NCBI GenBank assembly: GCA_902802265.1 | Contig: CADCLN010000022.1 | Span: forward strand, 18,509 to 82,508 | Direction: 5' to 3' | Length of the DNA: 64,000 bases | Origin: an uncultured Bacteroidales bacterium | Lineage (GTDB): Bacteria > Bacteroidota > Bacteroidia > Bacteroidales > Bacteroidaceae | Shown here: positions 1-64,000 of the stretch, one piece after another | How positions within the stretch are numbered: position 1 is the first letter of the stretch | Layout of the letters: each line of letters opens with the position of its first letter | The notes under the pieces: generated by a model | What the model was told of the DNA's origin: nothing | Databases searched by the model: none | What the model saw: only the letters and a program-made list of their open reading frames with translations | Made by a program: the position numbers and the translations under genes

Positions 1-345
1 TACAACGAGCGGCTTTCGCAACGGCGTGCGGAGTCCGTCGTGAACTATATGATAGCTCACGACGTGGCCAGCGACCGAATGACGCCAAAGGGGTACGGAG
101 AAGGTCTGCCGAAGGTCATCACGAAGAAGGTGGCCGAGAAATACGATTTTCTTTCCGAGGGTGACACCCTCACCGAGGCGTTCATCCTGAAGCACAAGGA
201 GAAAGAGCAAGAAGAGATGAACGCGCTGAACCGCCGTACCGAGTTCCGCGTACTGCGCACTACTTACGGCATGACTTTGAAGGAATACAAGGCCGGAACG
301 GCTGTGAAGGAGGAAGAAAAGGAAAAGGGGAAGGACGAGCCGTAA
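1..345 (+). CDS. OmpA-family protein, C-terminal fragment
   Basis: This is the 3' end of a gene whose start lies outside the window; frame 1 is open from base 1 to the stop at 343-345. The visible 114 residues contain the second half of an OmpA/MotB peptidoglycan-binding domain: NERLSQRRAESV near the start, a Gly-Tyr-Gly-Glu loop, and NRRTEFRVL, the usual NRRTEF ending. Such domains anchor outer-membrane proteins to peptidoglycan through diaminopimelate. A charged Lys/Glu-rich tail follows the domain. In Bacteroidetes this domain often ends long proteins with PD40 or TPR repeats, but the upstream part cannot be seen. An in-frame GTG at 40 is internal to the domain and is not a credible start. 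Confidence 0.85.
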   Translation, partial: YNERLSQRRAESVVNYMIAHDVASDRMTPKGYGEGLPKVITKKVAEKYDFLSEGDTLTEAFILKHKEKEQEEMNALNRRTEFRVLRTTYGMTLKEYKAGTAVKEEEKEKGKDEP

Positions 346-419
346 TTCCCCTTTTCATCATAATGTATCACTTCCCTGGTTTTAGTGGACAGCAACAAGT
401 ATAAAAACAATTGTTTTAG

Positions 420-3248
420 CTATTTCTCTGTTTTCATAATGTACTCGTAGAGGTTTCCGTTGGTGAGCATACGGCTAAGGAAATCCTTCAGAGAGTCAAC
501 GGTGATGGCATCGTAGAGGGCAAGGTCGTTGGTGTCGATTACTATGCCATCGTGTATGAAGTATTCGCGGATGTCCTCAGCATTCTTATTCTTGTTGAGC
601 GAAGGTGCTTTGCGGTTCTTCCGCTTCAGACTTTTGAAGTTCTCCAGCAACTGCTCGTCGATTCCTTTGTCGGTCATTTCCCTGAGCAGTGTCTTGATGT
701 CATTACGGATAATGCCTTCCTTCTCTGGATTACATGTAAACGAAATGGTGAAGAGCATCTGCGGGAATGGATGCTGGGTGAATTTGGGCAGCACGCCAAT
801 GCTATAAATGTCGCTGTGCTGAAGGCGTATGCGATTGATTAGAGCCTCGTTCAGCACACTGCGCAAGGCATCCATGTGTGCCTGATGTGAAGCATCATAC
901 GTCAAGCCTTTCTCCCATGCCAGCAACATGGTGCAGTCTGCCTTTGGCGTGTTTCCGTCAACCGTCTGCACGGTAATTGTATCGTTAGTACGGAAGTGCT
1001 GTTCCATGCGGTCAACACGTTCTACGGCTTCTTTCTTGGCAGGCAGACTGCCCAGGTACTTCTCTATCAGCGGAAGGACCGTAGCAGTTTTCTGGTTCGT
1101 TTGTACAACTGCCACCATGCCGTTGTAGTTGGAGTGCAGACGAGCCAGAATTTCCTTCATCTTACTGATGCTCATTGCCTCGACTTCATCTTTTGTTGGC
1201 ATTCTCAGGCGCTCATTCGATGCGTATGGATAAGACATAATGTCAATGACGGCTTTCATCAGTGGTGTCATCGGTATCTCTACTGCCATGCGTGTCTGTG
1301 CATCCAGTTTATTATATTCTGTGGTGTCGATGTCCGTCGTGGTGAGTCTTACGTGCAACGACTTAAACATGTTTTCCAGCTGTGCGCTATCGGCATACGC
1401 ACCATACAGCACCTCTGCAGGATTCACCTTTATCATAGGTACAGGTTGCTCGTATTCGTCATATTTGCGGATGGCTTTCTTCAGGTGCTCACTGTAAATC
1501 ACTTCGTCATTCTCAAGCAATGTCTCGCCTCCCTTGACGAAGAGTCGTGCCTGCGTCACCATGGTGATGCTGTCGGGCTTTGTGTTCATGACCACCTTCA
1601 CACCGTTGGACAAGGTGTATTCGGTGAAGGACTTGTCGTAAGCAAGCGTATTCTCCTTCACCACCTTGCCAGGCTTAGGGTCTATGTCGAACTGTTTCTT
1701 CTCCTTCTTCTCATTTGTGGTGGCAATGTCAACAGCAAACTCCATGGCTTCCACCTCATTCCATAGAGCCAGCACTTCCTCCTTTGTTGGCAATGCCGTA
1801 TCGATGTTCTCAGGGAAAGTCAGGGTTAATGAGCAACGTGTCTTGTCAAACATCTCCCTTGCGGCTGCTTGCACCATGCTTCGGGAGATATGGCGGCGGT
1901 TGTAAGAGTCGAGAATAGTACGGACCCTGGGCGAAATGGCGATGGTTCCTTTCAGGTAATGCTCTATGCAATTCTCTGCAGCACCCTTGGCATCGACAGC
2001 ATTTGAATTGCCTCCGTAAAGGGTGTCATTCCATTCTATGACGGTGGTGTCCTCGATGGCACGAAAGTCGGAGCTGTCCTTGTATGAGATGTACTTTTCG
2101 AGCTCTGCGTCGGTAACGCCTATCCGTTTCATCTTCTCTACCTCTACCAACGCTTTCTTGAGAATTTCGCGCCAATCGGTTGTGGATGTAACGAGCAATG
2201 CTACCGTCTGGTTGGCTTTGATGCTGTAGTTGTCTATGGGCCTAATCTGACTGACAGTTGCCATGATAACTTGTGGATTGTCACTCTTCAGCTTATCCAT
2301 GCGCGACCTCAGTATCTGTACCACGATATTGTTGATCTCGCTTTGTTTGAAGAACGCCACCTTCTGCATCTCGCTCTGTGGCATGGAAGGGTAAAGTGAC
2401 GCTAATTGGACAACCGCCATCGGAGTCTGCTTGTTCTGTGTCACGGCAATGAATGGCTGCTTTGCCGCAGTAAGCAGATTGAACTCAGGCACCGTGGTGC
2501 TTCCCTTCTTCAGGTCGCCAAAGAGCTTTTCTATTTTCCTTGCCATCAGGTCGGGATCGAAGTCGCCACAGGCAATGACGCACTGGTTCTGTGGCTGATA
2601 CCATCGTTTGTAGAAAGATCGCATCTGCTCGGCAGTACAGGTGTTGATAATATCCATGCTACCGATGGGATTGCGCTCCGCATACAGCGTGCCGGCATGA
2701 CACTCCTTAAACAATTTCATTGCATCATCGGCCAGAGAACGTGCACGCCATTCTTCCACTATCACGTTGCGCTCAGCATGGAGTGCTGCATCGTCGATGA
2801 GGGCGTCTGCACTCCAATCGCGCAGAATCATCAAGCAACTGTCTATGCGGCTTTCGCCCGTCAGAGGTACGGCAGAAAGGATGTATTGAGTGTTCTCGAA
2901 TGATGTGCGGGCATTGACATCAGGGCCAAATGCCACGCCAATACTACGCAGGAAGTCGATGATGGTGTTGCCTGGATAATGCTTCGTGCCCTTGAACATC
3001 ATGTGCTCAAGGAAATGTGCCATGCCCAGTTCTGTTTCTTCCTCTACAAGCGAACCTGTCCGCTGTATGAGTCGGAACTCACCGATATGCTTCTTGGTCG
3101 TAGCCTTGCGCACATAATACGTCAATCCATTAGGCAGAACACCATAACGGACGGCTGTGTCAACAGGAACTATCTGCTCCGATGTCTGCCCTTGAGTTGT
3201 AATAACAGCTGAAATAATAGCTAATAATGCAATGACTAATCTTTTCAT
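420..3248 (-). CDS. M16 family zinc metallopeptidase (pitrilysin/insulinase-like)
   Basis: The 942-residue protein has a signal peptide (MKRLVIALLAIISAVITTQG) and is probably periplasmic or outer-membrane associated. Near residue 78 it has the inverted zinc motif HFLEH (H78, E81, H82) followed by MMFKGT, as in M16 peptidases; a later ERNVIVEEW segment probably supplies the third zinc ligand. The length fits the double-unit M16 form, with an active N-terminal half and a degenerate C-terminal half. These enzymes degrade peptides; the substrate cannot be told from sequence. It stands alone, with 158 bp separating its start from the gene upstream. The start at 3248 is chosen because the signal peptide begins there. 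Confidence 0.9.
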   Translation of the reverse strand: MKRLVIALLAIISAVITTQGQTSEQIVPVDTAVRYGVLPNGLTYYVRKATTKKHIGEFRLIQRTGSLVEEETELGMAHFLEHMMFKGTKHYPGNTIIDFLRSIGVAFGPDVNARTSFENTQYILSAVPLTGESRIDSCLMILRDWSADALIDDAALHAERNVIVEEWRARSLADDAMKLFKECHAGTLYAERNPIGSMDIINTCTAEQMRSFYKRWYQPQNQCVIACGDFDPDLMARKIEKLFGDLKKGSTTVPEFNLLTAAKQPFIAVTQNKQTPMAVVQLASLYPSMPQSEMQKVAFFKQSEINNIVVQILRSRMDKLKSDNPQVIMATVSQIRPIDNYSIKANQTVALLVTSTTDWREILKKALVEVEKMKRIGVTDAELEKYISYKDSSDFRAIEDTTVIEWNDTLYGGNSNAVDAKGAAENCIEHYLKGTIAISPRVRTILDSYNRRHISRSMVQAAAREMFDKTRCSLTLTFPENIDTALPTKEEVLALWNEVEAMEFAVDIATTNEKKEKKQFDIDPKPGKVVKENTLAYDKSFTEYTLSNGVKVVMNTKPDSITMVTQARLFVKGGETLLENDEVIYSEHLKKAIRKYDEYEQPVPMIKVNPAEVLYGAYADSAQLENMFKSLHVRLTTTDIDTTEYNKLDAQTRMAVEIPMTPLMKAVIDIMSYPYASNERLRMPTKDEVEAMSISKMKEILARLHSNYNGMVAVVQTNQKTATVLPLIEKYLGSLPAKKEAVERVDRMEQHFRTNDTITVQTVDGNTPKADCTMLLAWEKGLTYDASHQAHMDALRSVLNEALINRIRLQHSDIYSIGVLPKFTQHPFPQMLFTISFTCNPEKEGIIRNDIKTLLREMTDKGIDEQLLENFKSLKRKNRKAPSLNKNKNAEDIREYFIHDGIVIDTNDLALYDAITVDSLKDFLSRMLTNGNLYEYIMKTEK

Positions 3249-3406
3249 TTTTATTTACTTTAGTGCTGCAAAACAGAAAAAATAATATCATCAAAGGCAT
3301 GGCAAATACAAACAGTATTGCCATTGCAGCAGGAGCAACTCGCCGTATGGTATAGTGTTTAAAAGTTTGTCAAGTTCCTTATTCCTTATTTTTTTGAAAT
3401 AAGAAA

Positions 3407-3964
3407 TTATTCCCCCAGGAACTTAAATGTAAAGTTGTTGCTGCGCACACTGGGGTACTGGCTGCGTGGGTCAATGTCGGAACGACTCTTCAAGTGGTCG
3501 ATGATGCGCTCGTAGCAGTGCATGGCACTCTCTGCCTTGCAGCGCACGGAGAATTGAGTGTCAAGATACTTGCACTTGTTGGTTGCCTTGTCAACAGCCA
3601 CACGCTTGAAGGTGATGTTGCCTTCGTACCAGCCTGGATGGCTCTCGTTCAGTGCCTCCATGATGCTGCGCTTCTTGTCTGCCATTGATTGTCCCTTGCC
3701 CTCTGCTTTCTCTTCTTTGGCTTTCTGTTCCAGGATGTGGAACTCCTCCAAAGTGTTTGCCTCAGTCTTCAGGAACAGTACATAGTTGCTGTAGCTGACT
3801 TTCAGACGGAAAGGGAAGGTGTTGTTGGAATACAGAAAGTTGGATATGCGTCCTGGCACAGTGCCGTCCAACTTGATTTCGTTAATAGTGCCAAGAAACT
3901 CGATGGCTTCGTTGACATTGTGAGCCAGTGCTTCGTGGCTAAAATACCTGATAAATAAATTCAT
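3407..3964 (-). CDS. Conserved-looking protein of unknown function
   Basis: I do not recognise this 185-residue protein. It has no signal peptide or membrane segment, so it is probably cytoplasmic. The middle (about residues 75-100) is rich in Lys and Glu and could be a short helix or coiled coil; the flanks look like mixed alpha/beta. Aromatic residues and Asn are frequent near both ends. A -7-like element (TAACTTTG on the minus strand) lies at 4006-4013, which would give a leader of about 35 nt and suggests separate transcription from the methyltransferase gene just upstream. Coding is supported by a complete frame with a plausible start and composition like its neighbours. Confidence 0.6.
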   Translation of the reverse strand: MNLFIRYFSHEALAHNVNEAIEFLGTINEIKLDGTVPGRISNFLYSNNTFPFRLKVSYSNYVLFLKTEANTLEEFHILEQKAKEEKAEGKGQSMADKKRSIMEALNESHPGWYEGNITFKRVAVDKATNKCKYLDTQFSVRCKAESAMHCYERIIDHLKSRSDIDPRSQYPSVRSNNFTFKFLGE

Positions 3965-4005
3965 TTGAAAAACTGTTGCGTTTTTGCATTCTTACATTTT
4001 CGCTG

Positions 4006-4013
4006 CAAAGTTA
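4006..4013 (-). promoter_or_regulatory. Candidate -7 element for the unknown gene at 3407-3964
   Basis: The minus strand reads TAACTTTG, matching the Bacteroidetes TAnnTTTG -7 consensus. No clear -33 TTTG lies 19-21 bp upstream, where the end of the methyltransferase gene sits, so this is only a partial match. Confidence 0.35.
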
Positions 4014-4014
4014 G

Positions 4015-5295
4015 TTATTTTTTTCTGATTCTCCATTCAGTAGGGTAGAGATTATTTGCGCGATTGCCAATATTTTTACAAAAACCCAGCGGATGGTGCT
4101 GATAAGTGAGCAAAACATAGCCGCGAGGTGTGTCGTCAGGCAGATGAAGTGCTTCGGCGCGGAGATAGTTGAGTGCTTCGTCTAAGGAGAGTTCCACGGT
4201 GGGCCATTGGCTGTGATCTACTGCTGTGGACATGGCTTGCGACTGGCTGGGCTCCACAGTGCCTTTCTTGTCAACCACAGTTCCTGGTTCGATGCCTTCC
4301 AGCAGAATGTTCAGCCGTTTGTGGAGTTTCTTGTGGTCCAATACCTTACTGCGTGCTTCGCCATGTTTTTGCAGGACAGCCACAAAGAAGCCCTCGCCGC
4401 GAGTGAGATGGGGAAAGAAGTGCCCGTTGCGAATGCCCCATTCGGGCAAGTCGCACAGGGGCAAAATGTCGGCACCCAGTTCGTCGGCAATCCACTGCAC
4501 ATTGTCTTCATCTTCAAAGTGATTGTACGTGCAGGTGGAATAGATGAACAGTCCGCCGTCTCGCAGGGTTGGCCAGATGTCGCTGACGATTTCGCGTTGT
4601 CGCTGCCAACACATTTCCACGTTCTTGAGGCTCCATTCCTGGATGCTGTCGGGGTCTTTGCGGAACATGCCTTCACCCGAACAGGGGGCATCGCACAGAA
4701 TGAGGTCGAACACGGTGCCAAGCGGCTGAAAATCTGCTGCGAAGTTGCTGGTGACAAGTACATTCGGATAGCCCCACTTGATGATGTTTTCGCGCAGAAT
4801 GTGTGCACGCTGACGGATGGGTTCGTTGGCGATGAGTGTTGCGTCTGACGGCAGTTCGTTCAGAAGCAACGTGGATTTGCCGCCTGGCGCTGCACAGAGG
4901 TCAAGGCATTGGAGGTTTTTCGGTTCTTTGGTTTTACAGTTTTGCTGTTCGGCGGAAAGTAAGGATGGTAAGTACGTTTTCAGCAAGTGGCTGATAAACA
5001 TGGAAGATGCTTCTTGTACATAGTAGCAACCGGCGTGAAACAGAGGGTCGAGTGTGAAGGGTGGGCGTTCTGTCAGATAGCGCCCGTCGGCACACCACGG
5101 CACAGGCTCTGCATCGGCAAACATTTGGGAAAGTTTGTTGCCGTTCAGACGGACGCTGATAACGGGTTCGCGGTCAATCGCTTGTGCGAGTGCAGCATAT
5201 TCTTCTGCGCCCAGTTGTTCGGTGAGTAATGTTTCAAAATCGGGTGGCAGTAGCATCATATCATGTACCATTTGTTCTAAGAATGCTTTCTGCAC
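4015..5295 (-). CDS. RsmF/NOP2-type rRNA cytosine-5 methyltransferase
   Basis: The 426-residue protein is a SAM-dependent RNA m5C methyltransferase of the RsmB/RsmF (NOL1/NOP2/Sun) family. Visible motifs are the SAM-binding LDLCAAPGGKST, the motif IV DAPCSGEGMFRKD with its cysteine, and the catalytic YSTCTYNHFEDE. The C-terminal extension of about 120 residues, ending near NNLYPTEWRIRKK, resembles the RsmF C-terminal RNA-binding part. The likely substrate is 16S rRNA, though the exact cytosine cannot be told. The start at 5295 overlaps the end of folA by 19 bp; an internal Met at about 5271 would remove the overlap but lose conserved N-terminal residues. Confidence 0.88.
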   Translation of the reverse strand: MQKAFLEQMVHDMMLLPPDFETLLTEQLGAEEYAALAQAIDREPVISVRLNGNKLSQMFADAEPVPWCADGRYLTERPPFTLDPLFHAGCYYVQEASSMFISHLLKTYLPSLLSAEQQNCKTKEPKNLQCLDLCAAPGGKSTLLLNELPSDATLIANEPIRQRAHILRENIIKWGYPNVLVTSNFAADFQPLGTVFDLILCDAPCSGEGMFRKDPDSIQEWSLKNVEMCWQRQREIVSDIWPTLRDGGLFIYSTCTYNHFEDEDNVQWIADELGADILPLCDLPEWGIRNGHFFPHLTRGEGFFVAVLQKHGEARSKVLDHKKLHKRLNILLEGIEPGTVVDKKGTVEPSQSQAMSTAVDHSQWPTVELSLDEALNYLRAEALHLPDDTPRGYVLLTYQHHPLGFCKNIGNRANNLYPTEWRIRKK

Positions 5296-5804
5296 AAATC
5301 AACAAAAGAGTAGGGGAAAGCGTGGCGTTCGTCCCTGTCGTGGTCTTCGCGGAATGTTTCTTCCCACTCGGTTGGGTCAAATTCGGGGAAGAATGTGTCC
5401 GCTTCGGCAGGTGTGTCGTGTATGTATGTGAGACACAGGCGGTCGGCTATGGGCAGAGCTTGTTGATAGACCGATGCGCCTCCAATGATGAAGACGTCGG
5501 TGCTTTGTACATTATTATATATATATCCACTTTGGGCTGCTTCCAAAGCTTTCTCTAAAGAGGGGTAGCACTCTGCGCCCTCAAAAGCGTTGAGTTGGGT
5601 TGTTCGCGAAATAACGATGTTCCGCCGGTTGGGCAACGCTCCTTTGGGCAGACTTTCAAAGGTCTTGCGTCCCATCATAATGGTGTGACCTGTAGTGAGT
5701 TGCTTGAAACGTTTCAGGTCGTTGGGCAGCCAGTAGATGAGTTTGTTGTTCTGTCCGATGGCGCGATTCTCGGCAATGGCTACGACAATGGAAACCCTGT
5801 TCAT
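5277..5804 (-). CDS. folA: Dihydrofolate reductase
   Basis: This 175-residue enzyme reduces dihydrofolate to tetrahydrofolate with NADPH. The N-terminal half is typical: IVVAIAENRAIGQNNKLIYWLPNDL, in which the usual Asp/Glu active-site region follows W-L-P-N-D, then the NADPH-binding GRKTFESLP and a second nucleotide-binding FIIGGASVYQQAL. It lies directly downstream of thyA (41 bp gap), the expected pairing because ThyA turns methylene-THF into DHF, and the methyltransferase gene overlaps its 3' end. The three genes probably form one transcript. Confidence 0.95.
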   Translation of the reverse strand: MNRVSIVVAIAENRAIGQNNKLIYWLPNDLKRFKQLTTGHTIMMGRKTFESLPKGALPNRRNIVISRTTQLNAFEGAECYPSLEKALEAAQSGYIYNNVQSTDVFIIGGASVYQQALPIADRLCLTYIHDTPAEADTFFPEFDPTEWEETFREDHDRDERHAFPYSFVDLCRKHS

Positions 5805-5844
5805 GTGCGATTTACTGTTTTCTGTTTATGATTTCGTTTCTTGC

Positions 5845-6639
5845 CTACACAGACACTTTTGCTTTGATGTGGTCGTAGGGGTCGTAGTCGGTCAGTGTAA
5901 AGTCTTCATACTGAAAGTCGAAGATGCTTTTCACGTTGGGATTGAGCTGCATCCGCGGCAAGGGCCGTGGGGTGCGAGTCAGTTGCAGTTTGGCTTGCTC
6001 AAGGTGGTCAAGGTAGAGGTGTGTATCGCCTGTGGTATAGACAAAGTCGCCCGCCTTCAGTCCTGTGACTTGAGCCATCATCATGGTCAACAGTGCGTAG
6101 CTGGCAATGTTGAACGGCACACCGAGAAAGGTGTCGGCACTGCGTTGGTAGAGCAGGCAACTCAGTCGTCCGTCAGCTACATAGAATTGGAACAGAATGT
6201 GGCATGGAGGCAGATTCATGTTGTTGAGGTCTGCTACATTCCACGCACTGACAATCAGTCGTCTGGAGTTGGGATTGTTCTTGATTTGTTCCACAACGTC
6301 GCTAATCTGGTCAATGTGTCCGCCCTGATAATCGGGCCAGCTGCGCCATTGGTAGCCATAGATATGCCCCAGGTCGCCGTCTTCGTCTGCCCATTCATTC
6401 CAAATGCGCACACCACGTTCCTGCAGCCACCGTGCATTGGTATTGCCTTGCAGGAACCACAGCAGTTCGTAGATGATGCTCTTCAAATGGAGTTTTTTGG
6501 TTGTCAACAAGGGGAAACCTTCTGCCAAGTTGAATCTCATCTGGTTGCCGAATACGGAGAGTGTGCCCGTGCCTGTGCGGTCACCTTTTTCTACGCCCTC
6601 TGTCAGGATGCGATGAAGTAAGTCGAGATATTGTTTCAT
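5845..6639 (-). CDS. thyA: Thymidylate synthase
   Basis: The 264-residue enzyme methylates dUMP to dTMP using methylene-tetrahydrofolate. It is full length and equals E. coli ThyA in size. The catalytic cysteine is C146 in [12 protein letters not shown]. Other conserved blocks are [12 protein letters not shown] at the N-terminus, the phosphate-binding [14 protein letters not shown] and DTHLYLDH near the C-terminus. It is the first gene of a thyA-folA-methyltransferase group and lies downstream of the exbD operon, from which it is separated by a hairpin terminator. Confidence 0.97.
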
Positions 6640-6652
6640 GCTTGTTTTGTGT

Positions 6653-6692
6653 CAAAAAAGGAGCGACCGACAGTTGTTGCTGCGAGTCGCTC
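6653..6692 (-). terminator. Rho-independent terminator after the ExbB/ExbD cluster
   Basis: On the minus strand a 7-bp stem GAGCGAC/GTCGCTC (plus-strand arms 6661-6667 and 6686-6692) is followed by CTTTTTTG. It lies between the last exbD gene and thyA and would separate the two operons. Confidence 0.7.
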
Positions 6693-6718
6693 TTTCTGAA
6701 TGTTATAGCTTGTAAAAG

Positions 6719-7186
6719 TTATTCGCGTGGTCTGTTGGCTGAGTACATAATCTTCAGGGCGTATGCCTTACGGAGCACCTGCTTCGTGTCGGTAATGATA
6801 CCCATTGGAGTGTGGTGGTCAGCCTTGATGGAAACTGTGAAGAATGGTTTGTCCACTTCTGCCAGTTCACCACGTTCTGAGACTACGTAATCATAAACCT
6901 CGTTGGGTTCTGCAAACTTGTCGTTCAGCTGAATGCGGTGACCCGAACCGAATTGTGCTTTCAGGTTGTCGGTAGGCTGACCGATGTAGATGAATGATGT
7001 ACAAGATTTGCGTGCCAATTTCTCAAGCTGTGTACCTACAGGCTTGTCAAACTTCACCTTCAGTGTCACTTCACGCATTGTGGTTACCATCATGAAGAAG
7101 AACAGAATTGTGAAGATCAAGTCAGGGAGAGATGAAGTGTTCATCTCAGGCATTTCTCTGCCTCCGTTTTTGTTAAATCGACTCAT
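6719..7186 (-). CDS. ExbD/TolR-family biopolymer transport protein
   Basis: The 155-residue protein has one N-terminal membrane segment carrying the conserved aspartate (MNTSSLPDLIFTILFFFMMV) and a periplasmic C-terminal domain. ExbD proteins work with ExbB as a proton-driven motor that energises TonB or Tol functions. It is the last gene of a four-gene cluster, 3 bp after another exbD. The two ExbD proteins differ in length and sequence, so they may form a mixed ExbD assembly, a common arrangement in Bacteroidetes. Confidence 0.9.
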   Translation of the reverse strand: MSRFNKNGGREMPEMNTSSLPDLIFTILFFFMMVTTMREVTLKVKFDKPVGTQLEKLARKSCTSFIYIGQPTDNLKAQFGSGHRIQLNDKFAEPNEVYDYVVSERGELAEVDKPFFTVSIKADHHTPMGIITDTKQVLRKAYALKIMYSANRPRE

Positions 7187-7189
7187 AAT

Positions 7190-7780
7190 TTACTGTCCTC
7201 CATATTTCTTTGGTTCAGCCTCTGAAATCTTCTGTGGATAAACTTCACGGATGGCTTTCTGCTCATCCTTTGTCAGGAATTCATATCGATATCCAAATTC
7301 TTCTTTTGAGAGTTCGTCACGAAGTTCGTTGTAGGCTGCCACCAGTGCGTCCTGTACCTGGAAGTAAACACCGTAGTCTGTGCCACGGTCGGTCTGTACG
7401 GAGATAACGTGGTTTTCAGTGACCATCATTGTCTTGCCGCCCAAACCTTTAATCTTCTTAGGCTTCAGCTCTGGAAGGTTGGGTTTGTTTTCTGGGTTCT
7501 TAATAAACTCTTTGGCTCTCTCCTTCACGTCCTCAAGGGATGCGTAGTCGTCACCAATCATCACGTAGTTGTCTTTGTTGATACGGATGTTGAGGATGTT
7601 ACGTTCCTTAATCTTGATTTCGTTGTTAAGCTGGTCATCTTCAGGTGGTTTTGGAAGTGTACGTCCCAAACCCTGGTCGGTGTCCATTGATGTTGTTACA
7701 AGGAAGAAGATGAGCAACATGAATGAGATGTCGGCTGTTGAACTGGTGTTCAAACCTGGCATTTTTCTTTTCTTTCCCAT
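7190..7780 (-). CDS. ExbD/TolR-family biopolymer transport protein
   Basis: This 196-residue ExbD-like protein has the membrane segment NTSSTADISFMLLIFFLVTT with the proton-pathway aspartate, followed by a periplasmic domain. A basic N-terminus (MGKKRKMPG) indicates cytoplasmic orientation before the single membrane helix. It sits 25 bp downstream of the small membrane protein gene and 3 bp upstream of the second exbD. With the ExbB at 8363-9178 it should form the stator-like motor that feeds TonB-dependent receptors, of which this window has several candidates. Confidence 0.92.
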   Translation of the reverse strand: MGKKRKMPGLNTSSTADISFMLLIFFLVTTSMDTDQGLGRTLPKPPEDDQLNNEIKIKERNILNIRINKDNYVMIGDDYASLEDVKERAKEFIKNPENKPNLPELKPKKIKGLGGKTMMVTENHVISVQTDRGTDYGVYFQVQDALVAAYNELRDELSKEEFGYRYEFLTKDEQKAIREVYPQKISEAEPKKYGGQ

Positions 7781-7805
7781 ATTTGCTACTCAATGTGTTA
7801 AAGGG

Positions 7806-8285
7806 TTACTTCTTCGTTCTTACAACCATGCTGTAAACAACTGCTACAATAGTGAGAACCATCAAGATGGCGATAGAGATGATGGACATGTCAGTCATGA
7901 TGATGTCCGTTGGGTTGTTCCAGTCCTTACCGTTGATAAGAAGACGTTCACTTGAGTTAGAGAAACCAACAATTGCGCCGATTGCCAAAGAAGCAACGAG
8001 TGCGATGGTTGAAATCAGACCAGTTTTGCCTGCCATACCTTCGTCCTTGCTTGTAGAACCGCCCTTTGTGAATTGCAGGATGGCACTCCAGACAGTAAGA
8101 GCAGCAGCAATGAAAGTGAAGGCAAAGCAGAGACAAAGGATTAAGTCAGTGAGAAGAGGGGCATTCTGCTTTGGGTTCTCTTCGTATGGTGTGTCGTAGC
8201 CGACAAGCATGAAGAGCGCAAAGCTAACAATTGTGATGCCCATCAGTCCCCAAAGGATCCATTTGGATAATTTTTCTGTATTCAT
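7806..8285 (-). CDS. Small membrane protein of the ExbB/ExbD cluster, function unknown
   Basis: The 159-residue protein has about four hydrophobic segments: residues 9-28, 46-66, 88-107 and 132-152. It lacks the ExbB or ExbD signature motifs. Its place between exbB and exbD, with short gaps, suggests co-transcription and a role in assembling or adjusting the proton-driven complex. I know of a similarly placed unknown membrane gene in other Bacteroidales clusters but cannot assign a function. A Glu/Lys-rich loop (STSKDEGMAGK) separates segments two and three. Confidence 0.75.
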   Translation of the reverse strand: MNTEKLSKWILWGLMGITIVSFALFMLVGYDTPYEENPKQNAPLLTDLILCLCFAFTFIAAALTVWSAILQFTKGGSTSKDEGMAGKTGLISTIALVASLAIGAIVGFSNSSERLLINGKDWNNPTDIIMTDMSIISIAILMVLTIVAVVYSMVVRTKK

Positions 8286-8362
8286 TGTATCTTGTCTCTG
8301 ATTAGTGGGTTAGAAAATATTTTACAAAAATCCTGTGTGCTTGAATCGTTTGTGTGAAAGTA

Positions 8363-9178
8363 TTACTTCTTAGCAGCATACTTTGTAACGATGTCGAGCA
8401 GAGAGATTGTGGAGTCTTCCATCTGAGCTGTAAGACTTTCAATCTTAGCGAGGATGTAATTGTAGAATACCTGGAGAATAAGGGCAACTACGATACCGAA
8501 GATTGTGGTCAAAAGGGCCACCTTCATACCGCCGGCAACAACTGTTGGAGAAATGTCACCTGCAGCCTGGATGTCGTCGAATGCCTGTACCATACCAATC
8601 ACAGTACCCAAGAATCCGAGTGATGGTGCCATACCGATGAAGAGGGTAATCCATGAGCATCCCTTCTCAAGGTTGGAAGCCTGAACTGCGCCGTAAGCTA
8701 CAGCTGACTTTTCAACTGAGTCGATGCCTTCGTCGATACGCATCAGACCTTGATAGAAGATGGAAGCAATAGGACCACGAGTGTCGCGAGCAATAGACTT
8801 GGCACCTTCGATGTCGCCATTCTTTACTTTTGCCTCAACGCCTTCAATCATCTTCTTAACGTTAACGTCAGAGAGTGAGAGGTAGATGATACGCTCGATG
8901 CAGAATGCGAGACCAATCACGAGAGCGATAGCAACGAGTGCCATGAAGCCTGCACTACCTTCAATGAACTTTGTCTTGAGGTTCTTGTACATACCAGCTT
9001 CCTGTGGCTCAGACTCCACTGGAGCTTCATCTACTACTGCGGCAGCTGTGTCAACAGCTGCAGAATCTACCTGCTCAACTGTAGCAGAATCTGCTACTTC
9101 GTCTTGAGCTGAAACAGACTGTGTCATACCAAAAGTAAACACACCCATCAATGCAATGATTGCAAAAATTTTTTTCAT
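8363..9178 (-). CDS. exbB: MotA/TolQ/ExbB proton channel family protein
   Basis: The 271-residue protein has a signal-like N-terminal segment, then an acidic, Ala/Val-rich periplasmic stretch (residues 25-60), then three membrane helices typical of ExbB. Diagnostic blocks are GPIASIFYQGLMR and the ExbB/TolQ core APSLGFLGTVIGMVQAF, followed by KVALLTTIFGIVVALILQV. It makes the proton channel that powers TonB together with the ExbD proteins downstream. As the first gene of the cluster it probably has its own promoter in the AT-rich 9179-9247 gap, though I see no convincing consensus there. Confidence 0.93.
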   Translation of the reverse strand: MKKIFAIIALMGVFTFGMTQSVSAQDEVADSATVEQVDSAAVDTAAAVVDEAPVESEPQEAGMYKNLKTKFIEGSAGFMALVAIALVIGLAFCIERIIYLSLSDVNVKKMIEGVEAKVKNGDIEGAKSIARDTRGPIASIFYQGLMRIDEGIDSVEKSAVAYGAVQASNLEKGCSWITLFIGMAPSLGFLGTVIGMVQAFDDIQAAGDISPTVVAGGMKVALLTTIFGIVVALILQVFYNYILAKIESLTAQMEDSTISLLDIVTKYAAKK

Positions 9179-9247
9179 TGTGTGGAAAATTTTAAGATTA
9201 ATACTTTATTTAATTGATTTTTGTTTGTTTGTTTCTTTCTTTTTTTG

Positions 9248-9335
9248 CGGAGAGAGCGAGATTCGAACTCGCGAACCGCTTTTGACGGTCACACGCTTTC
9301 CAGGCGTGCCTCTTCAGCCACTCGAGCATCTCTCC
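9248..9335 (-). tRNA. tRNA-Ser (GGA)
   Basis: The minus strand folds as a class II tRNA with 7-bp acceptor GGAGAGA/TCTCTCC, the anticodon loop CTGGAAA giving anticodon GGA, a long variable arm and the T-loop GTTCGAATC. The discriminator is G. CCA is not encoded; the sequence continues GCAAAA. A -7-like TATTTTTG is at 9409-9416. Confidence 0.93.
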
Positions 9336-9487
9336 AATCGTGGTGATTTGTCCTTTTATTTATACCCCCAAAATGGGCTATAAACTTTGCCGTTTTCATA
9401 AAACAGCACAAAAATAACTATTTTTTAGTTAGCAACGATTGTGTTTTGCAAGAAAAATTCAATTTTGCTGCAAAAAATAAGTTTTTT

Positions 9488-10300
9488 TTATTCTTTTTGT
9501 ACGTTTCTGAAGATTTTCAGAGCATTTTGAGTTGTTTTTTTGTCAACAGCTTCAAATGTGGTGTTGAACACTTCGGCGAGCTTTTTCCCCACCTCTATGA
9601 GGTATGCACTTTCGTTCCTTTTTCCTCGGTGTGGAGTTGGTGCCATGTAGGGCGAATCTGTTTCCAAAACGATGCGTTCCAGTGGAACAGCCTTGCTGAT
9701 GACTTCTGGCAGTTTTGATTTCTTGAAAGTAAGTACACCGCCAATGCCGAGGCAAAAATTAGGGAAACTGAGCAGTTCTTGTGCTTCTTCTTCTGTGCCA
9801 GTGAAGCAGTGGAAGACTCCAGAAAGCTGTTTGTCTCTGTATTTTTCCATCAGTGTCATCAGTTCTGCATGAGCATTGCGAGAGTGAATCATCAGCGGCA
9901 AGTTGTATTTGATAGCCCATCCGATTTGCTTCTCGAACACTTCCATCTGTTCCGCCTTGTGGGTGTCGTCCCAATAGAAATCCAGTCCAACTTCGCCGAT
10001 GGCAATGTATGTGGGAGTGCCTGGCGAAGGAGTAGGGTTGAGCGACTCTTCCAATCTCTCTTCGAGCAAGTCGAGCGCCACATGGTAGTCTTCATCCATG
10101 ATGTTTTCTGGGTGAAGCCCAATCATGGGGTGAAGATATTGAGGGTATGCGTTGCAGACTCGCAGCAGATGGGACAGCTCTTTTCGGCAGATGGCGGGGA
10201 CGAAGATTCGTTCCACACCCGCGTTCTTTGCTCGCAGGATTACTTCGTCCAGGTCATCATTAAACTCTGGACCGTCAAGATGTGAATGGGTATCAATCAT
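9488..10300 (-). CDS. TatD-family metal-dependent hydrolase
   Basis: The 270-residue protein starts MIDTHSHLDGPEF, containing the HxH metal site of TatD/YcfH enzymes. Further conserved blocks are IGEVGLDFYWD (metal-bridging Glu and substrate loop), LPLMIHSRNAH, SGVFHCFTGT and the final LETDSPYMAPTPHRGKRN with the catalytic Asp. The family shows Mg-dependent DNase activity, often 3'-5' exonuclease, and is cytoplasmic. It is 17 bp downstream of the prenyltransferase gene and is likely co-transcribed with it. The substrate of this copy is unknown. Confidence 0.92.
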   Translation of the reverse strand: MIDTHSHLDGPEFNDDLDEVILRAKNAGVERIFVPAICRKELSHLLRVCNAYPQYLHPMIGLHPENIMDEDYHVALDLLEERLEESLNPTPSPGTPTYIAIGEVGLDFYWDDTHKAEQMEVFEKQIGWAIKYNLPLMIHSRNAHAELMTLMEKYRDKQLSGVFHCFTGTEEEAQELLSFPNFCLGIGGVLTFKKSKLPEVISKAVPLERIVLETDSPYMAPTPHRGKRNESAYLIEVGKKLAEVFNTTFEAVDKKTTQNALKIFRNVQKE

Positions 10301-10316
10301 GCGTGTCGGGGAAGGG

Positions 10317-11282
10317 TTAATATCTTCTGCCTAACAGTTTGTGGGCAAAAGCACGAACTTCAGCCTTGCGTTCTTCGGGAATGCAGACCTTGTCAAGACT
10401 TTTGTGTGCTGCTTCAAACAGCGACTCGATGCATTGCTGAGTCAGGGTAGGGATGCCTATTATATTATAAAGATGTGTAACGGCAGCAATTTTTTCTTCG
10501 TTATCGCACTCCGTTTTGTCAATCCACGCTTCAAGTTCAGCCTTTTGTTCAGCATTCGCCTTCTGCAGGGCCTGTATCAAGAGGTAAGTCTTCTTGTTTT
10601 CTACAATGTCGCCGCCGAGTTTCTTTTGGAACACAGCCGTGTCTGCATAGACATCGAGCAAATCGTCCTGTACCTGGAAAGCCAGTCCCATCTGCAGTCC
10701 GAAGTCATACAGATTCTGCTGGTCTGCTTCATTTGCACCTGCCAACTTGGCACCAATTTTCAGGGCGTATGCCAACAGGAAAGCGGTTTTCAGCCGAATC
10801 ATGTCCATGTATTCAGCCTCGGTCACATCCATGCGCTCTTCAAAATCAATGTCAACCTGTTCCCCTTCCAGTACACCCAGTGTGGCATCAATGAAATCGC
10901 TGGTAGCGACGTTGTTACCAAATAGTTTGTAGGCGATCATCAGCATGGTGTCGCCCGACAGGATGGCAGTATTCTCGTTCCATTTCTTGTGAACGGTTGG
11001 TTTGCCACGGCGCAGGTCGCTTTTGTCAATCAAGTCGTCGTGCAGCAACGTGAAGTTATGATAAGTTTCCAGCGCCAATGCCTGTTGCATGATGCTTTCC
11101 GGATGGTCCTTGTAAAGATTATAGGACAAAAGCATGAGCACGGATCGAACTCTTTTTCCGCCGCCTGAAAGCACATAGCGGATGGGGTCATAGATATGGC
11201 TGGGTTCCTTTGGAAAAGAAAGTTTTTCGATGGACTCGTTGACTAATTTCGTGAGTTGGTCGATAGAATAAAGCATTTCCAC
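10317..11282 (-). CDS. Trans-polyprenyl diphosphate synthase
   Basis: The 321-residue protein is a class I isoprenyl diphosphate synthase. The first aspartate-rich motif lies in LLHDDLIDKSDLRRGKPTVH and the second in FQVQDDLLDVYAD; the GGGKRVRSVL block near residue 40 binds isopentenyl diphosphate. It condenses isopentenyl diphosphate onto an allylic primer to make the side chain of menaquinone or a related polyprenyl. Product chain length cannot be read reliably. The menaquinone link fits the UbiE/MenG methyltransferase at 61822-62559. The start may be Met1 or Met3 (MEMLYSID). Confidence 0.92.
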   Translation of the reverse strand: MEMLYSIDQLTKLVNESIEKLSFPKEPSHIYDPIRYVLSGGGKRVRSVLMLLSYNLYKDHPESIMQQALALETYHNFTLLHDDLIDKSDLRRGKPTVHKKWNENTAILSGDTMLMIAYKLFGNNVATSDFIDATLGVLEGEQVDIDFEERMDVTEAEYMDMIRLKTAFLLAYALKIGAKLAGANEADQQNLYDFGLQMGLAFQVQDDLLDVYADTAVFQKKLGGDIVENKKTYLLIQALQKANAEQKAELEAWIDKTECDNEEKIAAVTHLYNIIGIPTLTQQCIESLFEAAHKSLDKVCIPEERKAEVRAFAHKLLGRRY

Positions 11283-11332
11283 TGTGATACGAAAAGATTA
11301 AATAATGGGGTGGTGTTGAAGGAAACTATAAC

Positions 11333-11366
11333 TAAAAAGGGGTGTATCTGGAATGATACCCCCTCT
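11333..11366 (-). terminator. Terminator after tonB
   Basis: On the minus strand the stem AGGGGGTATC/GATACACCCCT, with one bulge or mismatch and a 6-nt loop, precedes TTTTTAG. It lies just after the tonB stop codon and before the prenyl synthase gene. Confidence 0.65.
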
Positions 11367-11388
11367 TTATAATATAAATAATGTGTAA

Positions 11389-12105
11389 TTACATGAGTCG
11401 GAATGTTACAGGGAGTGTGAAGCGCACACGTACTGTCTTTCCACGCTGCTTACCTGGCTGCCACTTCGGCATGGCTGATACAACGCGAAGGGCCTCTTTG
11501 TCGAGTGCTGGGTCCACAGACTTGATGACCTTGGGGTCAACGATGGAACCGTCCTTGTTTACCACGAACTGTACCATGACACGACCCTGGATGTTGTTTT
11601 CCTGTGCACTTGCGGGGTACTTCAGGTTCTTGTTGAGCCACTTCATCAGGGCTTCGTTACCACCAGGGAACGATGGGTTCTGTTCTACGATTTCAAATAC
11701 TTCGCCTTCGTCACCCTCTTCCTGAGTAGCTACTGGAGGACCTGCCATGACAGGACCGCTTACAGGAGCAGTGGGACCTGTGATAGCCTGGTCGGTTGAC
11801 TCAGACTCCTGGATTTCTTCTTCCACGATTTCAGTCTCGTTGTCAACGATGTCGAGGATTTCAGCTACCTGTGGAGCATCTGCTGGTGGAGGTGGAGCAG
11901 CTGTAAAGATAGGCTGAGTGGGTGGAATGACTTCTTCTTCCGAAACGAAAGAAGTAGTGGAGTAAATCACGTCGGTCTCAACATAGTCGCGAGTAGTGTA
12001 CTCAAAGGTAGCAAACATCGTTGCCAGAGCAATAATGTAGCCCACAAGGAGACCTGTGCTTTTTTGACCTTCAAGGTCGGCTTTTTTTGACTTTTTTACT
12101 TCCAT
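11389..12105 (-). CDS. tonB: TonB-family energy transducer
   Basis: The 238-residue protein has a Lys-rich cytoplasmic start, one membrane helix (about residues 19-38), a Pro/Glu/Val-rich periplasmic spacer (residues 60-130, including APPPPADAP) and a C-terminal TonB domain. The domain shows FPGGNEALMKWLNKNLKYP, GRVMVQFVVNKDGS and the terminal VRVRFTLPVTFRLM. It couples the ExbB/ExbD motor to outer-membrane receptors. It is flanked by a terminator and preceded by a -7-like element at 12144-12151, so it is probably a single-gene transcript. Confidence 0.95.
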   Translation of the reverse strand: MEVKKSKKADLEGQKSTGLLVGYIIALATMFATFEYTTRDYVETDVIYSTTSFVSEEEVIPPTQPIFTAAPPPPADAPQVAEILDIVDNETEIVEEEIQESESTDQAITGPTAPVSGPVMAGPPVATQEEGDEGEVFEIVEQNPSFPGGNEALMKWLNKNLKYPASAQENNIQGRVMVQFVVNKDGSIVDPKVIKSVDPALDKEALRVVSAMPKWQPGKQRGKTVRVRFTLPVTFRLM

Positions 12106-12143
12106 AAGTATTGTTATTTTTAGTTAGTCCAAACTATTTGTCG

Positions 12144-12151
12144 CAAAATTA
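12144..12151 (-). promoter_or_regulatory. Candidate -7 element for tonB
   Basis: The minus strand reads TAATTTTG, an exact match to TAnnTTTG, placing transcription start roughly 33 nt before the tonB ATG. No TTTG is visible at -33. Confidence 0.45.
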
Positions 12152-12245
12152 CAGTTTTTTTTGTTTACCATCACTACATTGCACGCATTTTTTGCACTTT
12201 TATTGTGTTTTTTTTAGAAAACGAGTGCTTTTTTAGTCATTTTGC

Positions 12246-14792
12246 TTAGTCTTTTCTGATATGAAGGTCTCTTTGAGGGAATGGAATCTCAATTTCGTTT
12301 TCGTTCAAAACGTTGTAGATAATTTCCTTTGCCTTTGCCAGCCAAATGAATTTTTGGTCAACCAGCAGCCAGGTTTCCACGTAGAGGTCCACACTGCTGT
12401 CGCCAAAATTGGAGAACATGACCTTCAAGGGGCGTTCTGGGCTGACAATGTCGCGTCCGTCCTCGGTCTTGGTGCAAAGTGTATGCAAGGCATCGAGCAG
12501 CAGTTTCCTCACCTTTGCCACGTCTGTGCCGTAAGCCACACCCACAGGAATCTTGTTCAATTCATACTGATGATTTCTTGTCAAGTTCTTGAAATTTTTG
12601 TTGAACAGCGCAGAATTCAGGAAGGCGATGACCGAACCGTCCAGCGTGGTGACGAGCGTATTTTGGTACGTAATGCTTTCCACCTTACCCGTTATGCCGT
12701 CACATTCTATATAATCTCCCACGCGCACGCGACCACTCATCAGCGAAATGCCGTAGAAGAAATTCTCCAGCAAATCCTTCGAGGCGAAACCCATACCCGT
12801 TGCCAAGCCGGCACTGATGATTTCAATGCCGCTGCGGGGCACCTTCAGCAGGACGAGGACTGCAATGAAATAGACCCCCCAGACCAGAATCTGGATGATG
12901 TTTCGTGCCAGCGTCTTGTTGAATTTCTGTGTACCATCGTTGATGGAACGCTTGTAGGTAAAGTAGAACGAGCGGATAGCATAGTTGAAATATTTGAAAA
13001 TGAAGAAGCAGGCAATCACCAGACAGAGTTTGAAGAGCGAAATCTGGATTACCCCTGGTTCGTCAATGAAGTTGCTGAAGAAAATAGTCTTACAGATGCT
13101 GGTCATCTCGAATACCGAAGCCGAAGCCACAATGCACACCAAGACGGAAATGACAGCAATGACAGGCACCAGTGCTATGTTGAACAGGTCGTAGAACCAG
13201 GTTTGCGAAATAAACTCACCCCTCTTGGCACGTTCCAGCAGTTCCCCTTCCGAAATGTCCTCGTGGATGGCACGTCTCACCCGATTGGGCAGATACTTCT
13301 TCTCATACCACGCCAGGATGTCATAGATGCAAGTGATGCTCTGAATGGCAGCCAGCTGGAAAGTCCACCAAATCGTAATCTGCACACTGAGCAAGGTGTA
13401 GCCATACCAGGCTATGAACGTCGAAAGAATGATGACCGCCAACGAAATGCCGCAGTAGAACTTGTCGCTCAGCGGCAGCAGACGGCGATACTTCTTACCG
13501 ATATAAATTTGCCATAAGGTGCAAATCAGCAGGATAGGCGGGAATGTAATGTTCACCAGCGTGTTCGGAACCAAGATGATGCGGAAGATGATGACCACGA
13601 AAGCCATGACGATGAACGGTGTGTACATCTTCACGCCAGCCTGGATTTGGCTCCCCTTCATGCGGAACATCATCGACACCAGTAAAACCTCCATCAGCCA
13701 TGCTATGTTGACCATCAGGCCTGTTGACATCTGGATCACGTTTAGGTTGATAGTGCTTCGGATAATCATGATGGCAATGATGAAAATCAAGATGCCCAGA
13801 GCCATGATGAAGGCAGGACGCTTCAGCTTGTAAGACTCCGTGTGGAACCGCTTCGGCACCACCCAGCGCAGGATAATGTTGCTCAGCAGCGCACCTATGA
13901 TGATATAGAAAATCATGAACACCGACGTAAACAGCAGCGACGGACCACGCCACTCCGAATACCGCGCATCGCCCCGTTTGATGGGCATATACTTGTCCTG
14001 AAAATCCGCCGTCATCATCCGCCACTGTCGGGGCAGCGAAGACAGGATGCTCAGGTAATTCTTGCCGCCATTGACAAAGATGTTCTTCTGCAACTCCTCA
14101 TACTTCTTCTCTGCGTAGTGGTTCAATTTCTCCACCTTGTCAGCCACATCTTCATAATACTGTTTGTCCAGACTCACACTGTTGTAGATGCGCACAATAT
14201 TATTTCTCAGAGCCTTGGCATAGATGAGACATTGTTTGCGGTCAGCAATTTCAGCCTTGCTCAGGAAGAATGGCTGCCCCCTCAGTTCCTCCAAAGTCCT
14301 TTCCGTATTGCTACTCTCCAGGCTGTCCGCTTCGTCCACGATAAGCGAATCGATGGCCGTCGGAGCCTTTCGGGTTTTCCGAATGGCTGGCGGCAGTTGT
14401 TCCAGCGCATAAATCAAGCTGTCATACCGAGCCAATTCACCCCTCATCCTGCTGCGAATCAGGTCATACGGCACATTCGTGTGGGTCAGTTCTTCATACA
14501 GCCGAGTAGCTTGCTGACAAGAGTAGGCAATGTCAAATGTGTAGTCCGACTTCTGCGAATAAAGCATCAGTCCGATCTGTTCGCTGCGCTGCATATACTC
14601 CACCAGCTTTGCGTGTTGCTGTTCCTGCTGCGATTCATAGCGAGCCATCATCATCCTCTGCTTCTTCCAGTTGCTATATAGTTCCAGCCGCAGCACCCCC
14701 AGAGTCCTTGCCAACGACTTCTCCTTCAGCACTGCCGATGATGGCATTGCCGTCAGCATCATGACGATGAGAGAAAAGATAAATTTCTGCAT
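12246..14792 (-). CDS. Large MscS-family mechanosensitive channel
   Basis: The frame is open to 14849, but I place the start at 14792, where MQKFIFSLIVMMLTAMPSSAV gives a clean signal peptide; the extra 19 residues would be Arg/Glu-rich and come from a repetitive intergenic element. The product is about 848 residues. A periplasmic, helix-rich N-terminal half (about 300 residues) is followed by many membrane helices. A C-terminal MscS core shows GLATGMGFASKDLLENFFYGISLM, RVRVGDYIECDGITGKVESI and a beta-domain ending IEIPFPQRDLHIR. Such MscK/YbdG-like proteins release osmolytes during hypo-osmotic shock. The gene stands alone on its strand. Confidence 0.9.
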   Translation of the reverse strand: MQKFIFSLIVMMLTAMPSSAVLKEKSLARTLGVLRLELYSNWKKQRMMMARYESQQEQQHAKLVEYMQRSEQIGLMLYSQKSDYTFDIAYSCQQATRLYEELTHTNVPYDLIRSRMRGELARYDSLIYALEQLPPAIRKTRKAPTAIDSLIVDEADSLESSNTERTLEELRGQPFFLSKAEIADRKQCLIYAKALRNNIVRIYNSVSLDKQYYEDVADKVEKLNHYAEKKYEELQKNIFVNGGKNYLSILSSLPRQWRMMTADFQDKYMPIKRGDARYSEWRGPSLLFTSVFMIFYIIIGALLSNIILRWVVPKRFHTESYKLKRPAFIMALGILIFIIAIMIIRSTINLNVIQMSTGLMVNIAWLMEVLLVSMMFRMKGSQIQAGVKMYTPFIVMAFVVIIFRIILVPNTLVNITFPPILLICTLWQIYIGKKYRRLLPLSDKFYCGISLAVIILSTFIAWYGYTLLSVQITIWWTFQLAAIQSITCIYDILAWYEKKYLPNRVRRAIHEDISEGELLERAKRGEFISQTWFYDLFNIALVPVIAVISVLVCIVASASVFEMTSICKTIFFSNFIDEPGVIQISLFKLCLVIACFFIFKYFNYAIRSFYFTYKRSINDGTQKFNKTLARNIIQILVWGVYFIAVLVLLKVPRSGIEIISAGLATGMGFASKDLLENFFYGISLMSGRVRVGDYIECDGITGKVESITYQNTLVTTLDGSVIAFLNSALFNKNFKNLTRNHQYELNKIPVGVAYGTDVAKVRKLLLDALHTLCTKTEDGRDIVSPERPLKVMFSNFGDSSVDLYVETWLLVDQKFIWLAKAKEIIYNVLNENEIEIPFPQRDLHIRKD

Positions 14793-14800
14793 ATATTTTA

Positions 14801-14930
14801 GTTCAATTCGTTCAATCCGTTTAATCCGCAATTCGTTTAATTCGTTCAATCCTTGTTTTATTTAGAATTCAATCCGTTTAGTCCTTGTTTTATTTAGAAT
14901 TCAATCCGTTCAATCCGTTTAATCCTTGTT
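14801..14930. repeat. Intergenic array of TTCAATCCGTTTAATCC-like repeats
   Basis: The whole 130-bp gap between two minus-strand genes consists of variants of TTCAATCCGTTTAATCC. It includes a perfect 29-bp direct repeat (14850-14878 and 14882-14910, period 32) that begins with TCCTTGTTTTATTTAG. It abuts the stop codon of the upstream gene at 14931. Related sequence in both orientations is found at 63727-63888. Confidence 0.8.
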
Positions 14931-15659
14931 TTACTCCGCGTCCACAATGTTCTTCACCGACGAGAACAGCTTCTTGCCGATGACGTGCGCCTTGTTTGCC
15001 TGCTCCAGTTCCTCAAACCGCTCCTCAATGATGTCATCCTCCGTGATGGCATTCGGGTCAACCTCGTCCTGTTCCTCCTCCATATACGACTGGATGGACG
15101 ATTTCAGCGACTTGCTCGCCTGTTCCAGTGCATGCTTCATGCCTCCGTTCCGCTTGAAACCCTCGTATTTGCGTTTCCGTCGGATGTTTCTGAGTTTCAT
15201 GCCACGGCGCATCCGTTTCAGTCCCTTGCCCATGCGAATCAGCATCGGCTTGGTGTGCAAAATCAGTTGTACGAAGTTGACGCACAGCCAGGCGGTTCCC
15301 TTCCACAGCAACTTGGCGGCAACGACCGAATACTTCACAGCCCCCTTGCAGCCCTTCACGGTCCATTCTGCCAGCTTTCGGCATCCTATCTTCGTGTATT
15401 TCCACGTCAATCGGCACCATTGCCGCAGCTTCAGGCGCAAAAATCTCACTTTCTCCTGAGTGCTCTTGTCCTGCCACCATTCCACGGCAGACTTCATACA
15501 CAGCTTGACAAAAGCCACGGAGAAACGCACGGATTTATAGATAATCCTGACAATGCGTTTCAAGATGGCAACCAGCAGCAACAGAAACAGTCGCCCCAGT
15601 TCCAGCAGTAACGAACTGACCGTCCGTTTGTTCTCGTTGTTAAAATCCTGTATATCCAT
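14931..15659 (-). CDS. Basic protein with N-terminal hydrophobic segment, function unknown
   Basis: I do not recognise this 242-residue protein. Residues 15-35 (SLLLELGRLFLLLLVAILKR) are hydrophobic and could anchor it in the membrane. The next 140 residues are strongly basic, with many Trp, Lys and Arg and amphipathic helices. The C-terminal 70 residues turn acidic (EEEQDEVDPN, EERFEELEQ) and look like a coiled coil. This basic-then-acidic charge pattern is unusual. It is not close-coupled to the MscS gene, because the 130-bp repeat array lies between. Coding is supported by a full frame with an ATG and low Leu/Ser shadow bias. Confidence 0.6.
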   Translation of the reverse strand: MDIQDFNNENKRTVSSLLLELGRLFLLLLVAILKRIVRIIYKSVRFSVAFVKLCMKSAVEWWQDKSTQEKVRFLRLKLRQWCRLTWKYTKIGCRKLAEWTVKGCKGAVKYSVVAAKLLWKGTAWLCVNFVQLILHTKPMLIRMGKGLKRMRRGMKLRNIRRKRKYEGFKRNGGMKHALEQASKSLKSSIQSYMEEEQDEVDPNAITEDDIIEERFEELEQANKAHVIGKKLFSSVKNIVDAE

Positions 15660-15787
15660 TCAGTTGGATTGAAAATTTCTGCGAAGGTACGGATTTTTGT
15701 TGAACCAAGAATCAAGCAAAATGTAAAAAAATGTTGGAGCAGTGTAATTTCTTTGTCCGAAGTGCTTGTGTTTGAAAAAAAATCATG

Positions 15788-15795
15788 TATATTTG
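15788..15795 (+). promoter_or_regulatory. Candidate -7 element for the dockerin/FISUMP gene
   Basis: TATATTTG matches TAnnTTTG and is followed by CGG. The best upstream -33 candidate is a weak TTG at 15766-15768. The implied leader is about 60 nt and T-rich. Confidence 0.4.
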
Positions 15796-15860
15796 CGGCA
15801 TCTTTTCTTTTTTATTTTTTTTATTTATTTTTTTACTAACTTCTCAATATCATCCAAATT

Positions 15861-17144
15861 ATGAAGAAAAGTACTTTTTCAACGCTGCTTTTTGCAGCTA
15901 TGGCGATGACTACAGCGGTCAACGCCCAAGTTATCAACGGAGACTTGAACCATAACAACGGTCTCGATGTAGAAGATGTCACCCTGCTGATTGACGGCTA
16001 CCTTACTGGTACGTCCGAACAGATACAGACGGCAGGAAAACCTTACGACATTGACAACAGCCTTGTTTCGGGCACATGGTATCGCTCCAAAAAAGACAAA
16101 TTTAGGCTGAAGGCCGATGGTACGACCGATTACGCCGAGGGCTACACTTACAAGTTCTTCCCTCTGCAGGGGTGCATCGTGTTCTACAACTCAGCAGGCA
16201 ATGCAGCCACTTATCTGAAAGTGCTTGACGTGCCTGCCGACAAGGGCTACCTCGTTGTGAATGTCCCTGGTTCAAGCGACGTGTGCACTTATCACAAAAA
16301 ATCCACCCAGATGGTCAAGAACATCGTCCTTTCAGCCTCCTCTGTTTCGCTACGACTTGAAGAAAGCTACCGAAGTAGCGAATACTTGAAAGCCACGGTC
16401 TTTCCCTCCGATGCGGAAAATACTTCTGTGGAGTGGATCAGCAGCGACAAGACGGTGGCAACTGTCAATAATAGAGGCTATGTGGAAGCTGTTGGGGTAG
16501 GCACAGCCTATATCACTTGCGCAGCTCTTGACGGCAGTGGCGTGAAAGCTACGTGTAAGGTGAATGTAGGAAACTACGAAAATGGTCACGAAGCTGTTGA
16601 CCTGGGGCTCTCTGTGAAATGGGCAACGATGAATATCGGTGCCACTTATCCCGAAAGCTGGGGCGATTTCTTTGCCTGGGGAGAGACTGAACCCAAGTCC
16701 AATTATTACTGGACAACTTACAAATGGAGTCCAAACTATGACTGGACCACCCCTGTCTTTACTAAGTACAATCAGCTTGACAACAAGATCACGCTTGACT
16801 TGTCGGACGATGCTGCCAATGCCAACTGGGGTGGTGTATGGCGTATGCCTACCTACGATGAAATGAACGAGTTGGTTACAAAGTGTATGTGGACACAAGC
16901 ATCAGATGGTTGCAAGGTGACAGGTCCGAATGGTAACAGCATTTACTTGCCTGGTGCAGGGTATCGCTCGTTTGATTCGCACAATAACTACACAGGGGAA
17001 AACCTCGGTTTTTATTGGTCAAGTACGCTCAGCACGGACGACCCGACAGCTGGTTGCTATATGCGCACAGGTACAGGTTATTATCTTGAAATGAAGAGCA
17101 CCTCCCGCTATTTTGGTCACACCATCCGTGCCGTCTGTCCGTAG
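15861..17144 (+). CDS. Secreted dockerin-like / Ig-like / FISUMP-domain protein
   Basis: The 427-residue protein has a signal peptide (cleavage near AVNAQ, residue 23) followed at once by a single dockerin-like calcium repeat (DLNHNNGLDVEDVTLLIDGY, about residues 28-47). Residues 55-145 form an apparent beta-rich domain of unknown type. Residues 150-237 resemble a bacterial Ig-like (BIG2) domain, with AVGVGTAYITC. Residues 243-427 are a FISUMP-type domain (first seen in Fibrobacter), with VDLGLSVKWATMNIG, GDFFAWGETEPKS, GGVWRMPTYDEM and a final IRAVCP. It is probably exported and may bind calcium or a partner. It has a shorter paralogue at 29179-29946. No cohesin partner is seen in the window. 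Confidence 0.85.
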   Translation: MKKSTFSTLLFAAMAMTTAVNAQVINGDLNHNNGLDVEDVTLLIDGYLTGTSEQIQTAGKPYDIDNSLVSGTWYRSKKDKFRLKADGTTDYAEGYTYKFFPLQGCIVFYNSAGNAATYLKVLDVPADKGYLVVNVPGSSDVCTYHKKSTQMVKNIVLSASSVSLRLEESYRSSEYLKATVFPSDAENTSVEWISSDKTVATVNNRGYVEAVGVGTAYITCAALDGSGVKATCKVNVGNYENGHEAVDLGLSVKWATMNIGATYPESWGDFFAWGETEPKSNYYWTTYKWSPNYDWTTPVFTKYNQLDNKITLDLSDDAANANWGGVWRMPTYDEMNELVTKCMWTQASDGCKVTGPNGNSIYLPGAGYRSFDSHNNYTGENLGFYWSSTLSTDDPTAGCYMRTGTGYYLEMKSTSRYFGHTIRAVCP

Positions 17145-17229
17145 CCTTTAGAACTTATTTTGCATTTATTATCCAAACTAAACTTAAAACTTAGCATTTG
17201 TCGATTCGAAACACGGCTCGAAAGTGCCA

Positions 17230-17331
17230 CTGTGCCAGCGTGCCAGCGGAAATCCTACTTCCTTTCTAAAAAAAATTTTTTATTTTTTATACCCCTCAAT
17301 TTTTACCATTTTCGCTGGCACGCTGGCACAG
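17230..17331. repeat. 19-bp perfect inverted repeat with 64-bp loop
   Basis: The arm CTGTGCCAGCGTGCCAGCG at 17230-17248 is exactly complementary to 17313-17331. Each arm is itself two copies of GTGCCAGC. The loop is A/T-rich (A8T5, then TATTTTTTAT). It could fold as a cruciform or RNA hairpin, or mark the ends of a small degenerate element. Confidence 0.85.
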
Positions 17332-17400
17332 CTTATGAGAAGAAGAATAATAATATACAGATTATCAATCAATAAATCAGTTTTATTAAATTTTTAGGTG

Positions 17401-17433
17401 CTGTGACAGGCCTGTGACAGGTCTGTGACAGGC
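17401..17433. repeat. Three tandem 11-bp CTGTGACAGGY units
   Basis: Three consecutive units, CTGTGACAGGC, CTGTGACAGGT and CTGTGACAGGC. Each holds the palindrome CTGT-GACAG-like core. They are followed by CAGTGCC and GGCACTG inverted pieces. Confidence 0.8.
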
Positions 17434-17580
17434 TCCCCACCCTGGTGGCACTGCAGTGCCAGACGAGTGGCACAGTTCTCCCACGGCGGTAGCAATGCAG
17501 TGCCACTGGTGTGACACAGTTCTCCCGCTGGGAAAAGGTATAACTTCTTTCTAAAAATGCAATATTTTTCTCTTGATTAT

Positions 17581-17610
17581 TTTGTAATAGGGATTTTATG
17601 TCTAAATTTG
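17581..17610 (+). promoter_or_regulatory. Candidate promoter for the YfcE-type phosphoesterase gene
   Basis: TTTG at 17581-17584, an 18-bp spacer and TAAATTTG at 17603-17610 match the Bacteroidetes -33/-7 pattern. The leader would be about 110 nt. Confidence 0.5.
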
Positions 17611-17725
17611 CAGCAGATTTCTGAGCGTTCCTGTTGTCAGCCCTAAAATATAGGCGGAAAGCGGGAATGTGGTACAAGCCCACGAGGGGGTACATCTTCT
17701 GTAACACTGACAGGACATTTTGTAA

Positions 17726-18217
17726 ATGAAAAGAATAGGACTTTTATCCGACACTCATGGTTATTGGGATGAGCGGTACGGAAAGTATTTCGCTGAGTGT
17801 GACGAGATTTGGCACGCGGGCGACATTGGCACAACGGAGGTGGCCGACAAGCTGGCCGCCATTGCGCCCCTGCGTGCGGTGTATGGAAATATTGACGGCG
17901 GCGACTTGCGCTACCGTTTCAGCGAGAAGTACCGCTTCAGGTGTGAAGAAGTGGAGGTGCTGATGAAACACATCGGCGGCTACCCAGGACACTACGATGC
18001 CTCGGTCCGTGGCATGATGTATGCGAATCCGCCGCAGTTGTTCGTTTCGGGACATTCTCATCTGCTGAAGGTGATGTACGACAAGACGCTCAGCTGTCTG
18101 CACATCAATCCTGGGGCAGCAGGAGTGTCGGGCTTCCATCAGGTGCGCACACTGGTTCGCTTCACCATTGACGGAAAGGAGATTAAGGATTTGGAAGTAA
18201 TAGAGTTAGGAAAATAA
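17726..18217 (+). CDS. YfcE/MJ0936-type metallophosphoesterase
   Basis: The 163-residue protein is a small calcineurin-like phosphodiesterase. Its metal-binding motifs are SDTHG (residues 8-12), HAGDIG (about 30-35), YGNIDGGD, and the C-terminal GHSHLLKVMYD and HINPGAAGVSGF. The family hydrolyses phosphodiester bonds with Mn or Mg in the cytoplasm; the natural substrate is unknown. It is a single gene, ending in a strong bidirectional terminator shared with the convergent DUF975 gene. Confidence 0.9.
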   Translation: MKRIGLLSDTHGYWDERYGKYFAECDEIWHAGDIGTTEVADKLAAIAPLRAVYGNIDGGDLRYRFSEKYRFRCEEVEVLMKHIGGYPGHYDASVRGMMYANPPQLFVSGHSHLLKVMYDKTLSCLHINPGAAGVSGFHQVRTLVRFTIDGKEIKDLEVIELGK

Positions 18218-18220
18218 AAA

Positions 18221-18255
18221 AGCCCCCTTCAATCATGTATGAGGGGGCTTTTTTT
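18221..18255. terminator. Bidirectional terminator between convergent genes
   Basis: AGCCCCCTTC pairs with GAGGGGGCT (18221-18230 and 18241-18249), with an A-run before and a seven-T run after. It can serve both the plus-strand phosphoesterase and the minus-strand membrane protein gene. Confidence 0.9.
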
Positions 18256-18835
18256 ACAGTTCATTTTGTTTCAGTTCTTCATAGAAGTGTGCTCGTGCCG
18301 TGTAGTGGTAGGGTATCACCAGGAGCAGACCCAGTCCCAGCGTGAGGATGCAGAGCAGATACCAGCCGATGAAGCTGAGGTCGAGCAGGAAGAGGTCCAT
18401 CTTGTGACCGTTCATCATCTTCATGCTCCGCTCGATGGCACCGTTGTAGCGCAGTTCGGGTTCATCCTTCAGGATGTAGTAGGTCATGGCGTAGGAGTAG
18501 GCCTTGATGATGCCTGGAATGATGAGCAGTAGCATCCAGAGCAGTTGGTAAAGTGTTATCAGCAGCCCCGTGAGCAGGATGCGGCCGTAGTCCTTGAATC
18601 CGTCGAAGAGGCTGCTGACATCGGGCGTTTCCTTGCGTGCGATGCGCAGGAGATAGATGTAGAATCCCCATGCAAACGGAATGGAAATAAGGATGGCAGG
18701 GATGCCAAAGGTGAATGATGATGTACCGGAAACGCCACCAGCAATGAGGAAATAAATCAGTGTGGCAATGACGGCCTTGTCCCATTTCCCTCTGAGGGAG
18801 TCGATAGCGCGGTTTTTAAATGTAGATGTGTTCAT
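18254..18835 (-). CDS. DUF975-family integral membrane protein
   Basis: The 193-residue protein has four to five hydrophobic helices and the family features SLRGKWDKAV near the N-terminus, LLLIIPGIIKAYSYAMTYYIL in the middle, and GWYLLCILTLGLGLLLVIPY followed by YTARAHFYEEL at the C-terminus. DUF975 proteins are common in Firmicutes and Bacteroidetes; the function is unknown. The conserved SMKMMNGHKMDLFLLDLSFI segment precedes the last helices. A terminator overlaps its stop. A repeat-derived hairpin (18883-18970) lies upstream of its start. Confidence 0.85.
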   Translation of the reverse strand: MNTSTFKNRAIDSLRGKWDKAVIATLIYFLIAGGVSGTSSFTFGIPAILISIPFAWGFYIYLLRIARKETPDVSSLFDGFKDYGRILLTGLLITLYQLLWMLLLIIPGIIKAYSYAMTYYILKDEPELRYNGAIERSMKMMNGHKMDLFLLDLSFIGWYLLCILTLGLGLLLVIPYHYTARAHFYEELKQNEL

Positions 18836-18882
18836 TGTGTTTTTGTTTTTTTCTAAGGAATAGGTACTTTTTGGGGTTTTTA

Positions 18883-18970
18883 TTCTAAGGAATTTAGGAA
18901 TTTAGGAATTTGTATCGACTTTCCTTCATTCCTAAAATCCTTAGAAAAAATACATATTCCTTGAGAGGAA
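18883..18970. repeat. Intergenic repeat with long imperfect hairpin (copy A)
   Basis: TTCTAAGGAATTTAGGAAT at 18883-18901 pairs with 18928-18946 (17 of 19). The part from 18915, beginning TCGACTTTCCTT, recurs at 61758-61810. The element sits about 16 bp beyond the stop of the DUF349 gene. Confidence 0.75.
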
Positions 18971-18986
18971 TCTGTTGGAAGGGGGG

Positions 18987-20822
18987 TTATTCGCTTTCGT
19001 CGAGGGAGGCCAGTTTGGCTTTGACTTCTTCGAGGTCGCTGCGGAGCTTGTCAACCTTGCGGTTGAGTTCCTCGACGAGGGCGTTGCCTTGCTTGGACTT
19101 GGAGGACGGATTGAGGAAACCAAGGTTGTTTTCGTAAGTCTTGATTTCGTTGCGCAGGATGTCGAGCTGACGGAGCAAGCGGTCGCGCAGGCGGTCGGCT
19201 CCACCTTCCTTGATGGCGTTCTTGAAGTTGTTCACGCGGCGGCGAGTAGCGTTGGCGCTGGCAGCTCCGTAGAGGCGGTCCATCTGTTCGCGGAAGAGTT
19301 TGTAGAGCTTGTCTTTCTCCTTGAAGGGCACGTGGCCAATCTCGTTCCACTCCTGCTGTGCCTTGCGGAGCATGTCGCGGAGTTCGCTTTCCATGTCGGC
19401 AGGGTCGATGGCGGCGAGGCGTTCAATGATGCTCTGCTTCTTTTGCAGGTTTTCCTGCTGTTCGCCGCGTGTGTCAATTCCGGCTTCTTTCTTGGCGGCG
19501 AAGAAGGCATCGCAAGCGGCATTGAAGCGTTGCCAGATCTGGTCGCTGTACTTCTTGGGCACGGTGCCGATTTCCTTCCACTTCTTCTGCAGTTCGACGA
19601 GTTTGTCGGTGGTGGCTTTCCAGTCGGTGCTGTCTTTCAGTTCTTCGGCTTTCTCGACGAGTGCGAGCTTGGCTTCGTAGTTTTCGTTGAGGCTGTCGCG
19701 GACGCTTTTGAAGTATTCTGCCTTGCGTGTGAAGAAATGGTCGCAAGCGGCGCGGAAGCGTTCAAATATCTTGACGTTCATCTTCTGGGGCGCATAGCCG
19801 ATGGTTTTCCAGAGGGCTTGCAGCTCGGTGATTTTCTCGCTCAGCGCGTTCCACTCTGCAAAGGTCTTGAGGCTGTCGAGGTCGTAGCCTTCAATGGTTT
19901 CGCAGATTTCGCTCTTCTTCTGCAGGTTTTCTTCTTCCTGCTGTTTGCGCTCCTCGAAGTGTTCGTAGTGTTTCTTGTTGATGATGGTTGATGCAGCCTT
20001 GAAACGGTTCCAGATTTCTTCGCGCAGGTCATTGGCTACGGGGCCAATTTCGCGGAATTCGGCGTGGAGCTGCTGCAGTTTGCGGAAGGCGGCGATGATG
20101 TCTTCTTCCTCGCAGAGTTTTTCAGCGGCTTCGCAGAGGGCTGTCTTGCGTTCCAGGTTTTTCTTGAAGTCGTAGGCGCGCAGTTCGTTGTTGAGCTTCA
20201 GCGTGTCGTAGTATTGTTCGACGACTTGCTGGTAGGTTTTCCAGAGTTCGGTAGCCTTTTCTGCCGGCACGTTCTTAATCTCGTTCCACTCCTGCTGAAG
20301 TTGCTTGAAATCGTTATAGACGCGGTTTACCTCATCTGGATTGTCGATGTACGCCTTGATTTTCTCGATGATTTCGAGTTTTTTCTGGTAGTTTGCCTCG
20401 CGTTCAGCTTCCTGTTGCTGGGCAATTTGGGCGCGGTTTTCACGGATGATGGCCATCTGAGCCTTGAATTCTGCCTCGTCGTTGTTCTCGGCAGGTTGGT
20501 ACTCTTCGGGTGTTCCTCCACCATCGATGAACGATTTGTAGGCTTCCTCAACCTCCTGTTTGTGCAAACGGTAGAAGATGCTCTTCAGGCTGTCGAGTTC
20601 CTGACGAGAGGATTCTTCGCCTGTCTCGGCAATTTGCTTCAGACGTGCGAGTACTTCTGCCTTGCTTTGGTAGGGTACGGATGCAGACGAGATTTCTGCC
20701 TGAGGTTCTTCGGCTACGGGAGCTTCGGATACGACGGGTTCTTCGGCTACGGGTTGTGCTGTAGTTTCAGTGATTGCTGGTTCAACTACGGGCTCCTCAG
20801 TGGGGTTCTGAATTTCTGTCAT
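18987..20822 (-). CDS. DUF349 repeat protein
   Basis: The 611-residue protein begins with an acidic, Ala/Glu/Pro-rich region (residues 1-45) and then carries about five helical repeats of roughly 75 residues. Each repeat contains a Trp-based signature such as LQQEWNEIKNVPAE, LWKTIGYAPQK, LQKKWKEIGTVPKKYSDQ and AQQEWNEIGHVPFKEKD, the DUF349 pattern. No signal peptide or membrane segment is seen, so it is probably cytoplasmic. A coiled coil ends the protein. The family's role is poorly known. It follows cdsA with an 86-bp gap and may be read through from the ftsH-cdsA transcript. Confidence 0.88.
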   Translation of the reverse strand: MTEIQNPTEEPVVEPAITETTAQPVAEEPVVSEAPVAEEPQAEISSASVPYQSKAEVLARLKQIAETGEESSRQELDSLKSIFYRLHKQEVEEAYKSFIDGGGTPEEYQPAENNDEAEFKAQMAIIRENRAQIAQQQEAEREANYQKKLEIIEKIKAYIDNPDEVNRVYNDFKQLQQEWNEIKNVPAEKATELWKTYQQVVEQYYDTLKLNNELRAYDFKKNLERKTALCEAAEKLCEEEDIIAAFRKLQQLHAEFREIGPVANDLREEIWNRFKAASTIINKKHYEHFEERKQQEEENLQKKSEICETIEGYDLDSLKTFAEWNALSEKITELQALWKTIGYAPQKMNVKIFERFRAACDHFFTRKAEYFKSVRDSLNENYEAKLALVEKAEELKDSTDWKATTDKLVELQKKWKEIGTVPKKYSDQIWQRFNAACDAFFAAKKEAGIDTRGEQQENLQKKQSIIERLAAIDPADMESELRDMLRKAQQEWNEIGHVPFKEKDKLYKLFREQMDRLYGAASANATRRRVNNFKNAIKEGGADRLRDRLLRQLDILRNEIKTYENNLGFLNPSSKSKQGNALVEELNRKVDKLRSDLEEVKAKLASLDESE

Positions 20823-20908
20823 AGATGTAGTAATTTTAAGAGGTTAAAAAATAGTGTGTATATAACAAAGGTGGAAAGCAGGGGTGTGTGTGCCTCTGCT
20901 GTTTTTTT

Positions 20909-21787
20909 TCAGTTCTGTACGATTCGCAGGATGGTGTAGGTATAGACCACGGCTGCAGGGATGGCCATGAGGGATGAGTCGAAGCGGTCGAGCATTCCGC
21001 CGTGTCCTGGGATGATGTTGCCGGAGTCCTTGATGCCGAGTTTGCGTTTCAGCAGGGATTCGACGAGGTCGCCCCATGTGCCGAAGATGACGATGATGGC
21101 GGCGAGTCCGCCCCATGCCAGGCGTGAAGACAGTTGGGTCAGCTGTTCCGTATAGGGAATGAATGTGGCTATGATTTGCGAGGCGGCAATGGCCACGACT
21201 GCTCCGCCGATGCTGCCTTCCCATGACTTTTTGGGAGAGATGCGGGGGAAGAGGCGGTGTTTGCCGAAGAGACTGCCAAAGCAGTAGGCACCGGTGTCGC
21301 TTGACCATAGGAAGATGAAGAGCGAGAGCGGGTACCAGTAGTAGTATGCGATTTGGGGCATATAGCCCATATTGTTGGGAATGGCAATGAACGAAAGTGT
21401 GTGGAGCAGGGAGAAGGGTAGGGCGACGTAGAGTTGTGACATCAGTGCAAACGACCAGTTGTAGATGTTCTTTTCGCGGTCGAAGTATAGTTCGCTGATG
21501 AGCAGGTACATGATGCTGATGAGGTAGGGGATAAAGGCCTCTGCCCCCATCATGTTGACGTTATAGGCCAGCATGGCGCAGAATAGGTAAACGGCTGATG
21601 CGGTGGCAATGAAGCGGTTGACCTGCAGGTCTGCGTTTTTGTTGACGATAGAGCAGAATTCCCAGGTGGTCAGTCCTGTGATGATGGCAAAAAGCAGGGC
21701 GTATGCGTAGGGGTGAGACACGATGCATCCCACCAGCAGGGCGACAAAGAGGATGCCCGATGCTGCTCTAATGATTAGGTTTTTCAT
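20909..21787 (-). CDS. cdsA: Phosphatidate cytidylyltransferase
   Basis: The 292-residue integral membrane enzyme makes CDP-diacylglycerol from phosphatidate and CTP, the precursor of phospholipids. It has about eight membrane helices and the C-terminal CDS signature, here SLLKRKLGIKDSGNIIPGHG followed by GMLDRFDS with its metal-binding aspartates. An FGKHRLFPRISPKKSWEGSI block is also typical. Its ATG overlaps the ftsH stop by 4 bp (ATGA), indicating translational coupling, and the ftsH-cdsA order is usual for the phylum. Confidence 0.95.
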   Translation of the reverse strand: MKNLIIRAASGILFVALLVGCIVSHPYAYALLFAIITGLTTWEFCSIVNKNADLQVNRFIATASAVYLFCAMLAYNVNMMGAEAFIPYLISIMYLLISELYFDREKNIYNWSFALMSQLYVALPFSLLHTLSFIAIPNNMGYMPQIAYYYWYPLSLFIFLWSSDTGAYCFGSLFGKHRLFPRISPKKSWEGSIGGAVVAIAASQIIATFIPYTEQLTQLSSRLAWGGLAAIIVIFGTWGDLVESLLKRKLGIKDSGNIIPGHGGMLDRFDSSLMAIPAAVVYTYTILRIVQN

Positions 21788-23976
21788 TTTTTCTGGTAAT
21801 GATTGTTGTCTTCTTGTGTATCTTTCTCTTCTTGTGTGTTCTTGTCTTCTTCTTTGGCTGTTGTTCCTTCTTCTTTTTCTTTTGCCTTTTCCAGTACAGC
21901 CTGGATGACTTTCTGACGGATGATTTCAGCGTTTTCCTCGTTGTGTTCGAAGCTGCTGTTGTCGTCGTTCTTGTTTTGATTGGCTGTGGCTTGTGCGTTG
22001 GCTTCCAGAATTTCTTCTGTGCGGGAAGTGTAGGGACGTTTGCCAAAGATGCGTTCCACGTCTTCGGCAAAGATGACTTCGCGGTCCATCAGGATTTGAG
22101 CCAGCTGTGCATGGCCTTCGCGGTGTTCCTGCAAGACCTTTTTGGCTCGTTCATATTCCTGGGAAATGAGTTCCTTGACGTCTTGGTCAATGAGTTCTGC
22201 CGTCTTGTCGGAATAAGGTTTCTGGAACTGGTATTCCTGGTTGTTGTAGTAGCAAAGGTTCGGCAGATTGTCGCCCATACCGGCATAGGCAATCATGCCG
22301 TAGGCACGTTTGGTGACGGTTTCCAGGTCGTTCATGGCTCCTGTCGAGATGCGTCCTGTGCAGAGTTCTTCGGCAGCACGTCCACCGAGGGTGGCACAGA
22401 TTTCGTCGAGCAGTTCTTCTTTGGTTGTAATTTGTCGTTCTTCAGGCATATACCATGCTGCTCCCAATGCTTGTCCGCGGGGAACGATGGTTACTTTCAC
22501 CAACGGATTGGCATATTGCAGGAACCAGCTGATGGTGGCATGGCCGGCTTCGTGCAGGGCAATGGTGCGTTTTTCTGCCTGAGTCAGCAGCTTGGTCTTC
22601 TTTTCCAGTCCGCCGATGATGCGGTCAACGGCATCGAGGAAACATTGTTTGTCAACCCATTTCTTGTTGTGGCGGGCTGCGATGAGGGCTGCTTCGTTGC
22701 AGACGTTGGCAATGTCGGCACCAGAGAAGCCTGGGGTTTGACGTGCCAAAGTGTCAACATCTACCGTCTCGTCAATCTTGATGGGACGCAGATGCACGTT
22801 GAATATCTCTTTCCGTTCATTCAGGTCAGGCAAATCGACATGGATTTGGCGGTCGAAACGTCCGGCGCGCAGCAGTGCCTTGTCCAGAATGTCGGCACGG
22901 TTGGTGGCGGCCAGAATGATGATGCCGCTGTTGGTGCCAAAGCCGTCCATTTCTGTAAGCAGCTGGTTCAGTGTGCTTTCTCGCTCGTCGTTTGACCCCA
23001 TTGCCATATTGTTGGCACGAGCACGACCGATGGCGTCTATTTCGTCGATGAAGATGATGCAGGGGGCTTTTGCTTTGGCTTGATTGAAGAGGTCGCGTAC
23101 TCGGCTTGCTCCCACACCTACAAACATTTCTACAAATTCAGAACCTGAAAGTGAGAAGAACGGAACATCGGCTTCACCGGCAACTGCCTTGGCAAGCAGG
23201 GTCTTACCAGTTCCTGGAGGGCCTACCAGCAGGGCGCCTTTGGGTATCTTGCCGCCCAGTTCGGTGTATTTCTGTGGATTCTTCAGAAATTCCACGATTT
23301 CATGCACTTCCTGCTTGGCTCCAGTTTGTCCTGCCACGTCTTTGAAGGTGACTTTCCCTTCCTTGTCTCCACCCTCAATGAGTTGTGCTTTTGAGCGCCC
23401 CACATTGAAGATGCTGCCTGCCCCGCCCATCATGCTTGAGCCACTTACGCGGCGCATCAGAAAAAGCCAGATGCCAATGATGAAGAGCATTGGCATGAAT
23501 TGCCAAATCAGGTTGGTGAAGAAGTTGGACGATTGTTCGTAGCCGACATTGCCGTTGAAGTGTCCCTCTTCCTTGGCTTTGTCGAGAAATTCCTCCACTT
23601 TGTCGATGGATCCAAATTCCACAACCACAGCCCGTTTGTCTTTGCCCTTGTTGCCGTTGCCAAAGACTTTGCGGTCATATTCCCGCTTGACAAACATTTT
23701 CAGTGTGTAGTCATTCTTCTCGATGACAACATCGCTGGCATATCCTTTCTCCACATATTCCTTGAAGGTGGTGTAGTCAATGCGCTTTTCCACACTAGTT
23801 TCGTTGTGGAAAATGTACATATAGATGATGCCGCCAATCAGCATGATGTAGAGCCAGCTGAAGTTAAACCGAGGTTGCGGTGTGCGGTTCTTGTTTTTGT
23901 TGTTCTGTGGAGACTGTGGCTGTTCCGTTTCGTTTTGCAGGTCCTGCATCTCCTGATTCATTTTATCTTGCTTCAC
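21784..23976 (-). CDS. ftsH: ATP-dependent zinc metalloprotease FtsH
   Basis: The 730-residue protein is a membrane-anchored AAA+ protease for quality control of membrane and some soluble proteins. Two membrane helices (about 41-56 and 154-174) flank a periplasmic domain. Walker A is GPPGTGKT (252-259), Walker B is [11 protein letters not shown], and the zinc site is HEAGH (475-479). The C-terminus has a variable, Lys/Glu/Asn-rich tail of about 60 residues. A Gln/Asn-rich N-terminus precedes the first helix. It is coupled to cdsA and lies 39 bp after rsfS. Confidence 0.97.
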
Positions 23977-24015
23977 GGTTATTTCCTTATATATATAATG
24001 TGTATGGGGTGGGGA

Positions 24016-24375
24016 TTAGTCAATGTCGGGGATGGTTTTGCGGCTGGCATCTTCCCAGAGATTGTCGATGTCGTAAAATTCGCGGGCTTCGGGCAAGAAG
24101 ATGTGCACCACGACATCGGTGTAGTCCATAGCTACCCACAGGCAGTTGCGTGTGCCGTCGGTGGATGTTGGTTTCTGTCCTGCATGAATCCGCACATAGT
24201 CGCGCACCGAATCGGTGATGGCTGCGACTTGTGTGGGGGAATTGCCTTCGCAGATAACCAAAAACTGGGTGATGGTATCGTCAATCTCTTTCAGATCAAT
24301 GACGGTGATGTTGTGTCCCTTCTTTTCCTGAATGCCCTCAATGGTGGCTTTTACAAGTTTTTCTGTATTGCTCAT
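24016..24375 (-). CDS. rsfS: Ribosomal silencing factor
   Basis: The 119-residue protein binds ribosomal protein uL14 and blocks joining of the subunits when nutrients are scarce. The family pattern is visible: LKEIDDTITQFLVICEGNSP, in which the DxxxxxDxFVI segment is adapted, then VRDYVRIHAGQKPTSTDGTR and WVAMDYTDVVVHIFLPEAREFYDIDNLW. It lies 16 bp downstream of lptB and 39 bp upstream of ftsH, so the group is probably one transcript. Confidence 0.93.
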   Translation of the reverse strand: MSNTEKLVKATIEGIQEKKGHNITVIDLKEIDDTITQFLVICEGNSPTQVAAITDSVRDYVRIHAGQKPTSTDGTRNCLWVAMDYTDVVVHIFLPEAREFYDIDNLWEDASRKTIPDID

Positions 24376-24391
24376 TTATTATGTTTTAATG

Positions 24392-25258
24392 TCAGTTATT
24401 CTTCTCTTCTTCCATTTCTGCCAATTTGCGCTTTTCGTCGATTACCTGGAAATCCTTTGGGCGTAGCACAAAGTTCGAACCCAGATACTTTTCCTTGACG
24501 ATGGTGTTGCTTGCCAGTTCTGGAGGTGTACCCTTAAACAGGATGCGTCCTTCAAAGAGCAAGTAGGCACGGTCTGTGATGCAGAGCGTTTCCTGCACAT
24601 TGTGGTCGGTGATGAGGATGCCGATGTTGCGGTCTTTCAGTTTCCACACGATGTACTGGATGTCTTCCACGGCAATGGGGTCAACGCCGGCAAACGGTTC
24701 GTCAAGCATGATGAATTTCGGGTCGATAGCCAGACAACGGGCAATTTCGCAACGGCGGCGTTCTCCACCCGACAGCTGATTGCCGCGATTCTTGCGCACC
24801 TTTTGCAGTCGAAACTCGTTCAGCAGGCTTTCCAGCCGTTCATGCTGCTCTTCGATGGACTTGTATTTCATCTCCAGCACAGTCATCAGGTTGTCTTCGA
24901 CCGACATGGTGCGAAACACACTTGCCTCCTGAGCCAGATAGCCCACACCCTTTTTGGCGCGAGTCGAAACGGGGTCGGTGGTGATTTCCATATTGTTGAT
25001 GTAAACCTTGCCGCCATTGGGCACAACCAGTCCTGTCGTCATGTAGAAGCTCGTGGTCTTTCCGGCTCCGTTAGGCCCCAGCAAACCTACGATTTCTCCC
25101 TGTCGCACATTGAACGAAACATCATTCACTACGGTTCGTTTTCCGTATGTCTTCACCAAATTCCGCGTATAGAGTGTCTGCCGTTCTTCGGAATATTCGG
25201 GAATCTCCGCATCACTGGCATTCGTCGTCGCTGTAGCGAAAAAGTTTGTCTCTGTCAT
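24392..25258 (-). CDS. lptB: LPS export ABC transporter ATPase
   Basis: The 288-residue ATPase drives extraction of lipopolysaccharide from the inner membrane with LptF/LptG. Walker A is GPNGAGKTTSFY, the signature is LSGGERRRCEIARCLA, Walker B is FIMLDEPFAGVDPIA, and the switch histidine is in ILITDHNVQETL. It is longer than E. coli LptB (241 residues), with an N-terminal extension of about 28 residues and a C-terminal acidic tail, common in Bacteroidetes. A -7-like TACTTTTG is at 25282-25289. The gene is divergent from mlaE. Confidence 0.93.
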   Translation of the reverse strand: MTETNFFATATTNASDAEIPEYSEERQTLYTRNLVKTYGKRTVVNDVSFNVRQGEIVGLLGPNGAGKTTSFYMTTGLVVPNGGKVYINNMEITTDPVSTRAKKGVGYLAQEASVFRTMSVEDNLMTVLEMKYKSIEEQHERLESLLNEFRLQKVRKNRGNQLSGGERRRCEIARCLAIDPKFIMLDEPFAGVDPIAVEDIQYIVWKLKDRNIGILITDHNVQETLCITDRAYLLFEGRILFKGTPPELASNTIVKEKYLGSNFVLRPKDFQVIDEKRKLAEMEEEKNN

Positions 25259-25281
25259 CTGTAAGTACCGCTTTTAGCGGA

Positions 25282-25289
25282 CAAAAGTA
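25282..25289 (-). promoter_or_regulatory. Candidate -7 element for lptB
   Basis: The minus strand reads TACTTTTG (TAnnTTTG). It is 23 bp upstream of the lptB start codon. There is no clear -33. Confidence 0.35.
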
Positions 25290-25363
25290 CAAAAAGTTTG
25301 CCGATTGCCCGATTATTTTGGTGAAAAACTATGTTAAATGCCACACATTTCGTATTATTTTCC

Positions 25364-25371
25364 TAATTTTG
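25364..25371 (+). promoter_or_regulatory. Candidate -7 element for mlaE-mlaF-topB
   Basis: TAATTTTG followed by CA, an exact TAnnTTTG match, 34 bp before the GTG start. There is no clear -33 element. Confidence 0.45.
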
Positions 25372-25405
25372 CACCTCAAAACAGTGAATTATAAAATAAA
25401 TTGCC

Positions 25406-26152
25406 GTGGTATCATTAAAATCTGGTCTTACACATATTGGAAACTATGCGATGCTGATGAGTCGAGTACTTGCCCGCCCCGACCGCATGAGGATGTTTTT
25501 CAAGTCTTATGTAAACGAAATGTTTCAATTGGGCTACAATTCCATAGCCATCGTACTTATTATCAGCTTCTTCATCGGAGCCGTCATCTGCCTGCAGATA
25601 AAACTCAACATCCAAAGTCCCTGGATGCCCAAGATGGTGACGGGCTACACCACGCGTGAAATCATGCTCCTCGAATTTTCTTCCTCCATCATGTGTCTTA
25701 TTTTGGCAGGAAAAGTCGGGTCGAACATAGCTTCAGAAATAGGAACTATGCGCATTACGCAGCAAATCGATGCGCTCGACATCATGGGTGTCAACTCAGC
25801 CAACTACCTGATACTCCCAAAGATTCTCGGACTGATGACCATCATGCCCATCCTTGTTACCTTCAGCGTTGCTGCAGGCATCGCCGGAGCCTACGCCACA
25901 ACCCTCATGGGGACCACCAGCGTCGATGAACTGAACGAAGGCTTCCGCTATGCCTTCAACCAGTGGTACTTCTGGTGTGGCATGATAAAAGCCGTGATCT
26001 ATGCCTTCATCATCACCTCCGTTTCAGCCTATCAGGGCTACACCGTCGAGGGCGGATCGGTGGAAGTCGGCAAAAACTCCACCGATGCCGTGGTCAGCAG
26101 CAGCATCCTCATCCTCTTTAGCGACATATTCCTCACCACATTGCTTACATAA
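25406..26152 (+). CDS. mlaE: MlaE-family ABC transporter permease
   Basis: The 248-residue permease has five or six membrane helices and the MlaE/YrbE blocks LLISFFIGAVICLQ-like (here LIISFFIGAVICLQIKL), LEFSSSIMCLILAGKVGSNI, ASEIGTMRITQQIDALDIMG and NYLILPKILG. The family moves phospholipids between the membranes with an MCE-domain partner. I use the GTG at 25406 because the residues after it match the usual N-terminal length; an ATG at 25451 would shorten the first helix region. It is followed 12 bp later by the ATPase gene; no MCE protein is present nearby. Confidence 0.92.
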   Translation: MVSLKSGLTHIGNYAMLMSRVLARPDRMRMFFKSYVNEMFQLGYNSIAIVLIISFFIGAVICLQIKLNIQSPWMPKMVTGYTTREIMLLEFSSSIMCLILAGKVGSNIASEIGTMRITQQIDALDIMGVNSANYLILPKILGLMTIMPILVTFSVAAGIAGAYATTLMGTTSVDELNEGFRYAFNQWYFWCGMIKAVIYAFIITSVSAYQGYTVEGGSVEVGKNSTDAVVSSSILILFSDIFLTTLLT

Positions 26153-26162
26153 CCCCCCCCCC
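26153..26162. repeat. Homopolymeric C10 tract between mlaE and mlaF
   Basis: Ten consecutive C bases fill almost the entire gap between the mlaE stop and the mlaF ATG at 26165, where the ribosome would bind. Confidence 0.9.
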
Positions 26163-26164
26163 GA

Positions 26165-26935
26165 ATGATACAACTCACACATTTATATAAGTCTTTCGAA
26201 GACAGAGATGTACTGAAAGACATCAACGCCACCTTCCAAAACGGACAAGTCAACCTCATCATCGGACAGTCTGGTTCAGGTAAAACCGTGCTGATGAAGA
26301 ACATCGTCGGACTGCTTGACCCCACCAGCGGCAGCATCATGTACGACGACCGCGACTTCGTCAAGATGTCGAAACGCGAAAAAGTCATGCTCCGTCGCGA
26401 AATGGGCATGATTTTCCAGTCGGCAGCCCTGTTCGACTCCCTCAGCGTACTCGACAACGTGATGTTTCCGCTCGATATGTTTAGCGACCTTTCCTACGAA
26501 GACCGTGTGAAGCGGGCACGTTTCTGCCTGTCGCGTGTCAACCTGAGCGGAGCAGAAAACAAATTCCCTGGCGAAATCTCCGGAGGAATGCAGAAGCGTG
26601 TGGCCATTGCCCGCGCCATCGTCCTGCAGCCCAAATACCTTTTCTGCGACGAACCCAACTCTGGTCTTGACCCCAAAACCAGCATCGTCATCGACGAACT
26701 CATTTCGGGCATTACCCACGAAGACGGCATCACCACCATCGTCAACACCCACGACATGAACTCCGTGATGGGCATCGGCGAAAACATCATCTTCATCTGC
26801 GAGGGCAGGGCAGAGTGGCGCGGTTCAAACAAGGAAATCATGGACTCCACCAACAAGAAACTTGAAGATTTCATCTTTGCCAGCGACATCCTCCGGCAGG
26901 CAAAACAGTTGCATGACGAAAAAATGAAAAAATGA
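26165..26935 (+). CDS. mlaF: MlaF-family ABC transporter ATPase
   Basis: The 256-residue ATPase pairs with the MlaE-like permease for phospholipid transport. Walker A is GQSGSGKTVLMKN, the signature is EISGGMQKRVAIARAIVLQP, Walker B is YLFCDEPNSGLDPKT, and the histidine switch is TIVNTHDMNSVMGIG. This Asn-Ser-Gly-Leu-Asp variant is typical of the Mla group. The stop overlaps the topB start by 4 bp (ATGA). Confidence 0.93.
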   Translation: MIQLTHLYKSFEDRDVLKDINATFQNGQVNLIIGQSGSGKTVLMKNIVGLLDPTSGSIMYDDRDFVKMSKREKVMLRREMGMIFQSAALFDSLSVLDNVMFPLDMFSDLSYEDRVKRARFCLSRVNLSGAENKFPGEISGGMQKRVAIARAIVLQPKYLFCDEPNSGLDPKTSIVIDELISGITHEDGITTIVNTHDMNSVMGIGENIIFICEGRAEWRGSNKEIMDSTNKKLEDFIFASDILRQAKQLHDEKMKK

Positions 26936-29148
26936 TTGTTTGCATAGCAGAAAAACCCTCCGTGGCACGCGACATTGCCAACGTGCTTGGTGCCACACAG
27001 ACAAAACAAGGATACATCGAAGGCAATGGCTACCAAGTGACATGGACCTTTGGTCACCTCTGCGAACTCAAGGAACCCCACGAATACACCGAGCGTTGGC
27101 AACGTTGGGATCTTTGGGATTTGCCCATGCTGCCTCCCCGCTACGGCATACGGCTAAAAGACGACGACGGCGTGAAACGCCAGTTTGCCATCATCGAAAA
27201 ACTCTTCTCCCAGGCCGAAATGATTATCAACTGCGGTGATGCTGGGCAAGAAGGCGAACTCATCCAGCGCTGGGTGATGCAGAAAGCGGGTGTGAAATGC
27301 CCCGTCAAACGACTGTGGATTAGCTCCCTTACCAAAGAAGCCATCCGCGAAGGTTTTCAGACACTCAAGGACCAGAGCGAATACCAGAGCCTTTACGAGG
27401 CAGGACTTAGCCGAGCCATCGGCGACTGGACACTGGGCATGAATGCCACCCGTCTCTATACCTTGAAATACAGGGAACAATCTGGGCAAGTGCTCTCCAT
27501 CGGACGTGTGCAAACCCCTACGCTTGCCCTCATTGTCAACCGCCAGAAGGAAATCGAAGACTTCGTGCCACGCCAATCGTGGGGACTCGTCACCCTCTAT
27601 CGCGACACCAAGTTTACCGCCATCGCCGTGGATGAAGAGGCCGAAGCCGATGCAGCCGCAGAAACCGAAAACCGTACAACCGCAAAGAAAGCCCCTGTCT
27701 ATCGTCCCATAGAATACACCACCGAGGCAGAAGGCCGCGACGTCTTGGCTGCCATTACGGGACAGCCCTTCACCGTGACCAATATTCAAAAGAAAAAAGG
27801 CTCGGAAGCACCGCCGCGACTCTACGACCTGACCTCCCTGCAAGTGGATTGCAACAGGAAATTCAGCTATTCGGCAGACCAGACACTCCAGGTCATCCAG
27901 TCACTCTACGAGAAGAAGCTGACCACCTATCCCCGTGTCGATACCACCTTTCTTTCAGACGACATCTACCCCAAGTGCCCTTCCATCCTGAAAGGCATCA
28001 AGGGCTACGAACCATTTACCCAACCGCTTGCAGGAAAGCCCCTCAACAAATCCAAAAAAGTATTTGATTCCTCCAAAGTCACAGACCACCATGCCATCAT
28101 CCCCACCGGACAACCAGCCGTAGGCATGACCGACATGGAGCGCAACGTCTATGACCTTGTCACCCGTGCCTTCATTGCCGTCTTCTATCCCGACTGCAAA
28201 TTTGAAACCACCACCGTGTTCGGTAAAGTTCCTGCCACAGCGCAACCCCAAGAACCCCAGACCTCACAACCTCAAGAAATCCTCTTCCGCACCTCGGGTC
28301 GCACCATACTCGACGAAGGCTGGAAAGTCATCTACAAGAAAGACCAGCCCGTAGCCGATGCCGACACAGAAGACCCCAACAAAGAGGCAGAAAGCACCCT
28401 GCCTGTATTCAAGAAAGACGAAACAGGCCCGCACACCCCCTCCCTTGTGGAGAAATGGACACAGCCCCCCAAACCCTACACCGAAGCCACCCTGCTCCGA
28501 GCCATGGAGACGGCAGGCAAATTTGTAGATGACGACGAACTGCGCGACGCCATGAAGGAAAACGGCATCGGTCGTCCTTCTACCCGTGCAGCTATTATCG
28601 AAACACTCTTCAAACGTCGCTACATCCGCAAAGAACGCAAAACCCTCTTTGCCACCCCCACAGGTGTGGAACTCATCGGACTCATTCACGAGGAACTGCT
28701 CAAAAGTGCCGAACTCACAGGCCGCTGGGAAAAGAAACTGCACGACATCGAGCATCACCAATACGAAGCCCGACAGTTCATCGACGAACTCAAGCAGATG
28801 GTCACCGACATCGTCGTCACCGTCCGCAACGATCACAGCAACCGCCGCGTAGCCTTTACCGCCGAAGAAGAATTGAAGAAGAAAAAGACAAAAGCAAAAG
28901 CAAAACCAAAAACGCCTAAACCCCAGCCACAGACCGCTGTTCCGTCAGCCGCACAGCCACAGCAGCCACAAAACACCCCCGCAGGCTTCCAGCCTCGCAG
29001 GGCACCAGAACCATTCACGCCCGACCAATGGGTAGGGATGCCCTGTCCCGTCTGCAAGCAAGGCACCATCATCAAAGGTCACACCGCCTACGGATGTTCC
29101 CGCTGGAAAGACGGCTGCACCTATCGTGTGCCCTTCGACAAAATTTGA
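26932..29148 (+). CDS. topB: DNA topoisomerase III (type IA)
   Basis: The 738-residue enzyme relaxes and decatenates DNA through a 5'-phosphotyrosine link. The TOPRIM domain opens with MIVCIAEKPSVARDIANVLG and has NCGDAGQEGELIQR. The active-site tyrosine is in KLTTYPRVDTTFLSDD. GIGRPSTRAAIIETL is also typical. A Lys/Pro/Gln-rich linker (about residues 645-700) leads to a single C-terminal four-Cys zinc ribbon (PCPVCKQGTI ... YGCSRWKDGCTYRVPF). Loops around residues 240 and 430-480 carry low-complexity Ala/Glu/Pro inserts. TopB copies also occur on conjugative elements, but this one is coupled to mlaF and no mobility genes are near. Confidence 0.93.
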   Translation: MIVCIAEKPSVARDIANVLGATQTKQGYIEGNGYQVTWTFGHLCELKEPHEYTERWQRWDLWDLPMLPPRYGIRLKDDDGVKRQFAIIEKLFSQAEMIINCGDAGQEGELIQRWVMQKAGVKCPVKRLWISSLTKEAIREGFQTLKDQSEYQSLYEAGLSRAIGDWTLGMNATRLYTLKYREQSGQVLSIGRVQTPTLALIVNRQKEIEDFVPRQSWGLVTLYRDTKFTAIAVDEEAEADAAAETENRTTAKKAPVYRPIEYTTEAEGRDVLAAITGQPFTVTNIQKKKGSEAPPRLYDLTSLQVDCNRKFSYSADQTLQVIQSLYEKKLTTYPRVDTTFLSDDIYPKCPSILKGIKGYEPFTQPLAGKPLNKSKKVFDSSKVTDHHAIIPTGQPAVGMTDMERNVYDLVTRAFIAVFYPDCKFETTTVFGKVPATAQPQEPQTSQPQEILFRTSGRTILDEGWKVIYKKDQPVADADTEDPNKEAESTLPVFKKDETGPHTPSLVEKWTQPPKPYTEATLLRAMETAGKFVDDDELRDAMKENGIGRPSTRAAIIETLFKRRYIRKERKTLFATPTGVELIGLIHEELLKSAELTGRWEKKLHDIEHHQYEARQFIDELKQMVTDIVVTVRNDHSNRRVAFTAEEELKKKKTKAKAKPKTPKPQPQTAVPSAAQPQQPQNTPAGFQPRRAPEPFTPDQWVGMPCPVCKQGTIIKGHTAYGCSRWKDGCTYRVPFDKI

Positions 29149-29178
29149 TTTCATTCATTATTCAAACAACAATAAATT

Positions 29179-29946
29179 ATGAAGAAGATTTTTGTTTTCG
29201 TACAGTTTTTTGTAGTAATGGCGATGTTTGCGAAGGTTAATGCGCAGGTCGTCAAAGGAGATTTTAACCAAAATGGGAATGTGGATATTGACGATATTAC
29301 ATTGCTTATTAGTGTCTATCTGGCAGGTGAAGAAAATACTCCACAAACTAATATGGAAAATGGACACGAATATGTTGATTTGGGGCTTTCCGTGAAATGG
29401 GCAACGCTGAATGTTGGAGCACGTTTCTATGATGAATATGGCGATTACTTTGCATGGGGCGAAACATTTCCCAAGAGTGACTATTCCTGGAAAACGTATA
29501 AATGGTGCAGCAATTCTTCATACCATCAGTTGACTAAATACAACTACAATACGAATGGCGGCGAAGTTGATTACAAGAATGTGCTTGACCCAGAAGATGA
29601 TGCTGCTCATGTGAATTGGGGCGGAACATGGCGTATGCCGACACATGCCGAACTGCATGAACTCAGAGAGAAATGTAATTGGGAGTGGTTGTCTCAGAAC
29701 GGTCTCTTTGGTTACAATGTGGTCAGTAAAGTCAATGGAAATTCTATATTCTTGCCAGCAGCAGGGTGTTACTATAATCATTCAATCTATGAAGTGGGAG
29801 AACGCGGCTATTATTGGTCGAATACACTTTGTTCAGATACATCGGAATTTGCTTATAGGCTGAATTTTGAAAGCGAAAATGTATATGATTTTTATGGAGG
29901 TTTGCGCGGTGAATATGGTTTCTGTGTTCGTGCCGTATGTCCGTAA
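29179..29946 (+). CDS. Secreted dockerin-like / FISUMP-domain protein, short form
   Basis: The 255-residue protein has a signal peptide (cleavage near KVNAQ, residue 23), one dockerin-like repeat (DFNQNGNVDIDDITLLISVY) and then directly a FISUMP-type domain (about residues 60-255). It shows YVDLGLSVKWATLNVG, GDYFAWGETFPKS, WGGTWRMPTHAELHEL and a final VRAVCP. It is the same plan as the protein at 15861-17144 without the two middle domains, so one probably derives from the other by domain gain or loss. It lies 30 bp after topB and ends in its own terminator. Confidence 0.85.
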   Translation: MKKIFVFVQFFVVMAMFAKVNAQVVKGDFNQNGNVDIDDITLLISVYLAGEENTPQTNMENGHEYVDLGLSVKWATLNVGARFYDEYGDYFAWGETFPKSDYSWKTYKWCSNSSYHQLTKYNYNTNGGEVDYKNVLDPEDDAAHVNWGGTWRMPTHAELHELREKCNWEWLSQNGLFGYNVVSKVNGNSIFLPAAGCYYNHSIYEVGERGYYWSNTLCSDTSEFAYRLNFESENVYDFYGGLRGEYGFCVRAVCP

Positions 29947-29972
29947 GCATCGTCAAGTTTAGCCTATAGAAA

Positions 29973-30014
29973 AAAGAAAAGAGGACGTGCCTGAATGGGC
30001 ATTTCCTCTTTTTT
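29973..30014 (+). terminator. Terminator after the short FISUMP gene
   Basis: AAAAGAGGACGTGCC pairs with GGGCATTTCCTCTTTT around a 5-nt loop and is followed by a T-run. The mirror A-run means it could also act on the minus strand downstream of tRNA-Asp. Confidence 0.85.
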
Positions 30015-30016
30015 CT

Positions 30017-30093
30017 TGGCGGTGCGTACGAGACTCGAACTCGTGACCCCCTGCGTGACAGGCAGATATTCTAACCTACTGAACTAACGCACC
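30017..30093 (-). tRNA. tRNA-Asp (GTC)
   Basis: The minus strand gives a 7-bp acceptor GGTGCGT/ACGCACC, anticodon loop CTGTCAC with anticodon GTC, T-loop GTTCGAGTC and discriminator G. The 3' CCA is encoded, unlike the tRNA-Ser at 9248. Confidence 0.94.
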
Positions 30094-30095
30094 AT

Positions 30096-30133
30096 TTTAT
30101 TTACCATTTACCATGTACTATTTACTATTTATA
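30096..30133. repeat. ATTTACCATTTACCAT-type intergenic repeat
   Basis: A/T-rich stretch made of TTTACCAT and TTTACTAT words, directly upstream of tRNA-Asp. Similar stretches are at 35279-35323 and 45989-46049. Confidence 0.6.
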
Positions 30134-30242
30134 CATGGCCAGGCGTAGTGCCGTTTTCGTTTAGCGAGTGCAAAGGTACTGCTTTTTTTATTACTGACAA
30201 ACTTTTTGTCCTTTTTTTTCACTTTAAGGGCGTTTTTTTAGG

Positions 30243-33200
30243 TTAAAAGCCTCCTCTGCCGCCGCCCATGCCGCCATTTCCACCACGTCCGCCGCCAAAT
30301 CCACGTCCGCCGCCTTCTGTGGGACGAGGTCTGTCGCCGCCCTCGAAGTTGGGTCGTTCTCCCTCTCCGTCGAAACTGTTCATTTCGCGCAGGGCTCTTC
30401 TTCCTTCTCGGTTGCCGAACACGTTGAGGCGGTAGCTGAAGTTGAACATGACGTAGGAGTTGATGCTGTTGTTTTCGGAGTCGCGACGGCTGTAGGCCGA
30501 GATGCTGCGGCTGATGTTGGAGCGTTGCCGCAGGATGTCGAATGCTTGGATGCTGACGGTGGCTTGGCGTTTCTTGAGGAATCGGTAGCTGATTTGTGCG
30601 TTCCAGATGAGTTCGTTGGTGTTCATCTCTGCGGAGGAGTATCCTCGGCGGCAGTTCATCCGGATGCTGGTGTTGTAGCCGAAGCCGTTTTCAAAGTTTC
30701 CGGTGGAGGAGAGTCCGTAGTGGAAGTTGAAGGTGCTCTGGTTGGTTGCCTCCACGATGTTGCTTTGTGAGCGCGACCAGTTGATGTTGCCTTCTGCGCG
30801 GATGTCCCAGTAGTTCAGACGGAGGGTGAGGCTGAGGTTTTCGCCCAGGCCTGTCTGTTTGACGGTGTTGGTCAGGGTTTCGTGGTTCTGGTAGATGTAG
30901 CTGACGTGGTTCTGGTAGTTGGCCGAGGTGTTGGTGTTCAGCATGAGTTTTTCCCAGAAGAGGGGTGTGTTGAATCCGATGTTTCCGCGAATGTTCCAGT
31001 TTCCGTTGATGTTTTCGGGGCGTGTCACCTGTCCGCCGGTGGTGGTGTTGTATTCCGTGCGGTTGCTGATGGCGTTGCGTGTGTTGGAGAAGGCAAAGCG
31101 TCCGAAGATGCTTCGTTGAGTTTCCTGGAAGTAGTTGTTGTAGTCCACGTTGATGTTGTTGTTGTAGGACGGTTTCAGGTCAGGATTTCCTTCGCGGATG
31201 TTCAGCGGGTTGGAGTTATCGGTGAGGTTGAAGAGGCTGGTCATGTCGGGCTGTTGCGTCTGTCCGCGGTAAGTGATGCGCAGGGTGTGTTGCCTGTTGA
31301 AGCGGAAGCGGGCATTCAGCGAGGGGCTGATGCGGGAAAAGTTGCGGGAAGCCACAGTGTCGAGTCCCTGGTACTGGTATGCCATGAGCTGGTTTTGCTG
31401 CTCGATGCGGATGCCGGCGCTGATGTTGAGCAGGGAGGTGATGAAGCGCAGGGAGATGTCTATGTTGTGGGTCTTGTTGATGTTTTCGGTGTAGCGGGAG
31501 AGCGAGTCGCTCAGAAATTCAAAGTAGTTGGGTGCCAATGCGCCGTACTGTCCGTAGTCTTCCCAGAGGATGCGTCCGATGGAGTCGATTTTGCCGAAGT
31601 CGAAGGTGTCGCCGTCGGAGTGGCGACGGGAGTAGTTGTAGCTGTAGTTGAGCTGTGCAAAGAGGTTGCGCAGGATGGGTTCGGAGTAGGATGCGCCGAG
31701 GCTGTAGTTGCGGTTCCAGTTGGGCGTTGTCCGGTAGCGGTAGGTCAGGTCTGTGGTGGGAAGGCCGTCTTTGGTCAGTCGTTTGTAGTAAATGACATCG
31801 GAGAAGTTGTAGTTGTGACTTTGGGAGTTGCTGGTGGAACCCGACAGGCGGAGGCTGACGTTTCTGCCGCTTCTGCCGTTTTCGGGTTTCGGACCGAAGA
31901 TGGGACTGCCGCCGAGTTGCCGGTTCAGTGTGAGGTTGCCGCTTACGCTGTTGTTCGATCCGTGGGACCATGACTGGTTGATGTTGCTGTTCACCTTTTT
32001 CTGGGCGGGTATCTCGTTGAGCTGTTCGAGCGGATGGGTGATGTTGCCGTCAGCGTAGGGGTCGTCGCTGAAGGATGCAGAACGGCTGTTGCTTTCCGAA
32101 TTGTTGTTTCCGAAGGAGAAGTTGGGGCGGAACAGCAGGGTGGTGAGGGAGTCGGGCTTCCACTCCACTTTGAAGTCGCCGCCTACGTTGTGGCTCTTGT
32201 TGATGTTGCTGTTGATGTTGTTGCTGAAGGAAGAACTGCTCGACACGAAGTTCTGGCTGCTGCTGTAGGATTGAGTGTCGGACTTTCTGCCGTTGTAACG
32301 CACGTTGCCGCCGATTTCCCATTTGCCCACGATGGCTGCGATGTTGCCGCCCACCTGTCCCGATGTGGTGGTGCCGCCGCCGCCTGTGTTGTTGAGGTTG
32401 CTGATGAGGCTCGTTTGCAGTTCGTCGGTGAATCGGTTCACGTTCAGTCGTGCATTGTAGCGTTCCTTGGTGCCGAAGCCCAGGTCGATGCGGGTGAGCC
32501 ATCCCTTCTTCATGCCTTTTTTGATGCCGATGTCGATGACGGTTTCTTCGTTTCCGTCGTCGATGCCTGTGATGCGGGTGAAGTCGGACTGCTTGTCGTA
32601 GGATTTGATTTTATCGACAATCTCTGTGGGCAGGTTTTTCATGGACATATTTCTGTCGTTGCCGAAGAATTCCTTTCCTTCCACCAGAATCTTGCTCACG
32701 GTCTTGCCGTTGATTTTCACGGTGCCGTCTTCGGCTACTTCCGCACCTGGCAATTTCTTGATGAGGTCTTCCAGCACGCTGCCTTCGGGCACTTTGAAGG
32801 CATTGGCGTTGAAGATGATAGTGTCCTCTTTCACTTCCACTTCTTTCAGTTCTCCCGTCACCACAGCTCCGTTCAGCACGATGCTTGAAGGGGTGAGCAT
32901 CACGGTGCCCAGGTTCTGTGTCGCTGCCGTCTTCTTATCCACCTTCAGGGCTCTGTAGAATGTGTGGTAGCCGATGAAGGAAATCTTCGCCACATACTGT
33001 CCGTCGGACACGTTCTTCAGGGACCAGTTTCCGCTGGCATTGGATATGCCTCCCGTCACCATGCCTGTGGTGTCGCTTTTGGTCAGAATCACGGTGCAGC
33101 TTTGCAGCGGGTCGCCGTTTTCCGAATCGAGCACACGTCCGCTGATGGTTACACCCGTCTCGGCGGCTTTCTTCTTTTGAGCCACGGCGGGATGGAAGGA

Positions 33201-33251
33201 CGAACAGAATAGAAGCGTGAAAAGGATGAGGAAGCGGTGAAGTGTTGACAT
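30243..33251 (-). CDS. TonB-dependent-receptor-like outer-membrane beta-barrel protein with Gly/Arg-rich tail
   Basis: The 1002-residue protein has a signal peptide (residues 1-24), a carboxypeptidase-regulatory-like domain (about 33-115, ISGRVLDSENGDPLQSCTV), a plug-like region (about 135-235, DTIIFNANAFKVPEGSVLED and VEGKEFFGND) and a long Asn/Ser/Tyr-rich beta-barrel. After the last strand (MFNFSYRLNVFG) comes an unusual hydrophilic tail of about 50 residues ending in repeated GGRG/GGNGG units and a final Phe. It is probably an outer-membrane receptor or transporter for an unknown ligand. It is a single gene with no visible partner and is a paralogue of the receptors at 38969 and 55373. 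Confidence 0.85.
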   Translation of the reverse strand: MSTLHRFLILFTLLFCSSFHPAVAQKKKAAETGVTISGRVLDSENGDPLQSCTVILTKSDTTGMVTGGISNASGNWSLKNVSDGQYVAKISFIGYHTFYRALKVDKKTAATQNLGTVMLTPSSIVLNGAVVTGELKEVEVKEDTIIFNANAFKVPEGSVLEDLIKKLPGAEVAEDGTVKINGKTVSKILVEGKEFFGNDRNMSMKNLPTEIVDKIKSYDKQSDFTRITGIDDGNEETVIDIGIKKGMKKGWLTRIDLGFGTKERYNARLNVNRFTDELQTSLISNLNNTGGGGTTTSGQVGGNIAAIVGKWEIGGNVRYNGRKSDTQSYSSSQNFVSSSSSFSNNINSNINKSHNVGGDFKVEWKPDSLTTLLFRPNFSFGNNNSESNSRSASFSDDPYADGNITHPLEQLNEIPAQKKVNSNINQSWSHGSNNSVSGNLTLNRQLGGSPIFGPKPENGRSGRNVSLRLSGSTSNSQSHNYNFSDVIYYKRLTKDGLPTTDLTYRYRTTPNWNRNYSLGASYSEPILRNLFAQLNYSYNYSRRHSDGDTFDFGKIDSIGRILWEDYGQYGALAPNYFEFLSDSLSRYTENINKTHNIDISLRFITSLLNISAGIRIEQQNQLMAYQYQGLDTVASRNFSRISPSLNARFRFNRQHTLRITYRGQTQQPDMTSLFNLTDNSNPLNIREGNPDLKPSYNNNINVDYNNYFQETQRSIFGRFAFSNTRNAISNRTEYNTTTGGQVTRPENINGNWNIRGNIGFNTPLFWEKLMLNTNTSANYQNHVSYIYQNHETLTNTVKQTGLGENLSLTLRLNYWDIRAEGNINWSRSQSNIVEATNQSTFNFHYGLSSTGNFENGFGYNTSIRMNCRRGYSSAEMNTNELIWNAQISYRFLKKRQATVSIQAFDILRQRSNISRSISAYSRRDSENNSINSYVMFNFSYRLNVFGNREGRRALREMNSFDGEGERPNFEGGDRPRPTEGGGRGFGGGRGGNGGMGGGRGGF

Positions 33252-33337
33252 GACAGATACCTTATATATATAATAATGTACTATGTGTGAAAGTATATCT
33301 GTTTGATGTTTTTTTTGTGCAAAGGTTTAATCGGGAC

Positions 33338-33367
33338 ACAAAAAAAAGCAGAGGCGAACCTCTGCTT
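33338..33367 (-). terminator. Terminator of the PCMD operon
   Basis: On the minus strand AAGCAGAGG/CCTCTGCTT with a 4-nt loop (arms 33346-33354 and 33359-33367) is followed by a run of T. It ends the transcript that includes 33395-34597. Confidence 0.88.
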
Positions 33368-33394
33368 CTCTGTATGAATAGGAAAAGGAAATGC

Positions 33395-34597
33395 TTATTC
33401 AGCTCCCTGGCTCAGGTAGATTTCGATGAGGAATGTGATGTCGCTGACGGTGACGGCACCATCCCCGTCAATGTCGCCAAACAGTGGTTCTGGCTGTGGC
33501 TTCAGACTTTCTGGGTCGGCAAACTGGATGGTGTATTCCGTGAACGAATCGGGGTTGCTCTCGATGTCCTCACCCTCTACGCGGATGGTGAGCAGGAAGG
33601 TGTCTTCGTCGTAAGTGGCGGTGGCTTTTGCGCCCTGTCCCTTTACGATGAAACTCAGCTTCTCGGCTTCGTAAGCCACACTGTCGAGGTTGAAGGCGTG
33701 TGTGTCTTCGGTCAAGTCAAACTGCAAGTCTCCGTATGCCAATGCGCTGAGGTCGTGGTAGTAAATCAGTCGTACATTGTCGAGGCAGACAGAATTGCCG
33801 TCCACAATCTTGGTGCGGTCGCCGAAGAAGTCCGACACGCTGACGATGATGTTGAGTTTTTCCACGTCCACGGCTTGACCGGCAAATTCGCCGTAGTTCA
33901 GTTCGGCAGTCAGCGTAGTCCATCCCTCTGTGGCATCAGAAATATAAGTTTCTACGCTGGCAATGAGGGCTGCGTCTTCCGTCTTTGAGACGGCTCCACC
34001 CTGCAAGTAGTCTTTGCCCAGCACGTTGTTGCCACGGTCGGTCATGGTGACAGGAGTGGCTACGCCCTGCTTGAACAGGCCGATGGCTGTGTTAGAGGGA
34101 ACATTCTCCTGCGTCCATGTTCCCTTCCAGAGGTAAGCAATCACAGACATCAGTTCGCCACCTTTTTGGGTGTCATGTTGGTATTCCAGCTGGATGGCAT
34201 CGGGATGGAATGTGAAAGGAATGCCACCGAACACGCCGCCGTCGGCATTATACACTTCGAGACCCTTTGTTTCAGCCGTAGCCCAGGTTGTACCGAGTGT
34301 GATGTAACCTGGAGCCACTTGTCCCATGACTGAGACGTTTGACAGTTTCACAGCTTTGCCTGTTCCGTCAGCACCTTCAATTTCTTCTGCCACGAGTGGC
34401 ATCATGCTGTTGGGTACATTCGATACGCACCAGCCTTCTGGTTGTGTGCCAAAGGCATCTTTGTTGTAATCACCCTTTTCCCAGGGATGACACTCCACCC
34501 ACTCGCCGTCAAGCGTTGGGTTGGGCAATTGTTGTGCTTGGGCGTTTACGCCACAGATGGCTGCAAGAGCCACCAATTTGAGATAATTTTTTACCAT
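33395..34597 (-). CDS. Secreted PCMD-like protein with C-terminal dockerin-like repeat
   Basis: The 400-residue protein has a signal peptide (cleavage near NAQAQ, about residue 22). Residues 25-265 resemble the putative carbohydrate-metabolism (PCMD) fold, beginning NPTLDGEWVEC and including LDNVRLIYY. A small beta domain follows (about 275-365). The C-terminus has a single dockerin-like calcium repeat (DIDGDGAVTVSDITFLIEIY). It is the last gene of the four-gene minus-strand group from 37433 and is followed by a strong terminator. The PCMD assignment is a pattern match by eye. A surface role in glycan binding is inferred from the family name and the company it keeps. Confidence 0.72.
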   Translation of the reverse strand: MVKNYLKLVALAAICGVNAQAQQLPNPTLDGEWVECHPWEKGDYNKDAFGTQPEGWCVSNVPNSMMPLVAEEIEGADGTGKAVKLSNVSVMGQVAPGYITLGTTWATAETKGLEVYNADGGVFGGIPFTFHPDAIQLEYQHDTQKGGELMSVIAYLWKGTWTQENVPSNTAIGLFKQGVATPVTMTDRGNNVLGKDYLQGGAVSKTEDAALIASVETYISDATEGWTTLTAELNYGEFAGQAVDVEKLNIIVSVSDFFGDRTKIVDGNSVCLDNVRLIYYHDLSALAYGDLQFDLTEDTHAFNLDSVAYEAEKLSFIVKGQGAKATATYDEDTFLLTIRVEGEDIESNPDSFTEYTIQFADPESLKPQPEPLFGDIDGDGAVTVSDITFLIEIYLSQGAE

Positions 34598-34666
34598 AAA
34601 TGAAAGTTTTTTTTGTTATTAATATGAATTCAGTATAATGTTATTGAGTTGTTACGTTGTTTCGGC

Positions 34667-35269
34667 TTATTTTTCAGTATAGAAATCCACGTGTATAATC
34701 TGACTTAGGCTGACCATATTGATGTCGATGTCTATGTCGAGCTGATCCTTGTTGCCTATGCCCTTCAGTTCTACAGGTACTGCACCGAGGATGGGGCCCA
34801 GCCAGTCTGCCGTGATGTCGGCATCGCCGCTCTGGATGTAGATGTCCCGAGTGACGGAGAAAAGGATGTTGTCGCCCTCCTGTTGCAGCGCAATGTTTTC
34901 CAGCTTGATGGTTCCCACGGGCATCACGTCATTGCCGCTGACCAGCATGAAGTTTTTCAGGATGAAGTTGATGTGGTCATCATCCACTTTCTCTATGCTG
35001 ATGGTCTGTTCCGTTGGGGTGTTCGATACGCCGTCCACTGTCACTTGCACGAAGCCCGTATAGGTGTCGCCCAGTCTCTCAGCCAATGTGCCGGTCTGAC
35101 CATCCGTGTTTCCGCCGTCCTCCTTCCCTTTGTCGTCTGTGTTGGTATTGTGCCAATCGGCTGTGTGACTGTTGTCGCCGATGGCGGAGGGAGTATAGCC
35201 CAGTTCCTCGTAGCCGTCGCTACAGGCGCAGAGCGTGCATGTTGCGAGCAATAGGATAAAGTATTTCAT
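34667..35269 (-). CDS. Calycin-like-domain lipoprotein
   Basis: The frame is open to 35281 (MANKMKYF...), but Met5 at 35269 starts a better lipoprotein signal (MKYFILLLATCTLCACSDG) with the lipidated Cys at about residue 16 or 18. A Gly/Asp/Asn-rich linker (about residues 20-62) leads to a beta-rich domain (about 65-200) that resembles the Bacteroidetes calycin-like family (GDTYTGFVQVTVDG ... TIKLENIALQQEG). It is probably anchored at the cell surface. It lies between the beta-barrel gene and the PCMD-dockerin gene in the same orientation. Function is unknown; the beta-barrel fold could bind a small hydrophobic or sugar ligand. Confidence 0.72.
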   Translation of the reverse strand: MKYFILLLATCTLCACSDGYEELGYTPSAIGDNSHTADWHNTNTDDKGKEDGGNTDGQTGTLAERLGDTYTGFVQVTVDGVSNTPTEQTISIEKVDDDHINFILKNFMLVSGNDVMPVGTIKLENIALQQEGDNILFSVTRDIYIQSGDADITADWLGPILGAVPVELKGIGNKDQLDIDIDINMVSLSQIIHVDFYTEK

Positions 35270-35278
35270 TTTATTTGC

Positions 35279-35323
35279 CATTTACCAACTTTATTTACTA
35301 TTTACTATTTACCATTTACCATT
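35279..35323. repeat. ATTTACCATTTACCAT-type intergenic repeat
   Basis: TTTACCA and TTTACTA words in tandem between the beta-barrel gene and the lipoprotein gene. The nearby bases may supply the spurious extra start codon of the lipoprotein. Confidence 0.6.
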
Positions 35324-35358
35324 TCTTTCTCCCCCTGGAGGGGGATTTAGAGGGGGTC

Positions 35359-36186
35359 TTAGTGCTTTAATTTATAGACCAGTCCGAATGTGCCATAAAG
35401 CGGATGAAGTCCCATGGTGACGGGGTTGCCTTCACTGTCGTTGAACGCGCTGTTCAGTCCGTAGCTGAGGTCGGCAAACGCTCCCCATTTCTTGGCAAAG
35501 GTCCAGTCCACGCCCAGGTCTAAGCCCCACTGGAAGCGGCGCATATATCCGTTGAAGCTGTCACCGCTGAAGTAGCCGCGTGTCGTCTCGTCGTTTCCCA
35601 CATACACCAGGTCTCCGCGCACTTCGCCACGGCGCAGATAGGCGGTTGACTTCCCATCGGGTCCCGTCTCTCCGTAAGCATAACCGTAGAAGGAACGGCC
35701 TGTCAGCAGCGAGAGATAGATGCCCGCCTTGGCCTTCAGCGCAGCGGTAGGCTGCCAGATAGCCTGTATGGGCAACGTGAAACCCGTCTGCCGGACGTTG
35801 ATGACCACATTGCCCGTGTAGGGGCCTGTGATTTCCTCCACGCCTTGACGCAGGATGACGTCGAATTGGCGCAGGGTTACGTCGCTCTTGAAGCCCTTCT
35901 GTTCAAAATACAGCCCAGCCTGCACGCCCCAATGTTCGTTCCACCGATAGACAGCGTCGGCTCCCACTCGGTAGTTGAACTTAGGCGAATACGAATTGAG
36001 TCCACGCACAGCCGCAGGGAAACCCATTGGCAATGTGCCGCCGACACTGTATCCGGCCCTGAGTTCATAGTCAAACTGCTGTCCGTTGGCACAGAGGGCG
36101 CAGAGGAAGCAGAGGGCACAGAGGTAGCGGCGAATACGGCTGTTGGTCCGTGCGGAACGGTATGTTGTTCTTTCCTTTTTCATCAT
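35359..36186 (-). CDS. Outer-membrane beta-barrel protein (PorT/OmpW-like size)
   Basis: The 275-residue protein has a basic N-terminus, a Cys-rich signal peptide core (RRYLCALCFLCALCANGQ) and a body of alternating aromatic and polar strands. It ends GTFGLVYKLKH, consistent with an 8-12 stranded outer-membrane barrel. Its start codon overlaps the stop of the PCMD lipoprotein gene (ATGA at 36183-36186). The signal peptide is encoded by a copy of the CACAGAGGGCACAGAGG repeat found in two other genes here. It may provide the membrane part of a complex with the flanking lipoproteins. Confidence 0.75.
   Translation of the reverse strand: MMKKERTTYRSARTNSRIRRYLCALCFLCALCANGQQFDYELRAGYSVGGTLPMGFPAAVRGLNSYSPKFNYRVGADAVYRWNEHWGVQAGLYFEQKGFKSDVTLRQFDVILRQGVEEITGPYTGNVVINVRQTGFTLPIQAIWQPTAALKAKAGIYLSLLTGRSFYGYAYGETGPDGKSTAYLRRGEVRGDLVYVGNDETTRGYFSGDSFNGYMRRFQWGLDLGVDWTFAKKWGAFADLSYGLNSAFNDSEGNPVTMGLHPLYGTFGLVYKLKH
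36088..36124. repeat. GGCACAGAGG repeat forming a signal-peptide core (copy 1)
   Basis: Tandem variants of GGCACAGAGG, read on the minus strand as Leu-Cys-Ala-Leu-Cys. Copies 2 and 3 are at 44663-44703 and 45919-45957. Confidence 0.75.
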
Positions 36187-37433
36187 TCATTCACAATTTT
36201 AAAGTTATCCACCAGCAATGTGCTGCCCAGCGCACCGGAATAGGTTGCACCGTCCTTGCTGGACGAGCAGACCACAGCGAAATTGTAGCCATGGCGCTCC
36301 AGCACCGCAGGGTCAATCTCTTCGGTCCAAACAAAGGGCAGGTCGAACTTCACCCAGCCGTTCAGACCGACTTGCCAATTCTTCACTTCAGCCTTTCCCA
36401 CAGCCAGCGGACTGTCTTCCACGTCGTCGCCATGCAACACAACCGACCGTCCCTGTGCATCGTGGTTTTTATACACCACACAGTAGATGGCAGGTTGGTC
36501 CGTGCCTGGGATGTTCTCGCCGTTCTGGTCGGTCATCTGCACACCAGGCTCAAACTGGTAATAGCCTGTAAAGCGCACAGGTTTGCGTCCCAAAATGCTG
36601 TTGTCGCCAAAGCGAGTAGCCTGCAGCGTATTGGTCAGGGCCACGCTGAAGTCAAACGTGCCGATAAACAGATTGCCTGCTGCCAGCGGCATCTTGAACA
36701 GTTCGCCAAACTCGCCTGTGCTGCAAGTGGTCAGCCGCACGTATGCGCCGCCATCCACACCGCCTTTGGCTACAGGCACAGTGGGGTACTCTTCGGGTGT
36801 GGCACTGCCGCGAGCCGTACTGAAGCCCTTGTTGGCTGTGGCCCAGTTCGGCACGGTGCGCATTTCACCGTTCCACGGGTCGCTCCATTCGTAGAATTTC
36901 CGAGCTTGCGCTTCTAAATAATAGTGCTCAAAGTCGTAGCTGATGACGTCGCTCATGTCCACCAGATTCTCGCTGAACTTCACCTGATAGGGTCGCACAT
37001 GTCTGCCCGCCTTGGCATACTGAGCCAGCTGCTGCATATAAGCCACGGTCGCCTCGGGCGTAGTGGGGTATTGCACCAGTTCCTGCTCATCCTCGGCAAT
37101 GACAAAATACAGTTGCGCCTGTTCGTTGGAGAAGTCGCGCAGCGTTCCCTGTGGAGGAAACAGCGTGGCACCCTTCGAGATGGTGAAAGTGGGTGTGAGC
37201 CGCGACAAGTCTGCCGTGGGTCTTACGCCCTGAAACACAATGATGCTCTGTCCGAAGTCGTCCAACAGCGGAGCCGCCGTGTCGTTCAGCAGAAAGAAAT
37301 AGTCTTCGGGGTGGGGCAGGTGTACCACAGCCCTTCTGATGTCACACTCCTGGTTCGGAGCCTGATCTTTTATACAAGAAGCAATGCCTAGTCCGCAGAA
37401 AGCCAGACTGAGCACCAGTCGAAAAGTTTTCAA
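36183..37433 (-). CDS. PCMD-like surface lipoprotein
   Basis: The 416-residue protein has a lipoprotein signal (MKTFRLVLSLAFCGLGIASC, Cys20), a beta-sandwich-like N-terminal part (about residues 30-120) and a large C-terminal domain (about 165-416) that resembles PCMD. Signs are ARKFYEWSDPWNGEMRTVPNW, an exact repeat of the NPW-type aromatic patches, and LVDNFKIVNE at the end. It is the first gene of the minus-strand group and has a good promoter at 37481-37512. It is probably exposed on the outer membrane. A carbohydrate-related role is inferred from the family only. Confidence 0.72.
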   Translation of the reverse strand: MKTFRLVLSLAFCGLGIASCIKDQAPNQECDIRRAVVHLPHPEDYFFLLNDTAAPLLDDFGQSIIVFQGVRPTADLSRLTPTFTISKGATLFPPQGTLRDFSNEQAQLYFVIAEDEQELVQYPTTPEATVAYMQQLAQYAKAGRHVRPYQVKFSENLVDMSDVISYDFEHYYLEAQARKFYEWSDPWNGEMRTVPNWATANKGFSTARGSATPEEYPTVPVAKGGVDGGAYVRLTTCSTGEFGELFKMPLAAGNLFIGTFDFSVALTNTLQATRFGDNSILGRKPVRFTGYYQFEPGVQMTDQNGENIPGTDQPAIYCVVYKNHDAQGRSVVLHGDDVEDSPLAVGKAEVKNWQVGLNGWVKFDLPFVWTEEIDPAVLERHGYNFAVVCSSSKDGATYSGALGSTLLVDNFKIVNE

Positions 37434-37480
37434 ACGAATGTCTTGTTGAATCTATAAAGTTATGTTACTAAAACAGGATG

Positions 37481-37512
37481 CAAAGTTAAAAAGTTTGTCA
37501 GACATACGCAAA
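37481..37512 (-). promoter_or_regulatory. Promoter for the PCMD lipoprotein operon
   Basis: On the minus strand TTTG (37509-37512), a 20-bp spacer and TAACTTTG (37481-37488) match the Bacteroidetes consensus fully. The leader is about 45 nt. Confidence 0.7.
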
Positions 37513-37594
37513 CAATCCCGCTAAAAACTGCAAATTTTTTACAAATTCTATAGAAAAGATTTACCATTTCAGCGGAAAACGATGCTCATAGAAT

Positions 37595-37703
37595 TGGTAA
37601 GGTTTTACCATCGAAGTGGTAATGTTTTACCGTAGAAGTGGTAAAGTTTTACCAATGCAGTGGTAAAGTTTTACCACAACGATGGTAATTTTTTGGTAAA
37701 ATT
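37595..37703. repeat. 22-bp tandem repeats with TGGTAAA-N2-TTTACCA palindromes
   Basis: Four consecutive 22-bp units (37595, 37617, 37639, 37661) each hold TGGTAANGTTTTACCR, then a 6-bp spacer; units 3 and 4 are identical perfect palindromes. A decayed fifth copy runs from 37683 to the -33 element at 37703. The array lies between divergent promoters of the PCMD operon and the ECF sigma operon. The spacing equals two DNA turns, so each palindrome faces the same side. Confidence 0.88.
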
Positions 37704-37733
37704 TTGGCGTTTCTGTAATGATTCGTAATTTTG
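37703..37733 (+). promoter_or_regulatory. Promoter for the ECF sigma operon
   Basis: TTTG at 37703-37706, a 19-bp spacer and TAATTTTG at 37726-37733 match the Bacteroidetes consensus. The -33 touches the last repeat of the palindromic array. The leader is about 25 nt. Confidence 0.7.
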
Positions 37734-37764
37734 TGGCAATATATGAATAGAAACCCAGCGAGAA

Positions 37765-38355
37765 ATGGACGAAAGAACAAAGAACGATGTGCTATGCACC
37801 CTGGACGACGCGCGTCTGATTCAGCGCATACTGAAGGGGCAGACCGGTGCCTTCCGATACATTGTGCGGCGACACAGGGCTGCGATGGTCAGATTTGTGG
37901 GGCGAATGCTTCCCGACGGTGCAGACGTGGAGGACGTGGTGCAGGATGTGTTTGTGGAGGCATACCAAAGTCTGGCGAACTACTGTGCGGAGCGGGCTGC
38001 CTTCCCGACGTGGCTGAGCCGTGTGGCATACTACACCGTGCTGCACCACTTGCGGCGAAAGTCCGTGCCGATGACCTCGCTCGACGGTGACGAAAGCCTG
38101 CTCGACACGGTGAGCGACGAGGCGGCAGACAGCCTGTGGCAAACGGCTGGCGAGGCCGAAGTGGATGCGCTCGACCAGGTCCTTTCGATGCTCCGGCCCG
38201 AAGACCGTATGCTGGTACAGCTGTTTTACTACGACGGGAAGCCGCTCACAGAAATTGCCTATGTCCTGGACAGCAAGGCTGGCACGCTGGCCACGAGGCT
38301 TTGCCGCATCAGAAAGAAACTCTATGTCATATTGAAAACAATGGAAAGGAACTGA
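37765..38355 (+). CDS. ECF-type RNA polymerase sigma factor
   Basis: The 196-residue protein has region 2 (residues about 25-95: AFRYIVRRHRAAMVRFVGRM, then DVEDVVQDVFVEAYQSLANY) and region 4 (about 135-190: LRPEDRMLVQLFYYDGKPLT and a helix-turn-helix GTLATRLCRIRKKL). No region 3 is present, as in extracytoplasmic sigma factors. It is followed after 2 bp by an anti-sigma-like gene and then by a receptor with an STN domain, the FecI-FecR-FecA order. It is likely released when the receptor binds its ligand. Its own promoter looks like a housekeeping-type one. Confidence 0.93.
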   Translation: MDERTKNDVLCTLDDARLIQRILKGQTGAFRYIVRRHRAAMVRFVGRMLPDGADVEDVVQDVFVEAYQSLANYCAERAAFPTWLSRVAYYTVLHHLRRKSVPMTSLDGDESLLDTVSDEAADSLWQTAGEAEVDALDQVLSMLRPEDRMLVQLFYYDGKPLTEIAYVLDSKAGTLATRLCRIRKKLYVILKTMERN

Positions 38356-38357
38356 TT

Positions 38358-38972
38358 ATGAAACCACAGATGGATTTAGAAGAACAACGGACGGGACAGG
38401 TCCAAAGGATGGAAACGACGGAAATGCTCGCTGCCGGCAGGGGCATTCGGGAGGCATTGCGCCGGCAAACGGAACGTGCCGAAAGGACAGAACTGTCGGA
38501 CGATTTTGAAGACCAAGTGATGAACCGTATAGAAGCCCTCGGTCCCACAAAAAGGGTGGGATGGCAGCTGCGCCGCATGGCTGCTATCTGGCTGGCGCTG
38601 TGCTTGATGGGTGGACTGAGCTACGCTGCCTATCATGCTGTGAAAGGGCATTGGTTCGGCAGGGAACAGGTTGCCCGTCCCGACGGGGCGGCACAGGTCG
38701 TGCCCATGCCGAAAGCGGCCGCAGGGCAGGTTGTACGCTTTGCCAACCAGCCCTTGGACAGCATCCTGCTGGAGGTGGGCACTCACTATCGGCGAACTGT
38801 CGTTTTCAGGGACGAAACATCACGCGCACAGCGACTGCTCATCAGTTGGAATGTGGCAGCACCTTTGTCCGACTTCCTGGAGATACTGAACGAACTGGAC
38901 GGACTGCGCATTACGGATGTGCGCGACACGCTTTTTGTGGAATCGGCTGCTGAGGAGGACGAGGAGGAATGA
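38358..38972 (+). CDS. Short FecR-like anti-sigma protein (single TM helix + DUF4974-like domain)
   Basis: The true start is ATG 38358, 2 bp after the sigma stop; the frame runs further upstream only as a shadow. The 204-residue protein has a charged cytoplasmic part (1-72, enough for sigma binding), one membrane helix (about 74-93, MAAIWLALCLMGGLSYAAYH), a 30-residue linker and a periplasmic DUF4974-like domain (about 125-196, VRFANQPLDSILLEVG ... LRITDVRDTLFVE). The FecR domain that normally lies between helix and DUF4974 is missing. The end is acidic (EEDEEE). The stop overlaps the receptor start by 4 bp. Confidence 0.82.
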   Translation: MKPQMDLEEQRTGQVQRMETTEMLAAGRGIREALRRQTERAERTELSDDFEDQVMNRIEALGPTKRVGWQLRRMAAIWLALCLMGGLSYAAYHAVKGHWFGREQVARPDGAAQVVPMPKAAAGQVVRFANQPLDSILLEVGTHYRRTVVFRDETSRAQRLLISWNVAAPLSDFLEILNELDGLRITDVRDTLFVESAAEEDEEE

Positions 38973-41900
38973 ATAAGGATTTTTGTAGTCACGTGATGAT
39001 GTCCTTGCGGTTCCGCGCCTTTCTTCTTGCCTTGGCCATGGCTTTCGCGGCGTCGGCACAGACACTCAGTTTCGATTTCCACAGGGTGCCGCTCTCCGAA
39101 GCCCTCTCTACGATTGACCGTGCAGCCGACGACTACACGCTGACCTGTGTGCTGAGCGACCTGGAGCACCTGCGTGTGTCGGCTCGCATCAAGAACCTCT
39201 CCGCACCCGAGGCTGTGGAGCGACTCTGCAAGGGACAGCCTGTCAAGGTGAAGACGAAGGGCAACCAAATCATTGTGCAATACAGGAAGAACAAGGACCG
39301 CACCATTGCCCTGTGGGGACATGTGCGCAACGACTTCACCAAGCGCGGCATTCTGGGTGCCAAGATTACACTGATGACCGACGAGGGCTTCATCCTCGAC
39401 ACTATGCGCACGTGGACTCCGAACAACGACTTTGCAGACGCAGTCTATCGCTTCGATGTGCCCGTGCAGCCTGCGCACTATGTCATCCTGGCGGAACACC
39501 CCGAATATGAGAGCGCCATTGTGGAGTACGACCTGCGCTATGTGGCTCGCAACACGTTTTTCGACGTGCCCCACCACTTCATGCACAAGCGCAAAAAGAC
39601 CGAACTCACAGGCGGCACGCTGCAAGAGGTCGTTGTGAAGGCAACGAAGGTGAAGATGGTCTATCGGGGCGATACAATCATCTACAATGCCGATGCCTTC
39701 AATGTGCCCGAGGGAAGTATGCTCGACGCCCTCATCCGTCAGATGCCAGGCACGGAACTCAAGGCGAATGGCGAGATTTATGTGGAGGGGCGCAAGATTG
39801 ACTTCCTGACGCTGAACGGCGAGGACTTCTTCAAGGGGAAGAACAAGGTGATGCTTGAGAACCTGCCGTATTATGTGGTGCAAAACATCAAGGTCTATGA
39901 GAAACCGACCGAAAAGAGCGAATGGCTGGGGGTGGCCGATGCCCCGCGCGACTACGTCATGGATGTCATCCTGAAACGGGAGTACAGCCGTGGCTACATG
40001 GTGAATGCTGACGTGGCTGCGGGTACACACCACCGCTACATGGCAAGGGCTATGGGCGCCCGCTTTACGGACCATTCGCGCATGATGGGTTTTGTCAACA
40101 TGAACAATACCAACGAAACGCGGGTGCCTGGACTGGAGGGTGACTGGGACCCCACCAAAGACCTCAACGGCGGCGACATGGATCGCAAACACATGGGCTT
40201 TGGTCTTGAAATCAGCGACAAGGAGAAGCGGTGGCGCGAGGCAGGCAGTGTGGAAGTGGCGTGGACGGACCAAAAGACGGACTACAGAAAAGCGGAAAGA
40301 CTCTTCCTGCCCACAGGCGACAATTTCACACGTCAGCAAACGCTGAACCGGCATGATCGCTTCGACCTGGATGTGCAGAATATGTTTACGCTGAAAAAGC
40401 CTTTCTGGTTCTATAATCGTGTGGATTTGCACTACAACCACAATTCCGTCGGTGCGCTGAATCGCAATGCCCGTTTCCTGATAGACCCTTCGCCCTGGGG
40501 CAATACTGTGCAGGTGCTCGACTCGGTGCAGTCTGCTTGGGCAGCCGGACAGTTGCCCGCCGCCGTGGTGAATGTGTCGAACATCGAGGCGCCTTTGGAT
40601 TACCGCTACTTCACGTTGAGTTACAATTTCAACCTGAGCCAAATATTGCCCTGGGGCGACGACTGTGAACTGGAAGGCAACGTGAGCTATAACCATGCCA
40701 AGACTGAAGAAGTGAACCGTCAGCGCATCAGCGGCAACATCGACTCGCAGCAGCATGCCCACCTTTGGCAAAAGGAGAATGACCTGAATGGATGGGTCCG
40801 CGCCAAATATACGTTCCATACGCTGGGCGGTTGGCACTATCGCGCTTTCATTGCCTATGAACAGCGCCGCTGGCAGGACGACTATGACCGCTTCCGCATG
40901 GATCAGTTGCCTGGCTGGTTCGATGTGGAGCAAGCCCTGGAGGCCTTGCCTTCTACGCGCGAAGCAATGTTGGCTGCCCTCGACCGCGCCAATACTTACG
41001 ACCAGCATACCACCAAACGGAAGTGGACGCCAGGGGCTTATGTCTATTATGACAAACAGGGGAATGGGCGCAGCACTTGGTTCTCGCTGGAATTGCCTTG
41101 GCACGTGGAACGACTGCATACGGATTACCATTCGGCTCAGCTTGATACGACGGCTTTGCACCGCTTCTCTATGCTCACGCCACAACTGGAACTGAATGTG
41201 CGTTGGCATAACTTTGACCGTCGCTTCAGTGCAGGCTACAAGACTTCTTATAACCTTCCCAACGGCCTGACGTGGATGGTCCATTCTCGTCAGAACACAG
41301 ACCCGCTGGAGGTTCGCTTGGGCAATCCGGACCTGAAAGCCGCTTACACGCATAAGGTCTATGTGAACTATTCGTCGCGTGTGCGGCCCATCAATCAGGT
41401 CACAACCCTGTCGGGCGGTTTCGATATTGTGCAAAATGCCATCAGCACTGGGCGCACCTACGACCCGCAGACGGGCATCACCACCTATCGACCCGAGAAC
41501 GTGCACGGCAACTGGTCGGCTTGGGGACAGGTGCAATGGGGACGCAGCCTCGACCGTCAGCACCGTTTCTATCTGGAAGTCTTTCCCATCGTTTCTTACA
41601 ACCACAGTGTGGATGTGTCGGCAGTGAGGGATGGCTTGGCTCTTAGTGTTGTGCAGCCCTCCCGTCTCAGCACGGTCAGCACCTGGCGACTGGAGAATTC
41701 GCTGAAGCTCCGCTATCAGCTGGACCAGCTCACCCTCGGTGTTAACGGTGACATTGAGTGGTCAAACTCGCACAGTCAACGTGTTGATTTCCATACGCTC
41801 AACACCGTGCAGTTCAATTATGGCCTCACAGCCCAGTACACCTTCCCATGGCGACTGCAATTTGCCACAGACATCAAGATGTTCTCACGTCGTGGCTACG

Positions 41901-42133
41901 ACGAACAGAGCATGAACGCCGACGACCTTGTGTGGAACCTCAGCCTGTCCTATCCCCTTTGGAAGAACCGCTTCACAGTACGCCTCGAAGCCTTTGACAT
42001 CCTCCAAAACCTCTCCAATATTTATTATAATGTGAATGCCCAAGGACAAACCGAAGTCTGGCGCAACTCCATTCCCGCCTACTTAATGCTCCACCTAGGC
42101 TGGAAGTGGCAAAAGATGCCGAGGGGCAAATGA
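38969..42133 (+). CDS. STN-domain outer-membrane receptor (TonB-dependent-receptor-like)
   Basis: The 1054-residue protein has a signal peptide (best from Met10 or Met11, MMSLRFRAFLLALAMAFAAS), an STN signalling domain (about 34-105, FDFHRVPLSEALSTIDRAAD), a carboxypeptidase-regulatory-like or Ig-like domain (about 110-200) and the plug-like GDTIIYNADAFNVPEGSMLD segment (about 235-340), then a barrel. STN domains of receptors pass the ligand signal to a FecR-type protein, which fits the two genes upstream. Its paralogues at 30243 and 55373 lack STN. The opposite strand carries a 939-codon open frame, a shadow of codon bias. The ligand is unknown. Confidence 0.88.
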   Translation: MNKDFCSHVMMSLRFRAFLLALAMAFAASAQTLSFDFHRVPLSEALSTIDRAADDYTLTCVLSDLEHLRVSARIKNLSAPEAVERLCKGQPVKVKTKGNQIIVQYRKNKDRTIALWGHVRNDFTKRGILGAKITLMTDEGFILDTMRTWTPNNDFADAVYRFDVPVQPAHYVILAEHPEYESAIVEYDLRYVARNTFFDVPHHFMHKRKKTELTGGTLQEVVVKATKVKMVYRGDTIIYNADAFNVPEGSMLDALIRQMPGTELKANGEIYVEGRKIDFLTLNGEDFFKGKNKVMLENLPYYVVQNIKVYEKPTEKSEWLGVADAPRDYVMDVILKREYSRGYMVNADVAAGTHHRYMARAMGARFTDHSRMMGFVNMNNTNETRVPGLEGDWDPTKDLNGGDMDRKHMGFGLEISDKEKRWREAGSVEVAWTDQKTDYRKAERLFLPTGDNFTRQQTLNRHDRFDLDVQNMFTLKKPFWFYNRVDLHYNHNSVGALNRNARFLIDPSPWGNTVQVLDSVQSAWAAGQLPAAVVNVSNIEAPLDYRYFTLSYNFNLSQILPWGDDCELEGNVSYNHAKTEEVNRQRISGNIDSQQHAHLWQKENDLNGWVRAKYTFHTLGGWHYRAFIAYEQRRWQDDYDRFRMDQLPGWFDVEQALEALPSTREAMLAALDRANTYDQHTTKRKWTPGAYVYYDKQGNGRSTWFSLELPWHVERLHTDYHSAQLDTTALHRFSMLTPQLELNVRWHNFDRRFSAGYKTSYNLPNGLTWMVHSRQNTDPLEVRLGNPDLKAAYTHKVYVNYSSRVRPINQVTTLSGGFDIVQNAISTGRTYDPQTGITTYRPENVHGNWSAWGQVQWGRSLDRQHRFYLEVFPIVSYNHSVDVSAVRDGLALSVVQPSRLSTVSTWRLENSLKLRYQLDQLTLGVNGDIEWSNSHSQRVDFHTLNTVQFNYGLTAQYTFPWRLQFATDIKMFSRRGYDEQSMNADDLVWNLSLSYPLWKNRFTVRLEAFDILQNLSNIYYNVNAQGQTEVWRNSIPAYLMLHLGWKWQKMPRGK

Positions 42134-42195
42134 ATTATTTCCTCGCTCCGTCTGTGAAGATGGTGGGGTATTCTTTATTTTTTTCTGCCGTCTCT

Positions 42196-42226
42196 TTTGT
42201 CTATTCCAATACTTTTCGTAATTTTG
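42196..42226 (+). promoter_or_regulatory. Promoter for the cupin gene
   Basis: TTTG at 42196-42199, a 19-bp spacer and TAATTTTG at 42219-42226, followed by CAGC, match the consensus. The leader is about 20 nt. Confidence 0.7.
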
Positions 42227-42254
42227 CAGCCCAAATGAACAATATAAAGAACCA

Positions 42255-42659
42255 ATGAAAATAATCAACAAAGATTTGTTAGACAAAGTGACGGGGGAGG
42301 CGAAAGCGTCGCCTCGGTTGCGGATGAACTATAATTTCCACCAGAGTCTGGAGGATAAGTGTCATCGGTTTTTGAATGCGCTGGAAGTGGGTACAGTGGT
42401 GCCGATTCACCACCATGTGACGAAGGACGAGACCTTCATTCTGCTGAGAGGAAGGGTGCGTGTTTCTACATACAATGATGACGGTACGGTGCGCGAAAGT
42501 GTTGTCCTCTGTCAGGAGGAAGGACGCTACGGCGTGGACATTCCTAAGAATACTTGGCATAATGTGGAATGTCTGGAGGCTGACTCCGTTATCTTTGAGG
42601 TGAAGGAAGGTCCCTTTGTAGAGCACGAAGTGGATGGTATTTTGACGAAAGCAAAATAG
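42255..42659 (+). CDS. WbuC-family cupin metalloprotein
   Basis: The 134-residue protein has a cupin barrel with the metal-binding pattern PIHHHVTKDETFILLRGRVR (His-His-His and Glu, about residues 51-70) and a second motif NTWHNVECLEADSVIFEVKE. The order SPRLRMNYNFHQSLEDKCHRFLNALE at the N-terminus is typical of the WbuC group, often found in O-antigen or capsule clusters. No such cluster is seen here, so the cellular role is not clear. It is a single gene convergent with the GH97 gene, 24 bp apart. Confidence 0.87.
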   Translation: MKIINKDLLDKVTGEAKASPRLRMNYNFHQSLEDKCHRFLNALEVGTVVPIHHHVTKDETFILLRGRVRVSTYNDDGTVRESVVLCQEEGRYGVDIPKNTWHNVECLEADSVIFEVKEGPFVEHEVDGILTKAK

Positions 42660-42683
42660 GCATCCACTTCGATAACTGTTTTT

Positions 42684-44717
42684 TTATTTCCTAATCATTT
42701 TCATTACATAGCCGCCGCCGCTGCTAAGTTGTATGCTTAGGGGTTGGCTGGGGGCTGTGAGTGTGGTGGTGTGTCGCTGGTAGTCGGTGGCATCGTGCTG
42801 GGCATTGACCCCATCGGCGAATGTGGTGACTTCGTAGGTGCCTTGGGACAGGAAGTCTAAAGGCAGGGTGACGGTGCGCGGCGTCCAGTTGGTCTGTGCC
42901 CCGATGTACCAGTCTTGTCCCTTGCGGCGGGCAATGACGATGTATTCGCCCAGTTTGCCGCTGACGCAGCGCATTTCATCATATACGGTGGGCAGGGAGG
43001 CTATGAAGTCTGTACATTCCTGTTCCTTCATGTAGGCGGTGGGGTTGTCTGCCAGCATGGTGAGCGGACTTTCATGGATGATGTAGCATGCGAGCTGATG
43101 ACAGCGTGTGCCCATGGTCATGGGGTTGTTGTTGACGGGCTGGAAGTCGGCTTTGGTGGCGTTCCGCATTCCGCCAGGTGTGAAGTCAACGGACCCAACC
43201 ATGCCACGGATGTAGGGGAAGGTTACGTCGTACAGCGGCATGTCTTTGCTGGGCTGGCCTGTCTGCTTGTCGCGTTCTGTCCACTTCACTTCCTCCATGC
43301 CGAAGACGGCTTCGAAGTTGAGAACGTTGGGCCAGGTGCGCGTGATGCCTTGTGGAGCAAAGATGCCGTGGTAGTCGAGCACCAGTTGGCTTTGGGCGCA
43401 ACGGCGGGCGATGCGGTATATCATGTCAACACCTTCCTGGTCGTAACGGTCAAGGAAATCGACCTTGAAGCCCTTGATGCCCATGGCGGCGTACTTTTCG
43501 CAGGCTTCGTCGAGCTGTGCGTCAAGGACGTTGAATACGGTCCAGAGAATGATGCCCACGTTTTTCTGTCTGCCGTATTGCACCAATTCGGGAAGGTTGA
43601 TGTCTGGAATTACAGTGAGCATGTCGCCGCTTTTCGGTGTGTACCAGCCTTCGTCGAGGATGATGTATTCGAGGTGGTTTTTGGCGGCAAAGTCGATGTA
43701 GTATTTGTAGGTGTCCTGATTGATGCCTGCACGGAACGGCACACCTTTGATGTTCCAGTCGTTCCACCAGTCCCATGCCACTTTGCCTGGGCGAATCCAG
43801 CTGATGTCGCCCTTGATGCGTGAGGGGGAACTGAGCTGATAGGCCAGTGTGTTTGTAGGCATTTCGGTGTCGTCGTGTGTAATGGCAAGGATGCGCCAGG
43901 GGAAGGTGCGGGCGGCTGTGCCTTTAGCAATGTAGGCTTCTGTGGCTGTCACGTATTTCTGCTTGCGCCAGGGATAGTAGTCGAAGGTTTTGGGATAGGG
44001 GGCGAAGTCGGCTCGCAGGCCTTCCATGGTTCCGCCCAAACGTTTCACTTTTTTATAACGGTCGCCGCCTGGCAGGAGGAAGATGCCTGGATAGTTTTCC
44101 ACGTCGGTCTCCATAATGGTCACTTTGGCTTTGCCGCAGTCGATGGTGGCGGGCAGAAAGGCTTCCAGATCTTTAGTTTGTGATAGGCGGACAGCATCGT
44201 ATGTGGCTTGGAATGCCATTGCCTTGGGGTTCTTGGTGTTGGTAGAATAAGGCAGATAGGCTATGTGGTCGTCGGCGAAGTTGAATTCTGCTACTTCGCT
44301 GAGCACTTTCCATTCTTTCTTGGTGGAAGTGGTGAAGAAGCGGTAAGCCACGCCGCTGTTGTAGGCACGAAACTCCACATGGATGCCGTTTTTGTTCTTG
44401 ACGATGATTTGGTTGTATTCGTCGTCGAAGGAGGTGAGTTTGTAGTTCACGGCCTCGAAGTGTTCCTTTATTCGCTTGGGTGCGGATGCGGTGTATTGAC
44501 TCTTGCCCATGCCTTCGATGTTAAGGGCTATGGCGTTGTCCAGGGCATAGACGTTGCGGTCTTTGAGTTCACCTTCATACACGGTATAGGTTAGTTCCTT
44601 AGCCTTGGTATTGATAATCACTTTCAGTTTGCCGTCGGGCGAAGTAAATTCGGTTTGCGATCGAGCACAGAGGGCACAGAGAAGACAGAGGGCACAAAGG
44701 AGGTTGCGGATGGTCAT
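42684..44717 (-). CDS. GH97 glycoside hydrolase, retaining type
   Basis: The 677-residue protein has a signal peptide built on the LCALC repeat, an N-terminal beta-sandwich (about 22-290), a TIM barrel (about 295-560) and a C-terminal beta domain. GH97 splits into inverting alpha-glucosidases (SusB type) and retaining alpha-galactosidases. Here the barrel carries KVDF (D420) and NFEAV (E469), which line up in position with the known nucleophile and acid/base of the retaining branch, and the inverting-type NAHE loop is replaced by DYHG. An alpha-galactosidase-like activity is therefore the best guess. It lies 21 bp downstream of the DUF6055 gene and is probably co-transcribed with it. Confidence 0.88.
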   Translation of the reverse strand: MTIRNLLCALCLLCALCARSQTEFTSPDGKLKVIINTKAKELTYTVYEGELKDRNVYALDNAIALNIEGMGKSQYTASAPKRIKEHFEAVNYKLTSFDDEYNQIIVKNKNGIHVEFRAYNSGVAYRFFTTSTKKEWKVLSEVAEFNFADDHIAYLPYSTNTKNPKAMAFQATYDAVRLSQTKDLEAFLPATIDCGKAKVTIMETDVENYPGIFLLPGGDRYKKVKRLGGTMEGLRADFAPYPKTFDYYPWRKQKYVTATEAYIAKGTAARTFPWRILAITHDDTEMPTNTLAYQLSSPSRIKGDISWIRPGKVAWDWWNDWNIKGVPFRAGINQDTYKYYIDFAAKNHLEYIILDEGWYTPKSGDMLTVIPDINLPELVQYGRQKNVGIILWTVFNVLDAQLDEACEKYAAMGIKGFKVDFLDRYDQEGVDMIYRIARRCAQSQLVLDYHGIFAPQGITRTWPNVLNFEAVFGMEEVKWTERDKQTGQPSKDMPLYDVTFPYIRGMVGSVDFTPGGMRNATKADFQPVNNNPMTMGTRCHQLACYIIHESPLTMLADNPTAYMKEQECTDFIASLPTVYDEMRCVSGKLGEYIVIARRKGQDWYIGAQTNWTPRTVTLPLDFLSQGTYEVTTFADGVNAQHDATDYQRHTTTLTAPSQPLSIQLSSGGGYVMKMIRK
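44663..44703. repeat. GGCACAGAGG repeat forming a signal-peptide core (copy 2)
   Basis: Tandem CACAGAGGG/CACAGAG words within the GH97 signal peptide; the minus-strand reading is Leu-Leu-Cys-Ala-Leu-Cys. Confidence 0.75.
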
Positions 44718-44738
44718 GTTTGGGTTGTTTTAAGAGGG

Positions 44739-45980
44739 TTATTTGACTTTAAAGTTATATTTAAAGATGTGTGCTGCTTCGGGCTTTTCCTTACTGTATG
44801 GATTGAAGGTGTAGGGTTTGTATTCGCCTTTGGGGTAACCTGTTACGACGAGGTATGCGGCTTTGGTGTCGGCAGGCAAAGTGAGTTTAGTGGTACCTTT
44901 CTGCTTGGTGAGGATTTCGCCGTAAGTGGCTCTCGCCTGGTGGTCTATTGCTACGAGACGGTAGGCGTAGCCATCTTCCTTACTTTCGCCAATGAATGTC
45001 ACCTTGACCACCTTCTTGTCCTTCGTGTCGAGCGGAATGACGTTGGCACCATACATTTGCAATGGCTTGTTGTTCAGAAACTCACCTGCATACTTTTTGT
45101 TCATTTCGTGCTTGCCAGGGAAGTCGAAGGTAAGCAGTCGGGCATAGCAGTCAACGATTTCTTTGGCAAAGTCTTCATTGCTCAGGTTGAACATTCTCAT
45201 GTAGGTGGAAGCAGGGTCTTCGCCCCGTTTGCCTTGACGGAACAGGTTGCCGATGACGGTCAGTCCATGCTTCATGCTCCAGTATTCCAGCACGTAGGGT
45301 GAGTGGTAGATGTTTTCGCCGTCAAGAAAGCGCAGGTTGGCATGGTCGATGAAGGCTTTCCAATGGTAATTTTCATCGGTAGGCCATTCGGGATTTACGT
45401 TGAAAAGCATCCATTGACTGGTCATTTCAAAAATGCCGCCACCGCCCCAGCTTTCGCCTTGTCCGTCGCACGAAATCATAGACTGGAACGAGTGTCCCAG
45501 TTCGTGAGCAATGCAGTTCAACTTTTTGTCCTGTACACGGTTGGGCGAAATCCACAAGGCACCAATCGTGCCGTCGTAGTCACCGCCGTATGCTGTACCT
45601 TCGAGTGAATAATTCAACATGACCATCATGCGGTAGCGGTCGGCATTCGAGCCTGGCTTGATGAACTGAAGGTCGTTTTTGTAGAAATTGTAAAAAGACT
45701 GGATGCGTGTGAGCAGATTGGGCAAATCCACTTTCATGTTATGCCCTTCCAGGTCGGGAGCCTTGCTCAGGTCATCGCCGAAAGGCTTTTCCCAGAAGAC
45801 AATAATGTCGTCGGTATAGGCACACCGCGCATAGCTCCACTTGGAGTCAGCTTTGGTGAAGTCATTGCTTTTTAAATCTTTGGGGATAAAGATTTCTTTC
45901 CCTGCCGGTTGTCCGTTAGCACAGAGATTGGCACAGAGGATACAGAGGGCACAGAGGATGTTTCGGGTAATCATAGTCAT
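44739..45980 (-). CDS. DUF6055-like secreted metalloprotease-like protein
   Basis: The frame opens at 46013, but the first residues read through an intergenic repeat; I place the start at 45980 (MTMITRNILCALC...), about 413 residues. The signal peptide contains the LCALC-ILCANLCANGQ core. The main domain (about 40-290) holds the zinc-protease motif AHELGHSFQ followed by a Gly-rich loop (GQGESWGGGGIFEMTSQW), as in gluzincin-like DUF6055 proteins. A C-terminal beta domain (about 310-410) may bind substrate. It is probably periplasmic or surface-bound, and the substrate may be a glycoprotein. That inference rests on its pairing with the GH97 gene. Confidence 0.78.
   Translation of the reverse strand: MTMITRNILCALCILCANLCANGQPAGKEIFIPKDLKSNDFTKADSKWSYARCAYTDDIIVFWEKPFGDDLSKAPDLEGHNMKVDLPNLLTRIQSFYNFYKNDLQFIKPGSNADRYRMMVMLNYSLEGTAYGGDYDGTIGALWISPNRVQDKKLNCIAHELGHSFQSMISCDGQGESWGGGGIFEMTSQWMLFNVNPEWPTDENYHWKAFIDHANLRFLDGENIYHSPYVLEYWSMKHGLTVIGNLFRQGKRGEDPASTYMRMFNLSNEDFAKEIVDCYARLLTFDFPGKHEMNKKYAGEFLNNKPLQMYGANVIPLDTKDKKVVKVTFIGESKEDGYAYRLVAIDHQARATYGEILTKQKGTTKLTLPADTKAAYLVVTGYPKGEYKPYTFNPYSKEKPEAAHIFKYNFKVK
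45919..45957. repeat. GGCACAGAGG repeat forming a signal-peptide core (copy 3)
   Basis: Copy 3 in the DUF6055 signal peptide. With copy 1 it also shares the flanking TGTCCGTT, which encodes the Ala-Asn-Gly-Gln end of the signal peptide. Confidence 0.75.
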
Positions 45981-45988
45981 AATTTTTA

Positions 45989-46049
45989 ATTTACCATTTA
46001 CCATATTCTTCATTCTTCATTCTTCATTTTACTTTACCATTTACCATTT
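45989..46049. repeat. ATTTACCATTTACCAT and TTCATTC repeats
   Basis: Two TTTACCATTTACCAT blocks flank three TTCATTC words, between the DUF6055 gene and prfA. This element supplies the spurious upstream start of the DUF6055 frame. Confidence 0.65.
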
Positions 46050-46127
46050 GTTTAAAAGGTTTGAGGGGAGTGCCATTGTGTGGCAGAAATTTTACAAGTC
46101 TTCACAAATCATCAATATCTTTTTCTT

Positions 46128-47228
46128 TTACAGCTCTGCTTCTTTGAGGCGTTCTGCATTTTCGGCTACGATGAGGTGGTCGATGCAGTCCTGGATGTCG
46201 CCATCCATGAAGGCGGCGAGATTGTAGATGGTGTAGTTGATGCGGTGGTCGGTGATGCGTCCTTGCGGGTAGTTGTAGGTACGAATCTTGGCAGATCGGT
46301 CACCTGTGGAAACCATTGTCTTGCGGCGTGATGCGATGTCGTCGATGTACTTTTGGTGTTCTTTGTCGTAGATGTATGTGCGCAGACGTGCCAAGGCGCG
46401 TTCCTTGTTCTTAGGCTGGTCGCGTGTTTCGGTACATTCCACGAGGATTTCCTCCGTTTCGCCAGTGTTGGGATTTTTCCACATATAGCGGGCACGCACT
46501 CCCGACTCCACTTTGTTCACGTTCTGTCCACCAGCACCCGAACTGCGGAAGGTGTCCCATTTGATTTCGCCTTCATTGATTTGTACGTCGAAGGGTTCGG
46601 CTTCGGGCAAGACTGCCACGGTAGCTGCAGAGGTGTGCACACGACCTTGTGTTTCGGTGACAGGTACACGTTGTACGCGATGTACTCCCGATTCATACTT
46701 CATGGTGCCATAGACGTTTTCACCTGTGATGTTTGCCACAATTTCCTTGTAGCCGCCACTGGCACCTTCTGAGAATGAAGAGACTGTGAGATGCCAGCCT
46801 TTCTGTTCGCAGTATTTTGAATACATACGGAACAGGTCGCCGGCAAAGAGTGCTGCTTCGTCGCCGCCTGTGCCGCCACGGATTTCCAGTGTCACATTCT
46901 TGCTGTCTTCAGGGTCGGCAGGGATGAGTAGCAGCTTGATGCTTTCTTCCAGCTGGGGCAGCAGTTTTTCATTTGTTGCCAGTTCTTCACGAGCCATTTC
47001 CTTCATGTCTGGGTCTTCTTCGGTGGCAAGCACTTCTTTGGCTTCTTCCACCCCCTTGAGGGCATTGATGTATTGCTGGCGTGCATGCATGATTTCTTCC
47101 AGGTTTTTGTATTCCTTGGTCAGTTGCACGTAGCGGCGTTGGTCGCCAATGACGTTGGGGTCAGTGATGAGGGTGCTGACTTCCTCAAATCGGGGCACAA
47201 GGCCCTCCAGCTTATCGAGTATTTCCAT
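46128..47228 (-). CDS. prfA: Peptide chain release factor 1
   Basis: The 366-residue factor ends translation at UAA and UAG. GGQ is at residues 233-235 and the stop-codon-reading tripeptide is Pro-Val-Thr (PVT, 189-191, in the PxT pattern of RF1). The GGTGGDEAALFAGDL block is typical. No programmed frameshift is present, so it is RF1 rather than RF2. It follows purM with a 32-bp gap. Confidence 0.96.
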   Translation of the reverse strand: MEILDKLEGLVPRFEEVSTLITDPNVIGDQRRYVQLTKEYKNLEEIMHARQQYINALKGVEEAKEVLATEEDPDMKEMAREELATNEKLLPQLEESIKLLLIPADPEDSKNVTLEIRGGTGGDEAALFAGDLFRMYSKYCEQKGWHLTVSSFSEGASGGYKEIVANITGENVYGTMKYESGVHRVQRVPVTETQGRVHTSAATVAVLPEAEPFDVQINEGEIKWDTFRSSGAGGQNVNKVESGVRARYMWKNPNTGETEEILVECTETRDQPKNKERALARLRTYIYDKEHQKYIDDIASRRKTMVSTGDRSAKIRTYNYPQGRITDHRINYTIYNLAAFMDGDIQDCIDHLIVAENAERLKEAEL

Positions 47229-47260
47229 TGCGGTTTTGTCTTTCTGGGTATTCTGAACGA

Positions 47261-48430
47261 TTAATAATGAAATTCGCCAAATTCGGAGCGGATGGTGAGT
47301 GATTTCTTGCCTTCTTCGATATGGCCAACAATCTGTGCGTCAATGTTGAAGGATCGGCTAATGTCGATAACTTGCTGGGCACGTTCTGCAGAAAGATAGA
47401 CTTCGAGGCGATGTCCCATATTGAAGACTTTGTACATTTCTGCCCAGTCAGTTTGGCTTTCCTGCTGAATGGCACGGAAGAGTGGCGGCACGGGGAAGAG
47501 GTTGTCTTTGATGACACGGCAGTCAGTGCCAACAAAGTGCAGCACTTTGGTCTGTGCACCGCCAGTACAGTGTACCATGCCGTGAATGTCGGGACGCATT
47601 TCGTCCAGCAGCCGTTTGACGACAGGAGCGTATGTGCGAGTAGGGGAGAGTACCAGTTTACCGGCACAGACAGGAGCACCCTCCACGGGGTCGGTCAATT
47701 TGTAAGAACCTGAATAGACCAGTTCTTCGGGTACTGCTTTGTCGTAAGATTCGGGATAACGTTCTGCCAGATATTTGCTGAAGACATCGTGACGGGCAGA
47801 AGTCAGTCCGTTGCTGCCCATACCACCGTTGTACTGCTTTTCGTAAGTGGCTTGTCCACAGGAAGAAAGTCCTACGATGACATCACCTGGACGAATGTTT
47901 GCATTGTCAATCACGTCACAACGTTTCATGCGGCAAGTGACGGTGCTATCGACAATGATGGTGCGAACCAAGTCGCCCACGTCGGCAGTTTCGCCGCCAG
48001 TGGCGTAGATGCCGATGCCCATGTCGCGGAGTTCTTGCAAAAGTTCGTCTGTTCCGTTGATGATGGCAGAAATGACTTCGCCAGGGATGAGCATCTTGTT
48101 GCGTCCGATGGTACTGCTGACGAGGATGTTATCTACAGCCCCCACGCAGAGCAGGTCGTCGGTGTTCATGATGAGTGCATCCTGTGCAATGCCTTTCCAT
48201 ACGGAGAGGTCGCCCGTCTCCTTCCAATACATATAGGCAAGTGACGATTTTGTGCCGGCTCCGTCGGCGTGCATGATGTTGCAATAGTCAGGGTCTCCAC
48301 CCAGAATGTCGGGTATGATTTTGCAGAAAGCCTGTGGAAAAATGCCCTTGTCGATGTTTTTAATGGCATTGTGCACATCTTCTTTGGCTGCCGACACGCC
48401 GCGCATCATATAGCGTTGCTTATTGTCCAT
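47261..48430 (-). CDS. purM: Phosphoribosylformylglycinamidine cyclo-ligase (PurM)
   Basis: The 389-residue enzyme makes aminoimidazole ribotide from FGAM and ATP. It is longer than E. coli PurM (345) but of the usual Bacteroidetes length. Typical features are AAKEDVHNAIKNIDKG, MHADGAGTKSSLAYMYW, MNTDDLLCVGA, the Gly-rich GGETADVGD and the late HCTGGAQTKVLHF. The C-terminus is a PurM-like domain ending HIEEGKKSLTIRSEFGEFHY. It is transcribed away from lpxD from a shared AT-rich gap with a -7-like TACCTTTG at 48502-48509. purM and prfA are adjacent on the same strand and probably form one transcript. Confidence 0.93.
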   Translation of the reverse strand: MDNKQRYMMRGVSAAKEDVHNAIKNIDKGIFPQAFCKIIPDILGGDPDYCNIMHADGAGTKSSLAYMYWKETGDLSVWKGIAQDALIMNTDDLLCVGAVDNILVSSTIGRNKMLIPGEVISAIINGTDELLQELRDMGIGIYATGGETADVGDLVRTIIVDSTVTCRMKRCDVIDNANIRPGDVIVGLSSCGQATYEKQYNGGMGSNGLTSARHDVFSKYLAERYPESYDKAVPEELVYSGSYKLTDPVEGAPVCAGKLVLSPTRTYAPVVKRLLDEMRPDIHGMVHCTGGAQTKVLHFVGTDCRVIKDNLFPVPPLFRAIQQESQTDWAEMYKVFNMGHRLEVYLSAERAQQVIDISRSFNIDAQIVGHIEEGKKSLTIRSEFGEFHY

Positions 48431-48501
48431 GTTTTTTTGTTTTTTTAGTTTTGCAGTATCTTTTTATGCATTAAAAAGTCGCAATGTTAGAAAAATTGCT
48501 G

Positions 48502-48509
48502 CAAAGGTA
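48502..48509 (-). promoter_or_regulatory. Candidate -7 element for purM-prfA
   Basis: The minus strand reads TACCTTTG followed by CAGC, an exact TAnnTTTG match. There is no clear -33. The leader would be about 65 nt. Confidence 0.45.
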
Positions 48510-48553
48510 AGGATTTTTAATTAATAAGTTGTGCCCATGTGAAAAATCTTTAC

Positions 48554-48561
48554 TAAATTTG
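48554..48561 (+). promoter_or_regulatory. Candidate -7 element for the lpx operon
   Basis: TAAATTTG followed by CG matches TAnnTTTG. A weak TTG at 48529-48531 may be the -33. The leader before lpxD is about 15 nt. Confidence 0.5.
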
Positions 48562-48583
48562 CGCCTAAAATACAAAGAAAACG

Positions 48584-49621
48584 ATGGTTTTTACCGCAGA
48601 ACAAATAGCAGGATTCACTGGAGGAACAGTGGAAGGTGACAAAAATGCCCAAGTAACAACATTTGCTAAAATAGAAGAAGGCAAGCCAGGTGCATTGTCG
48701 TTCTTGGCAAATCTCCAGTACGAATCTTATCTTTACGAGACTCATTCAAGCATTGTGCTTGTCAATAAAGATTTCACCCCTAAGCGTCCTGTATCTGCTA
48801 CGCTGATCAGGGTGGACAACGCTTACGAAAGTATTGCAAAACTGATGCAGCTGTATCAGTCCATGCAGCAGAAGCGTACAGGAATTGACCCCCTGGCATA
48901 CGTGGCCCCGACAGCCAAGATTGGAAAAGATGTCTTTTTGGCTCCGTTCTCAGCTGTGGGTGATGGTGCAGAAATTGGCGATGGTGCCCAGTTGCATCCT
49001 CATGCCACAGTGGGTGCCCGTGCAAAGGTGGGGCAAAACACAATCATGTATTCCAATTCGGTTGTTTATCACGACTGTGTGGTAGGCAACCATTGCATTC
49101 TTCATGCAGGCAGTGTCGTTGGTGCCGACGGCTTCGGCTTTGCTCCCACAGCTCAGGGCTACGAAAAGATTCCTCAGCTGGGCAATGTTGTCATCGAAGA
49201 CAATGTGGAAATCGGTGCAAACACCTGTGTGGACCGTTCCACGATGGGCAGCACCCGAGTAAAGAAAGGTGTGAAACTGGATAACCTTGTGCAGATTGCT
49301 CACAACTGTGAAGTGGGTCAGCACACAGTCATGTCGGCACAGGTAGGCGTGGCAGGCAGCACGAAGATAGGCGAGTGGTGCGTGTTTGGTGGTCAAGTAG
49401 GCATCACCGGACACTACCAGGTGGGCGACCATGTACAGGTAGGAGCACAGAGTGGTATTGCCGGTGGCAACTTGGCACGCAAAGGCCATTGCACCCTGAT
49501 GGGCAGTCCTGCCATTGATGCCAAAAAGTGGCAGCGCAACATTGCTGTTGTGAATAACCTTGCAGCCTTGCAACAGGAAATCACAGAACTAAAGAAGCAG
49601 ATAGCAGAACTCAAGAAATGA
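48584..49621 (+). CDS. lpxD: UDP-3-O-acylglucosamine N-acyltransferase
   Basis: The 345-residue enzyme adds the second acyl chain in lipid A synthesis. The N-terminal domain (about 1-100) is followed by a left-handed beta-helix of hexapeptide repeats (about 105-300), with [20 protein letters not shown], the catalytic His near [12 protein letters not shown], and GAQSGIAGG. The C-terminal helix ([20 protein letters not shown]) is a coiled coil. It is the first gene of the lpxD-lpxC-lpxA-miaA-PBP group, and its stop overlaps lpxC by 4 bp. Confidence 0.96.
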
Positions 49622-50523
49622 TGAAAAAACAACATACATTGAAGCAGTCGTTCACCCTTTCGAGCAAAGGGCTTCACACGGGGCTTCACATTACGGCTAC
49701 ATTCTGTCCGGCTCCAGTTGGTCACGGCTTGAAGATTCAGCGTGTAGATTTGGAGAATCACCCTACGCTGGATTGTGATGCAAGACTTGTGGGCGAAACC
49801 CAGAGAGGTACGGTGCTTGTCAGTGAAAACATGAAAATCAGTACGATTGAACACGCCATGGCAGCCCTGCTTGCTGCGGGTGTGGACAACTGTCTGGTGC
49901 AACTCGATGGCCCCGAAATGCCCATCATGGACGGCAGTGCCTACTACTGGACCAAAGCCATCAGTCAGGTCGGGATTGTAGAACAAGATGCAGCACGCGA
50001 TTACTTCAAAATCGACAAAACCATCGAAGTGGAAGGTCAGCATGGTGAACGAATGAAGATAGAACCTGCCGACCATTTCTGTATTGAAGTGACAACCGAC
50101 TTCGGTTCCAGCATCCTGGGCAGACAGACAGCCGTACTCGACAACCTGGCAGACTTTCCAGCCGAAGTTTCCTCTGCACGCACCTTCGTTTTTGTGCGCG
50201 AGATAGAGCCACTCCTGCAGATGGGCTTGATTAAAGGTGGTGACTTGGGCAACGCCATTGTCATCTATGAAGTGGAGCTGAGTCAGGAACGTTTCGATGC
50301 CCTCACCGACAAACTGGGCGTAAGCCACATGGATGCCAAACAGCTGGGCTACCTCAACCCAAAACCCCTTACTTGGGAGAACGAAACCACCCGTCACAAA
50401 CTGCTCGACGTGCTTGGCGACCTGGCTCTCGTGGGGCGTCCGCTGATAGGAAAAGTGACAGCCTACAAACCTGGCCACGCTATTAATAATATGTTCGCAC
50501 GAGCAATAATGCAGTGCATCTAA
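49618..50523 (+). CDS. lpxC: UDP-3-O-acyl-N-acetylglucosamine deacetylase, stand-alone (no FabZ domain)
   Basis: The 301-residue zinc enzyme performs the committed step of lipid A synthesis. The key residues align with E. coli LpxC: E78/H79 in STIEHAM, H260 and D264 in [10 protein letters not shown], and H287 in KPGHAINN. In most Bacteroidetes lpxC is fused to fabZ in one protein of about 460 residues. Here the frame stops at residue 301 and lpxA starts only 18 bp later, so the dehydratase half is absent. No fabZ gene appears elsewhere in the window. The start overlaps lpxD by 4 bp, with a second ATG directly after. Confidence 0.94.
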
Positions 50524-50541
50524 ACCCCTTTTTTTGACGAT

Positions 50542-51315
50542 ATGGCAAAAATTAGTCCCTTGGCATTTATTGACCCTGAAGCACAGATTGGCGAAAACTG
50601 CGAAATTGGTCCCTTCTGCTTCATCGACAAAAATGTAGTGATTGGCGATAACAACATATTGATGAACTCCGTCACCCTGCTCAGCGGCACACGCTTGGGT
50701 AGTGGCAACACCCTGTTCCCAGGAGCAGTCATCGGAGCCATTCCGCAGGATTTGAAATTCCGTGGCGAAGAAACCGTCGTGGAAATCGGAGACAACAACC
50801 GCATCCGTGAGAACGTCACCATCCACCGTGGCACAGCCAGCAAGGGGCGCACCCTTGTTGGGTCGAACAACCTGATCATGGAAAATGCCCACATAGCCCA
50901 CGACTGCGTGTTTGGCAACGGCATCATTATGGGCAATTCCACAAAACTGGCAGGCGAAGTCACCATCGACGACAACGCCATCATCAGTGCCGTCGTTCTG
51001 GTCCACCAGTTCTGTCGCATCGGTGGCTACACCATGGTGCAAGGCGGATGCCGCACCAGCAAAGACATTCCCCCCTTCATCATGGCAGGCCGCGAACCCA
51101 TCTGCTATGCCGGACTGAACATTGTGGGCTTGCGTCGCCGAGGCTTCGAAAGCTCACTCGTTGACAACATCCACCACGCCTACCGCCTCATATACAGCTG
51201 CAACCTCACAGTGGCAGAAGCCGTTGACCAAATCAAGGCCGAAGTCCCCATGAGCAAAGAAATAGAATACATCATCGACTTCGTTTCAAAATCAAGTCGA
51301 GGCATCATCCGATAA
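50542..51315 (+). CDS. lpxA: UDP-N-acetylglucosamine acyltransferase
   Basis: The 257-residue enzyme catalyses the first step of lipid A synthesis. The hexapeptide beta-helix is evident (IGDNNILMNSVTLLSG, IGDNNRIRENVTIHRGT) with the catalytic His in ENAHIAHDCVFGN (about residue 119) and GGCRTSKDIPPFI. The C-terminal helices end SSRGIIR. It starts 18 bp after the lpxC stop. Confidence 0.96.
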   Translation: MAKISPLAFIDPEAQIGENCEIGPFCFIDKNVVIGDNNILMNSVTLLSGTRLGSGNTLFPGAVIGAIPQDLKFRGEETVVEIGDNNRIRENVTIHRGTASKGRTLVGSNNLIMENAHIAHDCVFGNGIIMGNSTKLAGEVTIDDNAIISAVVLVHQFCRIGGYTMVQGGCRTSKDIPPFIMAGREPICYAGLNIVGLRRRGFESSLVDNIHHAYRLIYSCNLTVAEAVDQIKAEVPMSKEIEYIIDFVSKSSRGIIR

Positions 51316-51339
51316 CCTTCAAACTCTAAACCGCAACCT

Positions 51340-51879
51340 ATGATATATAAATTCACCATCATCTCAGACGAAGTGGAAGACTTCATGCGAGAAATCAAAA
51401 TCGACTCAAGTGCCAAATTCCTGGAACTTCACCAGCTCATACTCCAGTCATGCGGCTACAAAGACGACCAGATGACCAGCTTCATCATCTGTGAAAACGG
51501 ATGGGAAAAAGGGCAGGAAATCACACTCGAAGAAATGGACACTAGTTCCGATGTCGATTCATACACCATGGCAGATACCGAACTCACCGAATTTCTGGAA
51601 GACGAAAAACAGCACCTGCTCTACATCTTCGACCCTCTGGCAGACCGTGTCTTCTTCATCGAACTGAGCAGCATCAAGCCAGGTTCGATGCAGCAAGGAA
51701 AGGTCACACGCGCTCAGGGTGAACCACCCCAGCAGACACTCGATTTCGACGAAATCCTTGCACGCAACCCCATCGCCACCAACGACGATATCATGGACGA
51801 CGACGAACTCTTCGGCGAAGACGTCGATATGGAAGACATAGACATAGAAGGATTGGAAATCAGTGACGGCGAATTCTAA
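51340..51879 (+). CDS. PRiA4-ORF3-like protein
   Basis: The 179-residue protein resembles the plasmid pRiA4b ORF-3-like family: MIYKFTIISDEVEDFMREIKI, then LELHQLILQSCGYKDDQMTSFI, and a cysteine-poor core with TFDP-type beta strands (LLYIFDPLADRVFFIELSSI). The last 45 residues are almost entirely acidic (NDDIMDDDELFGEDVD), which would repel nucleic acid or contact basic partners. It lies between lpxA (24 bp) and miaA (17-bp overlap). The function is unknown. The family is common next to miaA in this phylum, to my knowledge. Confidence 0.75.
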   Translation: MIYKFTIISDEVEDFMREIKIDSSAKFLELHQLILQSCGYKDDQMTSFIICENGWEKGQEITLEEMDTSSDVDSYTMADTELTEFLEDEKQHLLYIFDPLADRVFFIELSSIKPGSMQQGKVTRAQGEPPQQTLDFDEILARNPIATNDDIMDDDELFGEDVDMEDIDIEGLEISDGEF

Positions 51880-52726
51880 GCTCATCGTAATCCTTGGTCC
51901 CACGGGCGTAGGCAAAACCCAATACGCCCTGTCGCTTGCCGAGCACTACGGCTGTCCCATTATCAATGCAGACTCCCGTCAGATTTACAGAGACATAGCG
52001 ATTGGTACGGCAGCCCCCACAGCGGCAGAACTTGCCCGCGTGAAACACTACTTCGTCCACACCCTGCCGCTCGACCAATACTACAGCGCAGCCCAGTTCG
52101 AATCCGACGTCCTCCGTCTGCTCCACACACTCTTTCCCGTTCATCCCGTGGTCGTCATGAGTGGAGGCTCCATGATGTACATCGACGCCGTGACCAAAGG
52201 CATCGACGACATCCCCACCATCGAAGCCGCCGTCCGCGACGAACTGCAAAAACGCTTTCTCGCAGAAGGCATCACCCCCTTGCAGCAGGAACTCCGACTG
52301 CTCGACCCCGCTTACTATGCCGAAGTAGATCAGAAAAACCATAAGCGCATCATTCATGCATTGGAAATCTGCTACCAGACGGGGCGACCCTATTCCTCCT
52401 TTCGGCAGAATACCCACAAACCCCGCCCCTTCCAGATAGAGAAAATCGGTTTGCGGCGCAGTCGAGAAGACCTCTTCAGCCGCATCAACCAGCGTGTTGA
52501 CCACATGATGCAACAGGGATTTCTTGAAGAAGCCCGTCGCGTCTATCCTCAGCGACACCTCAACTCCCTCAACACCGTGGGCTACAAAGAACTCTTCAAG
52601 GTGATCAGTGGCGAATGGGAATTGCCCATGGCGGTAGAACGAATCAAGAAGAACACCCGCGTCTATGCCAAGAAACAGATGCTCTGGTTCAGCAAAGACC
52701 CCGAAATCAAATGGATTGACCTATGA
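51863..52726 (+). CDS. miaA: tRNA dimethylallyltransferase
   Basis: The 287-residue enzyme transfers a dimethylallyl group to A37 of tRNAs reading UNN codons. The P-loop is GPTGVGKTQYAL (about residues 12-23), followed by NADSRQIYRDIAIGTA and HKRIIHALEICYQTGRPYS. It overlaps the upstream acidic protein by 17 bp and the PBP gene by 4 bp (ATGA). Confidence 0.95.
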   Translation: MTANSKLIVILGPTGVGKTQYALSLAEHYGCPIINADSRQIYRDIAIGTAAPTAAELARVKHYFVHTLPLDQYYSAAQFESDVLRLLHTLFPVHPVVVMSGGSMMYIDAVTKGIDDIPTIEAAVRDELQKRFLAEGITPLQQELRLLDPAYYAEVDQKNHKRIIHALEICYQTGRPYSSFRQNTHKPRPFQIEKIGLRRSREDLFSRINQRVDHMMQQGFLEEARRVYPQRHLNSLNTVGYKELFKVISGEWELPMAVERIKKNTRVYAKKQMLWFSKDPEIKWIDL

Positions 52727-55176
52727 AAAAATACCTCCGACAGCCCCTCGTTACCCTCCAGACCATCTGCACCTGGTATGCCAGTCAATACAGAGGCAAG
52801 TGGTATCAGCGACTGCTTACGCCGATAGCCACCCTCTTCGTACTCTTCTTCCTCTACCTCGGTGCGGTCGAGGCAAACTTCCTGTGGCTCTTTGGCAAAT
52901 CCCCCACGATGGCGGTCATACAGAATCCCGTCACCAACGAGGCTTCCTACCTCTATGCCGCCGACAACGACTCAGTGCCCATCGGCAAATTCTTCAACGA
53001 AAACCGTTCACCCGTAGAGTACAAAGACATCTCACCTTATATCATCTACGCCCTGCTCTCCACCGAAGACGAGCGATTCTACCAGCACCACGGCATAGAC
53101 TATGCAGCCCTCTTTGCAGCCCTCCGAGACATGACCGAGGGCAACGCACGCGGAGCCAGCACCATCACCCAGCAGCTGGTGAAAAACCTCTTCAAGATGC
53201 GGTCCCAGTACAGCACAGGACTTCTTGGCAAAATCCCCCTGCTGAAACTCCTTGTGATGAAATCCAAGGAATGGATTACAGCCATCAAGATTGAGAACCT
53301 CTACTCCAAGGAAGATATCCTCACACTCTACCTCAACACCGTCGATTTCGGCAGCAACGCCTACGGCATTCGCACCGCCGCCAAAACCTACTTCGGGGCG
53401 AACTGCGAACCCTCCAACCTCACCGCCGAACAAGCCGCCGTGCTGGTTGGACTGCTCAAAGCCACCACCACCTACAACCCAAAAGTCAACCCCGAGAAAA
53501 GTCTGCAGCGCCGCAACGTCGTACTCCGCAACATGCTGCAGCACCCCCAGTTTGCCAAGGGAGTAGAACCCCTGACCCAGCACACCCTCGATTCCCTCTG
53601 CCACATACCCATCGACCTGACCCGCTTCAAGGTGGAGACCGCCTACGAAGGCAAGGCACTCTACTTCCGCGAATACGTCCGCCAATACCTCGCCGCCTGG
53701 TGCAGGGCGAAAGGCTACGACCTCTACAGCGACGGACTTCGCATCTACACCACCCTCGACCTGCGCCTGCAGGCATACGCCGAATGGGCGGTGCAGAAGC
53801 AGATGAAGTCCCTGCAAAAGAAATTCGAGGCCCATTGGCGTGGCATGGTGCCCTGGCGCGATGAACGCCATCAGGAAGTGAAAAACTTTATTGAAGACAT
53901 AGCCCGTCGCACCGACCGCTACAAGCAGCTCTCCGCCCAATACCATGGCGACACCGACTCCATCAGCTACTACATGAACCAGCCCCATAAAGTGCGGCTC
54001 TTTGCTTACGGCAAGGGAGACAGTCGCAACGGCTACATCGAAAAAGAAATCAGCACCCTCGACTCCATCCGCTACATGGTCAGCTTCCTCCATTGCGGCT
54101 TCGTCGTCATGGAGCCCCAGACCAGCATGGTCAAAGCATGGGTGGGCGACATCGACTTCAACCACTGGAAGTACGACAAAGTCACCGCCATGCGCCAACC
54201 AGGTTCCACCTTCAAACTCTTCGTCTATGCCTCCGCCTTCGAGCACAACGACTCCATCACCCCCGAATATCGCATCCCCGACAGCTACGTCAGCATCCCC
54301 GTGCCCGATGCCCATACCGGCAAGACAAAGATGTGGACACCCCACAACGCCAACGGCTACTGCACCCACATCAACATGCCGCTGCGCACAGCCTTTGCCC
54401 AGTCCGTCAACACCGTTGCCGTGAAACTCGGCCAGCTCACAGGCGTGGACAACATCGTCGATATAGCCCACCGAATGGGTGTGCACAGCCGTCTCGACCC
54501 CGTTCCCTCCCTTGCCCTTGGCTCCAGCGATGTCAGTCTGCTGGAACTCTGCGATGCCTACGCCACGGTGATGAACGACGGTGTGCAGTGCGACCCCATC
54601 GTCGTGACCCGCATCACCGACCGCGACGGCACAGAAATCTACAACTACAAGCGCGATGTCCCGCAGCCGCGGCAAGCCATCCGATACAAGACCGCCTACT
54701 ACATGCAGCGGCTCCTGTGGGGAGGGATGCGCGAACACGGTGGAACTACCCAGGCGCTGTGGCAATACGTGCGCCCCGTGGTCAGCGACACTGAATTTGG
54801 CGGCAAGACCGGCACCTCCAACAACCACTCCGATGCCTGGTTCGTCGGAGCCACGCCCCACCTCGTCGGCGCAGCATGGGTAGGCGGAGAATACCGTTGC
54901 ATCCACTTTCGCACAGGCCAGTTAGGTCAGGGCAGTCGCACCGCCCTGCCCATCTTCGGCTACTTTGCGGGCAAAGCCTTACAAGACCCCCACTTCATGC
55001 GCTATCGTGGCAAATTCCCCGAAGCCAAAGAGGAAATACCCAAAGTCAACTACTACGGTCCCGTCTATGACCCGAAGCCCGACACCACCCATCGTGACAC
55101 CGTCATCGGCGAAGCCGAATTGGGAAATGCTCACACCGAGGAAACGGCCACACCCGAAACCGCCGAAGAAGAATAA
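52723..55176 (+). CDS. Class A penicillin-binding protein (transglycosylase/transpeptidase)
   Basis: The 817-residue protein builds peptidoglycan. It has one membrane helix (about 34-52), a glycosyltransferase-51 domain with EDERFYQHHGID (E115) and RGASTITQQLVKNL, and a transpeptidase domain with the catalytic S495 in STFK (495-498), SVN and KTGT (695-698). The end is a Glu/Thr-rich tail. It is PBP1A-like by arrangement and is the last gene of the lpx operon. A perfect hairpin terminator follows. Confidence 0.95.
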   Translation: MKKYLRQPLVTLQTICTWYASQYRGKWYQRLLTPIATLFVLFFLYLGAVEANFLWLFGKSPTMAVIQNPVTNEASYLYAADNDSVPIGKFFNENRSPVEYKDISPYIIYALLSTEDERFYQHHGIDYAALFAALRDMTEGNARGASTITQQLVKNLFKMRSQYSTGLLGKIPLLKLLVMKSKEWITAIKIENLYSKEDILTLYLNTVDFGSNAYGIRTAAKTYFGANCEPSNLTAEQAAVLVGLLKATTTYNPKVNPEKSLQRRNVVLRNMLQHPQFAKGVEPLTQHTLDSLCHIPIDLTRFKVETAYEGKALYFREYVRQYLAAWCRAKGYDLYSDGLRIYTTLDLRLQAYAEWAVQKQMKSLQKKFEAHWRGMVPWRDERHQEVKNFIEDIARRTDRYKQLSAQYHGDTDSISYYMNQPHKVRLFAYGKGDSRNGYIEKEISTLDSIRYMVSFLHCGFVVMEPQTSMVKAWVGDIDFNHWKYDKVTAMRQPGSTFKLFVYASAFEHNDSITPEYRIPDSYVSIPVPDAHTGKTKMWTPHNANGYCTHINMPLRTAFAQSVNTVAVKLGQLTGVDNIVDIAHRMGVHSRLDPVPSLALGSSDVSLLELCDAYATVMNDGVQCDPIVVTRITDRDGTEIYNYKRDVPQPRQAIRYKTAYYMQRLLWGGMREHGGTTQALWQYVRPVVSDTEFGGKTGTSNNHSDAWFVGATPHLVGAAWVGGEYRCIHFRTGQLGQGSRTALPIFGYFAGKALQDPHFMRYRGKFPEAKEEIPKVNYYGPVYDPKPDTTHRDTVIGEAELGNAHTEETATPETAEEE

Positions 55177-55298
55177 CCGAAATGGCACAGCCCCATGTAC
55201 CCTACATTCAATATTCAATTTAACAACAGTTGAGTTTTGAAAGTTCAACAGCCGTATTTCGATTTTTCAACAGTTTAGTATAGATAAAAGATGTAAAC

Positions 55299-55336
55299 AA
55301 AAGTGCAGTGCTGCAGAAACGCAGCACTGCACTTTT
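55299..55336. terminator. Bidirectional terminator between convergent genes
   Basis: A 16-bp perfect inverted repeat (AAAAGTGCAGTGCTGC at 55299-55314 and its complement at 55321-55336), with a 6-nt loop and flanking A/T. It serves the PBP gene and the receptor gene at 55373. Confidence 0.93.
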
Positions 55337-55372
55337 ATTTGCATCTGTGAAGGTGATTTTTTGTTTTTGTTC

Positions 55373-58129
55373 TCATTTTGTTTTTGTGTCCTTTGCGTCC
55401 AGGCGGTAAGTGAAGCCGATGCCGATGTAGTGGTGGCGGAATGCTCGCCATGAGGTGGTTTGCTGGTAGGCTGACTGTTCGCTCCTGCGGCCATCTTCGT
55501 TGTTTAGGATGTCCCTCGCCTCCAGCATGAGGCGGGCTTTGCTTTTCATGATTTCCCAACCGATGGCGGCGTTCCAGAGCAGATGACTGCGGTTCATGCT
55601 GCCGACGCTGTATCCTCGGCTGATGCGATGGGTGAGGTCGGTCAGGATGATGAGGGGACCGAATGTGACTTCTCCCCGCAGACCGATGTGGTTGTTCCAA
55701 TGGGTCGTGTTTTGCTCGGGGGATGCAGTGTAACGCAGGCGGTCGGCGTTGATTTCGGCAAAGACGGAGGTTTTAAGCCAGCCGAAGTCGAGCGAGAGGG
55801 TGAGGTTTTCCGTGGGATTCAGACTGCTTTGGCGGTTCTCCATGCGCTCGGTTTGGGTGGGCAGGAGAGTAAGGAATCCGTAGTGGTGACGGGCATTCAT
55901 GTGGAAATCGCTTTGCAGACGGAGATAATCGCCGAGACCTTGGTCGAGGTTCAGGCTGAAATGCCACGACTGACTGCCTCTGACGTTTTCGGGTCGGCTG
56001 ACATAGACGGCCGTCGCGGGGTTGTAGCTGAGGGCTGTTGTGGTCTCTCGGTCGCTCAGGTTGCAGCCGAGGCGAAAGCTGAGCGAGGTCTGACTGTGGG
56101 CAAGCACGATGTTGCAGGTGAGGTTTGCGTCGTGGGTGTGGGTGTTCTGCAGGTTGGGATTGCCCTCGGTGATGAAGAGCGGGTCGGTGAGGTCGCGATA
56201 GCCGATGGTCTTGAGGATGTCGGGTTGTTGTGTCTGGAAGCTGTAGTTCAGCTCGAAGCCGGCAGTGGTTGTGAGTTTCCATGTGGCACGCAGCGAGGGG
56301 TAGATGTAGAAGCCGGTGCGCACGGTGGCGGTGTCGAGCACGCCGCGCCTGTAGTCTTGGCTCTCGCGCTGCCAGCGGGCTGATACTTTTGGCATGAGCT
56401 GCAGGGGCGTGAGGTTGATGGTCTGTGAGATGTTCAGATTGTGCTCATGACGTGTGTATAGGTCATGGTAGCTGTTGGCTGCGTCGGTGGTGCCGTTTGT
56501 CTGGAAGTCGCGGTCGCCCAGGTTGCGGTTGTAGGTCAGCGAATACTGCGCCTGTACCATCCAAGTTTTTGTGAGCCAGCGGGCGTGGTGAATCTCGGCG
56601 AAGGTGGAGAACTGTCTGGTGGGCGAGGTGTAGGTCTGGGTGAGCTGCGACGAGGTGTAGGTCTGGCTATGCGCGGTGATGGTGCGGTTGGTCTGGCCGT
56701 CGCTTTTCCCCTTTTGGACATTCAGATGGACGTTGGCACCGAGGGAGCCGTCCTTAATGTAGTGTTCCCAGCCCATTCTGGCGTTCAGCTTCGTTACGTG
56801 GCTGTTGGAGTTGGAGGTGTTTAGTTGTGAGAGCGTTGGCGAATAGTCTGAGTCTAATGCTATCCCCGATGTGCCGTCGTCTGTCCGTAGCCTTTCCTCT
56901 TGCTCTATCGTCTGACGGCTGTGCGAGCGGCCCGCATTATATTCTGCGACCGCGCTCAGCATGAAGGTGTTGAGCGAATCGCGCACCCACTTCAAGTCGG
57001 CAATGAGTCGCGGTTCCAGTTTGTGACCCTGCTGGTAGTTCTCCGAGGTGGAACGTGTAGCAGCTGTGTTAGGGAGGTAGTTCTCTGTCATTTGTCCGCT
57101 GCTGCTCCAGTCGTCATCGTGGGCCAAGCCGCCCGTGAAACTGTAGAAGCTCTTCAGTTCGTGTGCCCCCTCCCTGTGCTGCCAGTTGTGCTGATAGCCT
57201 GCTGATGCGCCTTGCTCCTCACCAAAACCATTGCTCATGTCGGCAGAACTTCCGTTCATGTTTCGGCGCCAATGCTTGTCGATGTTGTTTACATTTGCGA
57301 AGACCATCAGGGGGTCGGTTTTTGATAGACGGTTCATCCTCAGTTCCCCTTCATAGTATTTCGGTGACTGGTAATATGCCTTCACGTCGCCGTACCAGCG
57401 GTCAAGGAAACCAGGCTTGACGGTCAGGTCGAGCACCATGTCTTGCGTACCGTCATCCTTACCCGTTCTTTCGCTGAACTCCGATTGTTTGTTATAGGCT
57501 TTGATGTTCTGTACAGCCTCGACGGGTAGCTGTTTGATTAAGTCGTCGCCACCGAAAAGACGCTCACCGTCCATCGTGATGCGGATGGGCTTGCCGTTCC
57601 ACGATAAGTTGCCCTTATTGTCAATCTGCACACCAGGCAATTGCTTGATCAGTTCGTCGAGCCTTGTGCCCTCCTGCAAATGGAAGGCTTCGGGATGGAA
57701 GATGATGGTGTCTCCCTTGACGCTGAAACGGCGTGTGCGGGCTGTCACCTCAACCATTTTCAGCATTTGTGGCGACATCTTCAGCTCTATTGTTCCGATG
57801 TCGAGCGTGTCCTTGCTGCTGTCGCTGAAAGCCAGCACGGGTTTCGACTTGGTGTAGTAGCCCAACATGGAAACCTCGATGCTGCCTCGTCCGCCCGCTA
57901 AAAAAGTGAACACTCCCAGCGAGTCGGTCATGGTAGTCGTGATGGAGTAGCTGTTGTCACCGAACCGCTGTATGTATTTCACCGTCGCTTCGGGTATCAG
58001 TTCCCTCGTTTCGGCATCTACTACACGTCCCTTGACGATGTCGGCCAAAACCGCCGTATTGTGCCCAACGATAAGGCATAGCAAGGGCAGGATGCGGTGG
58101 TTTCCGCATCGAAAGAAGTTCTTTTTCAT
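55373..58129 (-). CDS. TonB-dependent-receptor-like outer-membrane beta-barrel protein
   Basis: The 918-residue protein has a signal peptide (about 1-29), a carboxypeptidase-regulatory-like domain (about 32-120, VKGRVVDAETRELIPEATVK), the plug-like segment GDTIIFHPEAFHLQEGTRLD and GERLFGGDD, and a barrel rich in Asn, Thr, Ser and aromatic strands that ends IGIGFTYRLDAKDTKTK. It is a paralogue of the receptors at 30243 and 38969 but lacks STN. It lies 13 bp after the membrane-bound regulator gene and is probably co-transcribed with and controlled by it. The ligand is unknown. Confidence 0.85.
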   Translation of the reverse strand: MKKNFFRCGNHRILPLLCLIVGHNTAVLADIVKGRVVDAETRELIPEATVKYIQRFGDNSYSITTTMTDSLGVFTFLAGGRGSIEVSMLGYYTKSKPVLAFSDSSKDTLDIGTIELKMSPQMLKMVEVTARTRRFSVKGDTIIFHPEAFHLQEGTRLDELIKQLPGVQIDNKGNLSWNGKPIRITMDGERLFGGDDLIKQLPVEAVQNIKAYNKQSEFSERTGKDDGTQDMVLDLTVKPGFLDRWYGDVKAYYQSPKYYEGELRMNRLSKTDPLMVFANVNNIDKHWRRNMNGSSADMSNGFGEEQGASAGYQHNWQHREGAHELKSFYSFTGGLAHDDDWSSSGQMTENYLPNTAATRSTSENYQQGHKLEPRLIADLKWVRDSLNTFMLSAVAEYNAGRSHSRQTIEQEERLRTDDGTSGIALDSDYSPTLSQLNTSNSNSHVTKLNARMGWEHYIKDGSLGANVHLNVQKGKSDGQTNRTITAHSQTYTSSQLTQTYTSPTRQFSTFAEIHHARWLTKTWMVQAQYSLTYNRNLGDRDFQTNGTTDAANSYHDLYTRHEHNLNISQTINLTPLQLMPKVSARWQRESQDYRRGVLDTATVRTGFYIYPSLRATWKLTTTAGFELNYSFQTQQPDILKTIGYRDLTDPLFITEGNPNLQNTHTHDANLTCNIVLAHSQTSLSFRLGCNLSDRETTTALSYNPATAVYVSRPENVRGSQSWHFSLNLDQGLGDYLRLQSDFHMNARHHYGFLTLLPTQTERMENRQSSLNPTENLTLSLDFGWLKTSVFAEINADRLRYTASPEQNTTHWNNHIGLRGEVTFGPLIILTDLTHRISRGYSVGSMNRSHLLWNAAIGWEIMKSKARLMLEARDILNNEDGRRSEQSAYQQTTSWRAFRHHYIGIGFTYRLDAKDTKTK

Positions 58130-58142
58130 GAAAGTTTATGGA

Positions 58143-59750
58143 TTAGAAATTTGCGATAATCTGGTCAAACGTCACATTTGGGTCGTTCACCCCGAAGCCC
58201 TCTTTCTTCAGTTTTTGCTTGCGATGTTGCACGGCAGAGACAGAGATGACGTAGATGGCAGAAAGAGCGGTGTTGGAGAGTTGCAGTCGGGCGAGCATGC
58301 ACAGCCGGATGTCTTCTTCGCTGAACTGCGGGTGCTCGGCTCGCAGACGGCTCACGAAATTGTTGTCGGCGGTGTTTAAGGTCATTTCGATTTCTCGCCA
58401 GTTACGGGCATTGATGATGGTACGCTTGCCTGCCGCAGGTTCCAGCATGTCGAGAATTTCGCTTTTGTCCATGATATGTCCGCGCAGCATGGCAATCATT
58501 GAATCTTTCTGCCGCAGACGTTCTGCCAGCTGATCCGCCTCACGCTGATGGGCAGCTTGTTCTGCTTTGTGCCGACGCCGCACATGGCCAGCCCAGTTCC
58601 AAAAGACGAGCAGCAGTACGAGCACGGCCAGCAGGAGGATGATGATGCCGCCCATCATCAGTCGCCGTTGCAGCATGGCAGACTTCAGCACATAGCCCGC
58701 TGCCAGAGAGGTGTCACGGTTGGTGGAAAACTCTTGTTCTGCCCGCTCCCTTTCACTTTCATACGATGGGCGACGATGTTTCGTTCCGTCTTCTTTGTGC
58801 TCCTGCAGAGCATCTTCATACATGCCGATAGGTACGTTGACTTCCCCGTAAATAAGATGTTTGTAGGCACGCAGGCACATGGTATGTGCAAAGTCGGGGT
58901 GAGGTAGTGCCCAAAGGGAATCCAGACCTTGATAGATGGAATCGTTGACGATGGGCGACGATGGCTCTTTGCAATGCTTTGCTGCAATAGCAATAATGCG
59001 TTCCAGTGTGCCGAAATGGTGCAGGTCGAATGGGGAGGAATAGACAACGTGGAAACCATAGTCGTTGAGTATTGTCAGCAGCCAGCGTGGCTGGTCGGGC
59101 GACTGGCGATAATGATCCAGTGCATGGCGGATGTTCAGTTCGAACTGTCCTGATTCGGTATGTGATAAATGGTTGGCAAATCTGTCGTAGGCTCGATAGG
59201 CCAATGCGTGGTCTTCGGCGGTCTCAGCGCAATGGATGGCCAGATGGAAGAAACGATAGGTCTGCATGGACTGAATCTTTTCGCCGTGATGGCGACTGAG
59301 CACGAAACTAATGCGTCCGAAACGCCGCAGGGCTTCCTTGTCGTCACTTGTTCCGCCGAGACTCGCTTGTTCATAATAATGAAACACGCGCATGAGTGTG
59401 CTGTCATCGGAATTTGTCGGGTCGTCTGTTTGCTGACAGTCCATCTCTCGCTTGAAGTTCCATGTTTCTGCATCCGACCAGACACAGGATGCTGTGTCGG
59501 TATGGGTCAGGTACCATCGTTCTTCATGTACTAATGATTGGATGAGGTCGTAGAGCATCCGTGAGCTTTCTGTCAGCCGTGCCGTATCGACCTGTGCCAA
59601 TAAACGTGCGGCACTGTCTGCATCTGTGAATACAATGTTTTCTGCTGTCTGGAGCAAACGCCGCTGTGTGGTGGTATGGCATTGCCACCCAAGCAGACTT
59701 GTCGTGAGTAGCATCGCCATCGTGGATAATAAGCAAAGTGTCTTTTTCAT
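58143..59750 (-). CDS. Membrane-bound regulator-like protein (TPR-like periplasmic part, C-terminal HTH-like domain)
   Basis: The frame runs to 59822, but the signal peptide starts at 59750 (MKKTLCLLSTMAMLLTTSLL) and the -7 element at 59792-59799 would place transcription start inside the longer version. The protein is 535 residues. About residues 30-340 are helical, TPR-like and predicted periplasmic. A membrane helix follows at about 366-387 (IIILLLAVLVLLLVFWNW), then a coiled coil (about 390-440) and a C-terminal domain (about 480-535) with helix-turn-helix-like SEEDIRLCMLARLQLSNTA and ISVSAVQHRKQKLKKEG. It resembles Bacteroidetes one-component membrane regulators that control an adjacent outer-membrane gene. 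The HTH reading is by eye. Confidence 0.72.
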   Translation of the reverse strand: MKKTLCLLSTMAMLLTTSLLGWQCHTTTQRRLLQTAENIVFTDADSAARLLAQVDTARLTESSRMLYDLIQSLVHEERWYLTHTDTASCVWSDAETWNFKREMDCQQTDDPTNSDDSTLMRVFHYYEQASLGGTSDDKEALRRFGRISFVLSRHHGEKIQSMQTYRFFHLAIHCAETAEDHALAYRAYDRFANHLSHTESGQFELNIRHALDHYRQSPDQPRWLLTILNDYGFHVVYSSPFDLHHFGTLERIIAIAAKHCKEPSSPIVNDSIYQGLDSLWALPHPDFAHTMCLRAYKHLIYGEVNVPIGMYEDALQEHKEDGTKHRRPSYESERERAEQEFSTNRDTSLAAGYVLKSAMLQRRLMMGGIIILLLAVLVLLLVFWNWAGHVRRRHKAEQAAHQREADQLAERLRQKDSMIAMLRGHIMDKSEILDMLEPAAGKRTIINARNWREIEMTLNTADNNFVSRLRAEHPQFSEEDIRLCMLARLQLSNTALSAIYVISVSAVQHRKQKLKKEGFGVNDPNVTFDQIIANF

Positions 59751-59791
59751 GTCTTCTTGCATTGTTACGTTCTTATGCAGGTTTTCGACGG

Positions 59792-59823
59792 CAAAGGTAC
59801 GGCGATTCTGTGTTTCCCACAAG
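59792..59823 (-). promoter_or_regulatory. Promoter for the membrane regulator gene
   Basis: On the minus strand TACCTTTG (59792-59799) is an exact -7 match, with CTTG at 59820-59823 and 20 bp between. The -33 has one mismatch. The leader is about 35 nt to ATG 59750. Confidence 0.55.
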
Positions 59824-59824
59824 A

Positions 59825-59920
59825 AAAAAGGGTGGAATTGTTTCTTTCCATCCTTTTGTGCTCATTATTAGTTGGTTCCGTCTTTGTTTTCCACCCTTTT
59901 TCCATCGTGGAAGGTGGAAA
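59825..59920. repeat. Nested inverted repeats downstream of the hydrolase gene
   Basis: AAAAAGGGTGGAA at 59825-59837 is complementary to 59889-59901 (13 bp perfect). A shorter hairpin (CCCTTTTTCCA at 59895-59905 with TGGAAAAGGG further on) competes with it. On the minus strand the shorter one is a possible terminator after the hydrolase gene; the larger one spans the approach to the regulator promoter. Confidence 0.6.
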
Positions 59921-59935
59921 AGGGCTGTGTCCCCC

Positions 59936-60904
59936 TTACTTTTTCTTATAGAAATATGATTTGACGAAGGCATCTACCTGATGGGTGTAGTCGGCTTTGT
60001 GGTCGTGGTAGGAATAGGCGTGGCGTGAACCCTGTGCTTTCCAGATGGCTTTGTTGCGCGGCTTGGACCGGTAGAGCTGGTGCACCATTTCAGTGGGCAC
60101 GTAGTGGTCTTCCGTGCCGTGGATGAAGAGCATGGGCTTCACCGCGTGTTTGACTTGCTCTAGGGCAGAGGCTTGGCGAAAGTCCCAGCCGTATTTCTGA
60201 CGGCATATCAGGTTGGCTATGTGCATGAAGGGGAAGGCGGGCAGGTGGTAGTTGCGACGGGCTACGTAAGCAAATTCGTCCCACACGGAGGTGTAGCCGC
60301 AGTCTTCCACGAAGCACTTCACGCAGTCGGGTGTCTCGTCGCCTGCCAGCATCATGGCGGTGGCAGCTCCCATGGATATGCCGTGGATGCAGATGCGGGC
60401 AGGCGTGGCGGTGGGGCTGTACGCCTTTTCTATGGTCTTTATCCACAGCTGTATGTCGTGGCGGTCGTTCCAGCCCATCTGTATGTGGGTGCCGCCGCTG
60501 GCGCCATGGGTGCGGAGTTCGGGCAGCAGCACATTGAAGCCCAGGTCGTGCTGGTACATGTAGGCAATGTGTAGCATGTGGAAGGCACAGCCTCGGTGGC
60601 CGTGGATGACAATGGCTGTGTTGGGTGTGGGATGGGGGGCTGGAATGTAGTAGGCGTGGAGCGAAACGCTGTCGGGCGAAAGGATGGTGGTGTCGCGCAG
60701 CAGGGTGTTTCGCTGCAGTTTGCGCATCCAGGGCTTCAGGTAGGGATATTCGCTGTACATGTAGCTGAGCGTCTGCTTCTCGTCGGCGTGGGAGGGGTGC
60801 AGCCCTGCATAGACGATGTAGTAGCTGACAGCTCCGACGAAGAGCATGGTGAGCGCGATCAGGGTGAATATCACGTACCAGAGAAGTTTAGTGGTCCATT
60901 TCAG
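59936..60904 (-). CDS. Membrane-anchored alpha/beta hydrolase
   Basis: The catalytic part has the nucleophile elbow GISMGAAT, an oxyanion-type HGHRG and a late FIHGTEDHYVP for the acid. A membrane helix sits near the N-terminus (VIFTLIALTMLFVGAVSYYI). The open frame extends to 61108, but the first 68 residues are a basic shadow of the overlapping aroE. There is no ATG between the aroE stop and the helix. The best candidates are CTG at 60904, overlapping the aroE TGA as CTGA (about 322 residues), or GTG at 60874 (about 312 residues). It is probably an esterase or acyl-protein hydrolase facing the periplasm; the substrate is unknown. Confidence 0.78.
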   Translation of the reverse strand: MKWTTKLLWYVIFTLIALTMLFVGAVSYYIVYAGLHPSHADEKQTLSYMYSEYPYLKPWMRKLQRNTLLRDTTILSPDSVSLHAYYIPAPHPTPNTAIVIHGHRGCAFHMLHIAYMYQHDLGFNVLLPELRTHGASGGTHIQMGWNDRHDIQLWIKTIEKAYSPTATPARICIHGISMGAATAMMLAGDETPDCVKCFVEDCGYTSVWDEFAYVARRNYHLPAFPFMHIANLICRQKYGWDFRQASALEQVKHAVKPMLFIHGTEDHYVPTEMVHQLYRSKPRNKAIWKAQGSRHAYSYHDHKADYTHQVDAFVKSYFYKKK

Positions 60905-61641
60905 GGTTCGGTCCAGAACGCCCAGCTTGCCTTGGCTTGCAGCACCAGCATTTCGAGACCGTTTTTGACCACGGCCCCCTTTGCTGCTCCGCGTTGCATG
61001 AAGCGGGTTGTTTCGGGATTGTACACGAGATCGTACAGCAGGTTTCTCGGTGTCATTGCCTCGTAGGGCAGATTGGGACTTTCGTCCACTTGTGGATACA
61101 TTCCGCATGGTGTGCAGTTGATGATGACGGGGTAGTCGTTGATGAGGGATGGGGTGAGGGCAGTGTAGGTGAGGACGGACGGGGCGGGGCGGCGGCTCAC
61201 AAACAGGATTTCTTCCATGCCCAGCTTCTCCTTCAGTCCGTAGTAGATGGCTTTCGATGCACCGCCTGTGCCGAGGATGAGTGCACGCTTGTGGTGGGGC
61301 TGCAGCAGGGGACGGATGCTCTGGGTGAAGCCGATGACGTCGGAGTTGTAGCCGATGAGCTGTCCCTCGGCGGTGACTTTCACTACGTTCACGGCTCCGA
61401 TGGCGGCGGCTTCGGGACTGAGCTGGTGGAGGAAGGGGATGATTTGCTGCTTGTAAGGGATGGTGACGTTGTGCCCGCGCAGGTTGGGATGGGCACGGAG
61501 CAGTTCGCGGTAGCCATCCAGCGAGGGGAGTTCGAAGTTGATGTACTCGGCATCGATGCCTTCACGGGCAAATTTTTCGGTGAAGTATTTATGCGAAAAG
61601 CTGTGTCCGAGGGGATATCCGAGCAGGCCGTAGGTGTTCAT
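60901..61641 (-). CDS. aroE: Shikimate dehydrogenase
   Basis: The 246-residue enzyme reduces 3-dehydroshikimate to shikimate with NADPH in aromatic amino acid synthesis. The N-terminal substrate site shows YGLLGYPLGHSFSHKYFTEKF and NVTIPYKQQII with its catalytic Lys. The NADP site is LGTGGASKAIYYGLKEKL, and NCTPCGMYPQVDESPNLPYE and the final GLEMLVLQAKASWAFW are typical. It is slightly shorter than E. coli AroE (272). It lies downstream of the methyltransferase gene with a 180-bp gap holding a repeat element. Confidence 0.93.
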   Translation of the reverse strand: MNTYGLLGYPLGHSFSHKYFTEKFAREGIDAEYINFELPSLDGYRELLRAHPNLRGHNVTIPYKQQIIPFLHQLSPEAAAIGAVNVVKVTAEGQLIGYNSDVIGFTQSIRPLLQPHHKRALILGTGGASKAIYYGLKEKLGMEEILFVSRRPAPSVLTYTALTPSLINDYPVIINCTPCGMYPQVDESPNLPYEAMTPRNLLYDLVYNPETTRFMQRGAAKGAVVKNGLEMLVLQAKASWAFWTEP

Positions 61642-61757
61642 TTTTGCAGGGTGTGTGTGGTTAGGTTACGCTTGGGGCGGCTTTATAAAAACAAAAGAAA
61701 ATAAAGAAAAACAAGAACCTTTAGCTCGGCGTAGCCAATTTTTATCGATGCTCTGCA

Positions 61758-61810
61758 TCGACTTTCCTTGATTCCTTAATTCCTTAGAAAAAATATTATT
61801 CCTTAGAGAA
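61758..61810. repeat. Intergenic repeat (copy B of 18915-18970)
   Basis: Starts TCGACTTTCCTTGATTCC and ends in CCTTAGAGAA, closely matching 18915-18970, and like that copy it begins a few bases beyond the stop of a minus-strand gene. The bases just before (61715-61727, GAACCTTTAGCTC) also recur at 63788-63800. Confidence 0.75.
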
Positions 61811-61821
61811 AAAACGCTTTG

Positions 61822-62559
61822 TTACCCTTTCTCTGCGGTGTAGAGTATGCACAGGCCGAAGGCAAGGCGTTTGTAGTGTGTGTGGCGGAATCCTGCCTTG
61901 CTGATGATGGCTTGCATCTGCTGTGCTTGTGGCACGGCGTCCATGGTCTGTGGCAGGTAGGTGTAGGCAGTGTGGTCGTGTGAAATCAGTCGTCCGACGA
62001 GGGGCATCACTACTTTTTTATAGAGGTAGAAAAGTTGCTTCATGGGAAAGCGAACAGGGGTGCAGAGGTCGATGACGCTGAGTTTGCCGCCTGGACGCAA
62101 TACGCGGAACATTTCTGTCATGCACTGGTCCAGGTTCTCGAAGTTGCGCAGGGCGAAGGCTGATATGACGGCGTCGAAGGTGTTGTCGGAAAAAGAGAGT
62201 TGTGCGCAGTCTTCGTACTGAAGTGTGATGTGGTCGCCCAGTCCTGCTTCGGCTACTTTCTTTCTGCCTACCTCCATCATGCCTTCGCTGATGTCGCAGC
62301 CCACCACTTGTCTGGGCTGTAGCCGCTGGCAGGCCAGCAGGGCGAGGTCGCCTGTGCCTGTGGCAACGTCGAGAATGTGTTGGGGCTGAAAGGGTTTGAG
62401 GTAGTCGATGGCGGCTCGTCGCCACAGGCGGTCAATGCCCAATGACAGCGTATGGTTCAGCAAGTCGTAGCTGTGGGCTATGTGGTTGAACATAGTTTCC
62501 ACTTGCTTACGCTTGCTGCCCGCTGCGCCGTATGGCTTTACTTGTTCTTGCGCATACAT
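61822..62559 (-). CDS. UbiE/MenG demethylmenaquinone methyltransferase
   Basis: The 245-residue SAM methyltransferase makes menaquinone from demethylmenaquinone. Visible motifs are the SAM loop [14 protein letters not shown], the UbiE-specific [21 protein letters not shown] at the start and VDLCTP-type ending blocks ([19 protein letters not shown]). It fits with the prenyl synthase at 10317. It overlaps the end of purC by 22 bp, so the two are probably co-transcribed. Confidence 0.93.
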
Positions 62560-63497
62560 AGGTAGTCCGTCACGTTCTTTTCGATGCGGGCGGCAATGTC
62601 TTCCGAATCGTCGGCAGGAATGAAGCGTTCACCGATGATGTGCTCGTAGAGTTCGATGTAGCGGTCGCTGACGGACTGTGCGTATTCGTCGGTAATCTCT
62701 GGCATCACCTGGCCTGGCTGGTTCATGAATCCACGGTCGATGAGCCACTGGCGTACAAACTCTTTGGAGAGCTGGCGTTGCGGCAGACCCTGTTCGAACT
62801 TCGTCTGATAGCCTTCGGCATAGAAGTAGCGGCTGCTGTCGGGGGTGTGTACTTCGTCGATGAGATAGACTTTGCCGTCGCGTTTGCCGAATTCGTACTT
62901 GGTATCCACGAGGATGAGCCCCTGTTTGGCTGCAATCTGTGTGCCCAGGTCGAAGAGGGCACGGGTGTAGCGTTCCATCTGCTCGTAGTCTTCTTGGGAG
63001 ACAAGTCCCTGACGGATGATTTCTTCCTTCGAGATGTTTTCGTCGTGTCCCTCGTCTGCCTTTGTCGTTGGGGTGATGATGGGGGTGGGGAACTTCTCGT
63101 TTTCCTTCATGCCGTCGGGCAACGGGATGCCACAAAGGGTGCGATTGCCTGCCTTGTATTCGCGCCAAGCAGACCCCGTGAGGTAGCCACGGATTATCAT
63201 TTCTACGCGAAAGCCTTCACACTTCAGTCCCACGGTGACCATGGGGTCGGGTGTGGCAAGTTTCCAGTTGGGCACAATGCTCGACGAGGCATCGAGAAAT
63301 TTGGCGGCAATCTGGTTGAGCACTTGTCCTTTGTAAGGAATGCCCTTGGGCAATACCACGTCGAAGGCACTGATGCGGTCGGTTGCCACCATCACCATCA
63401 GGTCGTCGTTGATGTTGTAAACGTCACGGACTTTGCCGTGATACACACTCTTCTGCCCTGGAAAGCAGAAGTCTGTTCTTGTTAAAGCGGATGCCAT
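62538..63497 (-). CDS. purC: SAICAR synthetase
   Basis: The 319-residue enzyme adds aspartate to CAIR in purine synthesis. Recognisable parts are [25 protein letters not shown], the [13 protein letters not shown] block and [18 protein letters not shown]. It is longer than E. coli PurC (237) but typical of the Bacteroidetes/yeast-like form. It has a well-matched promoter and a leader with a 16-bp direct repeat. Confidence 0.95.
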
Positions 63498-63514
63498 AGT
63501 TTTATTTTGTTTTT

Positions 63515-63547
63515 TTTCGTTATGACGTTATTTCGTTATGACGTTAT
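63515..63547. repeat. Tandem 16-bp repeat in the purC leader
   Basis: Two copies of TTTCGTTATGACGTTA plus one extra base, inside the predicted 5' leader of purC. It could be a protein-binding site or an RNA hairpin for control of the purine gene. Confidence 0.8.
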
Positions 63548-63570
63548 GGGGAAAAAACTGAAATTTTCTG

Positions 63571-63601
63571 CAAAATTACGCCTTATTTCCAACATTTCAA
63601 A
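63571..63601 (-). promoter_or_regulatory. Promoter for purC
   Basis: On the minus strand TTTG (63598-63601), a 19-bp spacer and TAATTTTG (63571-63578) match the Bacteroidetes consensus exactly. The leader is about 70 nt. Confidence 0.75.
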
Positions 63602-64000
63602 ACCTTTTTCTTGAAAAAGCTGAAACTTTTCGGGAAAACGGGGTTGCCATCAGCGGCATTTCGTCGGAACATCCCACCCAGAAAGCACACAGTGAAGTGC
63701 ATTTGAACAACAAGTTCCTGCGGAACGATTGAACGGATTGAACGGATTTTTTGGAACTACGAATTTTACGAATTTTACGAATTAAACGAACCTTTAGCTC
63801 AACGAAGTCAATTGGACTAATCTTCCTGTGCTGGAGGGAGCTTTCGCCAAGAAAGCCAATCCGTTTAATTCGTTTAATCCTTGTTTAAAAAAATTCGTCA
63901 ATTGGGTTAGGCGCTTAGAGCGCACTAATAATTGTTAATATTCAAGTATTCTGTATAATAGTTGCTACCTTTGTAGCATGTTAGAAAGATATCAATTCCG
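63602..64000. other. Non-coding gap up to the window edge
   Basis: No gene is seen. The gap holds the repeat block at 63727-63888 and, at the very end, a -7-like TACCTTTG (63966-63973) five bases before an ATG (63978) that opens a frame for the last seven codons of the window. That ATG is too close to the -7 element for a normal leader, so I do not call a gene. Confidence 0.6.
63727..63888. repeat. Inverted set of TTCAATCCGTTTAATCC-like repeats
   Basis: GATTGAACGGATTGAACGG and ACGAATTAAACGA words (63727-63789) face AATCCGTTTAATTCGTTTA (63858-63876), giving an inverted arrangement around a 70-bp unit that contains the GAACCTTTAGCTC word shared with 61715. The same words form the array at 14801-14930. 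Confidence 0.7.

Follow-up and report, generated by a model that had tools for sequence, protein, structure and literature searches.

The palindromic array studied here lies in a 64,000-nucleotide stretch of DNA from an uncultured Bacteroidales bacterium (the window) and is one of 16 arrays of the same unit scattered over the source genome. Arrays of the same geometry, built from other words, occur in other species of the genus; at most chromosomal positions compared between two near relatives the word is replaced, an array lies beside every gene seen for a protein of the DUF6078 family, and related proteins carry related words. The best explanation, to which we assign a probability of about 0.6, is that a putative sequence-specific DNA-binding DUF6078 protein and the scattered arrays form a two-part system of which the window array is one site, and that this system would work like RAYT proteins and REPINs, yet be unrelated to them.

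The window array consists of four units of the form TGGTAA[G/T/A/A]GTTTTACC[A/G] (written in full, TGGTAANGTTTTACC(A/G)) that stand in phase at a spacing of exactly 22 bp; together with a Tandem Repeats Finder score of 124, these units confirm the original prediction of four in-phase 22-bp units followed by a decayed copy (Table 1). The right-end form, TGGTAA-N5-TGGTAAAA, recurs exactly in 10 of the 16 arrays of the source genome as judged by reading. Three or more like palindromes in phase were found by our detector zero times in 1.0 Mb of block-shuffled sequence, so the window array is not a product of chance, and a 15-mer searched genome-wide with up to two mismatches gave 60+61 occurrences versus 12+8 for its reversed control. 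Both TTTG elements, at 37703 on the plus strand and at 37512 on the minus strand, which we take to mark Bacteroidetes-type promoters, are located where they had been placed. As predicted, the array runs up to the sigma promoter, ending one base before its -33 element. The operon contents proposed earlier also proved right by Pfam: PCMD, outer-membrane barrel and calycin-like proteins in the surface-protein operon, and ECF sigma factor, anti-sigma factor (FecR_C) and receptor (OMP_b-brl_3) in the sigma operon, with FecR_C at 23.1 bits falling slightly under the Pfam cut-off of 24.4.

Table 1. The window array, the predicted promoters on either side of it and the adjoining genes (window coordinates).
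Feature	Position	Strand	Details
Array core	37595..37676	+	four 16-bp palindromes TGGTAA-N4-TTACC(A/G) with 6-bp spacers; starts 37595, 37617, 37639, 37661
Decayed fifth unit, right end	37683..37701	+	TGGTAATTTTTTGGTA; direct half-sites TGGTAA-N5-TGGTAAAA
Decayed left outlier unit	37551..37566	+	TAGAAAAGATTTACCA; 3 mismatches
Predicted promoter of sigma operon	37703..37733	+	TTTG-N19-TAATTTTG; one base past array end
Predicted promoter of divergent surface-protein operon	37481..37512	-	TTTG-N20-TAACTTTG
ECF sigma factor gene, adjoins array	37765..38355	+	Pfam PF04542, PF08281
PCMD-domain gene, divergent neighbour	36183..37433	-	Pfam PF13201

Throughout the source genome assembly (G000; 2.88 Mb, 85.65% complete), the TGGTAA-N4-TTACCA unit forms 16 arrays. 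In an alignment of 61 units carrying no more than three mismatches each, position 7 is variable and position 10 is T in 57, so that the pair formed by positions 7 and 10 is often broken. The arrays are flanked by genes for GH88, PHP, HemN, histidine kinases, RlmH, PurL, PEPCK, DAHP and chorismate synthases, TamB, serine hydroxymethyltransferase (SHMT), peptidases, GH77, AraC, CN-hydrolase and the window sigma factor, among which we see no common theme (30 proteins scanned, three of them without a family). By reading, seven arrays lie between divergent, eight between tandem and one between convergent genes; these counts (6, 8 and 2 when uncorrected) follow correction of the open reading frame calls at two loci, where the left gene is DUF6078 (L010) or PCMD (L021), both on the minus strand. 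The TGGTAA family has a narrow range. Its pair pattern (up to three mismatches) was found in G000 and G014 alone among 45 genomes of the genus, and its word in 1 of 399 genomes of the family, namely G000 itself, G014 being absent from the sample drawn. Perfect TGGTAA units in G014 sit inside longer, older arrays and keep the same phase. The orthologue closest to the window sigma factor, 72% identical to it where others in the genus reach about 44% at best, is also in G014, where the promoter and start region are near-identical and there is no array. The sigma matches and their neighbours are identical on two contigs of G014, C81 and C106, which points to a duplicated assembly; its listed contamination is 7%.

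The same geometry recurs elsewhere in the genus: other species have arrays with about four palindromes at 22-23 bp and, in G000 and in TGTAGC units, spacers of 6-7 bp, made from words such as TGTAGC, TGTTAC, CGGAC and more. Upstream of the SHMT gene, for example, there is a TGGTAA array in G000 and a TGTAGC-N4-GCTACA array at 23 bp in G007, G043 and G031, and also in G041. Of 45 genomes of the genus, six contain the TGTAGC pair pattern; G043 has 31 such pairs on each strand, which read as 11 arrays, one of them cut by a contig end. A TGTNNCA pattern matched 5 of 248 genomes of the family, all from the same genus, and gave 54 pair matches per strand in G010, where among the matches listed the arms are TGTTAC or TGTAAC throughout.

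Word replacement is seen between G043 and G007, whose sequences around SHMT share 93% identity across 2.8 kb and 86% across the next 1.3 kb. Nine G043 array intervals besides that of SHMT were queried in G007, and seven were located (L138 and L146 were not found). All seven contain a 23-bp array in G007, and none contains the TGTAGC word, its place being taken by TGTTAC in five, by a CGGAC word in one and by a CAGACA-type word in one. At SHMT, TGTAGC is kept in both genomes, so that arrays are present in 8 of 8 compared intervals and the word differs in 7 of 8, an unusual degree of change between genomes so alike. In five of the seven G007 intervals both flanks, compared over up to 300 bp, align at 76-92%, and in one only a single flank aligns; one of the seven contains an extra open reading frame.

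Fewer array positions are shared with G000. In G014, 12 loci orthologous to G000 arrays divide into five with a 22-bp array of another word (L259, L258, L197, L251, L188) and seven without such an array, and at G000 array positions we found an array at 1 of 11 loci in G043 (L148), one clear and one doubtful array among 10 loci in G007 (L240, L235), 23-bp repeats, mostly non-palindromic, at 3 of 12 loci in G036, and none at 13 loci in G031 or at 12 loci in G041, the last searched with palindrome detectors only. Conversely, nine G000 loci orthologous to arrays of G043 or G036 comprise two with degenerate 22-bp arrays (L335, L337), one with a simple repeat (L336) and six with none, and six such loci in G010 comprise three with TGTTAC-type arrays, one with a degenerate repeat and two with none.

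The arrays are linked to a particular gene. In particular, a protein of about 150 residues encoded beside a G036 array, used as a segment of a chimeric query, gave matches adjoining known arrays in G043, G031, G010, G014 and G000, and Pfam places it in DUF6078 (PF19555); all 15 proteins scanned, six plus nine from outside the genus, score 85-166 bits against a gathering score of 27 bits. An array lies beside DUF6078 in all 22 genes seen, two cases being weak (L327 and L349). Within the genus there are 13 distinct DUF6078 genes, of which 12 have an array by periodicity and one, L327, has a degenerate one; eight of the 13 come from loci fetched for their arrays or for SHMT, and the linkage of those eight is therefore biased. 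The other five (L326-L330) were chosen by protein match, although the array at L326 was already known from the TGTNNCA pattern search. Outside the genus, tblastn found nine DUF6078 genes from Parabacteroides, Bacteroides, Treponema and gut contigs, of which four come from plasmid and five from phage records. In 9 of 9 the stop codon is followed, no more than about 70 bp away, by the start of a 22-bp-phased repeat; the L349 (Treponema) repeat is both short and weak, and the L354 repeat poorly palindromic. The array thus follows the stop codon in 12 of 22 genes (these nine and L328-L330 of the genus) and lies upstream of the gene in nine genes of the main group. At a fixed periodicity threshold, 12 of 14 DUF6078 genes obtained by protein search passed, versus 21 of 169 control open reading frames (Fisher p 1.2e-8), and at a stricter threshold 11 of 14 passed versus 13 of 169. 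The two misses at the first threshold were L327 (barely below 0.55) and L349 (0.52), and the 12% of controls that pass do so partly because some control loci had been chosen near arrays. In G000 a DUF6078 gene lies on contig C1 (L010:5425-5886, minus strand) with a TGGTAA array in front, and we infer that it is the cognate gene for the window array. A partial search of G007 located no cognate DUF6078 gene of TGTTAC or CGGAC type, and among viral contigs 20 stretches matched a DUF6078 pattern, none of which was confirmed.

A second host shows scattered copies as well. Arrays beside two DUF6078 genes of P. distasonis recur at 32 places in 11 records and at 12 places in 7 records, counts that include the gene-adjacent place, and all of these records are from Parabacteroides. 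Five recurring copies were opened, and all five are intergenic arrays of the right word in stretches without a DUF6078 gene; two are weakly periodic (0.53 and 0.56), and three lie between convergent genes. The opened records are labelled plasmids of strain TSDC17.2-1.1, yet carry pnp and pbpC, and so are probably pieces of chromosome.

Related DUF6078 proteins carry related words. With words extracted by script from regions set by hand, and all 22 genes included, the Mantel correlation is 0.65 (p 1e-4), and it is 0.45 (p 2e-4) for the 15 dissimilar genes below 55% identity. An earlier table of words drawn up by eye, which left out L349 and L354, gave weaker values of 0.59 (20 genes) and 0.32 (p 0.0075; 13 genes). 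A (C/G)AGTAC word, for instance, is common to DUF6078 proteins of G043 and Parabacteroides that are 44-46% identical. Among the aligned members of the genus, four cysteines and an NP pair are invariant, a pattern suggestive of a zinc site; proteins from outside the genus retain the four cysteines, while not all have the NP pair. We consider DUF6078 probably to be a zinc-containing DNA-binding protein. Read alongside the words, one variable stretch of the protein is NTQYYRIINGE (TGGTAA), NSAQLSRYRTG (TGTAGC), SRTQYGRYRSG (TGTTAC) or RNPYYERRRGE (CAGTAC). Foldseek with two DUF6078 models, which are poor in the N-terminal, cysteine-bearing half, returned no match below E 1 (best E 1.2), and a search of PDB sequences gave no match to DUF6078.

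Several known systems resemble this one in part. Two accounts of REP/REPIN sequences and RAYT transposase genes describe short palindromes that are scattered intergenically, species-specific and accompanied by a gene with its own repeat beside it (PMC3733652, PMC8049555), and DUF6078 arrays share all of these traits. Unlike REPs, however, they are in-phase arrays at 22-23 bp linked to DUF6078, the TGGTAA units read as having no unpaired GTAG or CGTC tag, and the GTAG of TGTAGC units falls inside the palindrome arm. Of 14 genomes scanned for a RAYT-type gene (IS200/IS605-type Y1_Tnp, PF01797), only three gave a score over cut-off, namely G000 with two matches, G031 and G002, and none of G014, G043, G036, G007 and G041 did so; the absence of PF01797 from most array-bearing genomes tested led us to reject RAYT-driven REPs. 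One good IS200-type Y1_Tnp gene is found in G000 (C23:37777-38118, E 3.4e-26). The BrickBuilt element of Porphyromonas gingivalis, a MITE, has 23-nt tandem units in 19 intergenic copies, and its consensus is the non-palindromic AGAYCATARTATCCTCTCRTRTG, repeated 1 to 22.8 times with a leader, a tail and IS5-type terminal inverted repeats (PMC4596501). The DUF6078 arrays are likewise intergenic, with units of 22-23 bp, the same bacterial order and a narrow species range, and their 16 copies in G000 agree with the roughly 20 intergenic copies per species taken as a mark of BrickBuilt; unlike it, they comprise about four palindromes and have no leader, tail or IS5-type ends. Since unit and ends differ from the published element, we reject identity with BrickBuilt. 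The spacers of 6-7 bp also set the arrays apart from CRISPR. CRISPR arrays have unique spacers of about 25-45 bp between repeats.

Viral and archaeal sequences gave isolated matches. In viral contigs there was no match to TTACCA-N6-TGGTAA-N4-TTACCA-N6-TGGTAA and none to the TGTAGCA pattern, a relaxed TGGTAA pattern matched two places on one phage contig (L060 and L061; IMGVR_UViG_3300012665_000376), and the TGTTACA pattern matched one other contig at irregular spacing. Because we judge these to be independent repeats, a phage decoy or phage origin was dropped. The tandem TGGTAA-N4-TTACCA repeats of the first contig include, by eye, one set inside a replication-like gene. In a Woesearchaeota genome (L058, about 432-471), a TTACCA/TGGTAA site cluster at 22 bp immediately precedes the start codon of an apparent HTH-nucleotidyltransferase gene; as a single site cluster before an HTH-type gene it was taken to be independent and set aside.

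The original prediction saw in the array a private operator that joins control of the PCMD and sigma operons. In favour of this is the location of the array, which is flanked by both promoters and meets the -33 of one. Its view of in-phase palindromes as a protein-binding array is still the best reading; what finds no support is the idea of a control region special to this operon pair, since the same array stands at 16 places in G000 beside unrelated genes, the recurrence at many unrelated loci that the prediction itself had named as refuting. The other such result it had named, relatives that keep both operons and lack the repeat, was found for the sigma side only, in the array-free orthologue of G014. 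Already largely refuted, private control is now scarcely tenable. Hardly more probable is a role as hairpins of RNA or single-stranded DNA, in which structure would count and not the word: the window array does fold into one long hairpin (-40.7 kcal/mol, z -5.95), but any palindrome array would do so, Rfam has no match within window positions 37000-38000, the 7/10 pair is often broken, and structure alone would not require words to be uniform over the scattered loci of a genome. A conventional MITE or minisatellite of the BrickBuilt kind, mobilized by the transposase of an insertion sequence and only incidentally linked to DUF6078, would account for the intergenic position, copy number, unit length and narrow range, yet the palindromic units and lack of BrickBuilt ends speak against it, as does a linkage that holds across families, and we regard it as very improbable.

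A better but still unlikely alternative is a conventional regulon: DUF6078 would be a transcription factor of the usual kind and the arrays its clustered operators, with words changing by co-evolution of factor and site. Like clusters of dimeric-repressor operators, the arrays consist of in-phase palindromes that could be bound co-operatively; 15 of the 16 in G000 lie between divergent or tandem genes, those of the main group stand upstream of the DUF6078 gene, and an array is kept between G043 and G007 at all seven located intervals and at SHMT. Against this, and unlike operator clusters, the arrays are scattered over 16 loci without a common theme among flanking genes, often follow the gene of the presumed binder and change word between near relatives; moreover, their distance from the promoter varies from abutting in the window to roughly 250-300 bp before that of SHMT (by reading), three of the five opened P. 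distasonis arrays lie between convergent genes, and G014 keeps the sigma promoter without an array. A pair resembling RAYT and REPIN is favoured over a regulon because of the intergenic spread, the placement after the stop codon in 12 of 22 genes and the change of word at fixed positions. Several findings tell against our own explanation: most G000 array positions are array-free in G043, G031 and G041, DUF6078 matches no known fold or PDB sequence, the search of G007 located no cognate gene, the word table drawn up by eye correlates more weakly, and 12% of control open reading frames pass the periodicity threshold.

If a DUF6078-array pair is the right explanation, the protein would read the six-letter word of arrays of about four palindromes at 22-23 bp. 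Each palindrome would most likely be the site of a DUF6078 dimer, and an array a co-operative platform on which dimers line up. Matching to the resident DUF6078 protein would drive the change of word, and array copies would spread or be rewritten within a genome, much as REPINs with RAYTs. The window array may influence the sigma promoter; any such effect, by occlusion or insulation, would be a by-product of the chance location of this copy. A bolder extension, which we put forward only tentatively, is that DUF6078 proteins are a new class of DNA readers whose specificity changes fast through a readable code, and that they drive both the spread and the in-place rewriting of their own arrays, in an intragenomic arms race in which rival genes overwrite words at fixed chromosomal positions.

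These results offer a testable function for a Pfam family that had none. They also describe a gene-plus-array system that is distinct from both REP/RAYT and known MITEs and that occurs in Bacteroidota of gut and rumen and in one Treponema. If DUF6078 does read the word, its naturally occurring protein-word pairs could serve directly as data for a DNA-recognition code and for asking why short repeat populations are kept in bacterial genomes. Array linkage is a new feature of DUF6078, a family without a described function in the literature searched. That search found no paper with the word DUF6078 and no title or abstract on such a system among reports of palindromic or tandem repeats in Prevotella, Bacteroidales, Bacteroidetes or Parabacteroides; it covered few subscription papers and is thus no proof of novelty.

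Other phased repeats occur in these genomes. Beside the SHMT array, at L072 and L088, there is a non-palindromic 23-bp repeat that begins GGAGGATATTCGTG and whose core resembles, by eye, the reverse complement of the BrickBuilt unit. Two further repeats of G000 are an array of six in-phase units with the word TGCCGC on contig C39 (L024:10335-10480) and a set of non-palindromic, in-phase 11-bp AACTTCCCTTT units on contig C21 (L336:253-360). The window itself holds a second array (17398-17533), degenerate, 22-bp-phased and of the TGGCAC/TCCCAC type, which opens with three 11-bp CTGTGACAGGC units.
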